A stretch of 64,000 nucleotides of DNA from Bacillota bacterium (GTDB lineage Bacteria > Bacillota > Clostridia > Lachnospirales > Bianqueaceae), in contig JAFZQZ010000104.1 in the NCBI GenBank assembly GCA_017620135.1, positions 1-64,000 on the forward strand, written 5' to 3'. Below, in pieces: positions 1 to 64,000 of this stretch. The position numbers and the translations under genes are program-made. Below the pieces are notes generated by a model, which was given only the letters and a program-made list of their open reading frames with translations, had not been told where the DNA came from and ran no database searches. The first letter of the stretch is position 1. Each line of letters opens with the position of its first letter.

Positions 1-72
1 CAGGAGATTCTGTCACTATCGGACACCTTAAAACAGATTGCAAGGGAACAAAGAGATCTGATGGCGGCCTGA
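1..72 (+). CDS. C-terminal end of an unidentified protein (partial)
   Basis: Frame 1 is open from the window edge to a TGA at 70-72 and encodes 23 residues ending in EQRDLMAA. The stretch is rich in Q, E, R and L, as in the last helix of a regulator or resolvase, but it is too short to identify. It points towards ftsH, which lies on the other strand, so the two genes would be convergent. It could also be a chance open frame. Confidence 0.3.
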   Translation, partial: QEILSLSDTLKQIAREQRDLMAA

Positions 73-157
73 TCAACGCTCACCTTTCGCAACCAAACAT
101 GACCTAAAGGAATTTACACACAAATTTGGACTTGACTTTCATGAAGTATGGATACAT

Positions 158-199
158 GTCAAAAGGGACAAAAAATGCAAATATGAAAAAAAGTAGTCC
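158..199. repeat. 42-bp dispersed intergenic repeat, copy A
   Basis: This 42-bp stretch matches 30382-30423 with only two mismatches (positions 169 and 186). In copy A it is bounded by an inverted repeat: TCAAAAGGGAC at 159-169 and GTCCTTTTGA at 196-205. It lies just downstream of ftsH, and copy B lies just downstream of the rpiR-type gene, both genes on the minus strand. It contains no open reading frame. Its function is unknown; a 3' processing or termination element or a small mobile repeat are possibilities. Confidence 0.8.
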
Positions 200-207
200 T
201 TTTGAAC

Positions 208-241
208 AAGGGGCCATAGCACTGATTTGCTACAACCCCTT
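208..241 (-). terminator. Hairpin downstream of ftsH
   Basis: Arms 208-221 and 228-241 form a 14-bp stem with a 6-nt loop when read as minus-strand RNA. Three of the pairs are G-U in that strand and would be C/A mismatches in plus-strand RNA, which argues that the structure serves the minus-strand ftsH transcript. A T7 run follows about 20 nt later, inside the repeat at 158-199, so it is not a textbook terminator. The rest of 73-271 holds the repeat and nothing else I recognise. Confidence 0.5.
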
Positions 242-271
242 TATTCATTACGCCTATCGGCACATATTGCT

Positions 272-2236
272 TTATTCTGCCGGATCAGCCGGGGCAGGCT
301 CGGCTTCTGCCTCTGTAGGAACAGTCGGTTCGGCCTTTGCTGCCTCTTCTTCTGTCTCATCAACGGCTGGGGTTTCCTCTTTTGCCTCCGCGGCGGCTTG
401 CTCTTCTCCCATTCGTTTCAGAAGATCCATGAACTCTTCGCCGGTGATCGTCTCGTGATCGTAGAGGTAATTGGCCAGCGTGTTCAGTTCTTTCATGTGG
501 GTGCGAAGCAGGTTTTCTGCCCGTTCATACTGCGTGCGGACGACCTCGATCACTTTCTGATCGATGGCGGTAGAGGTATCCGGCGAGCAGGCCAGGGACG
601 CGTCTCCGCCCAGATACTGATTGCTGATCGTCTCCAGGGCAACCATACCGAATTCCTCGGTCATACCGAACCTGGTCACCATTGCGCGGGCCAGCTTGGT
701 CGCCTGCTCGATATCATTGGATGCACCGGTGGTGATGGAGTGGAAGATCAGATCTTCCGCGATCCGCCCGCCCGTCAGGGTAGCGATCTTGTTCTCGATC
801 TCTTCCTTGCTCATCAGGTTGTGCTCATCCTCGTCCACCTGCATGGTATAACCGAGGGCGCCTGAAGTACGTGGAATGATCGTGATCTTCGTAACCGGAG
901 CGGAATTCGACTGCAGCGCAGCGACCAACGCGTGGCCGGTCTCGTGATAAGCCACGATCCGCTTTTCCTTGTCCGTAAGGATCGCGTTCTTTTTCTGGTA
1001 ACCGGCAATGACGACTTCCACACTCTCCTCGAGGTCGGACTGTGTCACGAACTTACGGCCGGAACGGACCGCACGAAGCGCGGCTTCATTGATCATATTG
1101 GCGAGTTCCGCGCCGGAAGCGCCGACCGCCATCCGGGCGATCGCGTCGAAATCGACATTGTCGCCCATCTTTACTTTCTTGGCATGGACCTTCAGGATAT
1201 CCACACGGCCTTTCAGGTCCGGAAGTTCTACAGGAATACGACGGTCAAAACGGCCGGGACGCAGCAGCGCCGGATCCAGGCTGTCGGGACGGTTCGTCGC
1301 GCCGAGGATGATAACACCCTTACTGGCGTTGAAACCATCCATCTCGGAAAGCAGCTGGTTCAGTGTCTGTTCACGCTCATCATTGCCGCCGATCCCGGAT
1401 ATACCGTCACGTTTTTTACCGATCGTATCGATCTCATCAATAAAGACAATACAGGGTGCTTTCTCATTAGCCTGCTTAAACAGGTCACGTACTTTCGCCG
1501 CACCCATACCTACGAACATTTCTACGAAATCTGAACCGGTGATCGAGAAGAACGGAACATTCGCTTCTCCGGCGACTGCTTTGGCCAGCAGGGTCTTACC
1601 GGTACCCGGAGGGCCTACCAGCAAGGCGCCTTTCGGGATATTCGCGCCGATCTCAGCATAGCGTCCGGGATTGTGCAGGTAGTCAACGATTTCGGAAAGC
1701 AGTTCTTTCGCCTCGTCCTCTCCCGCGACATCCGAAAAACGGATACCGTCGGTCGACTGGACATAGACCTTCGCGTTGGACTTGCCGAAGGTCATCATAT
1801 TACCGCCGATGCCTTCGCCGCCCATTCGTTTCATAAATGTATTCATGAGCAGCCGTCCGACCACAAAGAAGATCAGGATCGGGACGATATAACCGATCAA
1901 AAGCGTCAGCCAGGGCGACGTCTCCTCTTCGATCGTCGCTGTAAACACAACACCGGCAGATTTCAATCTGTCGACCAGATCCGGGTCATCCATCAGGCCC
2001 GTCTTATAGTATTTCGTCGGATCAGCGGTGTCCGAGAAAAGAATCTGCTGCTCCTGGATCTCGACTTCCTTGATCTTGTTTTTTTCCAGCATGTTTAAAA
2101 ACTCCGAATAGGTCGTCTCCTCAAACTGACGCTGCATCAGCTTGGGCATGATGAACATATTCAGGATCAGCATCGATACGATAACAATGATCAGATAATA
2201 AATAATCGGCCGTTTGGGCGTCTTGATTTCTTCCAC
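272..2236 (-). CDS. ftsH: ATP-dependent zinc metalloprotease FtsH
   Basis: FtsH is a membrane-anchored AAA+ protease that degrades misfolded membrane proteins and short-lived regulators. Two membrane segments lie at about residues 11-30 and 109-130. They flank a small extracytoplasmic domain. The AAA+ module follows with Walker A GPPGTGKT (208-215), Walker B IVFIDEID (263-270) and the second region of homology ending GRFDRR. The zinc site is HETGH (431-435), with the third ligand Asp near 508. The last 45 residues are a Glu/Ala/Pro-rich tail of low complexity. The start is GTG at 2236, sharing a base with the TAG of the upstream MarR gene (TAGTG). An AAGGAAGGA sequence precedes it. The two genes are therefore likely translationally coupled. 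Length (654 aa) is normal for the family. Confidence 0.97.
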
Positions 2237-2673
2237 TAACTATTCCTTCCTTTCGAACAAAGATTGCGGTTGATCTTCTGTGCGATCTGACCCAGGACCT
2301 CCATCTCTTCCTGAGAGATGCTTTGGAAAATACAATCCATCAGCTCATTCTGACGCTGACAGGCAACACATAGAACTTCATCCGCTTTTTTCTCGATCGA
2401 CAAATGGACGATACGGCGATCCGCCGGATCAGCCCTGCCCGAGATATATTCTTTCTGATACAAAGAGTCCACCGCCTTGGAAACACTGGCCTTGGACATA
2501 TGCCTGGCCTGCGCGATCTCTCTGGCAGTATCCTTGCATTCGTTTTCCAGAAACAGTAATACCGATAGTTCAGCCGCACTCAGGCTGCACTCGTCGGCGA
2601 TCTCCACCAGCATCTGCCTGTATTTCTTCGCGATCCCTCGCGCGGAGCAGATCAACTCCATTGTATAATCCAT
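2236..2673 (-). CDS. MarR-family transcriptional regulator
   Basis: The protein has about 145 residues with the MarR winged-helix layout: an N-terminal dimer helix, the HTH around AREIAQARHMSKASVSKAVD, and the wing with DPADRR. I chose the ATG at 2671-2673 because GGAGG sits 7 nt upstream; a longer open frame reaches 2793 but has no ribosome site and runs through the promoter. The gene overlaps the ftsH start by one base. A regulator in front of ftsH suggests it controls its own operon, and a palindrome and promoter upstream support that. The ligand is unknown. Confidence 0.9.
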   Translation of the reverse strand: MDYTMELICSARGIAKKYRQMLVEIADECSLSAAELSVLLFLENECKDTAREIAQARHMSKASVSKAVDSLYQKEYISGRADPADRRIVHLSIEKKADEVLCVACQRQNELMDCIFQSISQEEMEVLGQIAQKINRNLCSKGRNS

Positions 2674-2697
2674 GTAGAACCTCCATGGTAGGAAACT

Positions 2698-2761
2698 GTT
2701 TACTGATAAACATTCTACTAAAGAAATATAGAAAGTCAATGTCCGAATTATGAATAATTCG
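2698..2761 (-). promoter_or_regulatory. Promoter and operators of the marR-ftsH operon
   Basis: Read on the minus strand, TTGACT (2734-2739) and TAGAAT (2712-2717) are spaced by 16 bp. Directly upstream of the -35 box lies an 18-bp near-perfect palindrome at 2744-2761 (8-bp arms CGAATTAT/ATAATTCG). A second, weaker palindrome (GTTTA-N4-TAAAC, 2698-2711) abuts the -10 box. The size and symmetry fit MarR-family operators, so autoregulation is likely (inference). Confidence 0.7.
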
Positions 2762-2784
2762 TAAAATCCAGAAGATAAAAGAAA

Positions 2785-2853
2785 AGAGCCCACACAGTAC
2801 CTCCACGCGAGTTCGCGAAGTGTGCCGAACGCTGGAGGTATAGTGTGGGCTCT
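2785..2853 (-). terminator. Two-tiered terminator with conserved loop (copy 1)
   Basis: An outer 11-bp stem (2785-2795 with 2843-2853) and an inner 8-bp stem (2798-2805 with 2833-2840) enclose a 27-nt loop. On the minus strand a T-rich run follows, so it ends the GH3 glucosidase transcript. The minus-strand loop contains TCGGCA, CGCGAA and CTCGC in order, and the same order occurs in the terminator at 22767-22838, whose stems are unrelated in sequence. See the finding on this motif. Confidence 0.85.
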
Positions 2854-2881
2854 TTTTGTTAAGTTTTTGTTTTAAGGAAAG

Positions 2882-5305
2882 TTATTTCACCAGTTTCAGT
2901 GCCATCCGGTAGACTCTCGTCGCGTTGATCTCCAGCTGTTTTCTGGAGACCTCACCGGCCTTCAAAGCGGCCAGGAGCGTCTTATAATCCTTCGGACTGC
3001 CGGGCATAAACAGATCGCCGCCGGCTGCCGCCACAAAGGAAGAAAGGGAAACCCGATGAGCCGCTTTGCCGGATCCCATCATCGAGACGACCCAGTCGGT
3101 CATGACGATTCCCTCATACCCCCACTCACTGCGCAGGATATCTTCCGTCAGATCCCGGCGTTCATTGGTATGGGTGCCGTTCAGCAGGTTATAGGAAGTC
3201 ATGAGCGCGTGCGGCTGAGAGGTCTTTACGCAGATCTCGAACCCTTTCAGATAGATCTCACGCATCGCGCGCTCACTGACATGAGAGTTATTGGTATAGC
3301 GCTGGAATTCCTGGTTGTTCGCCGCATAGTGCTTGATGGTCGTGCCACAGGTCGGATGCTTCTGCACTCCCTTTGTGATGCCTGCCGCGAATACGCCGCT
3401 GACCAGCGGGTCTTCGGAGAAATACTCGAAATTACGTCCGCACAGGATGCTGCGGTGGATGTTCAGCGCCGGTGCCAGCCAGAGATTTACACCGAACCGC
3501 TCCATCTCCGCACCGACGACGTCCCCGCACACTTCCGCTACTTCCGGATTCCAGCTCTGCGCGATGGCTGTTCCGATCGGAATGGCTGTGCAGTACTGAT
3601 CTTTTGTTTCCGCATTCTTCGGAGCTTTGGGCTGCAGAAGCTTCATGCCGATCAGGAAAGCCTTGGGCATCAGCGGCTCCATGCTCTCCGGAAGCATACC
3701 GGCTTCATTGTAGACTTTCTTTCCGTCTGTCTTGTAGATCTTGGTCAGGCGAAGACCGGCCGGGCCGTCTGCCATGACCATGGCAGGAATGCCTTTATCC
3801 TTAAACAGAGAAGCCGACTCTCCGGCTGCGCCGGCGACGGTCATGGAAGCGCTTCCGATGACGGAAAGTATGCCGCCCTTTGGATCGAACGCGCCGATGT
3901 TCATGTAGCAAAGCTCTTCATCGGTCATTTCGCTGAACAGAGGATCGATGGGTAGTTCCGGATCATAGGCGATCTCTTCGGTCTTGATCGAAGCAGGATC
4001 CAGTATAAGGATCGGTGTATCCACCGGCACAGCACTTTCCCAGGTGTTTTCCGGTTTCCAGTCTTCAAATCCGGGATCGCCCAGGGCATTTTTCACTTTA
4101 CGAACCACGATCTCTTCATCCAGAGAGATGACACCCGCGACCGAAGTATCACGGCTGCTGGTACCGGCTCGAAGGATATAGGGACCGGCTTCCAGTAAAT
4201 AAACCGCATCTTCCGCTAAGAAGGAAGCAAGGGAGGACATGTCGAAGGAAACGGTCACTTCCTCGGACGCGCCGGGCAGCAGTTCACCAGATTTCCTGAA
4301 ACCGGCCAGCACCTGATATGGCTGATCCAGTTTGCCCTGAGGTTTGGTCACATATATCTGGACCGTTTCCTTGCCGGCGAATTTTCCTGTGTTGGTCACC
4401 GGGACCGTCACTTCGACTTTTTCACCGTCCAGAGCTACTGAAGCTTTCCCCAGCTCGAATGTCGTATAGCCAAGGCCATAGCCAAAGGGGAATACCGGCT
4501 CCTTCGAAACGGTGTCGAAATACCGATAACCCACGTAAATACCTTCTTTATATTCGGTATCATCGGGATCGCCGAAAGTTCCTTCTTTGCAGTAATCGTC
4601 CCAGGCTGCCCAGGTCGTTGTAAGCTTGCCGGAAGGATAAGCTTTGCCAAGCAGGATCTGTCCGAGGATCAGTCCCTGTTCCACGCCCAACTGCGAAAGG
4701 ACCAGGATATTCTTCACTTCCGCGACCGGTGCCAGATCCACCGGACCTCCCACGTTCAGCACCAGCATGAACTTATCATACTTTTTGTTCAGTTTAAGAA
4801 TATCTCTTTTTTCGGTCTCGGTCAGCAGGATATCGCCTTCTACCGCCTGACGGTCGTTGCCTTCGCCACTGATCCGGGACAGAATATATACGGCTACATC
4901 CGCTTCCGCATCGAGCGGCAGATAGTAATCCGGCTCCGGCATAGCCAGACCCATACCTTCCATGATGGCCATGGTATGTTTCTTTCTGGCACGCTCCTTA
5001 ATATCCTGATAGAACTGGATCTCGGCCTGTTTGCGGACTTCGTCGTAGGCATCCAGCCATTCACCGCTGGTGATCTCGAAACCGACCTTCTTCAGACCTC
5101 TCTCCGCGTTGATCGAGAAGCGGGAATTGACTTCACCGGATCCTGTGCCGCCCTTGATGGTATAACGGGCTCCGCTTCCGTATAAGGCCAGCTTTCCTGC
5201 CTCTGTGAGCGGAAAATCCCCGTTGCTCTTCAAAAGCACGGTACATTCCGGCAGGTATTTTCTGATTTTTTTCAGATGTTCTCTCTCATAGGTGTAAAGT
5301 TCCAT
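2882..5305 (-). CDS. Glycoside hydrolase family 3 beta-glucosidase, permuted domain order
   Basis: This GH3 enzyme has 807 residues and no signal peptide, so it is probably a cytoplasmic glucosidase or related exo-glycosidase. The usual domain order is rearranged. The alpha/beta sandwich domain (with AYPSGKLTTTW and the FPFGYGLGYTTF stretch) and the fibronectin-like domain come first. The TIM barrel follows in the C-terminal half. It carries KHYAANNQE and the nucleophile motif GIVMTDW, with the Asp near residue 737. Reversed domain order is known for some rumen and gut clostridial GH3 enzymes (for example Ruminococcus albus and Butyrivibrio beta-glucosidases). The start ATG at 5303-5305 follows CAGGAGGAAGAG; a longer open frame to 5494 overlaps the DUF1292 gene and is unlikely. 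It lies 19 bp downstream of the DUF1292 gene. Confidence 0.92.
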   Translation of the reverse strand: MELYTYEREHLKKIRKYLPECTVLLKSNGDFPLTEAGKLALYGSGARYTIKGGTGSGEVNSRFSINAERGLKKVGFEITSGEWLDAYDEVRKQAEIQFYQDIKERARKKHTMAIMEGMGLAMPEPDYYLPLDAEADVAVYILSRISGEGNDRQAVEGDILLTETEKRDILKLNKKYDKFMLVLNVGGPVDLAPVAEVKNILVLSQLGVEQGLILGQILLGKAYPSGKLTTTWAAWDDYCKEGTFGDPDDTEYKEGIYVGYRYFDTVSKEPVFPFGYGLGYTTFELGKASVALDGEKVEVTVPVTNTGKFAGKETVQIYVTKPQGKLDQPYQVLAGFRKSGELLPGASEEVTVSFDMSSLASFLAEDAVYLLEAGPYILRAGTSSRDTSVAGVISLDEEIVVRKVKNALGDPGFEDWKPENTWESAVPVDTPILILDPASIKTEEIAYDPELPIDPLFSEMTDEELCYMNIGAFDPKGGILSVIGSASMTVAGAAGESASLFKDKGIPAMVMADGPAGLRLTKIYKTDGKKVYNEAGMLPESMEPLMPKAFLIGMKLLQPKAPKNAETKDQYCTAIPIGTAIAQSWNPEVAEVCGDVVGAEMERFGVNLWLAPALNIHRSILCGRNFEYFSEDPLVSGVFAAGITKGVQKHPTCGTTIKHYAANNQEFQRYTNNSHVSERAMREIYLKGFEICVKTSQPHALMTSYNLLNGTHTNERRDLTEDILRSEWGYEGIVMTDWVVSMMGSGKAAHRVSLSSFVAAAGGDLFMPGSPKDYKTLLAALKAGEVSRKQLEINATRVYRMALKLVK

Positions 5306-5324
5306 CTCTTCCTCCTGTTTTTGA

Positions 5325-5645
5325 TTATTCGACAAAGTCAAAAAATTCTTCACTGCGTTTCCGGAACAGTTCGAAAACCGCGTCGACTTCCGCCTGCGTC
5401 TCCAGGCCCACATAGGTCTCGGTATCCTGGTCCTCATCGGGTTCGACCCGATAGATCTCGACCTGTTCGATCGGCGAATCATCGCCGGCCACATACGGGA
5501 CGACTATGATATAATCCTTTTCCTGATATGAAACGACATCCAGCAATTCATACTGGACTTCATTTCCATTCGAGTCGGTCAGCTCCAGGAGCACCGGCTC
5601 TTCAGCCTCATCCTCCAGCGGCCGATTGTCAGGGTTTTTAGCCAT
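5325..5645 (-). CDS. DUF1292 (YrzB-like) protein
   Basis: This is a small acidic protein of 106 residues with the DUF1292 pattern: an LTDSNGNEVQYELLDVV opening, a short beta-rich segment (YIIVVPY), and an acidic end with EAEVDAVF-like helix. The function of this Firmicutes family is unknown. It starts with ATG at 5643-5645 behind GAAGGAG and is followed 19 bp later by the GH3 gene, so the two probably share a transcript. Elsewhere in Firmicutes the family usually sits near housekeeping genes rather than a glycosidase, so the pairing may be incidental. Confidence 0.85.
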   Translation of the reverse strand: MAKNPDNRPLEDEAEEPVLLELTDSNGNEVQYELLDVVSYQEKDYIIVVPYVAGDDSPIEQVEIYRVEPDEDQDTETYVGLETQAEVDAVFELFRKRSEEFFDFVE

Positions 5646-5686
5646 GATAAGCTTTCTCCTTCAATTGTATTTTGCGTTCGATTGAT

Positions 5687-5710
5687 ATACAATATATGGG
5701 TATATTGTAT
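5687..5710. promoter_or_regulatory. 24-bp palindrome between divergent genes
   Basis: A perfect inverted repeat of 10-bp arms (ATACAATATA / TATATTGTAT) with a 4-bp centre lies between the divergent DUF1292/GH3 and FkbM/YdcF pairs. The A/T-rich arms include sequences that resemble -10 boxes for either strand. It is a plausible operator for a regulator of both units; no regulator gene sits next to it. Confidence 0.5.
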
Positions 5711-5744
5711 CATATTCCGAGATCAAAGAAAAGAAAAGAATCCG

Positions 5745-6824
5745 ATGAAAAAGTACCCTTCCTCCGATGTCTGGCAGACACTGGCCGCTTCCCCAGGCCC
5801 TATCTTGCTTTACGGTACCGGTGACGGAGCGGATAAAATACTGAATGTCATGAAAGGCTATGACCTATGGCCCGCCGGTATCCTGGTCAGTGATGATTTT
5901 TACCGCGAACAGGTGTTTCGCGGCTTTACTGTCCGGCCGCTGTCTGAAATTCAAAAAATACCACAGCCTTTCACACTTGTCATCAGTTTCGGTTCCCATC
6001 TGCCTGTTCTGATCGAACGCATCAAGGATCTTGCCGCCCGTTTCCCGGTACTCATCCCTGACGTACCTGTCGCCGGCGAAGAACTGTTTGACCACGCTTT
6101 TTTCGAGACTCACGCGAGCGAGCTGGATGAGGCCAGAAATCTCATGGCAGATGATGCCTCCCGGGAAGTATTCAATCAGATGATCGATTATAAGCTCACG
6201 GGTGATCCCATTCCTCTTTTCGCATCCGCTTCGCCAAAGGAAGTCATTCTCCGGGAACTTTTTTCTCATCATCCGGACGAGATCCCTTCCTATATCGACT
6301 GCGGGGCCTATCGCGGCGATACGATCGAGGAATTCTTTCGTTATTTCCCTCACACCGATTATCAGATCACTGCGCTGGAACCGGATCCGGGAAGTTTCAA
6401 AAAGCTTCAGGCAGCTTTCGGCGCGGATCCGAAGATCCGCTTGATCCAGGCAGCGTGCGGGGAGATCCCGGGAGAACTTCCGCTGATCAAAGGACGAGGT
6501 CGGGGCGTTCATGCCGACCCGAACGGGACATCTGATGAAAAGACTGTCCGTGTCCCGCTCGTCCGGCTGGATGATCTTGATTTTCCTGTTCCACCCACCT
6601 ATCTGAAAATGGATATCGAAGGTCAGGAAAAAGAAGCTCTCCTCGGTGCCTCAAACCTCATCCGGACTTACCGTCCGCTGCTGAATATCGCGTGCTATCA
6701 CCGCAGTGCAGATCTGTTTGTCCTGCCAAAACTCATTCATGATCTATATCCCGGATACCGGATCTGTCTTAGACGTCACGACTGTTTCCCCTGCTGGGAT
6801 CTGAATCTTTACTGCATAATCTGA
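5745..6824 (+). CDS. FkbM-family methyltransferase
   Basis: The protein has 359 residues. The N-terminal half has a Rossmann-like opening (ILLYGTGDGADKIL) of the kind seen in FkbM proteins linked to sugar or polysaccharide modification. The C-terminal half is the FkbM SAM-dependent methyltransferase domain: YIDCGAYRGDTIEEFF (motif I), ITALEPDP, and YLKMDIEGQEKEALLG. The family usually O-methylates sugars or small molecules; the substrate here is unknown. I chose the ATG at 5745. Its ribosome site is weak (AAAGAA), and an upstream extension to 5682 would run through the palindrome. It is 13 bp ahead of the YdcF-type gene. Confidence 0.88.
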   Translation: MKKYPSSDVWQTLAASPGPILLYGTGDGADKILNVMKGYDLWPAGILVSDDFYREQVFRGFTVRPLSEIQKIPQPFTLVISFGSHLPVLIERIKDLAARFPVLIPDVPVAGEELFDHAFFETHASELDEARNLMADDASREVFNQMIDYKLTGDPIPLFASASPKEVILRELFSHHPDEIPSYIDCGAYRGDTIEEFFRYFPHTDYQITALEPDPGSFKKLQAAFGADPKIRLIQAACGEIPGELPLIKGRGRGVHADPNGTSDEKTVRVPLVRLDDLDFPVPPTYLKMDIEGQEKEALLGASNLIRTYRPLLNIACYHRSADLFVLPKLIHDLYPGYRICLRRHDCFPCWDLNLYCII

Positions 6825-6837
6825 AAGGATCTGTCTT

Positions 6838-7584
6838 ATGCTCGCTTTACTGATCAGTCTCTTTCTCGTTTTCCTTGGCGCTTTTATGTGTGTCCTTCCT
6901 TATGGGATCCGCATGCTTGGCATCCTGGTCATCTTCGCGGGGCTTTTGGTTTTCCTCGGCGGGTTTGCCTGTCCGGGACGTCGTCCGTCTAAAAAACGCA
7001 GAAATCTTGCGGCAGGGATCGCCGCCTTCACTGTGATCGCTATCCTGCTCCTGGATATCCCGATCATCCGGGATGCCCGTACGGATGCCCAGCCCGGCGC
7101 CGATTATCTGATCGTGTTCGGCGCGGGCCTGTTCGGTGATCAGCCGTCCCGCTCGCTGCGTGACCGTCTGGAAGCTGCCGTCCTGTACCTGGAAACTTCT
7201 CCGGATACCTGCGTCATCGTTTCCGGAGGAAAGGGATCGGATGAGGTCATCACAGAAGCTGAAGCCATGCGGACCTATTTGCTCCGTGCGGGCATTGAAG
7301 AAGACCGTATCCTTTTAGAGGACCGGTCCACTTCCACGAACGAGAATATTCAGTTTTCCAAAGAACTGCTCCAGTCAGAACTTGCCGGGACCGGTCACGA
7401 GATCGGTGATCTTTCTCTGGTCGTCATTTCCAGTGAATATCACCTGCACCGGATCCGTTACCTGGCAAAAAAAGCAGGCTTATCGGTACGCTGTATCGCG
7501 GCTCCGACAAGCCTGTGGTTTCTGAAACTGAATTATTTCATCCGGGAGATCCCGGCTATGGCCAAGTCGATCCTCTTCGACTGA
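6838..7584 (+). CDS. YdcF/SanA-like membrane protein (DUF218)
   Basis: Three hydrophobic segments in the first 80 residues are followed by a DUF218 domain: DYLIVFGAGLFGDQPSRSLRDRLEAA, of which the GAG and SRSLRDRL parts are diagnostic, then VSGGKGSDEVITEAEAM and STSTNENIQFS. Members of this family bind S-adenosylmethionine in one case (E. coli YdcF) or affect envelope barrier function (SanA), but the reaction is not established. It follows the FkbM gene by 13 bp, so they are likely co-transcribed. Its end faces the end of serS with a 5-bp gap and no terminator between them. Confidence 0.88.
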   Translation: MLALLISLFLVFLGAFMCVLPYGIRMLGILVIFAGLLVFLGGFACPGRRPSKKRRNLAAGIAAFTVIAILLLDIPIIRDARTDAQPGADYLIVFGAGLFGDQPSRSLRDRLEAAVLYLETSPDTCVIVSGGKGSDEVITEAEAMRTYLLRAGIEEDRILLEDRSTSTNENIQFSKELLQSELAGTGHEIGDLSLVVISSEYHLHRIRYLAKKAGLSVRCIAAPTSLWFLKLNYFIREIPAMAKSILFD

Positions 7585-7589
7585 AGTCT

Positions 7590-8870
7590 TTACGGTCTGA
7601 GTTCGCTCTTGCCTCCCATGTAGGGACGAAGCGCTTCGGGGATCCGCACGCTGCCATCTGCCTGGAGATTGTTCTCCAGGAACGCGATCAGCATCCGGGG
7701 CGGCGCCACGACGGTGTTGTTCAGGGTATGGGCGAAGTACTTGCCTTTCTCGCCGTTCACACGAATGCCCAGACGTCTTGCCTGCGCGTCACCGAGGTTC
7801 GAACAGCTGCCCACTTCAAAGTACTTCTTCTGCCGGGGCGACCACGCCTCGACGTCACAGGATTTGACCTTCAGATCCGCCAGATCACCGGAGCAGCATT
7901 CCAAAGTCCGGACGGGAATGTCCAGCGAACGGAACAGTTCAACGGTATAGGACCACATCTTGTTGTACCATTCCCAGCTGTCTTCCGGCTTACAGACGAC
8001 GATCATTTCCTGCTTCTCAAACTGATGGATCCGATAGACGCCCCGCTCTTCGATGCCGTGGGCGCCTTTTTCTTTGCGGAAACAGGGCGAATAGCTCGTA
8101 AGTGTCTTGGGCAGTTCTTCCTCTTTCGTCAAAGTATCGATGAACTTACCGATCATCGAATGCTCGGAAGTACCGATCAGATACAGATCCTCCCCTTCGA
8201 TCTTGTACATCATGGCGTCCATCTCATCGAAGCTCATGACGCCGGTCACTACGTTGGAACGGATCATAAAGGGCGGAACGCAGTAGGTAAAGCCCTTGTC
8301 GATCATGAAGTCTCTGGCGTAGCTGATGACCGCACTGTGCAGTCTCGCGATATCGCCCATCAGATAATAGAAGCCGTTGCCGGCCACCTTTCCTGCGGCG
8401 TCCAGATCGATGCCGTGAAGGCTTTCCATGATCTGCGTATGATAAGGAACTTCAAATTCCGGAACGACCGGCTCACCGAATCGTTCGATCTCTACATTCT
8501 CCGAATCATCCTTGCCGATGGGGACCGAAGGATCGATGATGTTCGGGATCGTCATCATGATCTTTTTGATGCGCGCGGCCAGGTCGGTCTCGATGCCTTC
8601 CAGCTCGGACAGTCTTTCGGAATCCTTGGTCACCTGCTCTTTGAGCTTCATGGCCTCTTCCTTCTTTCCTGCCCGCATGAGCTTTCCGATCTCGCCGGAG
8701 ATCTTATTGCGGTTCGCGCGAAGATCGTTCGCTTCGCCGATCGCCTTGCGGTTTTCCTCATCCAGCCGGATCACTTCATCTACCAGCGGCAGCTTGTGAT
8801 CCTGGAATTTATTGCGGATATTCTGTTTCACGATCTCCGGGTTTTCCCGGAGGAATTTGATGTCTAACAT
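7590..8870 (-). CDS. serS: Seryl-tRNA synthetase
   Basis: SerRS charges tRNA-Ser (and tRNA-Sec) with serine in the cytoplasm. The 426-residue protein has the N-terminal coiled-coil arm (about residues 27-105, rich in K/E/R), class II motif 2 (FRKEKGAHGIEERGVYRIHQ) and motif 3 (NNTVVAPPRMLIAFLEN). Start ATG at 8868-8870 follows GACAGGAG. The stop of the upstream secreted-protein gene is only 27 bp away, so there is no room for a T-box leader in front of this gene; expression must come from upstream. Confidence 0.97.
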   Translation of the reverse strand: MLDIKFLRENPEIVKQNIRNKFQDHKLPLVDEVIRLDEENRKAIGEANDLRANRNKISGEIGKLMRAGKKEEAMKLKEQVTKDSERLSELEGIETDLAARIKKIMMTIPNIIDPSVPIGKDDSENVEIERFGEPVVPEFEVPYHTQIMESLHGIDLDAAGKVAGNGFYYLMGDIARLHSAVISYARDFMIDKGFTYCVPPFMIRSNVVTGVMSFDEMDAMMYKIEGEDLYLIGTSEHSMIGKFIDTLTKEEELPKTLTSYSPCFRKEKGAHGIEERGVYRIHQFEKQEMIVVCKPEDSWEWYNKMWSYTVELFRSLDIPVRTLECCSGDLADLKVKSCDVEAWSPRQKKYFEVGSCSNLGDAQARRLGIRVNGEKGKYFAHTLNNTVVAPPRMLIAFLENNLQADGSVRIPEALRPYMGGKSELRP

Positions 8871-8897
8871 GGTTTCTCCTGTCTAACTGTCTTTGTA

Positions 8898-10670
8898 TTA
8901 CTCCACTTCCGGAATCGTATGGAATCCGTCACTGGAAACGGATACGGTATAGAGCTGATCATCCACCGTCAGCTCCACGACCGTTCCGACCTGATCCGCC
9001 GTGAAGTAGAAGACTTCTTCCGTGCCATACTGGCCGGTCACACGAAGCGCCGTGTAACCAACAGTCGGGATCGGGAAGTACTCGACTTCTGCGACTTCAC
9101 CCAGAAGGTTCTTGGCCTTCAGCTGAACGGAAGCCATCACATCGATGCCTTCATAACCGGCAAGTCCGTAAGGATCATAGGTTCCGTAATAAGTGATGCC
9201 GCTTTTTTCCGGTCTTTCCGGATCGACCAGGCGTGTCTGGAAACGAAGCGTCATTGCCTCACCGGCTACCTTGTCCTCACCGATCTCCAGGACGAAATAT
9301 GGATAATCTTCCCATTCGGGACCGTAGTAGTGAAGCTTATAATTATCACCGAACGCGAAACAGTAGGTCTCGCCGTATTCGATGTCATCGGGGACTGCGT
9401 TAATGGTGTTGCCGTCGATCGTAAGGGTGACCTTTTCGGGATCCGTTACCATCACGAATCCGGGCGCGAAATAGCCTTCCACGGTGCTGCCGGCCTTTAA
9501 GGTGACCATCAGCTCATCCGCCAGGACGCGCATCATATCCTCCATCATATAGCCGCTGTCAGCGGTAGGATATTTCTTCACGATGATATGATAATCGGAA
9601 TGCTGCTGAGAAAGCCGGACCAGCATCTGTTCTTCGCTCTCATCCAGTCCGTCCGTCAGTACGACCACATATTTCAGCGCGTTGGAGCGGCTGATCAGGA
9701 TCAGTTCTTCGACCGCGTGATCCAGTACTTCACTGAAGGGACGGCCGTTTACCGGAAGGATCCCTTCGTGCAGATTGATCCCGCCGCTGGTCAGAAGTCC
9801 CTTGAGCTGCTGGATCGAGGTGTCCAGGTCGATCGTCGCATCCGTATGATCATCTTCGATCACGACCATATCCATGGGCGATACGCTTAACGAACCGATC
9901 TCCATGGCAACGCTGGACGTGAAATTCCGGTCCAGATCGGTGGCCCATCCGGAGAGCTCGAACACGGTCTCGTCCAGTGTGGGGATCACACGGATCTTTT
10001 CGGTTTTGATCGGTTCATCATTCAGGACGATGCCGCCCCACATGATGGCGCTGAGCCTTGACTGAAGCTCATATCCGCCTGCCAGCGCTTCATAGGAACG
10101 ATCGTAGATCCTGGCCGTTACCTCAACGGTGAGATACAGGCTCTCGCGAACGTTCATGGCGATGGTGACATATCCGTCATGCGCGTTATACGAGATAAGA
10201 TCCGCGTTCCCGGATGTGATCTCCACGTCGCCTGTCGCCGCGAGCACCGGATCGAGCCGAAGGATGAGGGTCATGGTCTTCGCCCCGTTCGCCGCGAGCA
10301 GATACTGAATATTATCATATCCGTAGAACATCTCGGACAGATTCATGGTGACGATCTCCCGCACCTGAATGTTATCGCGCGTACGGATAAAACCATCATT
10401 TTCCATCATGGCAAGATGATAGGCTCCGTCTTCTTCCGGTTCGATGATCCTGCCCTGTTCATTGGTCAGGACCTGACGGACCGTTACGCCCTCCATCTCG
10501 GAAGCATGCGCTGTTTCAGGCAATAAAAATGCCTGGAACAATACACAGACAGCCAGGAGGATCGCTCCCAGCTTGAGTCCTTTGGTTAGTGTACTATTCC
10601 GGCGATTTTCTTTTCGCCACCACCGGCCTTTATCGGTGGTCCGATCATTCGAACGTATGCAGTTTTTCAT
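8898..10670 (-). CDS. Secreted protein with VWA-like segment
   Basis: This 590-residue protein has a positively charged N-terminus, a hydrophobic stretch (LGAILLAVCVLFQAFLLP) and a likely signal peptidase site at AHA-S, so it is exported. The middle resembles a von Willebrand factor A fold: VVIEDDHTDA, IQQLKGLL, and KYVVVLTDGLDESEEQM. The metal-binding DxSxS motif is not evident (DLDTS lies where it might be), so the metal site may be lost. The C-terminal 250 residues are beta-rich. I do not recognise a wider family. It is 27 bp upstream of serS, with a promoter of its own further upstream. Confidence 0.7.
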   Translation of the reverse strand: MKNCIRSNDRTTDKGRWWRKENRRNSTLTKGLKLGAILLAVCVLFQAFLLPETAHASEMEGVTVRQVLTNEQGRIIEPEEDGAYHLAMMENDGFIRTRDNIQVREIVTMNLSEMFYGYDNIQYLLAANGAKTMTLILRLDPVLAATGDVEITSGNADLISYNAHDGYVTIAMNVRESLYLTVEVTARIYDRSYEALAGGYELQSRLSAIMWGGIVLNDEPIKTEKIRVIPTLDETVFELSGWATDLDRNFTSSVAMEIGSLSVSPMDMVVIEDDHTDATIDLDTSIQQLKGLLTSGGINLHEGILPVNGRPFSEVLDHAVEELILISRSNALKYVVVLTDGLDESEEQMLVRLSQQHSDYHIIVKKYPTADSGYMMEDMMRVLADELMVTLKAGSTVEGYFAPGFVMVTDPEKVTLTIDGNTINAVPDDIEYGETYCFAFGDNYKLHYYGPEWEDYPYFVLEIGEDKVAGEAMTLRFQTRLVDPERPEKSGITYYGTYDPYGLAGYEGIDVMASVQLKAKNLLGEVAEVEYFPIPTVGYTALRVTGQYGTEEVFYFTADQVGTVVELTVDDQLYTVSVSSDGFHTIPEVE

Positions 10671-10732
10671 TTGTCCCCGTTTCCTTCCCCCCCACCTCGT
10701 TTCTTTTATCTGTAAAAGGGGAAATTTATCTA

Positions 10733-10761
10733 ATTATAAACGAATTGTGCGTCCTGCGCAA
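10733..10761 (-). promoter_or_regulatory. Sigma-A promoter of the VWA-like gene and serS
   Basis: On the minus strand TTGCGC (10756-10761) and TATAAT (10733-10738) are separated by 17 bp, about 65 bp ahead of the start at 10670. The rest of the 142-bp gap to the neighbouring hydrolase shows no further element that I can support. Confidence 0.65.
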
Positions 10762-10812
10762 GCATAAATTCTGAATATATACAGGTTTTTTCTCATTTTT
10801 TTGAAGATGCGG

Positions 10813-11460
10813 TCAATAATATCTCTTCTCCCTGCCAACGGTGGTCGGTCCAGAATGTCCGCTGTACAAAGTCACATTCTCCGGAAGGGTAAGGATCTTT
10901 TCACGGATACTATGAAAAAGCACTTTTCCGTCCCCTCCGGGAAAACGATCATTGCCATATCCGCCGCCTTCGAAGATCGTATCTCCCACAAAGCAGACTG
11001 CCTGCTCTTCACAGTACCAGAGGCAGGAATCCTCCGTATGTCCGGGAGTATGGATCAGCCGGACGACGAGACTGCCTTCCTCCAGCCTGACCTCTTTTCC
11101 TTCCGCCAGATAATGTACGTGGATATCCGGTTCCTGGAGACTTATCTCTTCACCGAATCCCTGAGACAGATTCCAGTAGGGATCTGTCAGATACTTCTCT
11201 CCGTTTTCATGCGCGTAGATCCGCAGGCTCTGCCCGTCTTCTCCGGCTGCCCGAATGAGATCCATCACCCCGCCGATATGATCGAAATGCCCGTGGGTAA
11301 GGAGGACCTTCTCGATGATCCATCCTCTTTCCGCCGCCAGACGCCAAAGACCCGCGCCTTGTGAGCCCGGATCGATCAGAAATCCGTGATTTGTCTCATC
11401 ATCCAGAAAGAAGTAGGCATTTTCCGTGATCATGCCCCTTGTCTGCACACCGTATACCAT
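10813..11460 (-). CDS. Metallo-beta-lactamase-fold hydrolase (glyoxalase II-like)
   Basis: The 215-residue protein has all metal ligands of the fold: THGHFDHIGG, HTPGHTED, VGDTIF and SGHSGPT. It is the short, single-domain glyoxalase II/YcbL type, which hydrolyses thioesters such as S-lactoylglutathione analogues; the true substrate is unknown. Start ATG at 11458-11460 follows GGGAGGATCCT. It is 14 bp downstream of the FAD oxidoreductase gene and probably in the same transcript. Confidence 0.92.
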   Translation of the reverse strand: MVYGVQTRGMITENAYFFLDDETNHGFLIDPGSQGAGLWRLAAERGWIIEKVLLTHGHFDHIGGVMDLIRAAGEDGQSLRIYAHENGEKYLTDPYWNLSQGFGEEISLQEPDIHVHYLAEGKEVRLEEGSLVVRLIHTPGHTEDSCLWYCEEQAVCFVGDTIFEGGGYGNDRFPGGDGKVLFHSIREKILTLPENVTLYSGHSGPTTVGREKRYY

Positions 11461-11474
11461 TAGGATCCTCCCGC

Positions 11475-13235
11475 CTACCTTGCTCTGATGCCGAATATCT
11501 TCGGCGTATGCGTCCCGTACGTGCCTGTAAATTCTATCCGGATCTCATCTGTGAGGACCGGACTTTCCGGTATGATCCGCACATTGCGGAAATAGTTGTC
11601 TTTGATCTCTGTCTTTTGAATGGTCTCACCTTTCAGGAGAAATTCACAGGAAAGGCCGCGGATCAACTCGGGCGGCGTCCCCGCCGGCTCTCTTTGAAGC
11701 TGATATTCAGACAGGCTGATCGTCAGCTGTTTTGACAGATTCGAATCGAGCAGGATCTGCAGTTCACGGATGGATGAAGGTTCTTTCAGTTCAAGCCGGA
11801 TCCAGCCGTTTTCGCTCACGCTTTGGAAGAAGTTGCCTTCTTCCCCGATCGTCCGCGTATAAGGGCTGATCAGGTTTTCCGGTCCCGCTCCCGAAAGTGC
11901 CGGGGAGGACGTAACAGCTGCCTTTGTCAGCGGATCCGTACTGTTATCATACGGAATGCCTGGCAGATACACATCCTGCCGGATCAGGCGCTGCTGCAGT
12001 TCATGGATCCTTTCCTGTCCGATCTGCCGGGGCGTCATGCCAGAGCTTACCGCCATCGCCGCGGCTTCTCCGACCGTCTGACCGCCGACAGCACAGGTCG
12101 CCATCACGCGGGTAGAGGCAAAAGCACCGGGCGTCGCAGAGATATCCCGGCCGGCCATCATCAGGTTTTCGACATTCACTGAGTAATAGCACCTATAGGG
12201 GATCGCATAGACATCTTCCATCAGTTTCGTATGATTGGGAGGAAGCTGCAGATTGGTAAAGCCGTCGATCGTATGTACATCGATGGGCCAGCCGCCATAG
12301 GCTACGGTATCTTCAAATCGTGAGCCAAGGAGACAATCCTCTTCCCTCAGCTGATAGTCCCCCTGGATCCGCCGGCTTTCCCTTTTGCCCGGAAGAAAGC
12401 CCACCCATTCGAGCTCATAGTTTTCAGCGCGATGATCGCCGCCGTTTTTGATATGATCCCAGACACCGTAGATCGATTTCAGAAGTTCATCCCGGATCTT
12501 CTCCGCGTCAAAGATCGTATCCATCTCTCCGCCGCCCAGTTCGATCCACCAGTAACCGGAAGAGATCTCTCTGTGATCACGGCCGGCCATGTCCTCTTCC
12601 GTAAACGTATAGGCCCAGAACGGTTTGATAAACCTGACCGGGCGTCCCATATCCCGTGCTTTGAACATCAGGGTATTGCCCATCGTCTCTTTACTTTTTA
12701 GTATCTCGGCTCCAGCCTGCTCCGCGACGGTCGCGTCACCGGTCGCATCGACAAAGATCCGGGCTGAAAAAGTAAAATTCGTCTCACTGGTCAGCTGGAC
12801 CGCATGGACTCTTTTGATCCGGCGCTCATAGGGATGGATCGCCGCGGAGGTGTCTTCCTCGCTTGCCGCCGATCGCATCTCGGTTTCCACTTCGGTCACA
12901 TGCGTATTCAGATACAGTGTCAGATTCTCCTGAAAAGCCGCTTTCTCCCAGAGGATCGCGTCAAAGATCGACCAGACATTCTCCGGATTCCTGTGCTTGT
13001 GCTCAAGGAATATCTCTTCCAGGATCCCTGTCTCTCGCGCGTTGGGTCTCGTCCCGTGATGATCCGCTCCGCAGATATGCATGCGGATCTCGGAGCTCGC
13101 GTTGCCGCCGAGCATCGGCCGATTCTGGATCAGCGCGGTCCTTGCCCCGGCGCGGGCCGACGCGATGGCGCAGCAAAGTCCTGCCATTCCGCCTCCGATG
13201 ACCACTACCTCAAATTCCCTCTCGATATATTGCAT
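11475..13235 (-). CDS. FAD-dependent oxidoreductase with C-terminal beta-sandwich domain
   Basis: The N-terminus has a dinucleotide-binding motif (VVVIGGGMAGLCCAIASARA, about residues 12-31) and the GGNASSEIRMHICGA signature of the FAD_oxidored group. FVDATGDATVAEQAGAE also belongs to this flavin fold. After about residue 440 the sequence changes to a beta-rich segment (FFQSVSENGWIRLELKEPS) that resembles a carbohydrate-binding or discoidin-like domain. The substrate is unknown. I place the start at ATG 13233-13235 because GAGG lies 6 nt upstream; a TTG six bases earlier is too close to that site. The methyltransferase gene ends 8 bp before. Confidence 0.88.
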   Translation of the reverse strand: MQYIEREFEVVVIGGGMAGLCCAIASARAGARTALIQNRPMLGGNASSEIRMHICGADHHGTRPNARETGILEEIFLEHKHRNPENVWSIFDAILWEKAAFQENLTLYLNTHVTEVETEMRSAASEEDTSAAIHPYERRIKRVHAVQLTSETNFTFSARIFVDATGDATVAEQAGAEILKSKETMGNTLMFKARDMGRPVRFIKPFWAYTFTEEDMAGRDHREISSGYWWIELGGGEMDTIFDAEKIRDELLKSIYGVWDHIKNGGDHRAENYELEWVGFLPGKRESRRIQGDYQLREEDCLLGSRFEDTVAYGGWPIDVHTIDGFTNLQLPPNHTKLMEDVYAIPYRCYYSVNVENLMMAGRDISATPGAFASTRVMATCAVGGQTVGEAAAMAVSSGMTPRQIGQERIHELQQRLIRQDVYLPGIPYDNSTDPLTKAAVTSSPALSGAGPENLISPYTRTIGEEGNFFQSVSENGWIRLELKEPSSIRELQILLDSNLSKQLTISLSEYQLQREPAGTPPELIRGLSCEFLLKGETIQKTEIKDNYFRNVRIIPESPVLTDEIRIEFTGTYGTHTPKIFGIRAR

Positions 13236-13243
13236 ATTCAACC

Positions 13244-14149
13244 TCAGCCCAGTTCGTTTTCCAGGTACGCCCGTATCTGCGGTTCGATCCAGTAGCTGAA
13301 TCCTACCTTCTTCTCCGGATCCTGGTTCAGTCGTTTTTCCTGCCGTTTGATCCGCAGATAGTCCTTCGCGCCGTCAAACTGGCTTTCCCACGTATCCGCG
13401 AATACATAATCGAAATCCTCTGCCCGGATGCTTCGCAGATAATCAAAGGCATCCGCCTGTATGATCTGGATTCTATCCTTGTGAGGAAATCGCGGCAGCA
13501 AATGCTCTTCGAACATCCGGATGATCTCTTTGGAGTATTCGACGATCACGATCTTTTGCACATTTTCCTCTTCCGCCAGCAGAAACGGATAATACCCAAG
13601 ACCAAGCCCCAGCACCAGAAGCTTTCCATCGCCCTCGCCTTGTCTGGAAAACCATTCCTTCGCGTGCCGGATCGGTTTTTCCAGCGTATTCATCTCCGAA
13701 GGACAAATGCTCATCCACGGGATCCTGTCTTCATAGACAGCCGGAAAACTCACTCTGCGCGGGAAATAGCCGATCCTTGGCACCATCAGCTGATCGCCTG
13801 CTTTTCCTTCCGGCAGTTCGCTGGTCTTTGGCGCGTCATAGGCGAAAAGCTCGCCTGCTTTATAGTTGACCTTTGCTAACGTGAATCTTCCGCTGACCGT
13901 CCTGTCCGGCAGATCTCTCATCGCTTGGATATAGGGATCTGCCTCGAAATCATCCGCGGAGAGGCACTTCACCTCTGCCATCAGCGTTTCCAGGAACTCA
14001 CCTGACGCCTGGTCTTCGGAAGCAAAAAAGGTCCGGGATATAAACTCCCGGACCGTCATCAGGTCACCAACCGTCGGCAGTACCGGAGCCTCAGAACCAA
14101 TATATTCCTGAATCCGCGCTGTCCATTCGATCGATTCTTCTCTTGTCAC
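13244..14149 (-). CDS. Spermidine synthase-like / class I methyltransferase
   Basis: The C-terminal half (about residues 140-290) is a Rossmann-fold domain of the spermidine synthase/SAM methyltransferase type: LLVLGLGLGYYP (glycine loop), VIVEYSKEII (acidic residue after strand 2), IQIIQADAFDYL and DYVFADTWES. The N-terminal half is not recognised. I chose GTG at 14147-14149, which overlaps the map stop codon as GTGA and has GAGGTG 8 nt upstream; ATG at 14167 has its ribosome site too close. The chain would have 301 residues. Substrate unknown. Confidence 0.75.
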   Translation of the reverse strand: MTREESIEWTARIQEYIGSEAPVLPTVGDLMTVREFISRTFFASEDQASGEFLETLMAEVKCLSADDFEADPYIQAMRDLPDRTVSGRFTLAKVNYKAGELFAYDAPKTSELPEGKAGDQLMVPRIGYFPRRVSFPAVYEDRIPWMSICPSEMNTLEKPIRHAKEWFSRQGEGDGKLLVLGLGLGYYPFLLAEEENVQKIVIVEYSKEIIRMFEEHLLPRFPHKDRIQIIQADAFDYLRSIRAEDFDYVFADTWESQFDGAKDYLRIKRQEKRLNQDPEKKVGFSYWIEPQIRAYLENELG

Positions 14150-15015
14150 CAGCAGAGCACCTCGCATCCTTCTTCTGTTACCGTTACCAGGATCTCCCAC
14201 TGAGCGGACGGACGGCCGTCCTGCGTATAGATCGTCCAGCCGTTATCCTCGTCACAGTAGATCTCCGGCCGGCCCATGTTGACCATCGGCTCAATGGTAA
14301 AGGTAAGGCCCGGTACCAGCAGCATGCCGGTCCCCGGATCGGAAACAAAGCTCACCCAGGGATCTTCATGGAATTCCAGGCCGATCCCGTGTCCGCCGAT
14401 CTCCCGGACTACGCTATAGCCGTGGGCCTTTGCGTAGGCATTGACAGCGGCCCCGACATCGCCCAGGAATCCATAGGGCTTGACCGCTTTCAGTCCTTGC
14501 TCCACACATTCCTTCGTCACTTCGACCAGCCGGCGCTTTTCCTCCGACACGTCGCCGATCAGGAACATGCGGGAGGAGTCGCTGAAATAACCGTCCAGAA
14601 TCGTGGAAACATCCACGTTGATGATATCGCCGTCTTTCAGAATGATATCCGGATCCGGGATCCCATGGCAGACTTCGTCATTGATGGAAGTGCAGACACT
14701 TTTCGGAAATCCTTCATAATCCAGCGGAGCGGGGATCGCGCCGGCACGGGTCGTTACTTCATAGATGATATCATCGATATCCTGCGTGCTCATTCCTGCC
14801 TTGATCACTTCAGCGACAGCATCCAGGCATGCCATGTTGATCCGGGCGGATCGTTTGATCCCTTCGATCTGTTCCGGTGTCTTCAGCAATTTGTTCGGAG
14901 GCACCAGTTTGCCGAGGTCACGATACATCCGGACCTTCTCATCCTGCGCCATATGGCATTTTTTATACTTTCTTCCGCTGCCGCACCAGCAGGGATCGTT
15001 CGGACTGATCTTCAT
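14146..15015 (-). CDS. map: Methionine aminopeptidase with SEC-C zinc motif
   Basis: MetAP removes the initiator Met from nascent proteins. The first 20 residues form a SEC-C motif (NDPCWCGSGRKYKKCH), a small zinc site also found at the end of SecA. The catalytic domain carries the five metal ligands in context: INVDVSTILDGYFSDSSR, GGHGIGLEFHEDP, FTIEPMVNMG and QWEILVTV. The length of 289 aa is normal for this type. Start ATG at 15013-15015 follows AAGGGG. The last codons overlap the next gene (GTGA), suggesting coupled translation. Confidence 0.96.
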   Translation of the reverse strand: MKISPNDPCWCGSGRKYKKCHMAQDEKVRMYRDLGKLVPPNKLLKTPEQIEGIKRSARINMACLDAVAEVIKAGMSTQDIDDIIYEVTTRAGAIPAPLDYEGFPKSVCTSINDEVCHGIPDPDIILKDGDIINVDVSTILDGYFSDSSRMFLIGDVSEEKRRLVEVTKECVEQGLKAVKPYGFLGDVGAAVNAYAKAHGYSVVREIGGHGIGLEFHEDPWVSFVSDPGTGMLLVPGLTFTIEPMVNMGRPEIYCDEDNGWTIYTQDGRPSAQWEILVTVTEEGCEVLCW

Positions 15016-15062
15016 ATATTACCCCTTATCAAAAATGTTTAAAAAAGTAAACCGTAAGGCTA

Positions 15063-15091
15063 TTGACTTCCCTTTGTCAATCGTTTAGAAT
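15063..15091 (+). promoter_or_regulatory. Promoter of the ABC exporter operon
   Basis: TTGACT (15063-15068) and TAGAAT (15086-15091) are 17 bp apart on the plus strand. The -35 box lies in an inverted repeat ATTGAC-N8-GTCAAT (15062-15081), whose other arm gives a TTGACA for the divergent map gene on the minus strand. Such overlap could couple the two directions or mark an operator. The leader to the start at 15178 is about 80 nt; I see no riboswitch in it. Confidence 0.65.
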
Positions 15092-15177
15092 GGACTTTGC
15101 TTGTCACTTTTCTATCTTAATATATTATAAACGCTGATAGAAAAAAATCAATCTGTAAATCATTTGTTAAGCGAGTC

Positions 15178-17024
15178 ATGAAAACCAATCAACAGCAATA
15201 CACAAAAACCTCACTCGTCGCTCACTTTCTCCAGGGATGTAAGCGTTTCTTTATCCTCAGTATCCTGATGTCTTTTCTCAATACCCTGATGGAGATGTTG
15301 ATCCCACAGGTCATTCGGCGTTTCGTGGATTCTGTCATCGGCGATGATCCTCTGAACCTGCCGGCTTTTGCCGAGGCCTGGCTGGCCCGTCTTGCGGCAC
15401 CAGCGTCCTCTCAGGTATATCTTCGTGAACATATGTACCTGGTCGCGATCCTGATCGGTATCCAGCGCTGCTGGTCGCCTTCGCTTTTTACGGCACGCAT
15501 CAGTCCAACCTGGTCGCAGCGGAAAAACTGCACAAGAATATCAGAGAAGAATTGTTTGCTCACATTCAAAAACTTCCTTTTGCCTGGCATATGAAGAACA
15601 AGACCGGTGATATCATCCAGCGCTGCACGTCCGACGCGGAACGCGTACGGATCTTTATCGCGGAGCAGATGGTCTCGGTCGTTAGGATCGTCATTATGAT
15701 GGGTCTTTCCCTTTACTTCATGTTCTCTATGGACTGGCGCCTGTCTCTGGTTGCCGCCTGCGCGATCCCGGTGATCGTCGGTTACTCCGCTTTCTTCCAC
15801 GCGAAGATCGGTGGAAGTTTCGAAAAGTGCGATGAGAATGAAGGCATCCTGTCCACGATCGCTCAGGAAAACCTGACCGGCGTGCGTGTCGTTCGCGCGT
15901 TCGGCCGCGAGGAATTCGAACGCAAACGTTTTGAAAAACAGAATGTCTACTATACCGGTCTCTGGATCTCGCTGATGAAACTGATGGCGGTTTTCTGGGG
16001 GATCGGAGATTTTATCAGCGGTCTGCAGGTCCTGTTGATCCTGGTCCTCGGTTCCGTTTTCTGTGTTCGCGGAACCCTCTCCGCCGGTGAATTTATTGCC
16101 TTCCTTTCCTACAACATGATGCTGATCTGGCCGGTCCGTCAGTTGGGCCGTGTGATCAGCGAGATGAGCAAGGCAGGCGTATCGATCGAACGTATCATGT
16201 ATATCATGAACTCGCCTGTCGAGAAGGACCGTGACAACGCGGTCTCCCGCGAGGAAACAGACAAAGCGCTGAAAGGCGATATCATCTTTGAGAACGTGAA
16301 CTTCGGATATGAGCCGGATATCCCGATCGTATCCGATATCAACCTGACGATCCCAGCCGGCAGTACCTTCGGTATTCTTGGCAGCACGGGATCCGGCAAA
16401 TCCACCCTGATGCACCTGCTGAACCGGCTGTATGAACTGCCGGAAGAAAACGGGAAGATCACCATCGGCGGCGTGGATATTGCGGATATGAAAGCGGAAG
16501 ACCTTCGCCGGAACATCGGTATGGTCCTGCAGGAGCCCTTCCTTTTCAGCCGTACGATCAGCGAAAATATCAGTATCACCAATCGCAATATGTCCATGGA
16601 AGAGATCCGTAAGGCAGCCAAGATCGCTTGTGTGGATGAAGCCATCACGGAATTCAAAAACGGATATGATACGGTGGTCGGTGAGCGCGGCGTCACCCTT
16701 TCCGGCGGCCAGAAACAACGGACAGCCATTGCCCGGATGCTCACATCCCGTGCGCCGATCATGGTCTTTGACGATTCCCTCTCTGCCGTAGACGCCGAGA
16801 CGGACGCCCGTATCCGCCGCGCCCTTTCCGAGTCGCTCGGCGATTCCACTGTCATCCTGATCTCCCACCGGATCACGACCCTCATGCAGGCCGATCAGAT
16901 CATGGTCCTGGATAAGGGGCGGATCGTAGAGATGGGAACACCGGATGAGCTGCTGGAGAAAAACGGCATTTACAGGAAGATCTACGATATGCAGCTGTCT
17001 CTTTCTGAAGACGAAACCGCATAA
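15178..17024 (+). pseudogene. ABC exporter subunit (degenerate-site half), frameshifted near 15463
   Basis: This gene would encode a roughly 615-residue ABC exporter half-transporter: membrane domain, then nucleotide-binding domain with Walker A GSTGSGKST, signature LSGGQKQR and H-loop LISHRI. The Walker B end is MVFDDS, with Asp in place of the catalytic Glu, as in the non-consensus subunit of heterodimeric exporters. The frame is broken: residues up to LREHMYLVAILIGI are in frame 1, and ALLVAFAFYGTHQSN onwards continues in frame 3, starting at 15465. One missing base in the CAGCG at 15463-15467 would explain it. No slippery heptamer is seen. The rest of the operon is intact, so an assembly or sequencing error is as likely as a real mutation. 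The start at 15178 has a poor ribosome site. Confidence 0.85.
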
Positions 17025-17040
17025 TCCGATAGGAGTTACC

Positions 17041-18873
17041 ATGTCAGAAATCGAAACCACAAAAGAACAGCAACAGTATGTATCGCTGAAATACTTCGGC
17101 ATACCCAAGCTGGGGCCTTATGTGAAACCGCTGAAAGGCATCATCATCTCGATGTCTTGCTTATGCCTTGTCGCCGGCCTCATCGATACACTGCATCCCC
17201 TGTTCCAGCAATATGCCCTCAACCATTTTGTCGAGCTGTCCACCCTGGATACGCTCGTTCCCTTTATCCTGATTTATCTGGGCATCCTGATCCTTCAGAC
17301 CATCGTCAATATGATCAGCGCCTCCCAGGCGGGAAAGATCGAGATGGATGTTTCCCGGGATATGCGCCGGGCCAGCTTCAACCATCTGCAGACGCTTTCT
17401 TTCTCCTATTTCAACCAGAACAGCGTCGGTTACATCCACTCTCGCGTCATGAGTGATACCGGCCGTATCGGCGGTCTGGTTTCCTGGAGCCTGATGGACA
17501 GCGTCTGGAACCTTACGTACATGATCGGCGCGATCGCCGTCATGCTGATCATCAACTGGAAGATGGCCCTGATGGTACTGGTCATCGTTCCTTTGGCCGC
17601 GCTGGCTTCCGTCTATTTCCAGAAACACCTGATCACACTCAACCGACAGGTACGTGAGATCAACTCACAGATCTCTTCCGGATTCAACGAAGGAATCACC
17701 GGTGCCAAGACCACCAAGACCCTGGTCGCTGAAGACAGAATGGAGGAAGACTTCAATAAGACCAGCCGCAAGATGTATAAAACGGCCACCCGGACCTCCC
17801 ATTTCCGCGCGATGTTTATCTCTACTATTACCTTTACTTCCTATATCGCGCTGGCGCTGGTTCTGTGGCGGGGCGGCCGCATCACGCTTCAGGGACTTAT
17901 GGAACTTGGTACGCTCGCGGCGTTTTCCAATTACGCGCTGAACCTTATGGAGCCGATCCGCTGGATCGTCCGTGCCATTTCCGATCTCATCACGGTGCAG
18001 GTCAATATCGAACGTTTCACCCGTCTGATGGAAACCGAATCCGACGTCGCTGATTCTCCGGAGATCATCGAGAAATACGGCGATGCCTTCCATCCAAAGA
18101 AAGAAAACTGGGAACCGCTTTTCGGTGATGTGGAATTCAAGGATGTCTCCTTCATGTACCCCGACGGAGATGAATATGTCCTTGAACATTTCAACCTGAA
18201 AGTCCCGCAGGGCACGAACGTGGCCATCGTGGGAGAAACAGGCGCCGGCAAGTCTACCCTGGTCAACCTGGTCTGCCGGTTCTTTGAACCGACTTCCGGT
18301 CAGATCCTGATCGACGGAAGAGACGCCAGGGAGCGGTCACAGCTGTGGCTTCACAGCAATATCGGCTATGTGCTCCAGACGCCGCATCTCTTTTCCGGCA
18401 CCGTCAAGGAAAACCTCCTTTACGGCAAACCGGACGCGACAATGGAGCAGATCGAAGCGGCCGTGAAGGCTGTATCCGCCGACACCGTGATCGAACGAAT
18501 GGACAAGGGCTATGATTCCGATGTCGGCGAAGGCGGTGATCTGTTATCCACCGGCGAAAAACAGCTTCTTTCCTTTGCGCGGGCCATCCTGGCTGATCCC
18601 CGGATCTTTGTTCTGGATGAGGCGACCAGTTCGATCGATACCGTGACGGAAAAGCTGATCCAGGACGCGATCGAGCACCTGATGAAAGGCCGTACGTCCT
18701 TCGTCATCGCTCATCGTCTTTCCACGATCCGCCAGGCCGACGTGATCCTCGTTGTCAAAGACGGAAAGATCATCGAACAGGGACGTCACAAAGACCTGAT
18801 GCGGATGAAAGGTTACTACTACAACTTATACACAAGGCAGTACGCGGAAGAAACCACTCGTTCCCTTTCCTGA
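17041..18873 (+). CDS. ABC exporter subunit (consensus-site half)
   Basis: The 610-residue half-transporter has six membrane segments and an ATPase domain with Walker A GETGAGKST, Walker B IFVLDEATSS (catalytic Glu present) and H-loop FVIAHRL. Its signature motif is LSTGEKQ rather than LSGGQ. Together with the first subunit, which lacks the catalytic Glu but has a normal signature, this gives one working and one degenerate ATP site, the known design of heterodimeric exporters such as BmrCD or TM287/288. Start ATG at 17041 follows ATAGGAG and is 16 bp after the first subunit. Substrate unknown; such pairs often export drugs or peptides. Confidence 0.94.
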   Translation: MSEIETTKEQQQYVSLKYFGIPKLGPYVKPLKGIIISMSCLCLVAGLIDTLHPLFQQYALNHFVELSTLDTLVPFILIYLGILILQTIVNMISASQAGKIEMDVSRDMRRASFNHLQTLSFSYFNQNSVGYIHSRVMSDTGRIGGLVSWSLMDSVWNLTYMIGAIAVMLIINWKMALMVLVIVPLAALASVYFQKHLITLNRQVREINSQISSGFNEGITGAKTTKTLVAEDRMEEDFNKTSRKMYKTATRTSHFRAMFISTITFTSYIALALVLWRGGRITLQGLMELGTLAAFSNYALNLMEPIRWIVRAISDLITVQVNIERFTRLMETESDVADSPEIIEKYGDAFHPKKENWEPLFGDVEFKDVSFMYPDGDEYVLEHFNLKVPQGTNVAIVGETGAGKSTLVNLVCRFFEPTSGQILIDGRDARERSQLWLHSNIGYVLQTPHLFSGTVKENLLYGKPDATMEQIEAAVKAVSADTVIERMDKGYDSDVGEGGDLLSTGEKQLLSFARAILADPRIFVLDEATSSIDTVTEKLIQDAIEHLMKGRTSFVIAHRLSTIRQADVILVVKDGKIIEQGRHKDLMRMKGYYYNLYTRQYAEETTRSLS

Positions 18874-18900
18874 TCCTGCCACTCATTCGGAGATAAAGAC

Positions 18901-21900
18901 ATGTCATGGCAAGACCTTTTCTCAGAAAAAACCATCCGGCGCGGAGAAGAAATTTTCCGCGCCGGTCGTGTTACCGAACTGTTTCTGATCGGTCCTGATA
19001 TCTATCAGATATCAGTCAGGGATCGATCCCGGCATACGGTCATTCTTCGATACATGAACGGAGAGCCTGCCGATCTTTCCTGTACCTGCGAAACTTCTCG
19101 CAAAGGATTTACCTGCTCTCACATGGCAGCCGCGCTGATTTCGCTGGAGGAACGAAAAGCTGAAATCCTTACCGCTCTGCAACCAAAGATCTCCGACCAT
19201 GCCGTCATTCATCCATTCCGCAAAGAATTGGATAATTCCTCGTATTTCCGGTTTCATGAGATCACCGAAGACCTGCAGATCCATGCCGGGGAGTACCGGG
19301 AAGCGCTCGCGCTTTATCAGAATGACCAGCCGGAACTGGACTCAGTGAGGACTGGTTATAAGGAAAACACAGGCCCTCTTTCCGAACAGATCCTGGAAGC
19401 TCGTGGCTTGTTTGCGAACGGCACCGAAGTTTTCTTCTCCTGTGAACGATCAAGGCTGCTGCAGCTTTCCTGCAACAATCCTCACTGCTATCCTGTATTC
19501 CAGACCTCGCTCACCGCGTCTTATCCAAGACGTCCGATCTGTTCGCATCAGATCGCGTTTCTTCTGAAGATCCGTGATCTTCTGCATTCCTCGCCTGTGG
19601 GAGACCGAACGACAAAGGGTACGAGAGCATGGATTCGCCAGTTTCAGAATGATCCTTGCTTTTTCTCCGGGGCTTTTCGTTCTTCTGTCCGGCTTCTGCC
19701 CCGGCTCATCATCAGGGATCGCTCTCTGTTTCTTGGTTTCCGCATCTGCACTTTTGTTGAAACGGAACGTTCTTTTGTTGTTCCTTCCGTGACCGGTCTG
19801 ATCAACGCAGTTCATACAAATGACTTGTATCAGCCTCTTTCATCCATTCCTGCCATTGATTTCTCCCGGAACTCCTTCCACTCTGAGAGCTTGCCGCTAT
19901 TTCAGCTGCTTTCCGAGATGGCCGGTCATCTTCCGCTGAAAGCCAATTCGAGAGCACTTCTTCTGTCCGGTCTTTATCTGGATCAGCTGTTTTCCATGTT
20001 CGCGGGGCAAACGCTGGAGTGTCTCAACCATGATTCCTCCGTGGCTTCCCATACGATCTCGCTGGATGAAGGAATCTTACCGGGTCCTGTTCTGACCGTC
20101 AGACCTGTCTTTGATCCTTCACAGAAAGCAGTGGAAGCTGTTTCTCTTTCCGGCCTTCTGCCTCCGGTTTTCTGTGGGATGGAACACACATACTTTCTGC
20201 AGGATGATTCTCTGATCCGACTGGATAAGGAATCGGCATGGCCGTTCGATGCTTCCGGTCTTCTGCGCAAACTCTCGGATACCACGGCAGATGGTCATCT
20301 TGATCTGGTTTTCGGCCGAAACCATCTGGTCTTCTTTTTCCGTCATCTGTTCCCGTGTCTTCAGAGTCTTTTCCCGGTCAACGAAATTGACACCGAGCGA
20401 CTTCGTGAGCTTCTTCCTCCTGCTGCGGATTTTGTTCTGACTCTGGATCTTGATCAGGGTCTGCCCGTCTGTCGTATTCAGGCAGCTTATGGAAATCTTC
20501 GCTTTGGACTTCCTGAAGATGCCACAGAAGGCCAGGATCCGCTGCGGGATGTCTTTCTGGAAAAGCATCTGATGGAAGCTGTCCGTCATTTCTTTCCGGA
20601 GACAAAACCGGATTCTTTTGCCTGTCAGGATGAGACGGATTCGATCTTCGGGATATTGCGGGATGGACCGGAAGCCCTGCATAAGGAGACCCGCCGCCTG
20701 ATGGAGTCTTTGTTTTCCGAAAGCCGGATCGAGATAAGGCAAAGCGAAGATTTTGGGTGGATCCGGATCCCGCGGCATCTTTCTTTCCAGGTCGACCTTC
20801 AGGCTGAAAAAAACACCGCTCTGCTGATCGTTCAGTGCCGCGACGTGCTGCCCGGAGAACTATGGTACATGATCCAGTGCTTTCGTGGACATAAGCCCTA
20901 TGCCCGTCTGGAAAACGGCTTATTCTATTCATTCGGAGAGGAGATCTCTCTTATCAGCGAGCTTCTTCGGATCCAGCAGATCAGCCGGGAGATTTTTGAA
21001 TCGTCCTGTGTCTCAGGCTTTGCCGGCACAAGATGTATTCTCCGTCTTCCGCTTGGCCGTGCCTTTTCTGTCGATGCACTTCTTAAAAACGCACCGTTTC
21101 CCTATCAGAAAGATCCCGAGTCCGCTCGTCTGTCAGAGTATCTGGAGACTGGAACGGAATCTTCGGTATCTGATTGGCTGTATGCCAGGGTCTCCTGTGG
21201 CTTCGGCGCCATTCTGGCATTTGATATCTGTCTGGACAAGCGCCTTCCCGTCATCGAAATACTTCAAAAGCTGCATCAGCATTCCACGCTTCCGTCCCTG
21301 ATCATCTGCCCCTCTGCTCTCACTCTGTTCTGGCAGGATCTGATCCATTCCTGTTCGGAAGATGTCCTGATCACTTCTTTCCAGGCTCTTCAGGAAAACG
21401 AAGCCGCTTTCCGGGATCTTCGTTTCCGCTGCAAGATCATAGATTCCTTCTATTTTATCCAGGATCCGAGATCCCGTATCGCAGAAACCGTCGGCCAGGT
21501 CCGCGCTGAGGCGAAGATCGTCCTGACGGATCCGTCAATGATCTCTCGTCCGGGTGATCTGAAAATGCTGTTCGGCTTCGCGATGGATGATTATCTTTTC
21601 GACTCATCGCCCATTCCTGATGAACTGACAGTGCCTTTTATTCGCCAGATGTATACCGCGGACTGTCCGGATCTGCCTCCGATCGTCAGTCGGACCATCC
21701 GGATCCCCATGGAGGAAAACACGGCCATCGGAAAAACAAAAGCGTGCAGGGAACTGATCCTTTCCGCTGTCCGCGCCGGGCATCAGGTCCTCGTTTTATC
21801 GGACGATCCGGACAACTATCCACTGCTCAGAAAAGAACTTCGGAAAGTCTATATCAACAGCATCTGTCCGGGCGAGAATTCTCCTTTCCCGGATCTTCCC

Positions 21901-22083
21901 GGACTGGTCGCTTTCTCCGGGCAGAAAAGATTCTCACCCGTCAGCGGCAAGCCTGATATCGTCCTCTTCTATGACCCTGTCCAAGATCCTGAGACGATCC
22001 TGAAAGTCCGAGGCCTGAAAGGCCGAGACCTAGAAGGCCTTCCGCTCTCCGGACCGCTTCTTGCCGTTTTTCTTGCAGAATAA
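18901..22083 (+). CDS. SWIM zinc-finger, SNF2-like protein with lost ATPase motifs
   Basis: The 1060-residue frame starts at ATG 18901 with GGAG 8 nt upstream, 27 bp after the exporter gene. A SWIM zinc finger is intact: CTC (61-63) with C72 and H74. The C-terminal third aligns by eye with the SNF2 helicase core of clostridial SWIM-SNF2 proteins, but the motifs are destroyed. Motif I, usually GILADDMGLGKT, reads GAILAFDICLDKR (769-781). Motif II DEAQ reads DSFY (848-851). Motif III ALTGTPIEN reads VLTDPSMIS (874-882). The second lobe is shortened; motif V is absent, and the place of motif VI reads ILKVRGLKGRD. There is no stop codon or frameshift in 3.2 kb, so the protein is probably made. 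I infer a non-catalytic role, such as binding nucleic acid or partner proteins. An error-free reading needs alignment. Confidence 0.8.
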   Translation: MSWQDLFSEKTIRRGEEIFRAGRVTELFLIGPDIYQISVRDRSRHTVILRYMNGEPADLSCTCETSRKGFTCSHMAAALISLEERKAEILTALQPKISDHAVIHPFRKELDNSSYFRFHEITEDLQIHAGEYREALALYQNDQPELDSVRTGYKENTGPLSEQILEARGLFANGTEVFFSCERSRLLQLSCNNPHCYPVFQTSLTASYPRRPICSHQIAFLLKIRDLLHSSPVGDRTTKGTRAWIRQFQNDPCFFSGAFRSSVRLLPRLIIRDRSLFLGFRICTFVETERSFVVPSVTGLINAVHTNDLYQPLSSIPAIDFSRNSFHSESLPLFQLLSEMAGHLPLKANSRALLLSGLYLDQLFSMFAGQTLECLNHDSSVASHTISLDEGILPGPVLTVRPVFDPSQKAVEAVSLSGLLPPVFCGMEHTYFLQDDSLIRLDKESAWPFDASGLLRKLSDTTADGHLDLVFGRNHLVFFFRHLFPCLQSLFPVNEIDTERLRELLPPAADFVLTLDLDQGLPVCRIQAAYGNLRFGLPEDATEGQDPLRDVFLEKHLMEAVRHFFPETKPDSFACQDETDSIFGILRDGPEALHKETRRLMESLFSESRIEIRQSEDFGWIRIPRHLSFQVDLQAEKNTALLIVQCRDVLPGELWYMIQCFRGHKPYARLENGLFYSFGEEISLISELLRIQQISREIFESSCVSGFAGTRCILRLPLGRAFSVDALLKNAPFPYQKDPESARLSEYLETGTESSVSDWLYARVSCGFGAILAFDICLDKRLPVIEILQKLHQHSTLPSLIICPSALTLFWQDLIHSCSEDVLITSFQALQENEAAFRDLRFRCKIIDSFYFIQDPRSRIAETVGQVRAEAKIVLTDPSMISRPGDLKMLFGFAMDDYLFDSSPIPDELTVPFIRQMYTADCPDLPPIVSRTIRIPMEENTAIGKTKACRELILSAVRAGHQVLVLSDDPDNYPLLRKELRKVYINSICPGENSPFPDLPGLVAFSGQKRFSPVSGKPDIVLFYDPVQDPETILKVRGLKGRDLEGLPLSGPLLAVFLAE

Positions 22084-22113
22084 AAAAGTCTTCCCATTTG
22101 CCGTCGTTTATGG

Positions 22114-22119
22114 TACACT
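22114..22119 (+). promoter_or_regulatory. Extended -10 promoter of the small YdcF gene
   Basis: The sequence TGGTACACT gives an extended -10 element (TG-N-TACACT) 30 bp ahead of the start at 22149. No good -35 box is visible. It suggests that the small YdcF gene can be expressed apart from the exporter/SNF2 unit. Confidence 0.4.
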
Positions 22120-22148
22120 AAAGTCCACTTCTTTAAGGAGGTTTCCCC

Positions 22149-22748
22149 ATGAATCATATTATTCAGGATATCAGTGATTTTATCTTTGTCTCCGATCCCC
22201 CTGTGGATGCCGATATCATCATGGTCCCCGGCGGGTCCTATCCCGAGCCGGCGGAAGTCGCAGCCCAGCTTTATCATGAAGGCTACGCGCCGATGATCCT
22301 GATCGGCGGAGGCGTATCCATCGCGACAAGCAAATTCCCCGGACCCAAGACCAAGACCAAGATCTATACCGGGGATTATCAGACAGAATATGAGTTTTAT
22401 TTGGATGTGCTCCAGAAAAACGATGTTCCGGATGACGCGATCATCGGAGAGGATCAGTCCTCCTTCACCCGCGAGGCCGGCATCTACGCGCGCCAGCTGG
22501 TAGACGAGAAACAGATCTCCGTCCGCTCGGCCCTGCTTGTCTGCAAAGCCTTCCACGCCCGCCGCTGCCTGATGGCATATCAGGCCGCCTTCCCGCAGGT
22601 CGAATTCTCTGTCATCCCGGTCACCGGCTACGACATTACCAAGGAAAACTGGTATCAGGATGAGGAAGCCATAGGTCGCGTCATGGGCGAGCTGCGCCGC
22701 ATCGGCGATCAGTTCACCGTCGCAGACATCAATCAGTTCAAAGAATAA
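22149..22748 (+). CDS. YdcF-family protein (DUF218), soluble
   Basis: This 199-residue cytosolic DUF218 protein has the family pattern IIMVPGGSYPEPAEVAAQLY, ILIGGGVS, STREA-like SSFTREAGIYARQL and LLVCKAFHARRCLMAY. It lacks the N-terminal membrane segments of the DUF218 protein at 6838-7584. The reaction is not known. Start ATG at 22149 follows a strong AAGGAGG. A two-tiered terminator follows directly. Confidence 0.88.
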   Translation: MNHIIQDISDFIFVSDPPVDADIIMVPGGSYPEPAEVAAQLYHEGYAPMILIGGGVSIATSKFPGPKTKTKIYTGDYQTEYEFYLDVLQKNDVPDDAIIGEDQSSFTREAGIYARQLVDEKQISVRSALLVCKAFHARRCLMAYQAAFPQVEFSVIPVTGYDITKENWYQDEEAIGRVMGELRRIGDQFTVADINQFKE

Positions 22749-22766
22749 TTTTATTCATACATAAAA

Positions 22767-22838
22767 AGGGCGTTCCAGCGCCCCCGCTGCTCGGCAGTTG
22801 CTGCGCAAAACTCGCAGCGGGGACACATGGAACGCTCT
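22767..22838 (+). terminator. Two-tiered terminator with conserved loop (copy 2)
   Basis: An outer 11-bp stem (22767-22777 with 22828-22838, one G-U pair) and an inner 9-bp stem (22782-22790 with 22814-22822) enclose a 23-nt loop, followed by TTTTT on the plus strand. The loop reads TCGGCA, then CGCAAAA, then CTCGC at its 3' edge, the same order as in copy 1 at 2785-2853. It ends the YdcF transcript and may also act on the convergent cysE operon. Confidence 0.88.
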
Positions 22839-22870
22839 TTTTGTGTGTACAGACTCATTCTCTGAGCTGA

Positions 22871-23785
22871 TTATCTATCTTCAGAGGTCTGTGACTGTGA
22901 TACGGAAATCGTTTTTGCCGTATTGTATATGATGGAGTATGGCGGAACAGAGCTGGTGAGCCATACGCTGCCGCCGATGATCGATCCTTTGCCGATCACG
23001 ACATCACCGCCGAGGATCGTGGCACCGGCATAAATGACGACCCGGTCTTCCACTTCCGGATGACGTTTGCCGCCTTTGACAGGATGACCGTTTTCATCCA
23101 GATCAAAGCTCTTGGCGCCAAGGGTGACTCCCTGGTAAAGCTTGACATGACGCCCGATCCGGCATGTCTCGCCAATGACCACGCCCGTACCGTGATCAAT
23201 AAAGAAGTATTCCCCGATCTGCGCGCCAGGATGGATATCGATCCCCGTCCGGCTGTGGGCGTATTCCGTCATCATACGGGGGATCAGCGGCATGCCCAGC
23301 TCAAAGAGCCGGTGTGCCAGCCGATAGATCGTGATCGTTTCAAAGGCCGGATAGGCCAGCATGACCTCTTCCCTGGAACGCGCGGCCGGGTCACCATCAT
23401 AAGCCGAGGTGATATCCTTATCCAGCATCCGCGCGATATCAGGCAGCGATTCCATAAAATCCCGGGTAATGCATTCCGCCTTGGATTCACAGTCCTCCGG
23501 TCCGGTCATGGCGTCTTCCACGTTCGGCAGGACATCCTTCGCGATCTCGTAAAGGAGCATCGCTGTCTCCTGGAACAGCCGGGAAATGGTCGTCTCCCGG
23601 AAATCGTCCGTCAGCTTTTCTTCATAGTAAATGGTCGGATACATGACCGACTGCAGCAGGTGGATCAGTTTTTCCACCCGCATTTTCAGCGCGTAACCGC
23701 CGATCGATCCATTCTTCGTTCCGGTCTCGGCCATTACCTTCTGCGCGTGGACCTGGATCTCTTCATTCAGCCATTTGGAAAACAT
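22871..23785 (-). CDS. cysE: Serine O-acetyltransferase, EpsC type
   Basis: The enzyme acetylates L-serine for cysteine synthesis. The 304-residue chain has an N-terminal helical region typical of the longer EpsC form. It is followed by the left-handed beta-helix: TGIDIHPGAQIG, DHGTGVVIGET, VKLYQGVTLGAKS, GGKRHPEVEDRV and IGGSVWLT. The catalytic His residues in IHPGA and DHGTG are present. Start ATG 23783-23785 follows GAGG, 4 bp after the GatD-like gene. It is the last gene of the alr, MurT-like, GatD-like, cysE run. A cysteine biosynthesis gene in this company is unexpected. Confidence 0.94.
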   Translation of the reverse strand: MFSKWLNEEIQVHAQKVMAETGTKNGSIGGYALKMRVEKLIHLLQSVMYPTIYYEEKLTDDFRETTISRLFQETAMLLYEIAKDVLPNVEDAMTGPEDCESKAECITRDFMESLPDIARMLDKDITSAYDGDPAARSREEVMLAYPAFETITIYRLAHRLFELGMPLIPRMMTEYAHSRTGIDIHPGAQIGEYFFIDHGTGVVIGETCRIGRHVKLYQGVTLGAKSFDLDENGHPVKGGKRHPEVEDRVVIYAGATILGGDVVIGKGSIIGGSVWLTSSVPPYSIIYNTAKTISVSQSQTSEDR

Positions 23786-23788
23786 TTT

Positions 23789-24547
23789 TTATTCCTCTAC
23801 ATATTCGATCTTCGGATCTTTAAACTGTTTCAGCTTGGCTTCGTACGCGTCCATCGCCTGCTTTTCGAAAGCCAGCCGAACGTCCCCTGCCCCGGCCTTC
23901 TTCAGAAGGTCCTTGGTGAGGAGCGGATTATTGATCAAAAGCGGCCCGTTCAGGTATGTGCCGAAGAAATTGTGATACCGGAATCCTTCCAGCATCGTAT
24001 CCGGATGGATCCCGAATCCACGCTCGCCCTTGAAGCAGTAATGCTCGCTGTTGTCTCCGTAGGTGTAGGAAAACTCTGCCTTGAAGCCCACCACGTCGAT
24101 CTGATCCTTGTCTTCCGTTTCGTAGCTTCCAAGGAAAAGCGTATTGTAACGGTGCATCATCCGGCGCTCGCTGTGATAGTCGAAGATACCGAGGCATTCG
24201 ATGACGCGCCCTTCGTTTTTGCCGCCGGGGATATCCTCCAGGATCTCGATCTTCTTTCCGAATACCTCAAAGGCGTTGCCCGTCATCAGCAGGACGACGT
24301 TTTTCTCGATGAGTTCTTTCAGCCTATCGCGGCAGGGCATGAGTTTCTCGATGATCATCTCCAGCCCGTCTTCCGTTGTCGGTCCCATATAGATCATATT
24401 GACGTCTTCGGTCATAAACTTGGGCGTTTCATGAAGGGACGTCCTGTAAAAAACCGCGTCCGGCAGGCTCTGGGCCAGATAATTCATCTGAAAATGATCC
24501 CCGAAGAGGTTGGCGATCTCCGGATATAATACTTCGATCTTCATCAT
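23789..24547 (-). CDS. GatD-like glutamine amidotransferase subunit without catalytic Cys and His
   Basis: The protein matches the GatD subunit of the lipid II isoglutaminyl synthase by eye: IYMGPTTEDG near the start, FGKKIEIL after the nucleophile elbow, LGIFDYHSE, VVGFKAEF and a GTYLNGPLL end motif. In S. aureus GatD the elbow reads TICGGYQFLGKK, with catalytic Cys94. Here it reads MTGNAFEVFGKK, placing Gly (about residue 90) at the Cys position. The His of GTYLHGP is Asn (about residue 200). Without Cys and His, glutamine hydrolysis is not expected. The start is uncertain: a GTG at 24553 overlaps the upstream stop as GTGA, but ATG 24545-24547 or the next ATG has better spacing from GAGGTG. 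Confidence 0.85.
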   Translation of the reverse strand: MMKIEVLYPEIANLFGDHFQMNYLAQSLPDAVFYRTSLHETPKFMTEDVNMIYMGPTTEDGLEMIIEKLMPCRDRLKELIEKNVVLLMTGNAFEVFGKKIEILEDIPGGKNEGRVIECLGIFDYHSERRMMHRYNTLFLGSYETEDKDQIDVVGFKAEFSYTYGDNSEHYCFKGERGFGIHPDTMLEGFRYHNFFGTYLNGPLLINNPLLTKDLLKKAGAGDVRLAFEKQAMDAYEAKLKQFKDPKIEYVEE

Positions 24548-24549
24548 CT

Positions 24550-25929
24550 TCACCTCTTCCTGTTCCGGATCCTTTCTTTGATCTTGCCCACCAGCTCGTC
24601 CTTCAGGGCGACCTGATAGGAGTCATGCAGAATATAGACCGTTGTGCCTTCTTTCAGTTCCAGCTGCTCCGGGATCTGATCGATCGTATCCACACAGCGA
24701 AGCTTCTCTTCCGGGAACCCGGCCAGCAGGCAGCGAAGCAGGTAGTCGCGGCTTCGATCGCCCGCTACCACGATCCGGTTCGTGTCCGGCTGATTCAGCA
24801 CTTCGAAATCCACATCATAGAGATAGGCCGTATTCTCGACCGTCACTTCCGCGTCCCGAAGATCATCCAGGATCAGGATCATCTCCTTTTCTCCCGGGCG
24901 GGTCGCGCAGTATTCGAAGGCCACCGTAACGGCCGGCGCGATCTGACCTTTGGCCATATTCGTGACGATCGATACGCCGCCTTCTTCGGTCTTCAGATAG
25001 CGGGAATCGATGACTTTCGTGGTCCCCATGGCTTTCGCCAGATCAGGCGCGCTGATCCCGAAGCTGCGGCAGAAAGCGATCGCCGCCATCTCGTTATAGA
25101 GATTGAAAATGCTGTCGGAGATCATGGGATAGATCTCTTCTCCTTCCGGTCCGGCGACCGGCATTTTCATGGTCTCATAATCCATCAGGCCTGCCAGATA
25201 ATCCGCTTTGGGCGCTTCAAATCCGCAGGTCGGACACTTTGCTCTTCCGATATGATTATAGCGCGAGTATTCGTATTCGATCAGTCCGTGACATTTAGGA
25301 CAGATCTGCATATCGTTCAGCAGATTGCGGCACTCGGTATGATCCCACGGCTGTTTGCCGATCCCGTAGAAAACGTGCGGATTGTTCGGTTTGAGCTCGC
25401 TGCTGATCAGATCGTCCGCATTGAGGACCAGTGTACAGTCATCCGGCAGCGCGTTGTTGATGAGATCGAAGATATAGTGGGGATGCGCGTTACGTCTTGG
25501 GCTGTCCCGAAGAAGATTCGTCACGACCACATACGTGGGATGGATATACGGAAAGACACGGAACGCGCTTCTCTCATCCACTTCCAGCACACAGGTCTCA
25601 AACTTCTCCTGCCCGAAGAGACCGACGCCATTTAACAGTGCTGTCGCTACGCCGGAATTGATATTGGATCCGAGACGGTTCGAAAGGATCGTGTACCCGT
25701 TCTTTGTCAGAAGATCCGCGATCACATTGGTCAGGGTGGTCTTGCCGTTGGTACCGGTGACCGCGATGACCGTCTTCGGTTTTTTCACTTTGGCGATAAA
25801 GTCCGGACAGATTCTAAGCGCCACCTGACCGGGCAGGTTCGTGCCTTCCTTTTTCAGGACCTTTTTCAGGATCACAGAGCCGAGCTTGGCGCATTTGCCG
25901 GCCAGGAGGGCCAGATAAAAACGGATCAT
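24550..25929 (-). CDS. MurT-like Mur ligase, divergent
   Basis: This 459-residue protein has the Mur ligase central domain with ATP loop VTGTNGKTT (57-65) and the MurT-specific zinc ribbon (C210, C213, C232, C235). A DUF1727 C-terminal domain follows. MurT amidates the D-Glu of lipid II with ammonia delivered by GatD. Several MurT hallmarks are altered. VTNLFRDQLDRYGE becomes VTNLLRDSPRRNAHPHY. The KNP stretch before the C-terminal domain becomes AKGQIAP. The DxSWxWD segment that supplies the third triad residue becomes NTAYLYD (Asn 366). It overlaps the GatD-like gene. I infer a ligase that acts on something other than glutamine-derived ammonia. Start ATG 25927-25929 follows CAGGAG. Confidence 0.86.
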   Translation of the reverse strand: MIRFYLALLAGKCAKLGSVILKKVLKKEGTNLPGQVALRICPDFIAKVKKPKTVIAVTGTNGKTTLTNVIADLLTKNGYTILSNRLGSNINSGVATALLNGVGLFGQEKFETCVLEVDERSAFRVFPYIHPTYVVVTNLLRDSPRRNAHPHYIFDLINNALPDDCTLVLNADDLISSELKPNNPHVFYGIGKQPWDHTECRNLLNDMQICPKCHGLIEYEYSRYNHIGRAKCPTCGFEAPKADYLAGLMDYETMKMPVAGPEGEEIYPMISDSIFNLYNEMAAIAFCRSFGISAPDLAKAMGTTKVIDSRYLKTEEGGVSIVTNMAKGQIAPAVTVAFEYCATRPGEKEMILILDDLRDAEVTVENTAYLYDVDFEVLNQPDTNRIVVAGDRSRDYLLRCLLAGFPEEKLRCVDTIDQIPEQLELKEGTTVYILHDSYQVALKDELVGKIKERIRNRKR

Positions 25930-25934
25930 AAATT

Positions 25935-27059
25935 TCAGTCTCCTGATGTATATAATCTCGGTACCCGTTTGGATACCATGCTCACGATCTCATCCACATT
26001 CTGATCCAGCAGTTTGGACATCTCAAGGATCGACATCTCGCCGCCGATCAGGTCTACGATATCACCGCGCTGCGCATTCGGAATATCGGTCACGTCGACC
26101 ATAAACTGATCCATGCAGACCCTGCCGATGATAGGGGCCTTCTTCCCCCGGATCGTGACCCATCCAAGATTGGAAAGACGCCGGCTGTATCCGTCCGCGA
26201 ATCCCACCGGGATCGTAGCGATCCGGGTCTCACCCTGCGTCGTATAGGTACCGCCGTACCCTACTTCTGTTCCCGCCGGGACGGTTTTCACCATCGCGAT
26301 ATGCGTATGCCAGGTCATGACTTCGGATAGTCCCTGCGCCGGCCAGATTTCTTCATCCACCGGGCAAAGGCCGAACAGCACATCCCCGGCCCGTACCGCG
26401 CTTAACTGTGTTTCGGGCCAGAGAAGGATGGCCGGAGAGTTTGCCGTATGCGCCAGCGGGATCTCGATCCCGGCTTCTTTCAGCTTTTCCAGCGTTTCCA
26501 TATACCGCTCAAGCTGTCTTTTTGTCGCTTCCCCGTCCGCCTCGTCCGCCCGGGCAAAGTGAGTAAAGGCCCCGATGATCTTCAGATTCTTCATCCGACT
26601 GATCGCTTCGAATGCCGGTACCGCCCGCTCTCCGTAAGGAAATCCGATCCGGCTCATTCCGGTATCGATGGCAATATCGATGGGATGAACGGTCCCCGCC
26701 TCCCGGCAAAGCTGATCCAGCTTGTTCGCGGTCTCCACGGAAAAGATCGCAGGGATCAGATTCCAGCGAAGCAGTTCCGGAAGCTGATCATCCCAGGTGT
26801 CGCCCAGAAGATAGATATCCTCGCTCTTCGCTCCGGCCTCCCGAAGCTCTCTTCCCTCTTCCCAGACAGCGACCGCGTATTTGCGGATCCCGGCCGCTTT
26901 CATCGTGGGGTAGATCCCTGCGATACCGTGTCCGTAGGCGTCGCCCTTGATCACGGCGATCAGTTCGGTCCCGGGAGTAAGCCGCTTTTTGATGTTTTCT
27001 ATGTTGGCTGCCAGGCGGTCCAGATGGATCACGGCAGCGGTCCTCAGTTTCAGATCCAC
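25935..27059 (-). CDS. alr: Alanine racemase
   Basis: Alr converts L-alanine to D-alanine for peptidoglycan. The 374-residue chain has the PLP lysine in AVIKGDAYGHG (K38), the usual GMSRIGF and HTANSPA segments, the second-base Tyr in VGYGGTY (about residue 265), and GRVCMDQFMVDVT. The lysine motif is KGDAYGHG rather than the common KANAYGHG, so activity on another amino acid such as serine cannot be excluded. The start is GTG at 27057-27059 with AGGAG 7 nt upstream. That ribosome site touches the T-run of a terminator hairpin. Five bp separate it from the MurT-like gene. Confidence 0.93.
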   Translation of the reverse strand: MDLKLRTAAVIHLDRLAANIENIKKRLTPGTELIAVIKGDAYGHGIAGIYPTMKAAGIRKYAVAVWEEGRELREAGAKSEDIYLLGDTWDDQLPELLRWNLIPAIFSVETANKLDQLCREAGTVHPIDIAIDTGMSRIGFPYGERAVPAFEAISRMKNLKIIGAFTHFARADEADGEATKRQLERYMETLEKLKEAGIEIPLAHTANSPAILLWPETQLSAVRAGDVLFGLCPVDEEIWPAQGLSEVMTWHTHIAMVKTVPAGTEVGYGGTYTTQGETRIATIPVGFADGYSRRLSNLGWVTIRGKKAPIIGRVCMDQFMVDVTDIPNAQRGDIVDLIGGEMSILEMSKLLDQNVDEIVSMVSKRVPRLYTSGD

Positions 27060-27072
27060 GAATCATTCTCCT

Positions 27073-27113
27073 AAAAAAGGTGTGGTAAACTTCTAATCAG
27101 TTTACCACACCTT
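27073..27113 (-). terminator. Terminator/attenuator hairpin abutting the alr ribosome site
   Basis: A perfect 14-bp stem (27077-27090 with 27100-27113, 9-nt loop) is followed on the minus strand by TTTTTT (27073-27078) and immediately by the AGGAG of alr (27068-27072). It fills nearly all of the 64 bp between the ABC ATPase stop and the alr start, leaving no room for a promoter. It ends the ABC operon and may set read-through into alr. Confidence 0.9.
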
Positions 27114-27123
27114 GAGCGCTTTT

Positions 27124-27723
27124 TCAATCTAACATTCTGACTGTCCGCGCGCCAAGACGCCCGGCATCCTCCGGATCATGGGTTATGATCAGCAGAGTTC
27201 TGCCCTCGGCGTAGCGGCGGACGGTCTCGATCACTCTCAGTCTCGTCTCGTCGTCCAGTCCCTGGAAGGGTTCATCCATCAACACGACGTCTGCCTGATA
27301 AAGAAGCGCGCGCCCTACCGCCACCCTGCGCCGCATACCGCCCGAGAGCGTCGCCGGTTTTTCATCCAGCACCTTCGGATCAAGCGCGAGTTCATCCATG
27401 AGTTCTTCTGCCTTTTCCCGGGTCAGGTCCGGGCAGACGATCTTCCAGTTCTGGAAAACGTTCATCATCTCGAACAGGCGGTCTTCCTGGAATACCACAC
27501 TCAGCTTCTCTTTGGGATCCAGTCCTTCGATCCTGCCGCTGTCCGGTTTCAGAAAACCGGCCAGGATCCGAAGCAGCGTCGTCTTCCCCGCTCCGGAAGG
27601 CGCCAGCAGCACCGTAGGCTGTTCGTCGCTGAAGGAAAAAGAAACGTCTTTGAGAACTTCTTTCGAAGGCTGATCCTTTGTGGCAGAATAAGTAAAGGAG
27701 ATCCCTTCTAATGAAATCTTCAT
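27124..27723 (-). CDS. ABC importer ATP-binding protein (SsuB/TauB-like)
   Basis: This 199-residue ATPase is short but complete: Walker A APSGAGKTT, Q-loop VVFQEDRL, signature LSGGMRRRV, Walker B VVLMDEPFQGLD and H-loop IITHDP. The family energises import of small organic anions, sulfonates, nitrate or thiamin precursors with a cytoplasmic-membrane permease. It starts at ATG 27721-27723 behind GGGGAGG, 4 bp after the permease. Confidence 0.93.
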   Translation of the reverse strand: MKISLEGISFTYSATKDQPSKEVLKDVSFSFSDEQPTVLLAPSGAGKTTLLRILAGFLKPDSGRIEGLDPKEKLSVVFQEDRLFEMMNVFQNWKIVCPDLTREKAEELMDELALDPKVLDEKPATLSGGMRRRVAVGRALLYQADVVLMDEPFQGLDDETRLRVIETVRRYAEGRTLLIITHDPEDAGRLGARTVRMLD

Positions 27724-27727
27724 CCTC

Positions 27728-28495
27728 TCACCTCCCCTTCTCCGCGCGATCGATCAGCAGGATCACCAGCTTTTCGATCAGCACCGAAAGCAGGATCACC
27801 ACGATCGTCCACGCAAACAGATCCGTGGTCTCCAGATAGATCTTCGCGTCATACAGATGCCGGCCGATCGTACCCTGTGGCGCGGCAATGACTTCACCCG
27901 CGACGCCGGATTTCCAGACGAATCCGATCGCTACCCGAAGCGTCGAGAGAAGATACGGCATGACCGCCGGCAGATAGATCGCTCTGATCTTTTTCCACAG
28001 AGAAAGATGAAAGATCTTCCCCACTTCCAGCAGTTTCGGATCCACCGAGCGAAGTCCCTGATCCACGCTGGACCAGATCATGGGAAGGACTACCAGGAAG
28101 CAGATAAAGATCGACAAATTGCGGCCGGAAAGCCACATGAGCGCCAGGATGACAAAGGAAGCCACCGGCGTCGCCTTGATCATGCTCATGGGAAGGCGGA
28201 TCAGCTGATCCAGCACAGGGACCGTCGCTGTAATGATACCCATGACAAGGCCGCCCGCGAGCGCGCAAAGAAAGCCGATCATGATACGGGAAAACGTCCG
28301 TCCGATGGTCAGCCAGAATTCACTCGTCACAGAAAGCTCACAGATCCTCGCCGCCACCGTTTTCGGGGAACTGAGCAAAAGATCCGAGCCGATCTTACCG
28401 TAGGCCATTTGCCATACCAGGAGCCAAAAGGCCAGCACCAGAAGACTGATGCCGGCCCTTTTCAGCGCTCTTCCTGCTCGCTGTTTGTTTTTCAT
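27728..28495 (-). CDS. ABC importer permease (SsuC-like)
   Basis: The 255-residue protein has about six membrane segments and the permease cytoplasmic loop (VGKIFHLSLWKKIRAIYLPA) that contacts the ATPase. KSGVAGEVIA follows, in the place where EMIA is common in this family. It lies between the substrate-binding protein (3 bp gap) and the ATPase. There is no clear ribosome site, so coupling to the upstream gene is likely. Confidence 0.92.
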   Translation of the reverse strand: MKNKQRAGRALKRAGISLLVLAFWLLVWQMAYGKIGSDLLLSSPKTVAARICELSVTSEFWLTIGRTFSRIMIGFLCALAGGLVMGIITATVPVLDQLIRLPMSMIKATPVASFVILALMWLSGRNLSIFICFLVVLPMIWSSVDQGLRSVDPKLLEVGKIFHLSLWKKIRAIYLPAVMPYLLSTLRVAIGFVWKSGVAGEVIAAPQGTIGRHLYDAKIYLETTDLFAWTIVVILLSVLIEKLVILLIDRAEKGR

Positions 28496-28498
28496 CGA

Positions 28499-29482
28499 TT
28501 ATTTCGCGCCGTAATAGAAGTCGTCTTCCGGCAGCTTGCCGCCAACGGAAGCGGGATTCGCATCGAAGAGGATCTGCAGATAGCCGGCAGTCTTCGCTTT
28601 CATCTCATCACCATTGATGAAGACAATGTTGCAGAACGGGATCGCTTTGGTCGCGACGCCGGCCTTGGTGATGTCAAAATGCTCTGCCAGCTGTCCGGCA
28701 TCGGCCGCGTTTGCATTCACCCATTCGACCGATTCCGCGTAAGCCTGCATGAAGCGGGCCATCGCTTCCGGATGAGCTTCGGCAAATGCCTTATTCACAA
28801 CGATACAGCCGGAGATCAGGCCGCTGTCAGCGCCTGACTCGTTCCATGCGTCATTCAGGGACAGCGCGACATGCCATCCTTCGTTCTGTACCTGTACCGC
28901 GGTCGCGTAAGGCTGGGGAACGAGCGCGATCTCACAGTTGCCGGCCGCGATCTGCGCGCCGATCTCTGCCGCTTCGGACATATATTCCACTGTCACATCC
29001 GTTTCCGGATCGAGGCCGTTCGCCTTCAGCAGGTAATTCAGCGTATATTCCGGGGTCGCGCCTTTTCCGGTGGTGTAAACGGTCTTACCCTTCAGATCCG
29101 CGATGGAATGGATCGTGTCTCCGGCTTCCAGCAGATACAGGACGCCGAGCGCGTTGACTGCACCGAGCTGTACCTTGCCTTCGGTCTTATTGTAAAGCAC
29201 CGCCGCCACATTGATCGGGACTGCCGCGATATCATAGTTGCCCTGGATAATGTCGCCCAGGATCTCATCGGCCGTACCGGCTAACGTAAACTCATAGGTG
29301 TCCGGGGCTTCGCCCTTCTCCGCGCTTTCCATCATCTGAAGCATACCCAGAGAAGTGGGGCCTTTCAGCGCCGCGATCCGGATCGTAGCTTTTTCTTCCG
29401 AGACGCTTTCCTGTTTGGTACAGCCGGTCATCATGCCCAGTGCCAAGACCAGGACCAGCAGCATGCTCATTACTTTTTTCAT
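28499..29482 (-). CDS. ABC importer substrate-binding lipoprotein (NMT1/SsuA-like)
   Basis: The signal peptide ends in a lipobox (LALGMMTGC), so the protein is anchored outside the membrane. After a short linker come ALKGPTSLGM, GNYDIAAVPINVAAVLYNK, DLKGKTVYTTGKGATPEY and ALVPQPYATA, the pattern of the NMT1/SsuA-like binding proteins. Such proteins bind thiamin precursors, nitrate, sulfonates or aromatic compounds; the ligand here cannot be read from sequence. The ATG overlaps the Crp-type gene's stop (ATGA) and follows GGAGGA. Confidence 0.92.
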   Translation of the reverse strand: MKKVMSMLLVLVLALGMMTGCTKQESVSEEKATIRIAALKGPTSLGMLQMMESAEKGEAPDTYEFTLAGTADEILGDIIQGNYDIAAVPINVAAVLYNKTEGKVQLGAVNALGVLYLLEAGDTIHSIADLKGKTVYTTGKGATPEYTLNYLLKANGLDPETDVTVEYMSEAAEIGAQIAAGNCEIALVPQPYATAVQVQNEGWHVALSLNDAWNESGADSGLISGCIVVNKAFAEAHPEAMARFMQAYAESVEWVNANAADAGQLAEHFDITKAGVATKAIPFCNIVFINGDEMKAKTAGYLQILFDANPASVGGKLPEDDFYYGAK

Positions 29483-30159
29483 TTACAATTCCTCCTCTCC
29501 ACTTCATGGAGTTCTAAAACATGGATCATGTTTCCTTCTTTTTGGATCAAACCTTCTTCTTCCAGTTTTCCAAGTGCCCGGTACAGTGTCGCGCGGCTCA
29601 GGGACAGAGTCCTCGCCAACTTGGCGTATCCGCCCTGGACCAGAACAATGCCTTCCTCGTCCGCTGATTCTCTGAGCAATTGCATGAGCGCCTCTTCCGA
29701 ACTCGGTGACGTATAACTGTCGATCCTTTTGTTCAGAAACCGGACCCGGCCGGAAAGAAAGCGAATGTAGTTGATCGCCATCTGCGGATACTCATAAAAC
29801 CATTCCATGAGCCGGACATCGGAAAGGAAGACTACCTGACAGGCCTTGTGGGCGATCAGTGTCGTCACATAACTCCCGGCTTCCGATTCCTCGTCGAACA
29901 GGGCCGCCGCGCCAAAGCATCCGCCTTTTTCGATGACGTTCAGCTGCGCGCCGCCCGGCTTCATCACGGCGACTTCCCCTTCCACCACGATCCCCAGCGA
30001 CTTCTGATATTCCTCTGGTGTGTAGATGGGTTCTCCTCCGCGGAAACTCCTGGCCGAAAGCTCTTTCATGATCTCTTCGAGTTTTTCCTCCGGAAATCCT
30101 TTGAAAAGAAAGCATTTCCTGACGATTTCCTGTTGTGACCTGGTGAGTGACTGTGACAT
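29479..30159 (-). CDS. Crp/Fnr-family regulator
   Basis: The 226-residue protein has an N-terminal cyclic-nucleotide-binding fold (EEYQKSLGIVVEGEVAVMK, GGCFGAAALFDE) and a C-terminal HTH (YAKLARTLSLSRATLYRALG). No Fe-S cysteine cluster is evident, so it is probably not a classical Fnr. Start ATG 30157-30159 follows AGAGGG; a longer frame to 30285 runs through the promoter. It heads the ABC importer operon with overlapping stop and start codons, so it likely controls it, in response to an unknown signal. Confidence 0.92.
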   Translation of the reverse strand: MSQSLTRSQQEIVRKCFLFKGFPEEKLEEIMKELSARSFRGGEPIYTPEEYQKSLGIVVEGEVAVMKPGGAQLNVIEKGGCFGAAALFDEESEAGSYVTTLIAHKACQVVFLSDVRLMEWFYEYPQMAINYIRFLSGRVRFLNKRIDSYTSPSSEEALMQLLRESADEEGIVLVQGGYAKLARTLSLSRATLYRALGKLEEEGLIQKEGNMIHVLELHEVERRNCK

Positions 30160-30209
30160 GGTTTTTCCCTCTGAAATTCTCGCGCGTGTCTTCGTGCTCC
30201 GCACTAATG

Positions 30210-30285
30210 TCATTTCAAAAACTGTCTCAAATGATACATATTTTGATCCAGGCGATAGTGTATCACATCTGTACCCGCTTGTCAA
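30210..30285 (-). promoter_or_regulatory. Promoter and candidate operator of the Crp/ABC operon
   Basis: On the minus strand TTGACA (30280-30285) and TACACT (30257-30262) are 17 bp apart, with TG one base ahead of the -10 box. Downstream of the start site is an inverted repeat TCATTT-N13-AAATGA (30210-30234), a candidate site for autoregulation. The spacing is longer than a classical CRP site, so the operator call is tentative. Confidence 0.6.
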
Positions 30286-30381
30286 TCCTTATCTTTTTCT
30301 TGTCACTGACATCTCGTGGATCGCCGATGGACTAAGAATTGCAGAAATCGTGGTTTTTATTCACTTTTGGTTATGATACTG

Positions 30382-30423
30382 GTCAAAAGGGATAAAAAAT
30401 GCAAATATGGAAAAAAGTAGTCC
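30382..30423. repeat. 42-bp dispersed intergenic repeat, copy B
   Basis: This copy matches 158-199 in the same orientation with two mismatches. It ends 8 bp before the stop codon of the rpiR-type gene on the minus strand. The right arm of the inverted repeat seen in copy A is not preserved beyond GTCC. Nothing else is evident in 30286-30381. Confidence 0.8.
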
Positions 30424-30431
30424 CCCGGGCA

Positions 30432-31202
30432 TTACTCAGCGGCGGCGACCTCCTGTGCGATAATGCTCGAAGCAGCCAGCAGCTGGTAGGGATGGGAGAT
30501 AAAATCCAGATCCGATGAAAAGCAAAGGACGCCCCGGACCAGCGGCCGCTGCAGAAGCTTCTCTTTAGCTGCCGGATTGCCGGTGACGATAAAGATCCTG
30601 CCCTTACCTTCACGGATCTCGGCGGGCAGATCATATTCGAAGTAGATCCCCTGATAGCTGAAGATGATGATCAGATCGGACGGGCCCGATTCGCGCAGAA
30701 AATCCATCTGATCCCTGTAGGAGACCTTGGTCAGCGCCTTCAGGCCCAGCATGGTCAGATCGCTCTGCAGATTGATGGCCGCGGCCTCCGCCTTCAGAAG
30801 GCCGAAGCAGGCGATCCTCTCCGATGTACGGATCAGCCGGACGAGCTCGGACAGCGCGGCGCGGTCCAGCGTTTCGGCGCACTTCGTCATGGCATCTCCG
30901 GCACGTCGGGCGATTTTCTTAAAGCGTTCCTCCTCTGACAGATCCGCCCCGATGCGTTCGAAGTTCTTATCTGTCTTTGAAAGCAGTTCCTTTAGTTCGC
31001 CGAAGTCCTCCAGCCCGATCTCGCGGCAGAACCGGCTGACAGCACTTTTGGATACGAAGCAGTCACGGGCGATCTCTTCCGCTGTCAGGCTCTGTCCCAT
31101 GTGTTCCAGCAGATAGGAAGCCATACGTGCCCGGTAGGAATCCTCCCGGGCAGCAGCGATTTCAGAAAGAAGAACGATAGGAAGCTTGGTATAGTAAGGC
31201 AT
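30432..31202 (-). CDS. MurR/RpiR-family transcriptional regulator
   Basis: The 256-residue protein has an N-terminal RpiR HTH (LTAEEIARDCFVSKSAVSRF) and a C-terminal SIS sugar-phosphate-binding domain (IACFGLLKAEAAAINLQSDL, DLIIIFSYQG). Family members sense phosphosugars. The ATG overlaps the MFS gene's stop (TAATG) behind AAGGAG, so it is the third gene of a DJ-1, MFS, RpiR operon. A palindrome upstream of that operon is a candidate binding site. Confidence 0.92.
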   Translation of the reverse strand: MPYYTKLPIVLLSEIAAAREDSYRARMASYLLEHMGQSLTAEEIARDCFVSKSAVSRFCREIGLEDFGELKELLSKTDKNFERIGADLSEEERFKKIARRAGDAMTKCAETLDRAALSELVRLIRTSERIACFGLLKAEAAAINLQSDLTMLGLKALTKVSYRDQMDFLRESGPSDLIIIFSYQGIYFEYDLPAEIREGKGRIFIVTGNPAAKEKLLQRPLVRGVLCFSSDLDFISHPYQLLAASSIIAQEVAAAE

Positions 31203-32434
31203 TATTCATCTCCTTGCTGTCTTTTCATTCCGGCCAGTATGACCAGGATCATCAGATTGATGATGTCGATGGAAAGACCCGCGATCAGGGCTGCGGTATA
31301 ACCACCGGTCAGATCGTAGATCAGACCGATGATCGTCAGCGCGGAAGCACTTCCGACACTGGTGAAGATCGTGATGACCGAATAGGCGGACGAATAGTTG
31401 TGCGTTCCGAAAAGCTTTCTCGTAAGCACCGGGATGCCCACCGCGCCGACCGCATAAACCGAACCGTAGAAGAAAGCGATCGTATACATGATCCACTCGG
31501 CTTTCCCTCCAAGAAGCAGCAGTCCAAGAAGAGACAGCGCGTTGATCGTGATCATGCACATGGAAGCTTTGAAAGGTCCGATCTTATCGGAAAGCGTTCC
31601 AATGATCAGCTTGCTCACGATATTGCCGATCATGCCGGCTGAGACCATCGCCGCGCCGACGGCGGGAGCGTATCCCATCCACTCACTCATTCCCGGGAAA
31701 TGCTGGGCAATGCCGGTCACGGAAGTATGCAGCACCGTCATCAGTGAGAGGACGACCAGTGCGGGGATATAGATCTTCGCGGCAGGCACAGAGGACGCTT
31801 TGTCGGATACGGCAGCTGCGGACTTTTCCTTCATGCCGAAGGGAAGCAGCCCTACCTCTTCCGGGCGATAATGCATGATCAGGATCGCCGGGATCGTCAG
31901 GACAAAACCGATCGCCGCCATCCAGATAAAGGAAGCGCGCCATCCGGCCGTTCCGATCAGAGAACTGAAAAGCGGACTGAAGATCGCGCCGGCCAGACCG
32001 CTGAAGGAAAGCGCGATGCCTACCGCCATTCCGTGCTTTTCATGGAACCAGTTGTTGATAAACGTGGTGACCGGCATGAGAGAAAACATGGTCATTCCGA
32101 TACCGCGCAGGATACCGAGGATATAGAACGTCCAAACGTTGGAAGCGAGAGCCATCAGCGCGGTCGTACCGGCGGAAAGGATGCTGCCACCCAGGATCAG
32201 GATCCGGGAAGGCGCTTTTTTCAATACTTTCGCGGCGAGGGGACAGAGAAAGCCCATTGTCAGCGCGCAAAGCGTGGCATGCAGCGCGAAGGCGCCCCGG
32301 CCGACGCCGAGATCGGCGGATACCGTCGTATAGAAAACGCCCACGGAGTTTGTGAAAACGCCGACCGAACTGGCTGCCATCAGGCAGCAGCAGATCAGGA
32401 CCAGCAGGTAACGAAGGTTTTCTTTCTTAAGCAT
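31202..32434 (-). CDS. MFS transporter (OFA/monocarboxylate-like)
   Basis: This is a 12-segment major facilitator protein of about 410 residues, with SVGVFYTTVSADLGVGRGAF in the first repeat and NNWFHEKHGMAVGIALSFSG, typical of the oxalate/formate antiporter-like group. I chose ATG at 32432-32434, 8 bp inside the end of the DJ-1 gene, preceded by GGGTGGAAAAG. A start at 32455 is possible. Substrate unknown; the RpiR regulator next to it hints at a sugar-derived acid. Confidence 0.88.
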   Translation of the reverse strand: MLKKENLRYLLVLICCCLMAASSVGVFTNSVGVFYTTVSADLGVGRGAFALHATLCALTMGFLCPLAAKVLKKAPSRILILGGSILSAGTTALMALASNVWTFYILGILRGIGMTMFSLMPVTTFINNWFHEKHGMAVGIALSFSGLAGAIFSPLFSSLIGTAGWRASFIWMAAIGFVLTIPAILIMHYRPEEVGLLPFGMKEKSAAAVSDKASSVPAAKIYIPALVVLSLMTVLHTSVTGIAQHFPGMSEWMGYAPAVGAAMVSAGMIGNIVSKLIIGTLSDKIGPFKASMCMITINALSLLGLLLLGGKAEWIMYTIAFFYGSVYAVGAVGIPVLTRKLFGTHNYSSAYSVITIFTSVGSASALTIIGLIYDLTGGYTAALIAGLSIDIINLMILVILAGMKRQQGDE

Positions 32435-33593
32435 CTTTTCCACCCGCGAAGTCATACATCAGACGGGAACGGACGATACGCGTATCATAGCCGAGAGTTT
32501 CAGCCAGCTTGAAAGCGAAGGGGTAACCGGTCGCAGGCCCCTGAGAAGTGACCAGGTTCTGATCCGCGACAGCCAGCGTCTCCTCGAAGATCGCGCCGGG
32601 AAGCTTTGCCGCGTAACCGGTGTAGCCGGTCATATGTTTGCCTTCGATGACTTCCGCCGCCGCAAGGACAGTCGTGCCGGAGCAGAGCGCTGTCAGAAGC
32701 TTGCCGGGTGTCTCATTCCAGCGCTTCAGAAGATCGATGACCTGAGGATCCGCCGCAAGATTCGCACCGCCCGGGCGTCCGCCGGGAAGAACGACCACGT
32801 CATACTCTTCGATGGCATCGGAAAACACTTCATCCGCCTGGATCATCATTCCGTGCATCCCCTTTACCCAGAGATCTTCGCCGAATCCGAAGGTCGTGCA
32901 TTCGATATCCAGCCGGCGCATGATGTCCACGATCGTGAAGGTCTCGCCTTCCTCGAATCCTTCTTTCATCAGGATGGCCACCTTCTTCTCTTCTTCCGGA
33001 CGATCGACCTTTGCCGGACAAGGGTCCAGGTGACTGGCTGCCTCATCAAAGGCGTTGAAATAGACCATACGGTCCTTGACAGCCAAAGAGTCGCCGCCCA
33101 ACGCGTCGACGAGCGCATAGGCGAAGGCGTAGCAGATCGCCGGACCGATCGCGGTGATCAGGTTCCCGTCACGGATGACCAGCGCCTGCTGGTGCTTGCC
33201 GGAGATGATCTTGGCTTCCTGACCGGGATAGCAGGTGTAGTTCCTTTCACCCAGTACATCAGCAGCCTCCAGGACTCTCGGGCCGGCACAGATCGCCGTG
33301 ACGAACTTGCCGAGGCTGTCCATTTCACGGATAAAGTCGATCGTCTCGGGGCTGTACATCAGGGCATCCACCCCGACATATCCGCCGGGTACGACGACCA
33401 TGTCAAAATCTTCCGCTTTCACTTCTTTCAGTTCGACATCAGCGCGGACATTGATGTCATGGACACCCATGACTTCTTTTCCGGTGACCCCGACGATCAC
33501 GGAATCCATCTGAGCTCTTCTTAATATATCAACGATCGTGAGAGATTCACTTTCTTCAAATCCGTCAGCAAATAAAACAGCAATTCTTTTCAT
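32427..33593 (-). CDS. Tandem DJ-1/PfpI-domain protein
   Basis: Two complete DJ-1 domains are fused in 388 residues. The first has MVVVPGGYVG and the nucleophile elbow AICAGP (C102). The second, from about residue 203, has VVVLPGGRPGG and ALCSGT (C304). Both have the upstream Glu (EESESLT and EEGETFT), so both sites could be active. DJ-1 proteins act as glyoxalases or deglycases, amidases or redox chaperones; two-domain forms are less common in bacteria than single ones. Start ATG 33591-33593 follows GCGGAGG. It heads an operon with an MFS transporter and an RpiR regulator. Confidence 0.92.
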   Translation of the reverse strand: MKRIAVLFADGFEESESLTIVDILRRAQMDSVIVGVTGKEVMGVHDINVRADVELKEVKAEDFDMVVVPGGYVGVDALMYSPETIDFIREMDSLGKFVTAICAGPRVLEAADVLGERNYTCYPGQEAKIISGKHQQALVIRDGNLITAIGPAICYAFAYALVDALGGDSLAVKDRMVYFNAFDEAASHLDPCPAKVDRPEEEKKVAILMKEGFEEGETFTIVDIMRRLDIECTTFGFGEDLWVKGMHGMMIQADEVFSDAIEEYDVVVLPGGRPGGANLAADPQVIDLLKRWNETPGKLLTALCSGTTVLAAAEVIEGKHMTGYTGYAAKLPGAIFEETLAVADQNLVTSQGPATGYPFAFKLAETLGYDTRIVRSRLMYDFAGGKDA

Positions 33594-33625
33594 GGGGTTT
33601 TCCTCCGCTCTTTTGATTTGTCTAT

Positions 33626-33686
33626 AGTATAGCAGAATTGTGCCGGGAAATGGAAAAGTTTCAAAAAATGAAACAATCTGTTATAA
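33626..33686. promoter_or_regulatory. Divergent promoters flanking a GTTTCA palindrome
   Basis: The palindrome GTTTCA-N5-TGAAAC (33658-33674) overlaps the -35 box of the plus-strand promoter (TTTCAA at 33660-33665, TATAAT at 33683 in GTTATAATA). It lies about 27 bp upstream of the minus-strand extended -10 box (TGCTATACT, AGTATA at 33626-33631). An RpiR-type regulator bound here could control both the DJ-1/MFS/RpiR operon and the YhhN gene. Confidence 0.6.
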
Positions 33687-33733
33687 TATATGGAAATATT
33701 CCGCTTGACTGATATCTCTCAGGAGGTTTATCC

Positions 33734-34483
33734 ATGATTTTCATTCCGATTCTGTTTCTGGTCCTTTATCTTGTGTTTTCTGCCTGTGATTCGATCTGGG
33801 CGGAAAGACGGGCACAGCTGAAAGACGGAAAGGTCTCAAAAGAGGGACTGAACCAGCGGCTGGCAGATTTGTATACCCAGCGGTTCCGCCTGCTCAAATT
33901 CTGCCTGATGCCGCTTCTTCTGGCTTTCTATCTCGCGAGCGCTCTGCTCGGCTGGCCGCTTTCCGGCATGCTGCAGCCCCAGCCGATCAACTGGCTGATC
34001 GTGCTGGCGCTCATCTGCGGATGGGCAGGGGATGTCCTGCTGGAAGTATCGCCGAAACTCTTTCCCGCCGGTCTTGGTTCATTCCTGGCAGGCCATATCT
34101 TCTATATCATTGCCTTTGCCAGGCCCTTTTTCCAGGCACAGTCTTCCCAGCGTTTCCTGCCTCTTATTCTCTGTTTCGTGATCAGCGTGTTCTATCTCCT
34201 CTTTATGATCCATCAGCTCTTTCAGATCGAAGATACCAGACCGCTCCGAATCCCGCTCGGGCTTTACCTTGGCGCGCTGGTTCTGCTGTTCCTTTCGACC
34301 TCCCTTCGTTTTTCCTATGCTTCGCCGCTCTCCGCCTGTCTGGGTCTTCTCGGCGCGATCCTCTTTACCACTTCGGATACGATCCTTTCCTTCCGGATGT
34401 TCAAAGGGACGGGGGAGACCGGTATTATGGAGACCTATACCGCCGCGCAGTTTCTGCTCGTCCTTGCAGTTCATCTGATGTAA
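33734..34483 (+). CDS. YhhN-family membrane protein (lysoplasmalogenase-like)
   Basis: The 249-residue protein has about eight hydrophobic segments with YhhN marks: CGWAGDVLL near the third segment, GLGSFLAGHIFYI, and ILFTTSDTILSF. The family includes the mammalian TMEM86 lysoplasmalogenases, which cleave the vinyl-ether bond of lysoplasmalogens. Clostridia make plasmalogens, so that role is reasonable but unproven. A charged insertion (about residues 25-50) is unusual. Start ATG at 33734 follows CAGGAGG. Confidence 0.85.
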   Translation: MIFIPILFLVLYLVFSACDSIWAERRAQLKDGKVSKEGLNQRLADLYTQRFRLLKFCLMPLLLAFYLASALLGWPLSGMLQPQPINWLIVLALICGWAGDVLLEVSPKLFPAGLGSFLAGHIFYIIAFARPFFQAQSSQRFLPLILCFVISVFYLLFMIHQLFQIEDTRPLRIPLGLYLGALVLLFLSTSLRFSYASPLSACLGLLGAILFTTSDTILSFRMFKGTGETGIMETYTAAQFLLVLAVHLM

Positions 34484-34514
34484 CACAATCACATCTGTAA
34501 ACCAACTCTATTCT

Positions 34515-34544
34515 TGACAATGTCCCTTTGCCGATGCTAAAATA
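34515..34544 (+). promoter_or_regulatory. Promoter of ileS
   Basis: TTGACA (34515-34520) and TAAAAT (34539-34544) are 18 bp apart, with TG ahead of the -10 box. The leader is only about 25 nt, so there is no T-box here, although many Firmicutes control ileS with one. Confidence 0.7.
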
Positions 34545-34575
34545 ACGGGTACTGGTTTTTTTGAAGGAGAATGTT

Positions 34576-37500
34576 ATGTATAACAAAGTTTCCGCCGACA
34601 TGAACTTCATCGAGCGCGAGAATAAAGTACTCGATTTCTGGAAGCAGCAGCATATTTTCGAACAGAGTCTGGCGCTCCGCAAAGACGCGCCTACTTTTGC
34701 GTTCTATGACGGCCCTCCCACCGCGAACGGCAAACCGCACATCGGCCACGTGCTGACCCGTGTCATCAAGGATATGATCCCGCGTTACCGGACCATGAAA
34801 GGGTATAATGTCCCCCGTAAAGCCGGCTGGGATACTCATGGTCTTCCGGTCGAACTGGAGATCGAAAAAGCGCTCGGCCTGAACGGCAAAGAGCAGATCG
34901 AACAGTACGGCCTGGCTCCCTTTATCCAGAAATGCAAGGAAAGCGTCTGGAAATATCAGGGCATGTGGGAAGAATTCTCCGGCAAGGTCGGTTTCTGGGC
35001 CGACATGGACAACCCCTATGTCACCTATCATGATGACTTCATCGAGTCCGAGTGGTGGGCACTGAAGGAGATCTACGACAAGGGCCTTCTTTACAAAGGC
35101 TTCAAGATCGTTCCCTACTGCCCGCGCTGCGGTACCCCGCTATCTTCTCACGAAGTCGCGCAGGGGTACAAGAATGTCAAAGAACGTTCCGCGGTCGTTC
35201 GCTTTAAGATCAAAGGAGAGGATGCGTATTTCCTCGCCTGGACGACCACGCCCTGGACACTTCCGTCCAACGTTGCGCTCTGCGTCAATCCGGATGAGAC
35301 CTACTGCAAGGTAAGCTCGATCGACGGAAACATCTATTATATGGCCGAAGCGCTTTTGGATAAGGTCCTTGGTCCGCTTGCCAAAGAAGGCGAAAAAGCC
35401 TATGAGATCCTGGAATCCTATAAAGGAACGGATCTGGAATATAAGGAATATGAGCCGCTTTTCGGCTTTACCGGCGATGTCGTGGCAAAGAAACACGGCA
35501 AAGCGCACTATATCACCTGCGACGGTTATGTCACCATGTCCGACGGTACCGGTATCGTACATATCGCACCGGCCTTCGGTGAGGACGACGCCAATGTCGG
35601 CCGTAAGTATGATCTGCCCTTCGTACAGCTTGTCGACGGAAAAGGCTGCATGACGGAAGAAACGCCTTACGCCGGTATGTTCGTCAAGGAAGCCGATCCG
35701 AAGATCCTGGTCGATCTGGAGAAAGCCGGCCTGCTCTTCGATGCGCCGAAATTTGAACATGATTATCCGTTCTGCTGGCGCTGCGATACGCCCCTTATCT
35801 ACTACGCGCGCGAATCCTGGTTCATCAAGATGACCGCCGTCAAGGAAGACCTGATCGCGAACAACAACAAGATCAACTGGATCCCCGAAAGCATCGGAAC
35901 CGGACGTTTCGGTGACTGGCTGGAAAACATCCAGGACTGGGGCATCAGCCGCAACCGTTACTGGGGAACGCCTCTGAATATCTGGGAGTGTCCGGACTGC
36001 GGACGCCGCACCGCGATCGGTTCCCGCAAAGAACTGAAGGAAAAAGCGTTCAACTGGCCTGAGGCCGGCACCGTTCTGGGAAGTCCCAGTTCCGATCCGT
36101 CCCAGGATGCCTGCAACGTGGAACTGCACCGTCCCTATATCGACGAGATCAAAGTCCGCTGCGAATGCGGCGGCAGCATGAACCGCGTTCCGGAAGTCAT
36201 CGACTGCTGGTTCGACTCCGGCGCTATGCCTTACGCGCAGCATCACTATCCCTTTGAAAACAAAGACCTCTTCGAGGATCAGTTCCCGGCTCAGTTCATC
36301 TCCGAAGCAGTCGATCAGACCCGTGGCTGGTTCTACTCCCTGCTGGCCGAATCCACCCTGCTTTTCAACAAACCGGCCTATGAGAACGTCATCGTTCTGG
36401 GTCTGGTGCTCGACGGAGACGGACAGAAGATGTCCAAATCCAAGGGCAACGCCGTCGATCCGATGGACGCGCTGGCCAAATACGGCGCCGACGCGATCCG
36501 CTGGTATTTCTATATCAACTCCGCTCCCTGGCTGCCGAACCGTTTCCACGACAAAGCGGTCATCGAGTCTCAGAGAAAATTCCTGCGTCCGCTCTGGAAC
36601 ACCTATGCTTTCTATGTGCTCTACGCGGAGATCGATCAGTTCGATCCGACCAAGTATTCCCTGGAATATGACAAGCTGTCCGTCATGGACAAATGGATCC
36701 TTTCCAAGCTGAATTCCGTCGTGAAAGCGGTCGACAGTGATCTTACGAACTATATGATCCCTGAAGCCGCCCGTGAGCTGCAGAGCTTCGTTGACGATCT
36801 GTCGAACTGGTATGTCCGCCGCGGCCGTGAGCGCTACTGGGCAAAGGGCATGGAACAGGATAAGATCAACGCGTATATGACGCTTTATACCGCGCTGGTC
36901 ACGATCTGCAAGGCAGCTGCTCCCATGATCCCGTTCATGACCGAAGATATCTACCGCAATCTGGTCGTAAATGTCGATCCTTCCGCTCCCGCGAGTATTC
37001 ATCTCTGTGATTATCCGGCTGTTAACGAGGCCTGGATCGACAAAGATCTGGAAAACTCCATGGAAGAGGTCCTTTCCGTCACGACCCTCGGCCGTGCGGC
37101 CCGTAACCTCTCGAATATCAAGAACCGTCAGCCTCTTTCGAAGATGTTCGTTCAGGCGCCGGAAGCGCTGGAAGACTACTTCGCCGAGATCATCGCCGAC
37201 GAGCTGAACATCAAGCAGGTCGAATTCACCGCGGACGCGAGCAAGTTCGTCAGCTACACTTTCAAGCCTCAGCTGCGCACCGTCGGTCCGAAATATGGCA
37301 AACTGCTCGGAAAGATCCGTCAGGCTCTGTCCTCTATCGAGGACGGACAGACGGCCTACAAAGCCCTGACTTCCGGTGAAGCGCTTCGTTTTAGCTTCGA
37401 CGGTCAGATCGTCGAGCTCTTTGAGGCCGATGTCCTCGCGGAAATGAGCCAGGTACCCGGATTTGTCGCCCAGTCGGAAGGTGCTGTCACCGTCGCGCTG

Positions 37501-37782
37501 GATACGAACCTCACGCCTGAACTCATCGAAGAAGGTTTCGTCAACGAGCTGACGAGCAAGCTGCAGACCATGCGTAAGGAAGCCGGCTTCGAGGTCACCG
37601 ACCACATCCGCATTTACCTTGCGGAAAACAAAAAGCTGACTCCCATCCTGGAAGCCAACTCCGATCAGATCAAGGCCGACACTCTCTGCGACGAGATCGT
37701 CTCCGCCGCCGATGATTCCTTCTATACCAAAGACTGGGATATCAACGGTGTCCCCGCGACCCTTGGCGTAAAGAAGATCTAA
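34576..37782 (+). CDS. ileS: Isoleucyl-tRNA synthetase, long type (IleRS2-like)
   Basis: IleRS charges tRNA-Ile. The 1068-residue enzyme has the HIGH motif in GKPHIGH, the KMSKS loop in DGQKMSKSKGN, and the editing domain between them (WTTTPWTLPSN). The sequence around HIGH (DGPPTANGKPHIGHVLTRVI) and the lack of C-terminal zinc cysteines fit the eukaryote-like IleRS2 group, which tends to be insensitive to mupirocin; this is family knowledge, not shown here. Start ATG at 34576 follows GAAGGAG. A terminator follows. Confidence 0.96.
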   Translation: MYNKVSADMNFIERENKVLDFWKQQHIFEQSLALRKDAPTFAFYDGPPTANGKPHIGHVLTRVIKDMIPRYRTMKGYNVPRKAGWDTHGLPVELEIEKALGLNGKEQIEQYGLAPFIQKCKESVWKYQGMWEEFSGKVGFWADMDNPYVTYHDDFIESEWWALKEIYDKGLLYKGFKIVPYCPRCGTPLSSHEVAQGYKNVKERSAVVRFKIKGEDAYFLAWTTTPWTLPSNVALCVNPDETYCKVSSIDGNIYYMAEALLDKVLGPLAKEGEKAYEILESYKGTDLEYKEYEPLFGFTGDVVAKKHGKAHYITCDGYVTMSDGTGIVHIAPAFGEDDANVGRKYDLPFVQLVDGKGCMTEETPYAGMFVKEADPKILVDLEKAGLLFDAPKFEHDYPFCWRCDTPLIYYARESWFIKMTAVKEDLIANNNKINWIPESIGTGRFGDWLENIQDWGISRNRYWGTPLNIWECPDCGRRTAIGSRKELKEKAFNWPEAGTVLGSPSSDPSQDACNVELHRPYIDEIKVRCECGGSMNRVPEVIDCWFDSGAMPYAQHHYPFENKDLFEDQFPAQFISEAVDQTRGWFYSLLAESTLLFNKPAYENVIVLGLVLDGDGQKMSKSKGNAVDPMDALAKYGADAIRWYFYINSAPWLPNRFHDKAVIESQRKFLRPLWNTYAFYVLYAEIDQFDPTKYSLEYDKLSVMDKWILSKLNSVVKAVDSDLTNYMIPEAARELQSFVDDLSNWYVRRGRERYWAKGMEQDKINAYMTLYTALVTICKAAAPMIPFMTEDIYRNLVVNVDPSAPASIHLCDYPAVNEAWIDKDLENSMEEVLSVTTLGRAARNLSNIKNRQPLSKMFVQAPEALEDYFAEIIADELNIKQVEFTADASKFVSYTFKPQLRTVGPKYGKLLGKIRQALSSIEDGQTAYKALTSGEALRFSFDGQIVELFEADVLAEMSQVPGFVAQSEGAVTVALDTNLTPELIEEGFVNELTSKLQTMRKEAGFEVTDHIRIYLAENKKLTPILEANSDQIKADTLCDEIVSAADDSFYTKDWDINGVPATLGVKKI

Positions 37783-37809
37783 AGATCCATTCATCAACCA
37801 GACGTTAAA

Positions 37810-37850
37810 AGCGTCGGAAAAGCCTCACGAAGGCTTTTCTGACGCTTTTT
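37810..37850 (+). terminator. Terminator of ileS
   Basis: A 16-bp stem (37810-37825 with 37831-37846, one G-U pair) with a 5-nt loop is followed by TTTTT. On the minus strand a shorter T-run allows it to serve the convergent ROK gene as well. Confidence 0.92.
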
Positions 37851-37863
37851 CTATTTGCTTTCC

Positions 37864-38811
37864 TTACTTTCCGTATATCTCCGCGATGGCCATGCAGCCG
37901 TAACCGCCCATTTCTTCCCCCAGCGCACAGGGAACGATCCTACAGGCGGCCAGATTGGCCGGAAGGCATTCTTCCCGGAGCACTTTTTCCATCGCCGGCC
38001 GCATCAGCTCTCCGCTTCGCTGATAGATCGAACCCAGTACGATCATCTCTGGGTTCAGAAGATCCACCAGGATCGATACCGCCCGGCCAAGCCAGTACCC
38101 GGCTTCCTCCCAGACACAGATCGCGTCCGGATCTCCTGCCTGTGCCGACAGAGCGACATCCTTCGTCGTAAACGCATCTTTGGCCCATGCCGGCCGTTTC
38201 CCGGACTGCGCCGCCTCCAGCGCAAATGTCTCCGCGATCTGCCGGATCCCTCCGCCTGAACAGAATCCTTCCGCCGATCCGCGCTTTCCGTAACCGACCG
38301 GACCTCGATCCGCCAGTCGGACATGGCCGATCTCTCCACCAATGCCGATGCTTCCCGAATACAGCTGTCCATTCAGGATCAGTCCCGCGCCAAACCCGGT
38401 CCCGCAGGTCAGAAAGATCATATTGCGGGTGCCTTTCCCTGCGCCGTACTGCCACTCGGCCAGCGCGCAGGCATCGGCGTCGTTCTGCAGATAAGCCGGC
38501 ACGTCCCATTGATCCGTCGCCCAGTCCGTGATGACGACATCCTGCCACAAAGGAAGATTCGGCGGGGTCTGGATGATACCGCGTTTCGCGTCCAGCGGAC
38601 TGCCGCAGCTGATCCCTACAGCGGCAAGTTCACCGGGAAATTCCTTTAAAAGCGCGTCTCCCGCTTCTTTCATCAGCGGCAGACAATCCTTCGGATCACG
38701 TGGCGTCGGAAAGATCCGGTGGCCGATCAGACGGACGCCGTTTTCCTCTGCTTCTCCCAGCCATACGCTGGTCTTCGTGCCTCCGATCTCCAGTCCCAGA
38801 TACTGTTTCAT
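37864..38811 (-). CDS. ROK-family sugar kinase
   Basis: The 315-residue protein has the ROK ATP site (LEIGGTKTSV), NDADACALAEW, TCGTGFGAGLI and GGEIGHV. The zinc site that most ROK kinases carry after GGEIGH (CxCGxxGCxE) is replaced by GYGKRGSAE, leaving no cysteine ligands except a later one, so metal binding is probably lost. Such proteins phosphorylate glucose, fructose, mannose or N-acetylmannosamine. It is the last gene of a GH38, SIS, ROK run, which suggests the mannose released by the glycosidase as substrate. Start overlaps the SIS gene by 4 bp. Confidence 0.9.
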   Translation of the reverse strand: MKQYLGLEIGGTKTSVWLGEAEENGVRLIGHRIFPTPRDPKDCLPLMKEAGDALLKEFPGELAAVGISCGSPLDAKRGIIQTPPNLPLWQDVVITDWATDQWDVPAYLQNDADACALAEWQYGAGKGTRNMIFLTCGTGFGAGLILNGQLYSGSIGIGGEIGHVRLADRGPVGYGKRGSAEGFCSGGGIRQIAETFALEAAQSGKRPAWAKDAFTTKDVALSAQAGDPDAICVWEEAGYWLGRAVSILVDLLNPEMIVLGSIYQRSGELMRPAMEKVLREECLPANLAACRIVPCALGEEMGGYGCMAIAEIYGK

Positions 38812-39413
38812 TTGTGATCTCCCCCGAAAAATCTATCTTCCAGCCTTACGCAAAGCGCGTGATATAGCGGCAGATGCATCTCCTGGACCTTATATGTTTC
38901 TTTTTCCGGTACGTTCAGCAGGCAGTCGGCAAAAGCCGCGAGTTTCCCACCGGTCTGTCCGGTCAGGGCAATGACCGTCATCTTTTTCTGCCTTGCCACC
39001 ATCGCCGCCAGGCAGCAATCCCTCGCGTTCCCGGAAGTGGAGATACAAAGAAGGACATCCCCTTCTTTTCCCAGTCCCAGTACCTGCTGCGCGAAAACCA
39101 GATCCGCGTCGGTATCGTTGATGACGGCGGAAGTAAGCGGACTGCTGCCTGAAAGCGCGATCGCGGGCAGCGCTCCCTGCAGCTTTCTAAGGGATTCATC
39201 CGGCATTCCTTCAGGGAAAAGCTCATCCCCGACCGGTCGCTTCAGCCGGAATCCTTTCATCAGCTCCGCTTCGATATGTTCGGCATCCGCGCAGGAACCT
39301 CCGTTTCCGCAGATCAGCAGTTTCCCACCGGACAGAAATGCCTCTTCCAGGATAGAAAACGCCTGATCGTAAACTTCCTTCAACGCTTCCGGCACTCCCT
39401 CAAATCTTTTCAT
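38808..39413 (-). CDS. SIS-domain phosphosugar isomerase (GmhA-like)
   Basis: The 201-residue protein has the sedoheptulose-7-phosphate isomerase pattern: LLICGNGGSCADAEHIEAEL, LFAQQ-like VFAQQVLGLGK, CISTSGNARDC and QEMHLPLYHALC. GmhA proteins convert sedoheptulose 7-phosphate to a heptose phosphate; in this setting with a mannosidase and a sugar kinase it may instead isomerise another phosphosugar. It overlaps the GH38 gene by 14 bp and the ROK gene by 4 bp. Confidence 0.9.
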   Translation of the reverse strand: MKRFEGVPEALKEVYDQAFSILEEAFLSGGKLLICGNGGSCADAEHIEAELMKGFRLKRPVGDELFPEGMPDESLRKLQGALPAIALSGSSPLTSAVINDTDADLVFAQQVLGLGKEGDVLLCISTSGNARDCCLAAMVARQKKMTVIALTGQTGGKLAAFADCLLNVPEKETYKVQEMHLPLYHALCVRLEDRFFGGDHK

Positions 39414-41853
39414 CTTTTTTCTCCTCCATCAGATCAACGGGGATCACCTGCCTGTCCGCTGTGATCCGGTAACCGGCAAACCGATACCCATCCAGTTCAC
39501 CCTGGAAAGAAACATCCAGATAGTGAATATTCGTCTCAAAGGGAACCGTCTTCGGCAGCGGATTCCACAGCCGTATTATGATGCCTTTCCCGTCTTCAGC
39601 CTGTTTCAGCGCCGTGATCCTGACCGGACCGGAGACGGAGGCAAAAGAATCTTTCTTCGGCAGTTTGCCCGGATGGTAGGTCTCAAAGATCGGCATCAGC
39701 GGATGCATCAGTTCCTGTGCCGCCCGGTCGATCCCGGAAGACATCGCTGATCCCACATGCGGGACCAGTACCATTTTCACCCGATGTTCGCCCAGATCCA
39801 TACATTCCGAAAACTCATCCCGCACCTTCGGCCCGGCATGGTCCGCGTAAGCCGCGGATCTGGCCAGGGTCAGCCGCAGTTCGTTTCCATCCGTTTCATA
39901 GCTGTACCGGCTGTCATTCGCCAACGCGGCGCCATAGACGGATCCGTCTTCCAGCACACCGGTCACATCGCCCCACATCTGCGCGGGTTGTTCTCTCCCG
40001 GAGGGCGTCTTCTCCACAACCGAATAGGCCTGTTCAAAAGAAGCCGTCTGAGGATCTGTGACCAGCGGGACGGAGAATTTTGCCATGGCCTGCTCTTCCA
40101 CCCAGAGAAGCCGAGCGGACAGATGGATCTGTGCCTTCTGCGGAAGAAGGCTTACCGTCAGCCGCAGCTTCGAAGCACCATAGGAAGACTCCAGACACAT
40201 CGCCAGCCGTACCGGACCTGTTTCCGTCACCTTCGCACTGATCCCGCTGAAGCATCCCCGCAGATCATGGAATGTAAAGATCCCATGGGCCCAGGTATCG
40301 GCCGCGGAGCAGTCGATCACCTTCAGTCCGATCGGTGAGCGCAGGATGTTCCGGCCGATCCGTTTATCCAGGATCTCACAGATCTCTCCGCCTTCAAAAC
40401 GGATCCGGAAGAACGCATTTTCAATATGATCTTCCCCAAAAGACAGATCATTCTCCGGCAGCATAACTTCCGACTGATGACGACTGATCCGGTATAGCCG
40501 GTAGCCCATCGCCGGCATTTCTGCCATAAAGATCGAATCCATCTTCTGGCTGGTGGTTCTGGACGCCCGGACGTTCTGGACCGGTACGATCCGTCCATCC
40601 TCATCCTCCACACGGGATGCCACATTGTAGACCTGTACAGGCGCTTTCACCGGCCAGGAAAGCGTATTGAAAACGATCACCGGCGCGCCGCCCGCGGCGG
40701 TTTCCCAGTTCGTCCAGTCGAATTCCTTGGTCAGAGAATAGGGCTTTCCGTTCTCCGTATCCACATGAAACGCGATCTTCTGAAGCGCCTTGTTCAGACA
40801 ATCACGTGCGGCGCCTCGAACACCGCCGAGCTCCTGATGCATATCTTCCAGGGCTTCCCGAAGACTGCATCCGCCCATGATATCATGAAATTCATTGAAA
40901 AGAAGTGTCTTCCAGCTCTGCCGCAGCACATCTGCCTCATACGGCAGTTCCAGTTTCTCATGTGCGACAGACATCATCTTCTCCGCGTCGACCAGTTCCG
41001 CTTCCGCGTGTTTATGCGCCTGCTTTCCGGGGCCGTCTGTTGAATAACAACCGCTGGCATGATGCTGCAGATCCCCTTTGATCACCGGGATCCGGTCCCC
41101 ATACTTTTCCAGTTCCTCGAAATATCTTTCCGGATCGGAAAAAAGCAGCGTCGTATCTTCTTTCATCAGCGAAGTGAGTTTTTCCAGTGTGGCATGCGTC
41201 GGTCCGCCGCCATGATTTCCCACGCCGTAAAACACCATCAGCGGCAGAGAGATCCGTTCACTTTCCGACCGGATCTGATCGATCTTCTTCTCCAGATTCT
41301 TCCCGTCCGCAGCGGAAGAATATTCTGCCATGATCCGATGTGTCAGTACCCGGCTTCCGTCCGGTCCTTCCCACCAGAAGACAGTCGGCAGGTGTTTCTC
41401 ATGCTCCCCCGGCCGCATCATGACGTAGTATTTCATCCCGCTTTCTAAAAGCAGCTGCGGAATGCCGGCATTATGTCCGAAGGAATCCACGTTGTATCCG
41501 ATCTTCGCGGGATGATTCAGAAACTGTTTCAAAAACGCCTGCCCCAGCAGGGTATGGCGGGCGAAGGATTCTCCGGAAGGCACATTGCAGTCCGGCTGCA
41601 CCCACCATCCGCCGACCGGCACCCATCGGCCTTCCCGGACTTTCTCTTCGATCCGGGCGAACAGTGCCGGTTCGTTTTCATACACCCATTCATAATACCG
41701 CACCGCTCCGGCCGTAAAGATATATCCTGGCGTCTCTTCCATCCGTTCCAGTGCGGAAAGGAACGTCGCCTTGATTTCCGCGGCTCCTTCCGGCCACCGC
41801 CAGAGCCATACCGGATCCAGATGCGCGTTGCCGATCAAATGCAGATTCTCCAT
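39400..41853 (-). CDS. Glycoside hydrolase family 38 alpha-mannosidase
   Basis: The 817-residue enzyme has no signal peptide, so it works in the cytoplasm. The metal ligands lie in HLDPVWLW (H11, D13) and the nucleophile in NVDSFGHN (D123); MMRPGEHEKHLP and HDIMGGCS are further family segments. It removes alpha-linked mannose from imported glycans. Start ATG 41851-41853 follows AAAGGAGG, only 21 bp after the HipA-like kinase gene, with no promoter in between. It heads the SIS and ROK genes. Confidence 0.95.
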   Translation of the reverse strand: MENLHLIGNAHLDPVWLWRWPEGAAEIKATFLSALERMEETPGYIFTAGAVRYYEWVYENEPALFARIEEKVREGRWVPVGGWWVQPDCNVPSGESFARHTLLGQAFLKQFLNHPAKIGYNVDSFGHNAGIPQLLLESGMKYYVMMRPGEHEKHLPTVFWWEGPDGSRVLTHRIMAEYSSAADGKNLEKKIDQIRSESERISLPLMVFYGVGNHGGGPTHATLEKLTSLMKEDTTLLFSDPERYFEELEKYGDRIPVIKGDLQHHASGCYSTDGPGKQAHKHAEAELVDAEKMMSVAHEKLELPYEADVLRQSWKTLLFNEFHDIMGGCSLREALEDMHQELGGVRGAARDCLNKALQKIAFHVDTENGKPYSLTKEFDWTNWETAAGGAPVIVFNTLSWPVKAPVQVYNVASRVEDEDGRIVPVQNVRASRTTSQKMDSIFMAEMPAMGYRLYRISRHQSEVMLPENDLSFGEDHIENAFFRIRFEGGEICEILDKRIGRNILRSPIGLKVIDCSAADTWAHGIFTFHDLRGCFSGISAKVTETGPVRLAMCLESSYGASKLRLTVSLLPQKAQIHLSARLLWVEEQAMAKFSVPLVTDPQTASFEQAYSVVEKTPSGREQPAQMWGDVTGVLEDGSVYGAALANDSRYSYETDGNELRLTLARSAAYADHAGPKVRDEFSECMDLGEHRVKMVLVPHVGSAMSSGIDRAAQELMHPLMPIFETYHPGKLPKKDSFASVSGPVRITALKQAEDGKGIIIRLWNPLPKTVPFETNIHYLDVSFQGELDGYRFAGYRITADRQVIPVDLMEEKKDEKI

Positions 41854-41874
41854 ATTCCCTCCTTTTTTACCGGA

Positions 41875-42681
41875 TCATGAAAACAGATATCCATGCTGCC
41901 TTCGTCTTTCCAGAAGAATACGTTTCACTCGTTCTTTCGTTTCTGCAGGATAATATGGTTCATTGTCCAACACTTCATCGATCTCCTGTTCCCCGAATGA
42001 AAAATGGATCTGAACTCCGTATACATCTTCCGCTTCCAGTTGTTCGATAAATGACCATGCCAGTGTCTTACTCTTACATCGATCGATCAATTCATAAATG
42101 TCTTTATCCATTGGATAATCCAGGGCAGTATCAGAAAGCAGAGACGCACCGTTATCAAAAACCGGGCTAAAAGCATAGCTCCCATCCGGCTTTCTGATCG
42201 CCGCTATATTATGCATATGACGATCTTCATTCAAAAACACCGAATCGATCTCAACCAAACAAGTCAGATACTCTCCGATACCGGAAATCCCTACTGCCCG
42301 TTCCATCTGACTCACGATAAAATTCAGCCGGTCTTTCACTTCGGGAAGGTGAAAGGCGGACATATAAAGACTCCTTCCGGTCAGATTCCGATATAAGCGT
42401 TCCCAGGTAAACAGCTGGCTGCCTTCTGAGAGAAAATCCTTACACCGACATCCCAGAAAGATCCTGTCCCGATACCGGATCTGAACAGTATCATAATGAA
42501 CATATTGATCTTCTCTTAATGACGAATACCGGAGCAAATGAGAAACTGTATATTCAGCCAGACCTTCATATCCGGCTGCATCCGCCTTGAACCATTCGCT
42601 TCCCGTTTTCCATTTCAGCTGATTTCCCTTCGAAGAAGGATGATCATTTGTAATGATATCCTTCGAAAACAATTCCACCAT
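41875..42681 (-). CDS. HipA-like kinase, catalytic part only
   Basis: This 268-residue protein has the kinase core of HipA proteins. It has a Lys in EWFKADAAGYEGLAEY, the catalytic loop FLNEDRHMHN and the metal motif PVFDNGASLL. The N-terminal HipA subdomains are missing. HipA toxins phosphorylate translation factors such as aminoacyl-tRNA synthetases; the target here is unknown. I place the start at ATG 42679-42681, 2 bp after the HTH gene's stop, because GAGAGG lies 7 nt upstream; an ATG at 42705 is an alternative. The DNA looks richer in A/T than the neighbours (not measured), which suggests transfer. Confidence 0.82.
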   Translation of the reverse strand: MVELFSKDIITNDHPSSKGNQLKWKTGSEWFKADAAGYEGLAEYTVSHLLRYSSLREDQYVHYDTVQIRYRDRIFLGCRCKDFLSEGSQLFTWERLYRNLTGRSLYMSAFHLPEVKDRLNFIVSQMERAVGISGIGEYLTCLVEIDSVFLNEDRHMHNIAAIRKPDGSYAFSPVFDNGASLLSDTALDYPMDKDIYELIDRCKSKTLAWSFIEQLEAEDVYGVQIHFSFGEQEIDEVLDNEPYYPAETKERVKRILLERRRQHGYLFS

Positions 42682-42683
42682 CT

Positions 42684-43244
42684 TCACGCCTCTCTCGTTT
42701 TCCATCTAAGGTCGATCCAGAAATCATCTTCCTCCATTTTCCCCTTTGTTTTCTCAATGATCAGCAAAGGATCATAAAAAGGAACGCCCAATTCTTCTAA
42801 TTCCAGTTCCAGCTTGTCACGTGATTTCGGCATACATCGGCTTTCCAGAAACTCATAAAAATCATTGATCGAAACATCCCTCTGATTTCCGAAAGCCTTG
42901 TACTGAAGCCGATCTGTGAAATTGATCACTTCCACAAGCCCTTGATCCTCATCAATATCTGCGATCGTACATAATTCATCCCGATAATAATACAACATAC
43001 GCAAAGGAAGCTCCTGTTCAGGGATCCGGAACTGTTCGATCAGGTTTGGCTTCTCCACCAGAATCCGCATCAACCGGACGACAGGACCATCAATGATCGT
43101 CTGTGGTTTTTCCCACCGTTCGATCGTTTTAATACTGACACCTAACAGTTCGGATAACTGACTCTGAGTCAAATGTAAAGAGCGGCGGGAAATCTTCAGA
43201 TCTTCTCCGCTCAACTTATCAGCAAAAGCATATCGATTCTTCAT
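42684..43244 (-). CDS. HTH protein fused to a HipA N-terminal-like domain
   Basis: Residues 1-55 form an Xre-type HTH (LTQSQLSELLGVSIKTIERW). The next 120 residues are beta-rich and end with DFYEFLESRCMPKSRDKLEL and DPLLIIEKTKGKMEEDDFWI. This order recalls the N-terminal subdomains of HipA (the FFxNLLP region), which are missing from the kinase gene that follows. I infer a split HipA in which the antitoxin DNA-binding domain carries the N-terminal part, comparable to the HipBST systems. Start ATG 43242-43244 follows AAAGGGG. Confidence 0.75.
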   Translation of the reverse strand: MKNRYAFADKLSGEDLKISRRSLHLTQSQLSELLGVSIKTIERWEKPQTIIDGPVVRLMRILVEKPNLIEQFRIPEQELPLRMLYYYRDELCTIADIDEDQGLVEVINFTDRLQYKAFGNQRDVSINDFYEFLESRCMPKSRDKLELELEELGVPFYDPLLIIEKTKGKMEEDDFWIDLRWKTREA

Positions 43245-43264
43245 AATTCACCCCTTTAAGCAGA

Positions 43265-43318
43265 AGTATACCCGCAAAATAAGGGGTTGTCAACATATTT
43301 TTGCCCTTGTTTCGCGGG
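43265..43318 (-). promoter_or_regulatory. Promoter and operator of the HTH/HipA-like module
   Basis: On the minus strand TTGACA (43288-43293) and TATACT (43265-43270) are 17 bp apart. An inverted repeat (arms 43271-43285 and 43304-43318, 13 of 15 positions complementary) places one arm exactly in the spacer between the two boxes and the other just upstream. This is the layout expected for a self-repressing antitoxin. Confidence 0.8.
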
Positions 43319-43352
43319 TTTTCCAGAATCCACCTTCTTCTTTCAAAACCTT

Positions 43353-43381
43353 TTGACACATCCGGCCATCAAGCTTATAAT
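43353..43381 (+). promoter_or_regulatory. Consensus promoter of the AEC transporter
   Basis: TTGACA (43353-43358), 17 bp, TATAAT (43376-43381): a perfect sigma-A promoter on the plus strand, about 46 bp ahead of the start codon. Strong expression is expected unless repressed; no operator is obvious. Confidence 0.88.
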
Positions 43382-43427
43382 TGATAAGACAGCCAAAACC
43401 ATTATTCTCCGTTCCGGAGGTTTTATT

Positions 43428-44348
43428 ATGACAATCGCTCTGACCAGACAGGTCTTCGTCCTCTTTTTGATGATGGCTCTGGGCTTTTTGCTCGTAAAAG
43501 TCAAGATCGTCCGTTCTGAAGACAGCAAGCCCATCTCGAACGTTCTTGTATATCTGATCGTGCCGGCCGCTATGATCAACGCGTTTCAGATCGACTATAC
43601 CCCGGAGATCCGGGATGGTTTTCTTCTATCTCTCTGGGTCGGTGTTGCCATTCAGATCGGTATCCTGATCTTTGTCCGGCTGCTGAAAAAGCCGCTTCAC
43701 CTCACCGGTGTCGAGATGACTTCCATCATGTATTCGAATGCCGGCAACCTGGTCATCCCGCTTATCACCGCCGCTATGGGCGAGGAATGGGTCATTTATA
43801 CCAGCACGTACTGCGCGTTCCAGATGATCCTTATCTGGACCTACGGCAATATTCTGATTGAAGAAAAACCCAAAGTCCAATGGAAAAAGATCATCACCAA
43901 TCCGAACGTGATCGCCATTCTCCTTGGCGTTATCCTGTTCCTCACCCGAATCCAACTGCCGCCGCTGATCGGCAGTACGATCAGTGCTTTTTCGGCCTGT
44001 CTTGGTCCCGTGAGCATGATTATGCTGGGTATGCTGCTGGCCTCCGTAGAGTTTAAAAAAGTCTTCTCCCACGCACGCATCTATCTGATCATTGCGCTGA
44101 AGATGGTGATCCTGCCTGCGCTCGTACTGATCGTACTGAAGTTCACACCTCTCTACACGCTTCATCCGGACGGAAAAACGATCCTTCTGATCACGCTGCT
44201 GGCGACCATCACTCCGTCCGCCACCACAGTGGTCCAGATCGCGCAGCTTCACGACAAAACACCGGCCTACGCCAGCGCTATCAATATGGCGACGACTGTC
44301 GTCGCGCTAGTGACCATGCCGCTGATGATCTTCCTGTATTCGCTCTGA
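43428..44348 (+). CDS. AEC-family transporter (auxin efflux/malate permease-like)
   Basis: The 306-residue protein has about ten membrane segments with the family marks NVLVYLIVPAAMINAF, SIMYSNAGNLVIPLI and GPVSMIMLGMLLASVEFKKV. Bacterial members move dicarboxylates such as malate or other organic acids. Start ATG 43428-43430 follows CCGGAGG. It is a single-gene transcript with its own promoter and a terminator behind it. Confidence 0.9.
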   Translation: MTIALTRQVFVLFLMMALGFLLVKVKIVRSEDSKPISNVLVYLIVPAAMINAFQIDYTPEIRDGFLLSLWVGVAIQIGILIFVRLLKKPLHLTGVEMTSIMYSNAGNLVIPLITAAMGEEWVIYTSTYCAFQMILIWTYGNILIEEKPKVQWKKIITNPNVIAILLGVILFLTRIQLPPLIGSTISAFSACLGPVSMIMLGMLLASVEFKKVFSHARIYLIIALKMVILPALVLIVLKFTPLYTLHPDGKTILLITLLATITPSATTVVQIAQLHDKTPAYASAINMATTVVALVTMPLMIFLYSL

Positions 44349-44365
44349 TCCATCAGATAGAATTT

Positions 44366-44401
44366 AAAACCGCCGATAGCAGATTTGCCATCGACGGTTT
44401 T
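44366..44401. terminator. Bidirectional terminator between the AEC gene and pyrI
   Basis: A 16-position stem with two mismatches (44366-44381 with 44386-44401) is followed by T-runs on the plus strand and preceded by A-rich sequence for the minus strand. It separates the convergent AEC gene and the pyrimidine operon. Confidence 0.85.
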
Positions 44402-44429
44402 TTGTTTTTTTCGCAACTCGTCTGTCACA

Positions 44430-44849
44430 TTATTCCGCCTTCGTCTCACAATAGACGCAGCGGTAGATACTGCGGTCTCCGCTTCCGTAGCGGCGGAAGA
44501 TGTGTCTCAGTTCCTGCTCGGTGGAGGTGATGCAGCGGGGATTCTTACAGCGAATGACGTCCGTCAGAAACTCCGGCTGGCCGATCGTACGCTTTTCGAC
44601 GAGCACGCCGTCGCGGATGATGTTCGCGGTGGCGCCGGGATCGACATAGCCGATCACATCCAGGTTCACATTTAAATCGGCGTCGATCTTGATGATGTCT
44701 TTCTTGCCCATCTTGTTGCTGTGGACATTGCGGATCATCGCGACGGACAGATCCGTCTGGTCCAGGCCCAGCAGAGAATAGAGTTTCATGCCTTTACCGG
44801 CGCTGATGTGGTCGATCACGATGCCGTTCTGAATCGAATCTATATTCAT
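44430..44849 (-). CDS. pyrI: Aspartate carbamoyltransferase regulatory chain
   Basis: The 139-residue protein has the allosteric domain (GIVIDHISAGKGMKLYSLLG) that binds nucleotides. The C-terminal zinc domain has two CxxC-type pairs, CKNPRC and CVYC, which contacts the PyrB trimer. It is the last gene of the pyr operon, 13 bp after pyrB. Its presence indicates allosteric control of this ATCase, unlike Bacillus. Confidence 0.96.
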   Translation of the reverse strand: MNIDSIQNGIVIDHISAGKGMKLYSLLGLDQTDLSVAMIRNVHSNKMGKKDIIKIDADLNVNLDVIGYVDPGATANIIRDGVLVEKRTIGQPEFLTDVIRCKNPRCITSTEQELRHIFRRYGSGDRSIYRCVYCETKAE

Positions 44850-44862
44850 CGGTTTCTCCTCC

Positions 44863-45789
44863 TTAAGCCTTTTCTACGCGGATGCCCAGCATTTTCAGGA
44901 TCAGAGCCATGCGCATATATTTGCCGTTCAGGACCTGCTTGAAGTACGCGGCACGCGGATCGTCGTCCACAGCTACGCTGATCTCGTTGACACGAGGCAG
45001 CGGATGCATGACGATCATGTTCTCCGGTGCGCCTTTCATCTTGTCCTTGGTCAGGATATAGCTGTCCTTCAGACGCAGGTAGTCTTCTTCGTTGAAGAAA
45101 CGCTCGCGCTGGACACGGGTCATATACAGGATATCGAGCTTCGGCAGCGCCTTCTCAAGATCTGTCGTCTGTTCATAGGGGATATGTTTGGCCTTCAGGT
45201 GTTCCTGCTTCACGTAACTCGGCAGCTTCAGTTCTTCCGGGGAGATCAGGATGAACTTGTTGCCGGGATAGCGGGACATGGCGCCGACCAGCGAATGGAC
45301 CGTACGCCCGAATTTCAGGTCGCCGCAGACGCCGATCGTCAGGTTATCGAAACGGCCTTTTTCACGGTAGATCGTGAGAAGATCCGCCATGGTCTGCGTG
45401 GGATGGCAATGACCGCCGTCACCGGCATTGATGACCGGGATAGAAGCATTAGTCGCCGCGACTAGGGCCGCGCCTTCCTTCGGATGCCGCATGGCGATGA
45501 TATCCGCGTAGCAGCTGATCGTCTTGGCGGTGTCCGCAACGCTTTCGCCCTTCGCCGCGCTGGAGGACGCCGCGCTGGACATGGAAATGACATGGCCGCC
45601 GAGTTCATACATGGCCGCCTCGAAGCTCATCCTCGTACGGGTCGAAGGTTCGAAGAACAGCGTCGCGAGCTTCTTGTGGTCGCAGGCGTGCGCATACTTG
45701 TCCGGATCCGCGATGATGTCCTGCGCGGTGGCGATGAGCTCCATGATCTCTTCTGTGGAAAGGTCCAGGATATCGATGACTGCTTTCAT
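44863..45789 (-). CDS. pyrB: Aspartate carbamoyltransferase catalytic chain
   Basis: PyrB joins carbamoyl phosphate and aspartate in the second step of UMP synthesis. The 308-residue chain has the carbamoyl phosphate site [15 protein letters not shown], the [11 protein letters not shown] segment and HPLPRVNEI near the end. I chose ATG 45787-45789, overlapping the pyrE stop (ATGA), with GGAGG 9 nt upstream. Confidence 0.97.
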
Positions 45790-46445
45790 GCCTTTGTGCC
45801 TCCTTTGATCCATGATTCATCGGACGGATCTTTCCGTAACGCGATCAGCCGGACGATATCTTCTTCCCGGATATAGCCGGTCTGGGCCGCCACTTTCGCG
45901 ATACAGTCAAAGTCCGTGAGGGAATAATTCGTGACATTCGCCGCTTCGAGACGGTCGATGCCCTTCTGCATCCCGTAAGTGAAGATCGAAACGATGCCAA
46001 GTACTTCCGCCCCGGCCTCCCGAAGGACGTCCACGACTTCCAGTACACTGCCGCCGGTGGAGATCAGATCTTCCACGACGACTACTTTCTGTCCTTTTTC
46101 CAGTCTGCCTTCGATCTGGTTCTTCCTTCCGTGATCCTTGCTGCCGGAACGGACATATCCCATGGGAAGTCCCATCAGATGAGCGCTGATCGCGGCATGC
46201 GCGATCCCGGCCGTGGAAGTGCCCATCAGCACCTGTGCCTCCGGATAGTACCGGCGGATCAGGGAGACCAGTCCCTCTTCCACATCTGTCCGTACAGCCG
46301 GATCTGACAAAGTCAGCCGGTTGTCGCAGTAGACCGGGCTTTTGATCCCGCTGGCCCAGGTGAAGGGCTCGTCCGGTGAAAAGAATACCGCTTTGATCTC
46401 CAGCAGGTCCATCGCGATCTGAATCTTCAATCCTTCTCTGTCCAT
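45786..46445 (-). CDS. pyrE: Orotate phosphoribosyltransferase
   Basis: PyrE adds ribose phosphate to orotate. The 219-residue protein has [16 protein letters not shown], the mobile loop segment [11 protein letters not shown] and the PRPP motif [13 protein letters not shown]. Start ATG 46443-46445 follows TGGAGG; a longer frame to 46553 overlaps pyrF and is rejected. It lies 4 bp after pyrF. Confidence 0.96.
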
Positions 46446-46449
46446 TTTC

Positions 46450-47175
46450 TTATTCCTCCACGAAATCTCCGCGATCTTCCGCAAGGAAATCGCGTATGCA
46501 TCGCCGGTAAGCGCTGACCGGATCGGCGGCCGCCGTGATGGGCCGTCCGACAACGATATAGTCGGATCCGATCTTTCCGGCCTGCTTGGGTGTCATGACA
46601 CGTTTCTGATCATCTTTGGTCCCGTCCGCGAAGCGTACGCCCGGTGTCACGGTGATGAAGTCCTGTCCGCAGGTCTCATGGACTTTTCCTGCTTCCAGCG
46701 GGGAGCAGACGATCCCGTCCAGTCCGGCCTCTTTCGCGTTCTTCGCGTAATGCATGACCACTTCATCGATTGGCGCGTGGATCATCAGATCCTCTTCCAG
46801 CGCCTGCTGATCCGTGGACGTCAGCTGCGTGACAGCGATGAGCAGCGGTCTGGTCCCGTCCGGCCTGGTCAGGCCCTCGAGAGCGGCTTTCATCATCGCT
46901 TTCGTTCCGGCAGCGTGGACGTTTACGATATCGATATCCAGCGAGGACAGGACCGCCATGGCCTTTTTCACCTGATTCGGAATATCGTGCAGCTTCAGAT
47001 CCAGAAAGATCTTATGTCCACGGGCTTTGATCGCCCGGACGATCCGGGGACCTTCCGCATAAAAGAGTTCCATACCGATCTTCACGAACGGCTTTTCATC
47101 TGTAAACAGGTCCAGAAACCGCATGGTTTCTTCCGCACCCGCGAAATCGCAGGCAATGATCACATCTTTTGCCAT
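46450..47175 (-). CDS. pyrF: Orotidine 5'-phosphate decarboxylase
   Basis: PyrF makes UMP from OMP. The 241-residue protein has the catalytic motif DLKLHDIPNQV of the short (group I) type, VNVHAAGTKAMM and TVTPGVRF. Start ATG 47173-47175 follows GGAGGAG. Two hairpins lie in the 65 bp between pyrD and this gene. Confidence 0.96.
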   Translation of the reverse strand: MAKDVIIACDFAGAEETMRFLDLFTDEKPFVKIGMELFYAEGPRIVRAIKARGHKIFLDLKLHDIPNQVKKAMAVLSSLDIDIVNVHAAGTKAMMKAALEGLTRPDGTRPLLIAVTQLTSTDQQALEEDLMIHAPIDEVVMHYAKNAKEAGLDGIVCSPLEAGKVHETCGQDFITVTPGVRFADGTKDDQKRVMTPKQAGKIGSDYIVVGRPITAAADPVSAYRRCIRDFLAEDRGDFVEE

Positions 47176-47198
47176 ATTCTCCTCCTAGTATTGCTTGG

Positions 47199-48898
<1,700 letters not shown>

Positions 48899-48907
48899 CT
48901 TTATTCC

Positions 48908-51900
48908 TTATGCGTCGATCGTGGAGATCGTGAGGGTGGTCTCTTCCAGTACATCCAGGAGTACGCGCACGGTGTCGAGGGCCGTGAAGATCGTCACGTT
49001 ATTCTCGGTCGCGAGCGAACGCATCTTCGCGCCGTCGCTGGCGCTGGACATGTTGCCCGGATCCCTCGTGTTGATGACATAAGCCAGGTGTCCCTGACGG
49101 ATCGCTTCGGGGATCTCGTCGCTCCCCTCACTGATCTTGTGGAGGATATGCGTGCGGATGCCGTGTTCCTTGAGGAACTTCGCGGTGCCGGGCGTTGCCT
49201 GGATATTGAAGCCAAGGTTATAGAAGCGGCGGATCAGCGGCAGAGCTTCTTCGCGGTCGCCACGAGCGACGGTCACGAAAACCGTACCGTAGTTTCGAAG
49301 TCTAAGCCCGGCTGCCTGCAGTGCCTTGTACAGCGCGCGGTTCAGCTTGTCGTCATAGCCGATCGCTTCGCCGGTGGATTTCATTTCCGGAGAAAGGTAT
49401 GCGTCGAGGCCTTTGATCTTATTGAAGGAAAAGACCGGAACCTTCACGTAGTAACGTTTCTTCTCATCAGGATACAGGCCGAAGATGCCCTGCTCCTTCA
49501 GGCTCTTTCCCAGGATGACCTCGGTCGCGATGTCCGCCAGCGAATAGCCGGTCGCCTTGGAAAGGAACGGCACAGTCCGGGAGGAACGCGGGTTGACCTC
49601 GATGATATATACATTTTCCTTCGGATCGACGATGAACTGAATGTTGTAAAGGCCGATGATCCCGATCCCCAAGCCCAGCTTTTTCGCGTAGGAAAGGATC
49701 ATGCCTTTGACCTTGTCCGAAACGCTGAAAGTCGGATAAACGCTGATCGAGTCGCCGCTGTGCACGCCGGTCCGCTCGACGAGTTCCATGATGCCCGGGA
49801 CGAATACGTCCACGCCGTCGCAGATCGCGTCAACTTCCAGCTCCTTGCCGCGGATATAGTGGTCGACCAGGACTGGCTTATCCTCACTGATCTCGACGGC
49901 GGTCTTCAGATATTCCCTCAGCTGCTGCTCGTTCGCGACGATCTGCATCGCGCGGCCGCCCAGCACGAAGGAAGGTCTGACCAGTACCGGATAACCGATC
50001 TTTTCCGCGACCTTCACGCCCTCTTCGATATCGGTGATGGCTTCGCCCTGAGGCTGCGGAATGCCGAGATCTATCAGGATCTTTTCGAAGCTGTCCCTGT
50101 TTTCCGCGCGTTCGATGGCCGCGCAGTCTGTGCCGATCAACCGGACGCCGCGCTCCATGAGCGGCTCGGCCAGGTTGATGGCGGTCTGTCCGCCCAGAGA
50201 ACAGATGACGCCTTCCGGCTGTTCGAAATGAATGATCTCCATGACGTCTTCGACAGTCAGCGGTTCAAAGTACAGTTTGTCCGCGGTGGTATAGTCCGTG
50301 GAAACGGTCTCCGGATTATTATTGATGATGATGGCTTCATAGCCGCAGCGTTTGATCGTCTGGACCGCGTGGACGGAAGAATAGTCAAACTCCACGCCCT
50401 GGCCGATCCGGATAGGGCCGGCTCCGAGAACGATCACTTTCTTTTTATCCGTCAGACGGGATTCGTTCTTTCCCGTATAGGAAGAATAGAGATACGCGAT
50501 ATATTTACCGGTATGCAGGGTATCTACCATACGGAAGATCGGATGGATGTTTTCCTCCTGCCTTCTGGCATAGATATCCAGCTCGTTGGTGCCCCACAGA
50601 TGGGCGATTGCCTTGTCGGAAAAGCCCATGATCTTGGCTTCCCGAAGGACGCTTGTTCCGGCAGGCGTCCGGTTGATCGGCGCCAGCTGTTTCAGCTTAT
50701 TCTCCATTTCTACGATCTTCAGAAAGCTTTCCAGGAAGAGCGGCGTGATCTCGGTCAGCTCAAAGATCTTCTGAACGCTTTCGCCGCGTCGCAGCATTTC
50801 AAAGATCGCGAAGACGCCGTCCGCGTGGAATTCACCGACATAGTTTTCCAGTTCCTGCGTTTCGAAACTGTCAAATTTCGGCAGATGGAAGTGACAGACG
50901 CCGGTCTCCAGAGAACGAACGGATTTCAGGAAGCACTCCTCCAGGGTGGATCCGATGCCCATGACTTCACCGGTCGCCTTCATCTGGGTACCGAGAAGAT
51001 TCGGCGCCAGCGGGAATTTGTCGAAGGCGAAGCGCGGGAACTTCGCGACAAGATAGTCCAGGGACGGCTCGATCGCGGCCGTTCCGCCGGCTACCGGGAT
51101 CTCTTCCAGTGCCATGCCCATGGCGATCTTAGCGGTCACACGCGCGATCGGATAACCGCTGGCTTTCGATGCCAGAGCGGAGGAACGGGAAACGCGTGGG
51201 TTGACTTCGATCAGGAAATATTCGCTGGAATTCGGATTCAGGGCAAACTGGACATTGCAGCCGCCTTCGATCTTCAGTTCACGGATGATCTTGATGGCGG
51301 AATCATTCAGCATTTTCAGATCGTGCTCATTCAGGGAAAGGATCGGCGCGACGACGATCGAGTCACCGGTATGGACGCCTACCGGGTCGACATTCTCCAT
51401 GCCGCAGATCGTAATGGCATGGTCATTCCCGTCACGCATGACTTCGAATTCGATCTCCTTGTATCCGCGGACGCTCTTTTCGATCAGTACCTGATGGACA
51501 GGGGAAAGCTTGAACGCGTTGATCCCGACCTCTTCCAGTTCCTGTTCGTTATAGGCGAATCCGCCGCCGGTACCGCCCAGGGTAAATGCCGGACGCAGCA
51601 CGACCGGATAGCCGATCCTTTCTGCCGCCTGCTTCGCTTCTTCCAGCGAATAGGTGATCTCGGAAGGAATGACCGGCTCGCCGATGGATTGACACATTTC
51701 CTTGAAAAGCTCACGGTCTTCGGCACGCTCGATGCTCGAGCTGCTGGTTCCCAGAAGCTCGACGCCGCATTCTTTCAGAACGCCTTTCTTCTCCAGCTGC
51801 ATGGCCAGGTTGAGACCTGTCTGTCCGCCGATCCCGGGGATGATCGCATCCGGACGCTCATAGCGAAGGATCTTCGCGATATATTCCAGGGTCAGAGGTT

Positions 51901-52099
51901 CCATGTAGACCTTATCCGCGATAGAAGTGTCGGTCATGATGGTCGCCGGATTCGAGTTGCACAGGATGACCTGGTAACCTTCTTCCTTCAGCGCGAGGCA
52001 CGCCTGTGTGCCCGCGTAGTCAAATTCCGCCGCCTGTCCGATACCGATCGGGCCGGAGCCGATGATCAGTACTTTCTGAATATCTGTTCTTTTTGCCAT
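48908..52099 (-). CDS. carB: Carbamoyl-phosphate synthase large subunit
   Basis: The 1063-residue protein contains two homologous ATP-grasp halves (IIGSGPIGIGQAAEFDYAG and VLGAGPIRIGQGVEFDYSS) and a C-terminal regulatory domain. It makes carbamoyl phosphate from ammonia, bicarbonate and ATP; the ammonia comes from the CarA subunit. No carA lies before or after it in this operon or anywhere in the window. Start ATG 52097-52099 follows AAAGGC; a longer frame to 52177 overlaps pyrC. Confidence 0.97.
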   Translation of the reverse strand: MAKRTDIQKVLIIGSGPIGIGQAAEFDYAGTQACLALKEEGYQVILCNSNPATIMTDTSIADKVYMEPLTLEYIAKILRYERPDAIIPGIGGQTGLNLAMQLEKKGVLKECGVELLGTSSSSIERAEDRELFKEMCQSIGEPVIPSEITYSLEEAKQAAERIGYPVVLRPAFTLGGTGGGFAYNEQELEEVGINAFKLSPVHQVLIEKSVRGYKEIEFEVMRDGNDHAITICGMENVDPVGVHTGDSIVVAPILSLNEHDLKMLNDSAIKIIRELKIEGGCNVQFALNPNSSEYFLIEVNPRVSRSSALASKASGYPIARVTAKIAMGMALEEIPVAGGTAAIEPSLDYLVAKFPRFAFDKFPLAPNLLGTQMKATGEVMGIGSTLEECFLKSVRSLETGVCHFHLPKFDSFETQELENYVGEFHADGVFAIFEMLRRGESVQKIFELTEITPLFLESFLKIVEMENKLKQLAPINRTPAGTSVLREAKIMGFSDKAIAHLWGTNELDIYARRQEENIHPIFRMVDTLHTGKYIAYLYSSYTGKNESRLTDKKKVIVLGAGPIRIGQGVEFDYSSVHAVQTIKRCGYEAIIINNNPETVSTDYTTADKLYFEPLTVEDVMEIIHFEQPEGVICSLGGQTAINLAEPLMERGVRLIGTDCAAIERAENRDSFEKILIDLGIPQPQGEAITDIEEGVKVAEKIGYPVLVRPSFVLGGRAMQIVANEQQLREYLKTAVEISEDKPVLVDHYIRGKELEVDAICDGVDVFVPGIMELVERTGVHSGDSISVYPTFSVSDKVKGMILSYAKKLGLGIGIIGLYNIQFIVDPKENVYIIEVNPRSSRTVPFLSKATGYSLADIATEVILGKSLKEQGIFGLYPDEKKRYYVKVPVFSFNKIKGLDAYLSPEMKSTGEAIGYDDKLNRALYKALQAAGLRLRNYGTVFVTVARGDREEALPLIRRFYNLGFNIQATPGTAKFLKEHGIRTHILHKISEGSDEIPEAIRQGHLAYVINTRDPGNMSSASDGAKMRSLATENNVTIFTALDTVRVLLDVLEETTLTISTIDA

Positions 52100-52113
52100 T
52101 TTAATTGCCTTTC

Positions 52114-53271
52114 TTATTCTTCCCAGACAGTTTTTCCGCCGCAGACGGTCTTGACACAGCGGCCGAAGACTTTCCATCCTTCAAAGGGAGTCGCCTTGCC
52201 CATGGAAAGGAATTCTTCCGGTTTGATTTCATATTCCCGCGACAGGTCCCATGTACAGGATTCTCCGCCCTGAAGCGGGATCCCGAACCGTTCTCTCGGA
52301 CGTTTGATCAGCCTGTCCAGGATGATCTCCATAGGGACGATACCCGGCTTCACCAAATAGGTATAAAGCAGCGGGAACGCTGTTTCGATCCCTACGATGC
52401 CAAACGCGCTTTTCTCGAGTCCTTTTGCCTTTTCTTCCGCGCTGTGCGGTGCGTGATCAGTCGCGATACAATCAATGGTTCCGTCCAGCAGTCCCTCGAT
52501 CAGCGCTTCCCGGTCCTGCCTTGCGCGGATGGGCGGGTTCATCTTGAACCGGCCCGCCTCCTGCAGATCTTCGTCACAAAGAAGCAGATAATGCGGAGCC
52601 GTCTCACAGGTGACGTTGACGCCGTCCTTCTTCGCCTGGCGGATGATCTCCACGCTCTCTTTGCAGGAGATGTGACAGACATGGTAAGCACAGCCGGTCT
52701 CCTTCGCGAGCTTAACGTCCCTTGCGATGGGACCCCACTCGCTTTCGGAGCAGATCCCCCGATGAGCGTGAGTCTTCGCATAGATGCCGTCATGGATATA
52801 ACCGCCTCTCAGCAGACTGTTGTCCTCACAGTGCGCGACGATCAGTTTTCCAAGCTTCGCGGCGCGCCGCATGGCTTCCCGCATCATCTCTTCTGACTGC
52901 ACGCCCTTGCCGTCATCGGAAAATGCGATGACGTGCGGTGCGAGCTCTTCCATGGGAACCAGCTTTTCGCCGTTTTCCCCGACCGTGATCGCCGCGTAAG
53001 GATAAACCGCGATCTGCGCGTCTTTCCGGATGATCTCTTCCTCGACTGACAGATGCTCCACACTGTCCGGGACCGGACTTAAGTTAGGCATGGCACAGAC
53101 GCCGGTATAACCGCCTCTGGCCGCCGCTTCCGTTCCGGAAAGGATCGTTTCCTTATACGAAAAACCCGGCTCCCGGAAGTGCACATGCACGTCCAGAAAG
53201 CCGGGAAATGTAACCAAAGGACCGTTCACGGTCATCATCTGCTGATATACAGAATCATCCCTCTGTCCCAT
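52114..53271 (-). CDS. pyrC: Dihydroorotase
   Basis: PyrC cyclises carbamoyl aspartate. The 385-residue protein has FLDVHVHFREPGFSYKET (zinc His pair), VAHCEDNSL, HVCHISCKESVE, CETAPHYL and CIATDHAPHS. Its N-terminus is short: only about 25 residues precede the DVHVH motif, where many homologues have about 55 with a small beta domain. No upstream frame continues, and AAAGGAG precedes ATG 53269-53271, so the short form seems real. It is the first gene of the pyr operon. Confidence 0.95.
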   Translation of the reverse strand: MGQRDDSVYQQMMTVNGPLVTFPGFLDVHVHFREPGFSYKETILSGTEAAARGGYTGVCAMPNLSPVPDSVEHLSVEEEIIRKDAQIAVYPYAAITVGENGEKLVPMEELAPHVIAFSDDGKGVQSEEMMREAMRRAAKLGKLIVAHCEDNSLLRGGYIHDGIYAKTHAHRGICSESEWGPIARDVKLAKETGCAYHVCHISCKESVEIIRQAKKDGVNVTCETAPHYLLLCDEDLQEAGRFKMNPPIRARQDREALIEGLLDGTIDCIATDHAPHSAEEKAKGLEKSAFGIVGIETAFPLLYTYLVKPGIVPMEIILDRLIKRPRERFGIPLQGGESCTWDLSREYEIKPEEFLSMGKATPFEGWKVFGRCVKTVCGGKTVWEE

Positions 53272-53299
53272 GATTTCTCCTTTCGCTATTCCACTTTTT

Positions 53300-53315
53300 C
53301 AGTCTCTCAGGACTG
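53300..53315 (-). promoter_or_regulatory. PyrR-type binding hairpin in the pyr leader
   Basis: The minus-strand leader contains CAGTCCTGAGAGACTG, a 5-bp stem (CAGTC/GACTG) whose loop matches the PyrR-binding loop consensus as I recall it (UCCNGNGAG-type). In Bacillus this element controls a terminator; here no terminator follows, and AAAGGAG and the start of pyrC come about 30 nt later. Translational control by PyrR with uridine nucleotides is the likely mode (inference). No pyrR gene is in the window. Confidence 0.75.
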
Positions 53316-53332
53316 TTTTAAAAGCCTTGAAA

Positions 53333-53361
53333 ATTATCCCATATCGGGGCCTCTTTGTCAA
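53333..53361 (-). promoter_or_regulatory. Promoter of the pyr operon
   Basis: On the minus strand TTGACA (53356-53361) and GATAAT (53333-53338) are 17 bp apart. Transcription should start about 12 nt before the PyrR-type hairpin, giving a leader of about 55 nt. Confidence 0.85.
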
Positions 53362-53379
53362 GGAACAGAATGCCCAAAA

Positions 53380-53404
53380 AAGCCCGGCCATAACGGCCGG
53401 GCTT
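53380..53404 (-). terminator. Terminator of the glycerophosphodiesterase gene
   Basis: A perfect 10-bp GC-rich stem (53380-53389 with 53395-53404) with a 5-nt loop is followed on the minus strand by TTTTTT. It isolates the pyr promoter from the upstream gene. Confidence 0.93.
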
Positions 53405-53418
53405 CGTCCTTCCTGTCT

Positions 53419-54240
53419 TTAGTACCATACCTTCGGAAGATAGTGCTCAAAGATGACCGTATCGCAGCCTTCTTCGTTTGCCTCGGACTTGCTCGTCCAG
53501 CAGACATGCTTGGCGCCAAGCTGGATCGCTGCTTTCACCGTGATCGGAAGATCCGTCACCTCATAAGCGATAAAGTGCGGACGGGACAAGAAGTTCATCA
53601 GACAGTTCCCCATCAGGAAACTGGTGTACGGATTCGCGTCCTTTCCGTAGTGCTCCGGCGGGCAGGCCAGCTGTCCGCGGACGATCTCCGGCGCGTTGAT
53701 CCGGAACCACCGGACGATCCTCGGATCGAAGCTCTCGATACAGTACTCTCCCTCATATCCGGCCAGGATCTGGTAGGTTTTCTCACAGAGTTCCTCATTG
53801 TTCGGACCGGATTTCAGTTCCACGATCAGAGGCGTGCGGCTATCCACCGCTGCCAGTACTTCGGCAAACAGCGGAATGCCCTGTTCGGTGCCAAGAAGTC
53901 TCAGTTCTTCCAGTTCTTCCAGCGTTTTGGAATCTACTCTCGCGTCCACGCCACAGATCCTTTTCAGATCGTCATCATGGAATACAACGACCTGTCCGTC
54001 CTTTGTGAGCTGGACATCGAGTTCGGACCCGTAACCGGCTTCACAGGCCGCGTTAAACGCGGCGATGGAGTTTTCCGGTATCCCTTTTTCCATATCGTGC
54101 AGGCCGCGGTGTGCGATATTCCTTCTCTGGAACGGCGCGTAAAGATCTTCATCCACTCTCTCGGGCATGATCAGAAAAGCTCCGACGCCCGTGACCGCCG
54201 CCGCTGTACCCAATAATCTGCCAAATATATTCTTTCCCAT
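53419..54240 (-). CDS. Glycerophosphodiester phosphodiesterase, membrane-anchored
   Basis: The enzyme splits glycerophosphodiesters into glycerol 3-phosphate and an alcohol. The 273-residue chain starts with a membrane anchor or uncleaved signal (LLGTAAAVTGVGAFLIM), followed by the GDPD motifs RRNIAHRGLHD, PENSIAAFNAACEAGYGSE, LDVQLTKDGQVVVFHDD and LIVELKSG, with the catalytic His residues in AHRG and FHDD. Start ATG 54238-54240 follows CGAGGAG; the longer frame to 54510 overlaps the divergent gene. Confidence 0.93.
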   Translation of the reverse strand: MGKNIFGRLLGTAAAVTGVGAFLIMPERVDEDLYAPFQRRNIAHRGLHDMEKGIPENSIAAFNAACEAGYGSELDVQLTKDGQVVVFHDDDLKRICGVDARVDSKTLEELEELRLLGTEQGIPLFAEVLAAVDSRTPLIVELKSGPNNEELCEKTYQILAGYEGEYCIESFDPRIVRWFRINAPEIVRGQLACPPEHYGKDANPYTSFLMGNCLMNFLSRPHFIAYEVTDLPITVKAAIQLGAKHVCWTSKSEANEEGCDTVIFEHYLPKVWY

Positions 54241-54326
54241 TTCTGTCTCCTCGGTAAACATAGTTTTCGGAGCAAAGTTCCTACAGTATTTTACCATATC
54301 CGGTAGTTTTTTTCCACTGTCTGTGG

Positions 54327-54343
54327 TAGAATGAATCCATTCT
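54327..54343 (+). promoter_or_regulatory. Promoter -10 box with overlapping inverted repeat
   Basis: TAGAAT (54327-54332) preceded by TGG forms an extended -10 box for the gene at 54366; no good -35 is seen. A perfect inverted repeat AGAATG-N4-CATTCT (54328-54343) overlaps it and could be an operator. Confidence 0.5.
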
Positions 54344-54365
54344 GGAACACACAGAAAGGGGAAAT

Positions 54366-55202
54366 ATGAAAACCGTATCCTTTTTCGGTCATACCGCAAG
54401 TAAGCTGATCCTCGGAGATAATCCGATGAACGGCTATTCCTATATCGGTCACCGGATCCCGGGCAAGGAGATGGTGGAATACTATATTGCCGAGAAGTTT
54501 CTGGAAACACTTTTTCACGCGGAAGAGCTCGGTTACAAAACCATGCTGCCTCTGGCTGATCCCTTCGTGATCCGGATGCTGAAAGAGTACCGCCGGGAAG
54601 GCGGCAGGCTTCAGTTCATCTTTCAGCCTTTCCGCGGCGTCTATCCGGACTTTTCCATCCTCCAGATGATGGAAGTGGAGCCGATCGGTATCTATCATCA
54701 GGGTACCACGACCGATGACCTTTTTGAGGCCGGCCGCTGCGATGAGATCCTGGCAATGGTCGAAAAATTCCGTGTCATGGGCATCCCGGTAGGGCTTGGT
54801 TCCCACCGGCCGGATGTGATCGAAAAAAGCGAGAAAGAAGGCTGGCCGGTCGATTTTTATGTCGCCTGTCTGCAGAATCCCCGGATCGATCGAACGGGCG
54901 TTCCCGGCGGCTACCTGCCCGCGGACACGCTTCCAGGCTGGGTCTTCTATCCCGAAGACCGCAAGGTGATGCTGGACGTTCTGAAAAAGACAGACAAACC
55001 GGTCATCGCCTATAAGATCTTTGCCGGCGGACAGATGTTCGAAGGCCTGAATCCTCAGACAAAGCGCCGGAAACTCCTGGATACCTACCGGGAAGTCTTC
55101 TCCGTACTCAAGCCGGATGACATGGCGGCCATCGGCATTTTCCAGCGGGATATGGATCAGCTGAAGGAAGACGCCGAAGTATTTGAAGTATACTGTCAGT
55201 AA
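54366..55202 (+). CDS. Unrecognised protein, possible TIM-barrel enzyme
   Basis: I do not recognise this 278-residue soluble protein. It opens with ASKLILGDNPMNGYSYIG, has regularly spaced strand-helix units (FIFQPFRGV, PIGIYHQGTT, IPVGLGSHRPDVIE, VDFYVACLQNP, PVIAYKIFAGG) as in a TIM barrel, and ends with helices. It has no signal peptide. The next gene, 29 bp downstream, is an MFS transporter, so it may act on the transported compound, for example a sugar or glycoside. Start ATG at 54366 follows AAAGGGG. Confidence 0.75.
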   Translation: MKTVSFFGHTASKLILGDNPMNGYSYIGHRIPGKEMVEYYIAEKFLETLFHAEELGYKTMLPLADPFVIRMLKEYRREGGRLQFIFQPFRGVYPDFSILQMMEVEPIGIYHQGTTTDDLFEAGRCDEILAMVEKFRVMGIPVGLGSHRPDVIEKSEKEGWPVDFYVACLQNPRIDRTGVPGGYLPADTLPGWVFYPEDRKVMLDVLKKTDKPVIAYKIFAGGQMFEGLNPQTKRRKLLDTYREVFSVLKPDDMAAIGIFQRDMDQLKEDAEVFEVYCQ

Positions 55203-55231
55203 GACTCATATATCCTATGGAGGGCTAATCC

Positions 55232-56793
55232 ATGAAACTCAATTATTTCCGTACGATCTGTGTCGGCTTTGCCTTTTTCCTCATCTGCGCGTTCTGGCAG
55301 GCCTATGACACCGTCATCCCCATGATTTTGACCAACAAGTTCGGTATGGGACAGACCTGGTCCGGCATCATCATGGCCCTGGACAATATCCTGGCCCTGT
55401 TCATGCTTCCGCTGTTTGGTGCTATCTCCGACAAATGCCGCAGCAAGCTCGGACGCCGGACGCCGTTCATCCTGGTCGGTACCATCGCCGCCGCGCTCGC
55501 TTTCGTCGCGCTGTCACTGGTGGACGGCATGCAGCTGAATCACATTTCCGCTGTAGCGAAGGTCGATGACCCGGCAGCGCTGGAGATCATCTACAACGAA
55601 GAAAAGGATGCCACGCTGATCACCCCAGACGGAGACAGCTTCGTTCTTTCCGAAGTGTATACGAAGGAAGAATTCACCGCGATCCGTTCACAGGTCACGA
55701 ACGACAAAGGCAAACTGGTCACCAATCACGACTATACCAACTACGTGGTTCCCGCCCGTCAGGCTTATGCCGCCGGTGTGACAAGAGATCAGGTGCTGCC
55801 GCTGGTCCTGTTCATTATCTTCCTGCTTGTCACGCTGGTCGCCATGTCCACCTTCCGTTCACCGGCCGTCGCGCTCATGCCGGATGTGACGATGAAACCG
55901 CTGAGGTCGAAAGCGAACGCCATCATCAATCTGATGGGTTCCGCTGGTGGTATCCTGGTCCTTGGTCTGGGCATAGTCTTCGCGACCAGCGCGGTAAAGA
56001 ACTCCATGATGGCCTACACTCCGTTCTTTACCGTCATCGCCGGAATCATGATCGCCGCGCTCATTATCTTTATGCTGACAGTCCGTGAGCCTCTGTTCGT
56101 AAAAGAAAGAGAAGAAAAAGAACGTGAATTCGGTATCGGCGACGAGGAAGAAGCCGTCGCTGAAAACGCCGGCAAACATAAGCTTGGCGCGGCTGAGAAG
56201 CGTTCGCTGATCTTCATCCTCGCTTCGATCATTCTCTGGTTCATGGGATACAACGCCGTTACTTCCAAGTATTCTGTTTACGCCACCAATATCCTCCACA
56301 GGATTACAACATGACCCTGATCATCGCGCAGGGCGCTGCGATCCTCGCTTATCTGCCGGTGGGTATCGTTGCCAGCAAGATCGGACGGAAGAAAACCATC
56401 ATCGCCGGCGTCATTATGCTGACCATCGCCTTCGGCGCAGCCGCATTGATGAATTCCGATACGCCCACCATGCTGATGAACTGCATGTTCGCCCTGGCCG
56501 GTATCGCCTGGGCGACCATCAACGTCAACTCCTTCCCGATGGTCGTGGAAATGTGTTCCGGCGCGGATGTGGGCCGGTATACCGGTTTCTACTATACGGC
56601 CTCGATGGCGGCCCAGGTCGTCACGCCCATCTTCTCCGGCTTTTTGATGGATCAGTTCGGTATGCGAGTGCTGTTCCCGTATGCGGTCGTCTTCGTAGCG
56701 CTGGCTATCCTGACGATGGTCTTCGTCAAACACGGCGATTCCAAGCCCACCGCAAAGAAAGGTCTGGAAGCCCTGGACGAAGATATGGATTAA
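55232..56793 (+). pseudogene. MFS transporter, frameshifted near 56301
   Basis: Together the two frames give about 520 residues of a major facilitator of the sugar/cation symporter or SLC45-like kind: YDTVIPMILTNKFGM, LFGAISDKCRSKLGRRTPF, and in the second part GIVASKIGRKKTIIAG. A large extracytoplasmic insertion lies at about residues 100-165. The first frame runs to YSVYATNIL and then ends at 56314, while DYNMTLIIAQGAA continues in the frame one base back. One base missing in CCACAGGATTAC (about 56298-56308) explains it. There is no slippery site. Real inactivation or an assembly error are both possible. Start ATG at 55232 follows GGAGGG. Confidence 0.85.
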
Positions 56794-56820
56794 AGATAAA
56801 GGAAACAGGATTATAAAACA

Positions 56821-56859
56821 AGAGCAATCAGTCTCGTTGATGTTGAGATTGATTGCTCT
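56821..56859. terminator. Bidirectional terminator between convergent genes
   Basis: A 15-bp stem (56821-56835 with 56845-56859, one G-U pair) with a 9-nt loop carries T-rich runs on both strands, so it can end the MFS gene and the metal exporter operon. Confidence 0.9.
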
Positions 56860-56883
56860 TTCTTTTTGAGGGTAAAACAGATT

Positions 56884-57720
56884 TCAGAACAGCAGACCAA
56901 GCAGGATACCGGAGACGACGCTGCAGGCGTACAAAAGACCGGTGATCTTGAAATTGCCTTTCAGATGACGATGCTGACGGAAAAGGACCAGCAGACCTAC
57001 GCCGGCGTTCGCGGAAAGACCGGCGATCAGCGCGCCTGCGTGGATCACACCGTTCAGGTACAGCTCTGTCAGGAGGACAGAAGCGCTACAGCTCGGGATC
57101 AACCCGACGAGACCGGCGATGATCTCCGAGACTACCGGGATGTCCGGCAGCAGATTCTTGAAGATATCCGATCCGCCCAATTCAAAGCAAAGATTCAGGA
57201 TGAATGTGACCAGCAGGATCAGTCCCATGACTTTCAGACAGTGGATCGCCGCTGCGAGCCAGATGTTGGTGTTTTCACAGTCGCAGTGATCCTGTTCACA
57301 GATATCCTCGATATGCGCTTCCGTATGACCATGGAAAACGAGATCGACCAGATAACCGAAGAAAACTCCCGCACCGAACTTGCAGAGAAGGATCTTCAGG
57401 AGAATGCCGGCATTGACGCCTTCTGAGATCATCAGCGGGAGCATTTCGTCCGAAGTGGACATAAAGACAGCGATCAGCGTACCGAGCGTCGCGATACCGC
57501 CTGCGTAGAAACCGGCGATCGCGCCGGAGAAACCGCACTGCGGAACGATACCGAGAGCCGCTCCCAGGAGCGGTCCGGCCTTGCCGACCTTCGCGATCGA
57601 CTGATTGATCTTTTCGCCTGCGTGCTGCTCCAGTACCTCCATCAAAAGATAAGCCAGATACAGGATCGGGAGCATTTTCGCGGCATCGAGCAGTGTTTCA
57701 AATATAACATCCAAGAGCAT
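56884..57720 (-). CDS. Putative metal exporter (ArsP_2/DUF2899 family)
   Basis: The 278-residue membrane protein has two similar halves with GIVPQCGFSGAIAGFYAGG and GLIPSCSASVLLTELYLNG, the pattern of the family annotated as putative manganese transporter or heavy-metal exporter. The loop between the halves is rich in His, Cys and acidic residues (HGHTEAH, CEQDHCDCEN), suitable for metal binding. The metal is not known. It lies 15 bp after the PfkB kinase gene and is the last gene of the run. ATG 57718-57720 has AAAGGA at a rather long distance. Confidence 0.85.
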   Translation of the reverse strand: MLLDVIFETLLDAAKMLPILYLAYLLMEVLEQHAGEKINQSIAKVGKAGPLLGAALGIVPQCGFSGAIAGFYAGGIATLGTLIAVFMSTSDEMLPLMISEGVNAGILLKILLCKFGAGVFFGYLVDLVFHGHTEAHIEDICEQDHCDCENTNIWLAAAIHCLKVMGLILLVTFILNLCFELGGSDIFKNLLPDIPVVSEIIAGLVGLIPSCSASVLLTELYLNGVIHAGALIAGLSANAGVGLLVLFRQHRHLKGNFKITGLLYACSVVSGILLGLLF

Positions 57721-57735
57721 AGAGTTAACGTTCCT

Positions 57736-58674
57736 TTATTCGACTTCTGACAAACGGGGCATGGCCGGGATGGCGCCGTGACGGCTGGTCGTGATAGAGG
57801 CGGCTTTGTTCGCGAAAGTCGTGATAGCGCGCAGCGTCTCCTCATCCAGACCGTCCAGCGACGGCAGTCTGCAGATCTTTGAGAGAGCCGCGCCGAAGAA
57901 AGTATCACCGGCGCCGTTCGTATCGCCTACGACGATGGGAGGACAGGGGATCTGTCCGGTAATGTCCCCGTAACGGAACAGGGCGCCGTCTGCCCCGAGG
58001 GTCACAAAGATCAGTTTGATTCCGTACTGTTCGTGAAGGATCTTCGATCCTTCCAGCGGATCGCTCGAACCGCTCAGGAGCGGAAGCTCTTCGTTCGAGA
58101 TCTTCAGGATATCCACCATGGGCAGCGGCTCTTTCATCTGGACGATCGCGTGCCCGCGTTCAGACCAGAGACGGTCGCGGTAGTTCGGATCATAGCTGAT
58201 GATCGCGCCGGCTTCTTTCGCTTTTTTCGCGGCATAAAGTGTCGTGCTGCGGGAAGGTTCTGTGGTCAGACTGACAGAGCCGAAATGCAGGATCTTTGTC
58301 TGCTTCAGCATATCTTCATTAATATCGGAGATCTTGAGATTCACATCCGCGCTGGGATCTCGGTAAAAAGCGAAAGACCGCTCGCCCCGGATATCCAGGC
58401 TCACGACAGCCAGGGTCGTCATTTCCTTTTCATCCGTCACAAGGCCGGAATCATCCACGTTATCCGCTGCCAGAGTCGCGCGGAGCAGTTCACCGAAACT
58501 GTCGCGACCGACTTTTCCGATGAAAGCGGTCTTCACACCGAGTCGGGAAGCCGCGACGGACAGGTTGGCCGGCGCGCCGCCCGGATTGGCGGTATAGATC
58601 GGAATTCCGTATTCATTCTTGCCGGACTGGGTCAGATCGATCAGGATCTCTCCAACGGTAATAATATCGAACAT
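57736..58674 (-). CDS. PfkB-family sugar kinase (fructokinase-like)
   Basis: The 312-residue kinase opens with DIITVGEILIDL, has NPGGAPANLSVAASRLG for substrate binding and the signature GDTNGAGDTFFGA with the catalytic Asp. The pattern is closest to bacterial fructokinases. I place the start at ATG 58672-58674, 8 nt after GGAGG; an ATG two codons earlier is too close to that site. Confidence 0.92.
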   Translation of the reverse strand: MFDIITVGEILIDLTQSGKNEYGIPIYTANPGGAPANLSVAASRLGVKTAFIGKVGRDSFGELLRATLAADNVDDSGLVTDEKEMTTLAVVSLDIRGERSFAFYRDPSADVNLKISDINEDMLKQTKILHFGSVSLTTEPSRSTTLYAAKKAKEAGAIISYDPNYRDRLWSERGHAIVQMKEPLPMVDILKISNEELPLLSGSSDPLEGSKILHEQYGIKLIFVTLGADGALFRYGDITGQIPCPPIVVGDTNGAGDTFFGAALSKICRLPSLDGLDEETLRAITTFANKAASITTSRHGAIPAMPRLSEVE

Positions 58675-58690
58675 GTTCATTCCCTCCTTC

Positions 58691-59773
58691 TTACGGATTG
58701 CACTGTGGACAGGGATAATAGCCGGCTTCGATCGCCTCTTCCCTGGTCCCGGTAAATCTCATTTTATTCTTATCGCTCATTTTCGCAACACCTGAACAGT
58801 CAGGATAATGGAAAACATTCGATCGTTTGTTCACGATGTACACATGGACTTCGCCATCACCTTTTTCGGAAGTATTTGCTTCCGTGATTCCGCCCGCTAG
58901 ACCCTCGCTTACCGCGATCTCCAGATCCCCTTCGTAGGTCTCGCCGGTCTCGTAGTCGATCAGGGTATGCTCGGACGGGTCGAAGACATTGTAGATGAAC
59001 ACGCAGAAACAGATATCGTCGCCGCCGTCTTCCAGCGACCAGCCTTCCATCAGCGCGCCGCGACAGACAAGTTCGTCATCCGCGAAGATCGGTGTGACAC
59101 GGTACAGGACCATCGCATTGTACTCACGAACATAGTCGCCGACCATCTCTTCGAAAGGCCGCATACCGTCGTTGTTGAAGAAATGGGTGCCGGTCACGAG
59201 ATTGCGTTCGTTGTCGTTTTCTCCCGCCAGCTGGAACGCGATCAGATGGGAGCGCTCATATCCGCTGTTCTTCTGCCATCCGGATGGATGGATCCAGTAG
59301 ATGTCGCCGCGGGATCCTGTTGGCATCAGTTCACGGCTGAGGCTGGCCATCGCACGTCCGCACCGGTCCAACTCATCCAGGTCGCTGTAATCTTCATAGG
59401 GACCTTCCAGCGCCTCTTCGATCTCCTCATCCGTAAAATACGGAATATTGTCATGAATGACCGCGTAGGTATAACCGGCGAAGGCCGGGATCGTGTCCGC
59501 ACCAAAATCCTCATATTCGTCCGGGCTGACATAGTAGATATCCTCCAGCTGTGTTTCCACACTGCCGGGTTCATTTGTTTCCCCGTCCGACTCCTCTTCC
59601 GAAGTGTCGCTGGAAGATTCTTGTTTTTCCTCACTCTTCTGCTCAGAAGACTCTTCGACCAGACTAAATCCATAATCGGAAGATCCCTCTTCTTCCTCTT
59701 CCCTATGGCAGCCGCTGAGCATGGTCATCAGAAACGCGAGAGCGATCAGCCAGATGAAAAACCGCTTAATCAT
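58691..59773 (-). CDS. Lipoprotein DNA/RNA non-specific nuclease
   Basis: A signal peptide with lipobox MLSGC anchors this 360-residue nuclease outside the membrane. A Ser/Glu-rich linker follows (about residues 25-70). The nuclease domain has YERSHLIAFQLAGEN and NLVTGTHFFNN, with the catalytic His in RSH. The last 45 residues form a small metal-binding-like domain with FHYPDC and CPQC. Such enzymes degrade extracellular DNA or process incoming DNA. Start ATG 59771-59773 follows AAAGGAGG and overlaps the upstream gene by 8 bp. Confidence 0.9.
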   Translation of the reverse strand: MIKRFFIWLIALAFLMTMLSGCHREEEEEGSSDYGFSLVEESSEQKSEEKQESSSDTSEEESDGETNEPGSVETQLEDIYYVSPDEYEDFGADTIPAFAGYTYAVIHDNIPYFTDEEIEEALEGPYEDYSDLDELDRCGRAMASLSRELMPTGSRGDIYWIHPSGWQKNSGYERSHLIAFQLAGENDNERNLVTGTHFFNNDGMRPFEEMVGDYVREYNAMVLYRVTPIFADDELVCRGALMEGWSLEDGGDDICFCVFIYNVFDPSEHTLIDYETGETYEGDLEIAVSEGLAGGITEANTSEKGDGEVHVYIVNKRSNVFHYPDCSGVAKMSDKNKMRFTGTREEAIEAGYYPCPQCNP

Positions 59774-60308
59774 CCTCGTCACCTCCTTTCCGGGAGGTTC
59801 CTTCCGTTTGGTCGTTTTTTCGGATATAGCGTTCTTTCGTAATGATGTCATGGGAAAACCCGGCCAGTTCTGATTTCTCTGTCAGGCGGTACTGACTAAG
59901 ATCGATGTCCAGCTTCCGGTCAAAGGGATAGGTCCTGTTCCAGCGATATAGCACCAGTTCCTGAATATCCTTTTCATATGGCGCCAGCGGCAGATCCTCG
60001 ACAAAAACCGTGATGGTCTGTCCGCTCATGAACCGTTTATCGTGCGCTTCATCCTCCGAGGCTTCCTGCAACGGATCATCCACGATCACCAGATAATCGC
60101 CTTTCCCGCGGAAGAGCTTTTTAGAGAAAGGAGAGATCCATAATCTCTTTCCTTCAGCCATCACCGCTTCCGGGCTGAGGAGCCTTCCTTCCGGCAACAG
60201 GCTCCCGGCTTCTCGCAGCATATCGCGGCTGACATTCCGGTCGCTGGAAGTCCGGCGGCCGTTAAAGAGCGTTCCGCCGCGTTCTTCAACGCATATCAAT
60301 ACTTTCAT
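59766..60308 (-). CDS. Conserved protein of unknown function
   Basis: The 180-residue soluble protein starts MKVLICVEERGGTLFNGRRT and has LVIVDDPLQ, ITVFVEDLPLAPYEKDIQEL and LYRWNRTYPFDRK. The pattern recurs in Clostridia, where it is sometimes labelled ribonuclease Z, but no metallo-beta-lactamase motif (HxHxDH) is present, so that name is not supported. It is translationally coupled to the nuclease gene, which suggests a linked role. Start ATG 60306-60308 follows TGGAGG. Confidence 0.82.
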   Translation of the reverse strand: MKVLICVEERGGTLFNGRRTSSDRNVSRDMLREAGSLLPEGRLLSPEAVMAEGKRLWISPFSKKLFRGKGDYLVIVDDPLQEASEDEAHDKRFMSGQTITVFVEDLPLAPYEKDIQELVLYRWNRTYPFDRKLDIDLSQYRLTEKSELAGFSHDIITKERYIRKNDQTEGTSRKGGDEDD

Positions 60309-60336
60309 GTGTCCTCCAGGAAATACGGCATCCGGA

Positions 60337-61074
60337 TCAGAGGATCGGGATCCGCTTCTTAAACTCTTCAATGATCGCGGCGTTTTTACGGTCGCCGTCG
60401 TCGGTATTCGCGCTGGTATAGACCCTGGGCTGAACACCCATGGCCAGCAGCTTTTCACAGGTCGCGGTCATGGTCAGGTTCACCATCGTCGCGTCGATGA
60501 CCGTGGACGTCGGACTGATCATAGCGCCTTCCTCCATTCCTTCCAGATGAACACAGGCATCGCCCAGAACACCGCCGTTATCCAGCACATAGTCGCACAG
60601 CTCGAAGAGCCGTTTACCGCTCGGATGGCGGCTGGTCACATTCTTTGAATGATTCAGGGAAGTGATGGCGACCGTAGTAACACCCATCTCGCGGGCTTTG
60701 ATGGCCGCGTCGATGCATCCGGCGTTACGTCCGGAATTGCTGATCAGGAACAGGACGTCCCCGGGCCTTATCCCGCTGGTCGCGATCACCGTCGATCCGA
60801 CGCCCGGCGCCCGTTCGTAGAGGGAGCTGGCTGACGCGCTTTCATGGAGCATCAGGAAACCTTTCAGAAGCGGCGCGATGTTTGCCAGACCGCCGGCCCG
60901 GTAGAACGGTTCCTCACAGATCATATGCGAGTGTCCGGTACCGAAGAAATACAGCATCCCGCCTTTCGCGATACTCTCAGCACAGACCTTCGAAACTTCG
61001 TCGATCACCGGCGCCACGTCCTTCTCTACATGATCCAATAATGCCCGGACCTTGTCCAGATATTCCATGTTCAT
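60337..61074 (-). CDS. SIS-domain protein (UPF0309/phosphosugar-binding)
   Basis: The 245-residue protein has the SIS fold pattern of the UPF0309 group: LYFFGTGHSHMICEEPFYRAG, FLISNSGRNAGCIDAA, VTTVAITSLNHSKNV, and SPTSTVIDATMVNL. Related SIS proteins bind or isomerise amino-sugar phosphates such as N-acetylmuramic acid 6-phosphate. The ATG at 61074 overlaps the M20 peptidase stop (ATGA) and has GGAGGT 9 nt upstream. Confidence 0.9.
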   Translation of the reverse strand: MNMEYLDKVRALLDHVEKDVAPVIDEVSKVCAESIAKGGMLYFFGTGHSHMICEEPFYRAGGLANIAPLLKGFLMLHESASASSLYERAPGVGSTVIATSGIRPGDVLFLISNSGRNAGCIDAAIKAREMGVTTVAITSLNHSKNVTSRHPSGKRLFELCDYVLDNGGVLGDACVHLEGMEEGAMISPTSTVIDATMVNLTMTATCEKLLAMGVQPRVYTSANTDDGDRKNAAIIEEFKKRIPIL

Positions 61075-62213
61075 TCGCGTTCTACCTCCGCCTCGATAAT
61101 ATCGATACAGGTTTTCAATCGATTCATTATACTTGATTTTACCACATATTCGTCGAAAGTGTGAGCATTTTCTCCTTCCGCGCCCATTCCGTCCAGGACC
61201 GGGATCCCTTCGTCTGAGACGAAGCTTCCGTCTGAGCCTCCGCCATGGATACGCCCTTCCAGTGAAAGCCCATGTTCGGCTGCTTTTTCCTTCGCCAGAT
61301 CAAACAGACGCCTTCCTTCTTCCGACTGCACCATCGGCGGACGGATGCCACGGATCTTCAGTGCGATCTTCGTATTCAGGACGGGATTTTCTTCACAGAT
61401 CGATTCGATCTTCTTAAGTGTCTCCTGCAGCAGCACCGGATCGAAGCAGCGTGCCTCACCGGTCGCCCAGGCCCACGGGCAGACGATATTCGCTTTTCCC
61501 TCTGCCCTGATCGCGCCGATATTGATGCTCAGGGACTTTTCATCATCTCTGAGCGCGTAGATCTCTGAGATCGCCCGGGAAAGCGCCTGGATCGCGCTGG
61601 CACCGGCCTGATAATTCGTCCCGCTGTGCGCAGCGATACCGGTAACAGTCAGTTCATATCCTGCCAGACCTTTCCGGCCGATCGTGCAGTGTCCGGGAAT
61701 GGAAGGTTCCAGGCAGAGGCAGAAATCACTTTCCTTCGCGATCTGCCGGATCGTCTCCTCGCTCAGATGAGAGCCGGTCTCTTCATCTCCGTTGAATACA
61801 CCGACGATCCCCCAGTCTTCCGGCATACGACCGGAAAAGTGCCGGAAGATCTCGACAGCGAACAGATCCCCTGTCTTCATATCCAGTACGCCCGGACCTC
61901 GAAGGACTTCCGCTTCTTCCCGATAGGGATTCTTCTCATAAGTCCCCATGGGAAACACCGTATCGCGATGGCCAAGCAGCAGTATCTGATGAGGCTTTTT
62001 CTCTGCCGGCATTCTCGCGATCAGGATGTCGCCGCCTGTCGTTCCTTCCCGGCTGATGGAAAGATCTCCGCCCGGGACGGCGTTTCTGAAATCTTCTTCC
62101 ATCATACGGTTGATCCGGTCGATCTGCTTCGCATCCGCGCTGGGTGTTTCAAGAGAAACATACTCACCCAGTCGTTTCAGAAAGTCTTCTTCACTGGAGA
62201 TTCTGTATTTCAT
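61071..62213 (-). CDS. M20-family peptidase (carboxypeptidase G2-like)
   Basis: The 380-residue enzyme has the di-zinc motifs LLLGHRDTVFP, GVLDMKTG, NGDEETGS, EPSIPG and the final His in NAHTFDEYV. Family members cleave terminal Glu from folates, or acyl groups from amino acids. It overlaps the ceramidase-like gene by 23 bp. With that amidohydrolase upstream, removal of an acyl or amino-acyl group from an amino sugar is a possible shared task (inference). Confidence 0.9.
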   Translation of the reverse strand: MKYRISSEEDFLKRLGEYVSLETPSADAKQIDRINRMMEEDFRNAVPGGDLSISREGTTGGDILIARMPAEKKPHQILLLGHRDTVFPMGTYEKNPYREEAEVLRGPGVLDMKTGDLFAVEIFRHFSGRMPEDWGIVGVFNGDEETGSHLSEETIRQIAKESDFCLCLEPSIPGHCTIGRKGLAGYELTVTGIAAHSGTNYQAGASAIQALSRAISEIYALRDDEKSLSINIGAIRAEGKANIVCPWAWATGEARCFDPVLLQETLKKIESICEENPVLNTKIALKIRGIRPPMVQSEEGRRLFDLAKEKAAEHGLSLEGRIHGGGSDGSFVSDEGIPVLDGMGAEGENAHTFDEYVVKSSIMNRLKTCIDIIEAEVERE

Positions 62214-63534
62214 CCTTTATCCTCTCTTCCAGGATCTCTTTCGCGTCCGCGCGGTAATGACTGGCCATATCCTCATAGCCGCTGTCCTGATCCAGCGGCC
62301 GTCCGGAAGGCAGATAGCCTTCGTATCCGCCGGCATAGCAGCGGATCAGCGCGATCCTGCCGGTCCTCATCTGAACTTCACCGGCAAAACGGACCGCGTC
62401 TTTCTGAGGATATTCAAATGGGAGACAGATATAGATATAGGAGTCTTTCCGAATGACTTTCTTGTATTTGGAACCGTTATCCTCAGGGACGAGAAGGTCG
62501 AGCCCGATCAGGGTGATCTTCGCGTTCAAAGGAAGATTTTTCCCATACCCCGGCCGCTGCAAAACGCTTCGGCATGAGATATACTCCCGCTTCTGTGCTT
62601 CGTCGCCGCAGGTACCGATCTTCTGTTCCAGATAGCTCAGGACCTTCTTTTTCTGATCCTCATCAAACGACTTTGCCGCCGGGATCGTTACTTCAAAACT
62701 ATGATAAGAAAGCTCAGCCTCCTCTGCCCATTCCAGTTCTTCCGGAGCCGTATCTGTCTGTTCAGCCAGCAGACATCCCATTCGCAGGGCTTCACGGAAG
62801 CTGGCCTCCTTTCTTGTGTAACGGGTCGAGATATCCGCACAGGCACTGTTCATGAACAGGACCTGTGGAACCTGTCTTCCTTTCTGTGCCGCCAAAGCCC
62901 GGATGGCTTCATCCCAGCCCCAGACAAGATCACGGGAGATCTGGAGATTCTTTTCGTTCAGAACGGTCGGATGACAGGCGAAGAGGGTCAGCGCGATCGG
63001 ACCCCGGCTTTCAGCCGTGGTGCTCTTTTCCGGCAGAGGATCCAGCCAGATCGTTCTGACCGGCATGGAAAACCAGGACTCATCCCGGCTCACATCGCGG
63101 TAAGAGCCGACTGCCTGTGCTCTTGCTTCCTGATATGCCGCTCTCACAGAATGGATGTCTTTCTGTGCCATGGTTACCGCTTCCAGTACTTTCCCGATCA
63201 CCCACTCACTGTATCCCTGATCGTAGCAGACCATCGTCCGAAAGACAGACTGAGGCGCGGCATGTGTGTGGATCGCACCGACAGAGATCTCATCGATCTC
63301 CGGAAACTTCCCTTTGACTGCCGCTTCGATCTCCCGGCAGAAATAATCCGATGTCCCCAGAAGATCAAGTTCCAGAAACAGTACTGAATGATCGGTTCGC
63401 AGCCAAACTGCCCGTACATAAAGCGGATCATGGATCCCGGTCGCCGCGTCTTTTCGAAGGTCGAATCCTGCCATCGGGAAAGGTCTTTCCGGTGTAATGA
63501 CCGCCTGCCCGAATCCGGCAAACAGCTTACTCAT
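62191..63534 (-). CDS. Neutral/alkaline ceramidase-like hydrolase
   Basis: The 447-residue protein resembles the N-terminal domain of neutral ceramidases: AGFGQAVITPERPFPMAGF, AVWLRTDHSVLFLELDLLG, ISVGAIHTHAAPQS and LMNSACADISTR-like FMNSACADISTR. It lacks a signal peptide, so it works in the cytoplasm, unlike the secreted ceramidases. Bacterial proteins of this type are often found with sugar-use genes and may cleave other amides. ATG 63532-63534 overlaps the kinase stop, with GGAGG 6 nt upstream. Confidence 0.85.
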   Translation of the reverse strand: MSKLFAGFGQAVITPERPFPMAGFDLRKDAATGIHDPLYVRAVWLRTDHSVLFLELDLLGTSDYFCREIEAAVKGKFPEIDEISVGAIHTHAAPQSVFRTMVCYDQGYSEWVIGKVLEAVTMAQKDIHSVRAAYQEARAQAVGSYRDVSRDESWFSMPVRTIWLDPLPEKSTTAESRGPIALTLFACHPTVLNEKNLQISRDLVWGWDEAIRALAAQKGRQVPQVLFMNSACADISTRYTRKEASFREALRMGCLLAEQTDTAPEELEWAEEAELSYHSFEVTIPAAKSFDEDQKKKVLSYLEQKIGTCGDEAQKREYISCRSVLQRPGYGKNLPLNAKITLIGLDLLVPEDNGSKYKKVIRKDSYIYICLPFEYPQKDAVRFAGEVQMRTGRIALIRCYAGGYEGYLPSGRPLDQDSGYEDMASHYRADAKEILEERIKDEIQNLQ

Positions 63535-64000
63535 CACTTGCCTCCATCACGGCTTCCGCCGCTTCCCTCAGACCGGCTTCGAAGAGAGCGATCGATGCCG
63601 CGCTCTGCACAGCCGGGACACATGGAAGAGAAATACTGATGATCCGCGGCTCATCCTGCAGAAGCTTTTTCACTTCGATCGTCAGCGGGCTTCCTTCGCG
63701 GAAAAGACCGCCGGCAAGTACCAGAGAAAAACAAAGGCCACTGTCGTTATCATGCCAGTCATAAGGATCCGTATTCGCCGAGCGCCTGAGAACTGAACGG
63801 ACGCATAATTCCACTTCTCTTGCCGCTTCCCGGAACATCTGAACGGCTGCCTGATTTCCACCGGACGCAAGAGAATCGATCACACGGGTGACAGATGCCA
63901 CACGAGTCCGGTAATCTTCTTCTTTCCCGTTAACAGCTTTCCAAAGCCGGCGGCAGTTCTTTTCCGTCAGTCCGTAGTGAGACAGGACAGACTGATAGAA
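63527..64000 (-). CDS. BadF/BcrA-type kinase (N-acetylglucosamine kinase-like), C-terminal part
   Basis: The frame is open to the window edge, so the N-terminal ATP loop is outside. The visible 157 residues include HYGLTEKNC, SLVLAGGLFREGS and helices typical of the BadF/BcrA/NagK ATPase fold. Together with the SIS protein, the amidohydrolase and the peptidase downstream, kinase activity on an amino sugar is likely. The stop TAA overlaps the next gene's start. Confidence 0.8.
   Translation of the reverse strand, partial: FYQSVLSHYGLTEKNCRRLWKAVNGKEEDYRTRVASVTRVIDSLASGGNQAAVQMFREAAREVELCVRSVLRRSANTDPYDWHDNDSGLCFSLVLAGGLFREGSPLTIEVKKLLQDEPRIISISLPCVPAVQSAASIALFEAGLREAAEAVMEASDE

Follow-up and report, generated by a model that had tools for sequence, protein, structure and literature searches.

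Petrillo et al. (2006) described intergenic stem-loop repeats near gene ends, among them the Efa elements of Enterococcus faecalis (PMC1590033). The element that we describe here resembles these repeats, now called EFAR (listed as 'Efa', PMC1590033), in that both are intergenic stem-loop repeats found near gene 3' ends in a Firmicute. It is, however, shorter, amounts to about ten copies, and conserves internal loops instead of stem sequence. In a later paper, EFAR repeats were reportedly found to integrate into pre-existing, unrelated stem-loops and to keep part of the target stem; for the element described here, integration into a stem-loop is no more than a possibility.

Two other systems invite comparison. 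REP/BIME repeats, which are associated with RAYT (Y1) transposases, are likewise dispersed, short gene-end hairpins whose imperfect stems carry constant mismatches. In contrast, REP stems are conserved and have a GTAG foot, while our element has variable stems and no foot was seen. The HRC-8-4 motif and the guanidine-IV and HMP-PP riboswitches share with it a terminator hairpin with conserved tip nucleotides; those motifs lie upstream of the genes they regulate, whereas our element is found at 3' ends, mostly between convergent genes (PMC8632094).

The window analyzed in this work, a stretch of 64,000 nucleotides from the genome of a Bacillota bacterium (Lachnospirales, Bianqueaceae), contains two hairpins of common build: an outer stem, a short internal loop, an inner stem and a TCGGCA...AACTCGC tip. 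Their features are the following:

2777–2860, minus strand: copy 1, nested terminator hairpin, with a GH3 glycosidase gene (2882–5494, minus strand) on one side and MarR-type/FtsH genes (minus strand) on the other
2823–2828, minus strand: copy 1, 5' strand of the conserved internal loop, TCGGCA
2809–2813, minus strand: copy 1, 3' strand of the conserved internal loop, AACTC
2782–2786, minus strand: copy 1, T-run past the outer stem (terminator)
22762–22844, plus strand: copy 2, nested terminator hairpin, 3' of a YdcF/DUF218-like gene (22149–22748, plus strand) that is convergent with cysE (22871–23785, minus strand)
22778–22781, plus strand: copy 2, 5' strand of the first internal loop, GCGC (C.A mismatches alternating with G-C pairs)
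22791–22796, plus strand: copy 2, 5' strand of the conserved internal loop, TCGGCA
22798–22808, plus strand: copy 2, variable tip hairpin TTGC-TGC-GCAA (T-N-C triloop; GNA on the opposite strand)
22809–22813, plus strand: copy 2, 3' strand of the conserved internal loop, AACTC
22823–22826, plus strand: copy 2, 3' strand of the first internal loop, ACAC
22838–22842, plus strand: copy 2, T-run past the outer stem

A T-run trails the outer stem in both hairpins. Compared with shuffled sequences, their folding z-scores range from about −7 to −10 on either strand, and none of 200 shuffles matches them. The pattern TCGGCAN{4,20}AACTCGC has two matches in the window, both at these hairpins, when 0.07 are expected; two matches were reached in one of 100 shuffles. 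These figures bear out the original observation that the two hairpins share their build and a loop motif, and the plain terminators of the window at 27, 37.8 and 56.8 kb lack the motif, as had been proposed. Conservation of TCGGCA and AACTC(GC) was also confirmed; however, 'CGC(G/A)AA', listed as a separate conserved word, proved to be the 3' arm of the variable tip hairpin running into AACTC.

The genome to which the window belongs (G000) has nine copies, found by pattern scan, a sequence-only model and a structure model. A sister species (G006) has ten sense copies, one of which (C15:148198) carries TCAAACA in place of TCGGCA; the G000 contig stops just short of the site equivalent to this tenth copy. 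Eight of the nine G000 copies have a G006 counterpart at the same gene end: ilvE, gltD/argG, gyrA, YdcF/cysE, GH3/GH3, DUF1846, glyA/TPM and GH3-MarR. The first model (R1), made from the sequence of two copies only, was superseded by R2 and R3. Two of the copies in the R2 seed had been lightly trimmed (one base pair or unpaired bases) to permit a gapless alignment; R3 was built on unaltered sequences. Copies left out of the model were recovered: copy 1 (2781–2851 of the window, held out of R3) at an E-value of 2.3e-13, the oadA copy at 5e-8, and G006 C15:148198 at 2.1e-9.

When all sense copies are aligned, the element is about 75–85 nt long and shows a consensus order: outer stem, GCGC/ACAC loop, inner stem, TCGGCAG/AACTC loop, tip hairpin, the other arms, and a T-run. 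In the GCGC/ACAC loop, G-C pairs alternate with C.A mismatches. The inner stem is variable and ends in a C-G pair; the tip hairpin varies in length and is often closed as C-TNC-G. The GCGC/ACAC loop is replaced by TATA/TACT in copy 1, and is missing from the oadA copy of G000.

The copies of G000 and G006 all lie at the 3' ends of ordinary genes: gyrA, glyA/TPM, ilvE, gltD/argG, DUF1846, oadA, two GH3 sites and YdcF/cysE. They have the features of intrinsic terminators, namely stable hairpins rich in G+C at the 3' ends of genes, with a T-rich run past the outer stem. Judging from these features, the copies probably terminate transcription intrinsically, in many cases in both directions where two genes converge, a setting found in six of the nine G000 copies. 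The latter figure weighs heavily on one conceivable explanation, a terminator-type riboswitch of the guanidine-IV or HMP-PP sort, whose aptamer sits in the hairpin tip. That class is indeed marked by terminator hairpins with conserved tip nucleotides (PMC8632094), but between convergent genes there is no downstream gene to regulate, and Rfam yielded no match; we thus regard a riboswitch as most improbable.

The stems and the internal loops have evolved in very different manners. In an alignment of eight G000 loci that was fitted to the structure, and is therefore biased in favor of pairing although the margins are wide, 95.6% of cells are paired and both sides have changed in 19 of 23 pairs, compared with 10.6 in shuffles; none of 500 shuffles reaches 19. 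If the partner is slid by 1–3 columns, pairing falls to 33–52%. Addition of the sister-species copies left the covariation outcome unchanged. Among paralogs, differences in the module amount to 6/231 cells and those in the stems to 453/966; in the four intact G000/G006 ortholog pairs the module shows 0/44 changes and the stems 20/181, with the caveat that cells are not independent in either comparison. The ilvE ortholog pair is an example: the outer, inner and tip stems are all altered with pairing kept, and the module is identical. Hence, the claim that base pairing is kept by different bases holds over these eight loci, and so does the view of a recurrent element with a conserved loop, since the genome scan provided further copies and the loop is conserved among them.

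The stems had also been said to share no sequence. This is correct for the outer stems of the two window hairpins; across the family, however, outer arms of paralogs retain a similarity of 0.44, compared with 0.27 in shuffled arms (p 0.0005), a value that may partly reflect positional composition common to terminators. The residual similarity suggests that the copies are probably of common descent and not the product of convergence. Descent might be the whole story if the copies were plain terminators multiplied by duplication or gene conversion, with a functionless loop whose sameness would come from recent descent or loop conversion. The residual similarity agrees with this explanation, and some copies have lost the module at no visible cost. 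Neutral descent, however, leaves unexplained why, within the same copies, stems have changed about twenty times more than the module, and why the module shows no change between species at sites whose stems did change. Gene conversion limited to the loops is possible; nonetheless, we consider plain duplication distinctly improbable. Interspersed hairpin repeats are usually known by their conserved stems, and here the unpaired module is fixed while the stems have been exchanged through matched changes, the pattern left when a hairpin is recognized by its shape together with a handful of unpaired nucleotides.

The distribution of the element is narrow. It is present in two of seven genomes of the genus, G000 and G006, and absent from the five other congeners. 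A model scan of 392 genomes of the order, with 12 candidates scored per genome, gave two weak matches beyond G000 and G006, and a scan of the order with the tip pattern placed the remaining genomes at control level. Among 84,980 genomes, one per GTDB species, the exact tip pattern had a sole match, a goat-omasum MAG contig, in a search from which records of the window genome may have been excluded. Phage and plasmid collections held no match to the element, and viral contigs searched for the window-type tip pattern had none. The proposed check against Rfam brought no family: under both gathering and permissive thresholds, matches at the element were chance matches far below the thresholds. A literature search found no description of it either. 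The element is thus a new, narrow, lineage-specific family of terminator hairpins in which conservation is reversed, with the loop fixed and the stems free.

Comparison of individual sites revealed that the module can be lost while the terminator is kept. In G006, the copies at gyrA (L029) and GH3 (L030) lack the AACTC half of the module and retain the terminator, and the oadA site (L110) has a plain terminator. In G006, the element now seems to be degenerating. Plain terminators are also found at argG/gltD in G002 and G005, and at YdcF/cysE and oadA in G003. The glyA terminator of G003 contains CGGCACACTTCG, in common with the tips of the copies at 2785 and glyA/TPM; the model does not detect this site, and the shared sequence may hint at a greater age of the element. 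At GH3/GH3, the G000 copy (L019) exceeds its G006 counterpart (L030), which lacks AACTC, by 36 nt in the tip hairpin, an indication that hairpin tips change by indels. On the 3' side of ilvE (L015 and L027), G000 has about 350 bp more intergenic sequence than G006.

The only site found in filled and empty states lies between oadA and an AAA-ATPase gene. The plain terminator of G006 has nearly the same outer stem as G000 (AAGAACCCAGGACGAAAGTTTTTGTCCTGGGTTCTT), and G000 carries the module inside that stem. The G000 insert has TGTCC direct repeats on both sides, and the 3' arm of the insert shows complementarity to the sequence flanking the insert on the 5' side. A recent insertion in G000 would account for the site, but a single slippage deletion at TGTCC in G006 explains it at least equally well. 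Recent movement is therefore no more than a possibility. No clear target-site duplication was seen.

Presence in so few congeners, together with loss of the module from gyrA, GH3 and oadA, argues against an essential RNA function. The same observations count against a trans-acting RNA element, in which one host RNA-binding protein or nuclease would bind the loop and protect, process or regulate mRNA 3' ends, with selection acting at each site. Such a scheme would accommodate nearly invariant loop nucleotides within covarying stems, the conservation of two separate internal loops, and a regularity of the three tandem-gene sites (2785, ilvE and DUF1846), all of which place the same strand on the mRNA. 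However, three like-oriented sites are too few to prove action at the RNA level, and the genes concerned have no common theme. We view a trans-acting RNA as unlikely; the observations are better matched by a dispersed repeat doubling as a terminator than by a conserved regulatory RNA.

The explanation that we favor, with some confidence, is that the copies belong to one small repeat family, lineage-specific and dispersed, whose stem-loops act as intrinsic terminators at gene ends, descend from a common ancestor, and carry a module recognized by a putative factor. One ancestral copy would have spread through the genome before the split of G000 and G006. Unconstrained positions of the stems would then have drifted with pairing maintained. 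A putative factor reading the folded hairpin would have kept the TCGGCAG/AACTC loop constant and, with less stringency, GCGC/ACAC. We infer that the module is, or was, the recognition site for this factor, whose target might be RNA or else single-stranded or cruciform DNA. In copies with a perfect short tip, the T-N-C triloop reads as G-N-A on the opposite strand, and a GNA triloop closed by C-G is exceptionally stable in DNA. Recognition at the DNA level stays a hint, as the energy models used do not separate the strands. In sum, the interpretation originally offered is partly supported: recurrence, loop conservation and pairing kept by different bases hold, and a protein-bound loop or a role in 3'-end stability is conjecture.

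No partner protein or mobilizing enzyme was found, and no transposase adjoins the copies examined. RAYT/Y1 transposases, considered as carriers, do not track the copies, and none was seen flanked by them. A single diverged Y1-like gene occurs in each of G000 and G006, and is also present near oadA in congeners without the element:

G000:C121:23065–23364: Y1_Tnp-like gene, with counterparts at L387, L386, L385, L388, L399, L402 and L404

Each genome of the genus encodes this diverged Y1_Tnp-like protein, of ~244–305 aa, at a distance of a few kb from oadA, and its inheritance is apparently vertical. The idea that the element might be a DNA-uptake signal was rejected, as about ten copies are far too few.

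Other repeated hairpins were noticed among congeners. G003 has a repeated terminator (L123:484, L125:10202, L130:954 and L131:5357) with a conserved stem, approximately AATACCTGATAAGCA, and a variable loop, the opposite of the window element. G004 has repeated long inverted repeats (L114:6014, L121:4630 and L122:9303) with apical TACTCTGCCGCAATCC...GATGCTGCGGAAGCC and variable stems.

A possible wider family came to light in the order. Of 392 genomes, 48 contain the pattern AACTCGCN{0,10}GCTCARACA, G245 having the most copies (93), and a reversed control gave near zero. Palindromes of this kind, with the tip AACTCGC-hairpin-GCTCARACA, occur at loci L193 and L290–L309, among others (G245, G140, G388, G330 and others); a literature search found no published description of them. 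Most of the sites that were read form long hairpins. Their stems vary, a second internal loop is present, and A/T runs are embedded in some of them. In G140 and G388, a fixed outer part and a fixed inner part flank a variable, well-paired middle stem beside A/T runs. The likeness to the window element lies in the variable stems, the conserved tip module, and the same two strands and closing pair; in contrast, the palindromes have these strands in swapped order, are longer, and form genome-specific subfamilies.

Could the window element be a member of this wider clostridial palindrome family, with the same tip loop in swapped strand order (AACTC-hairpin-TCARACA) and a common factor? The closing pair is the same in both orders (C|TC..., AACTC|G), and TCARACA is followed by G in 22 of 32 places, matching TCGGCAG. 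The G006 copy with TCAAACA has the strand order of the window. Furthermore, the only two AACTC...TCARACA copies of G004 (L092 and L093; C139:5763 and 4060) are located at the glyA and TPM ends, a place occupied by a window-type copy in G000 and G006. On the other hand, the resemblance covers a short stretch and was spotted post hoc, nothing else aligns outside the module, and a search of 800 kb from two genomes possessing the family gave no swapped-order copy. G000 and G006, in turn, have no tip in which AACTC precedes TCARACA; the order in the window element is the reverse. Many viral contigs contain the word without the hairpin. We therefore hold a common family to be plausible yet short of probable; this reading is compatible with the dispersed-repeat explanation, and our estimate is not exclusive of it.

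In IMG/VR viral contigs, AACTCGCTNCGCTCARACA was detected in 87 stretches (L203–L282), some of them hairpins and some not, with several near-identical phage backgrounds. Within genus g10, the number of palindrome copies ranges from 0 to 93, which favors repeats that expand and vanish over a housekeeping RNA.

An attractive speculation, doubtful as a whole, is that one internal-loop module, in either strand order, marks terminator-associated hairpins across the clostridial order, and that a putative factor reads their folded form and spreads or maintains them, with the loop fixed and the stems free. Even without the palindrome link, the element is an undescribed terminator family in this lineage. 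If the link is true, it would pose a defined, testable question: what reads such hairpins in many gut bacteria.
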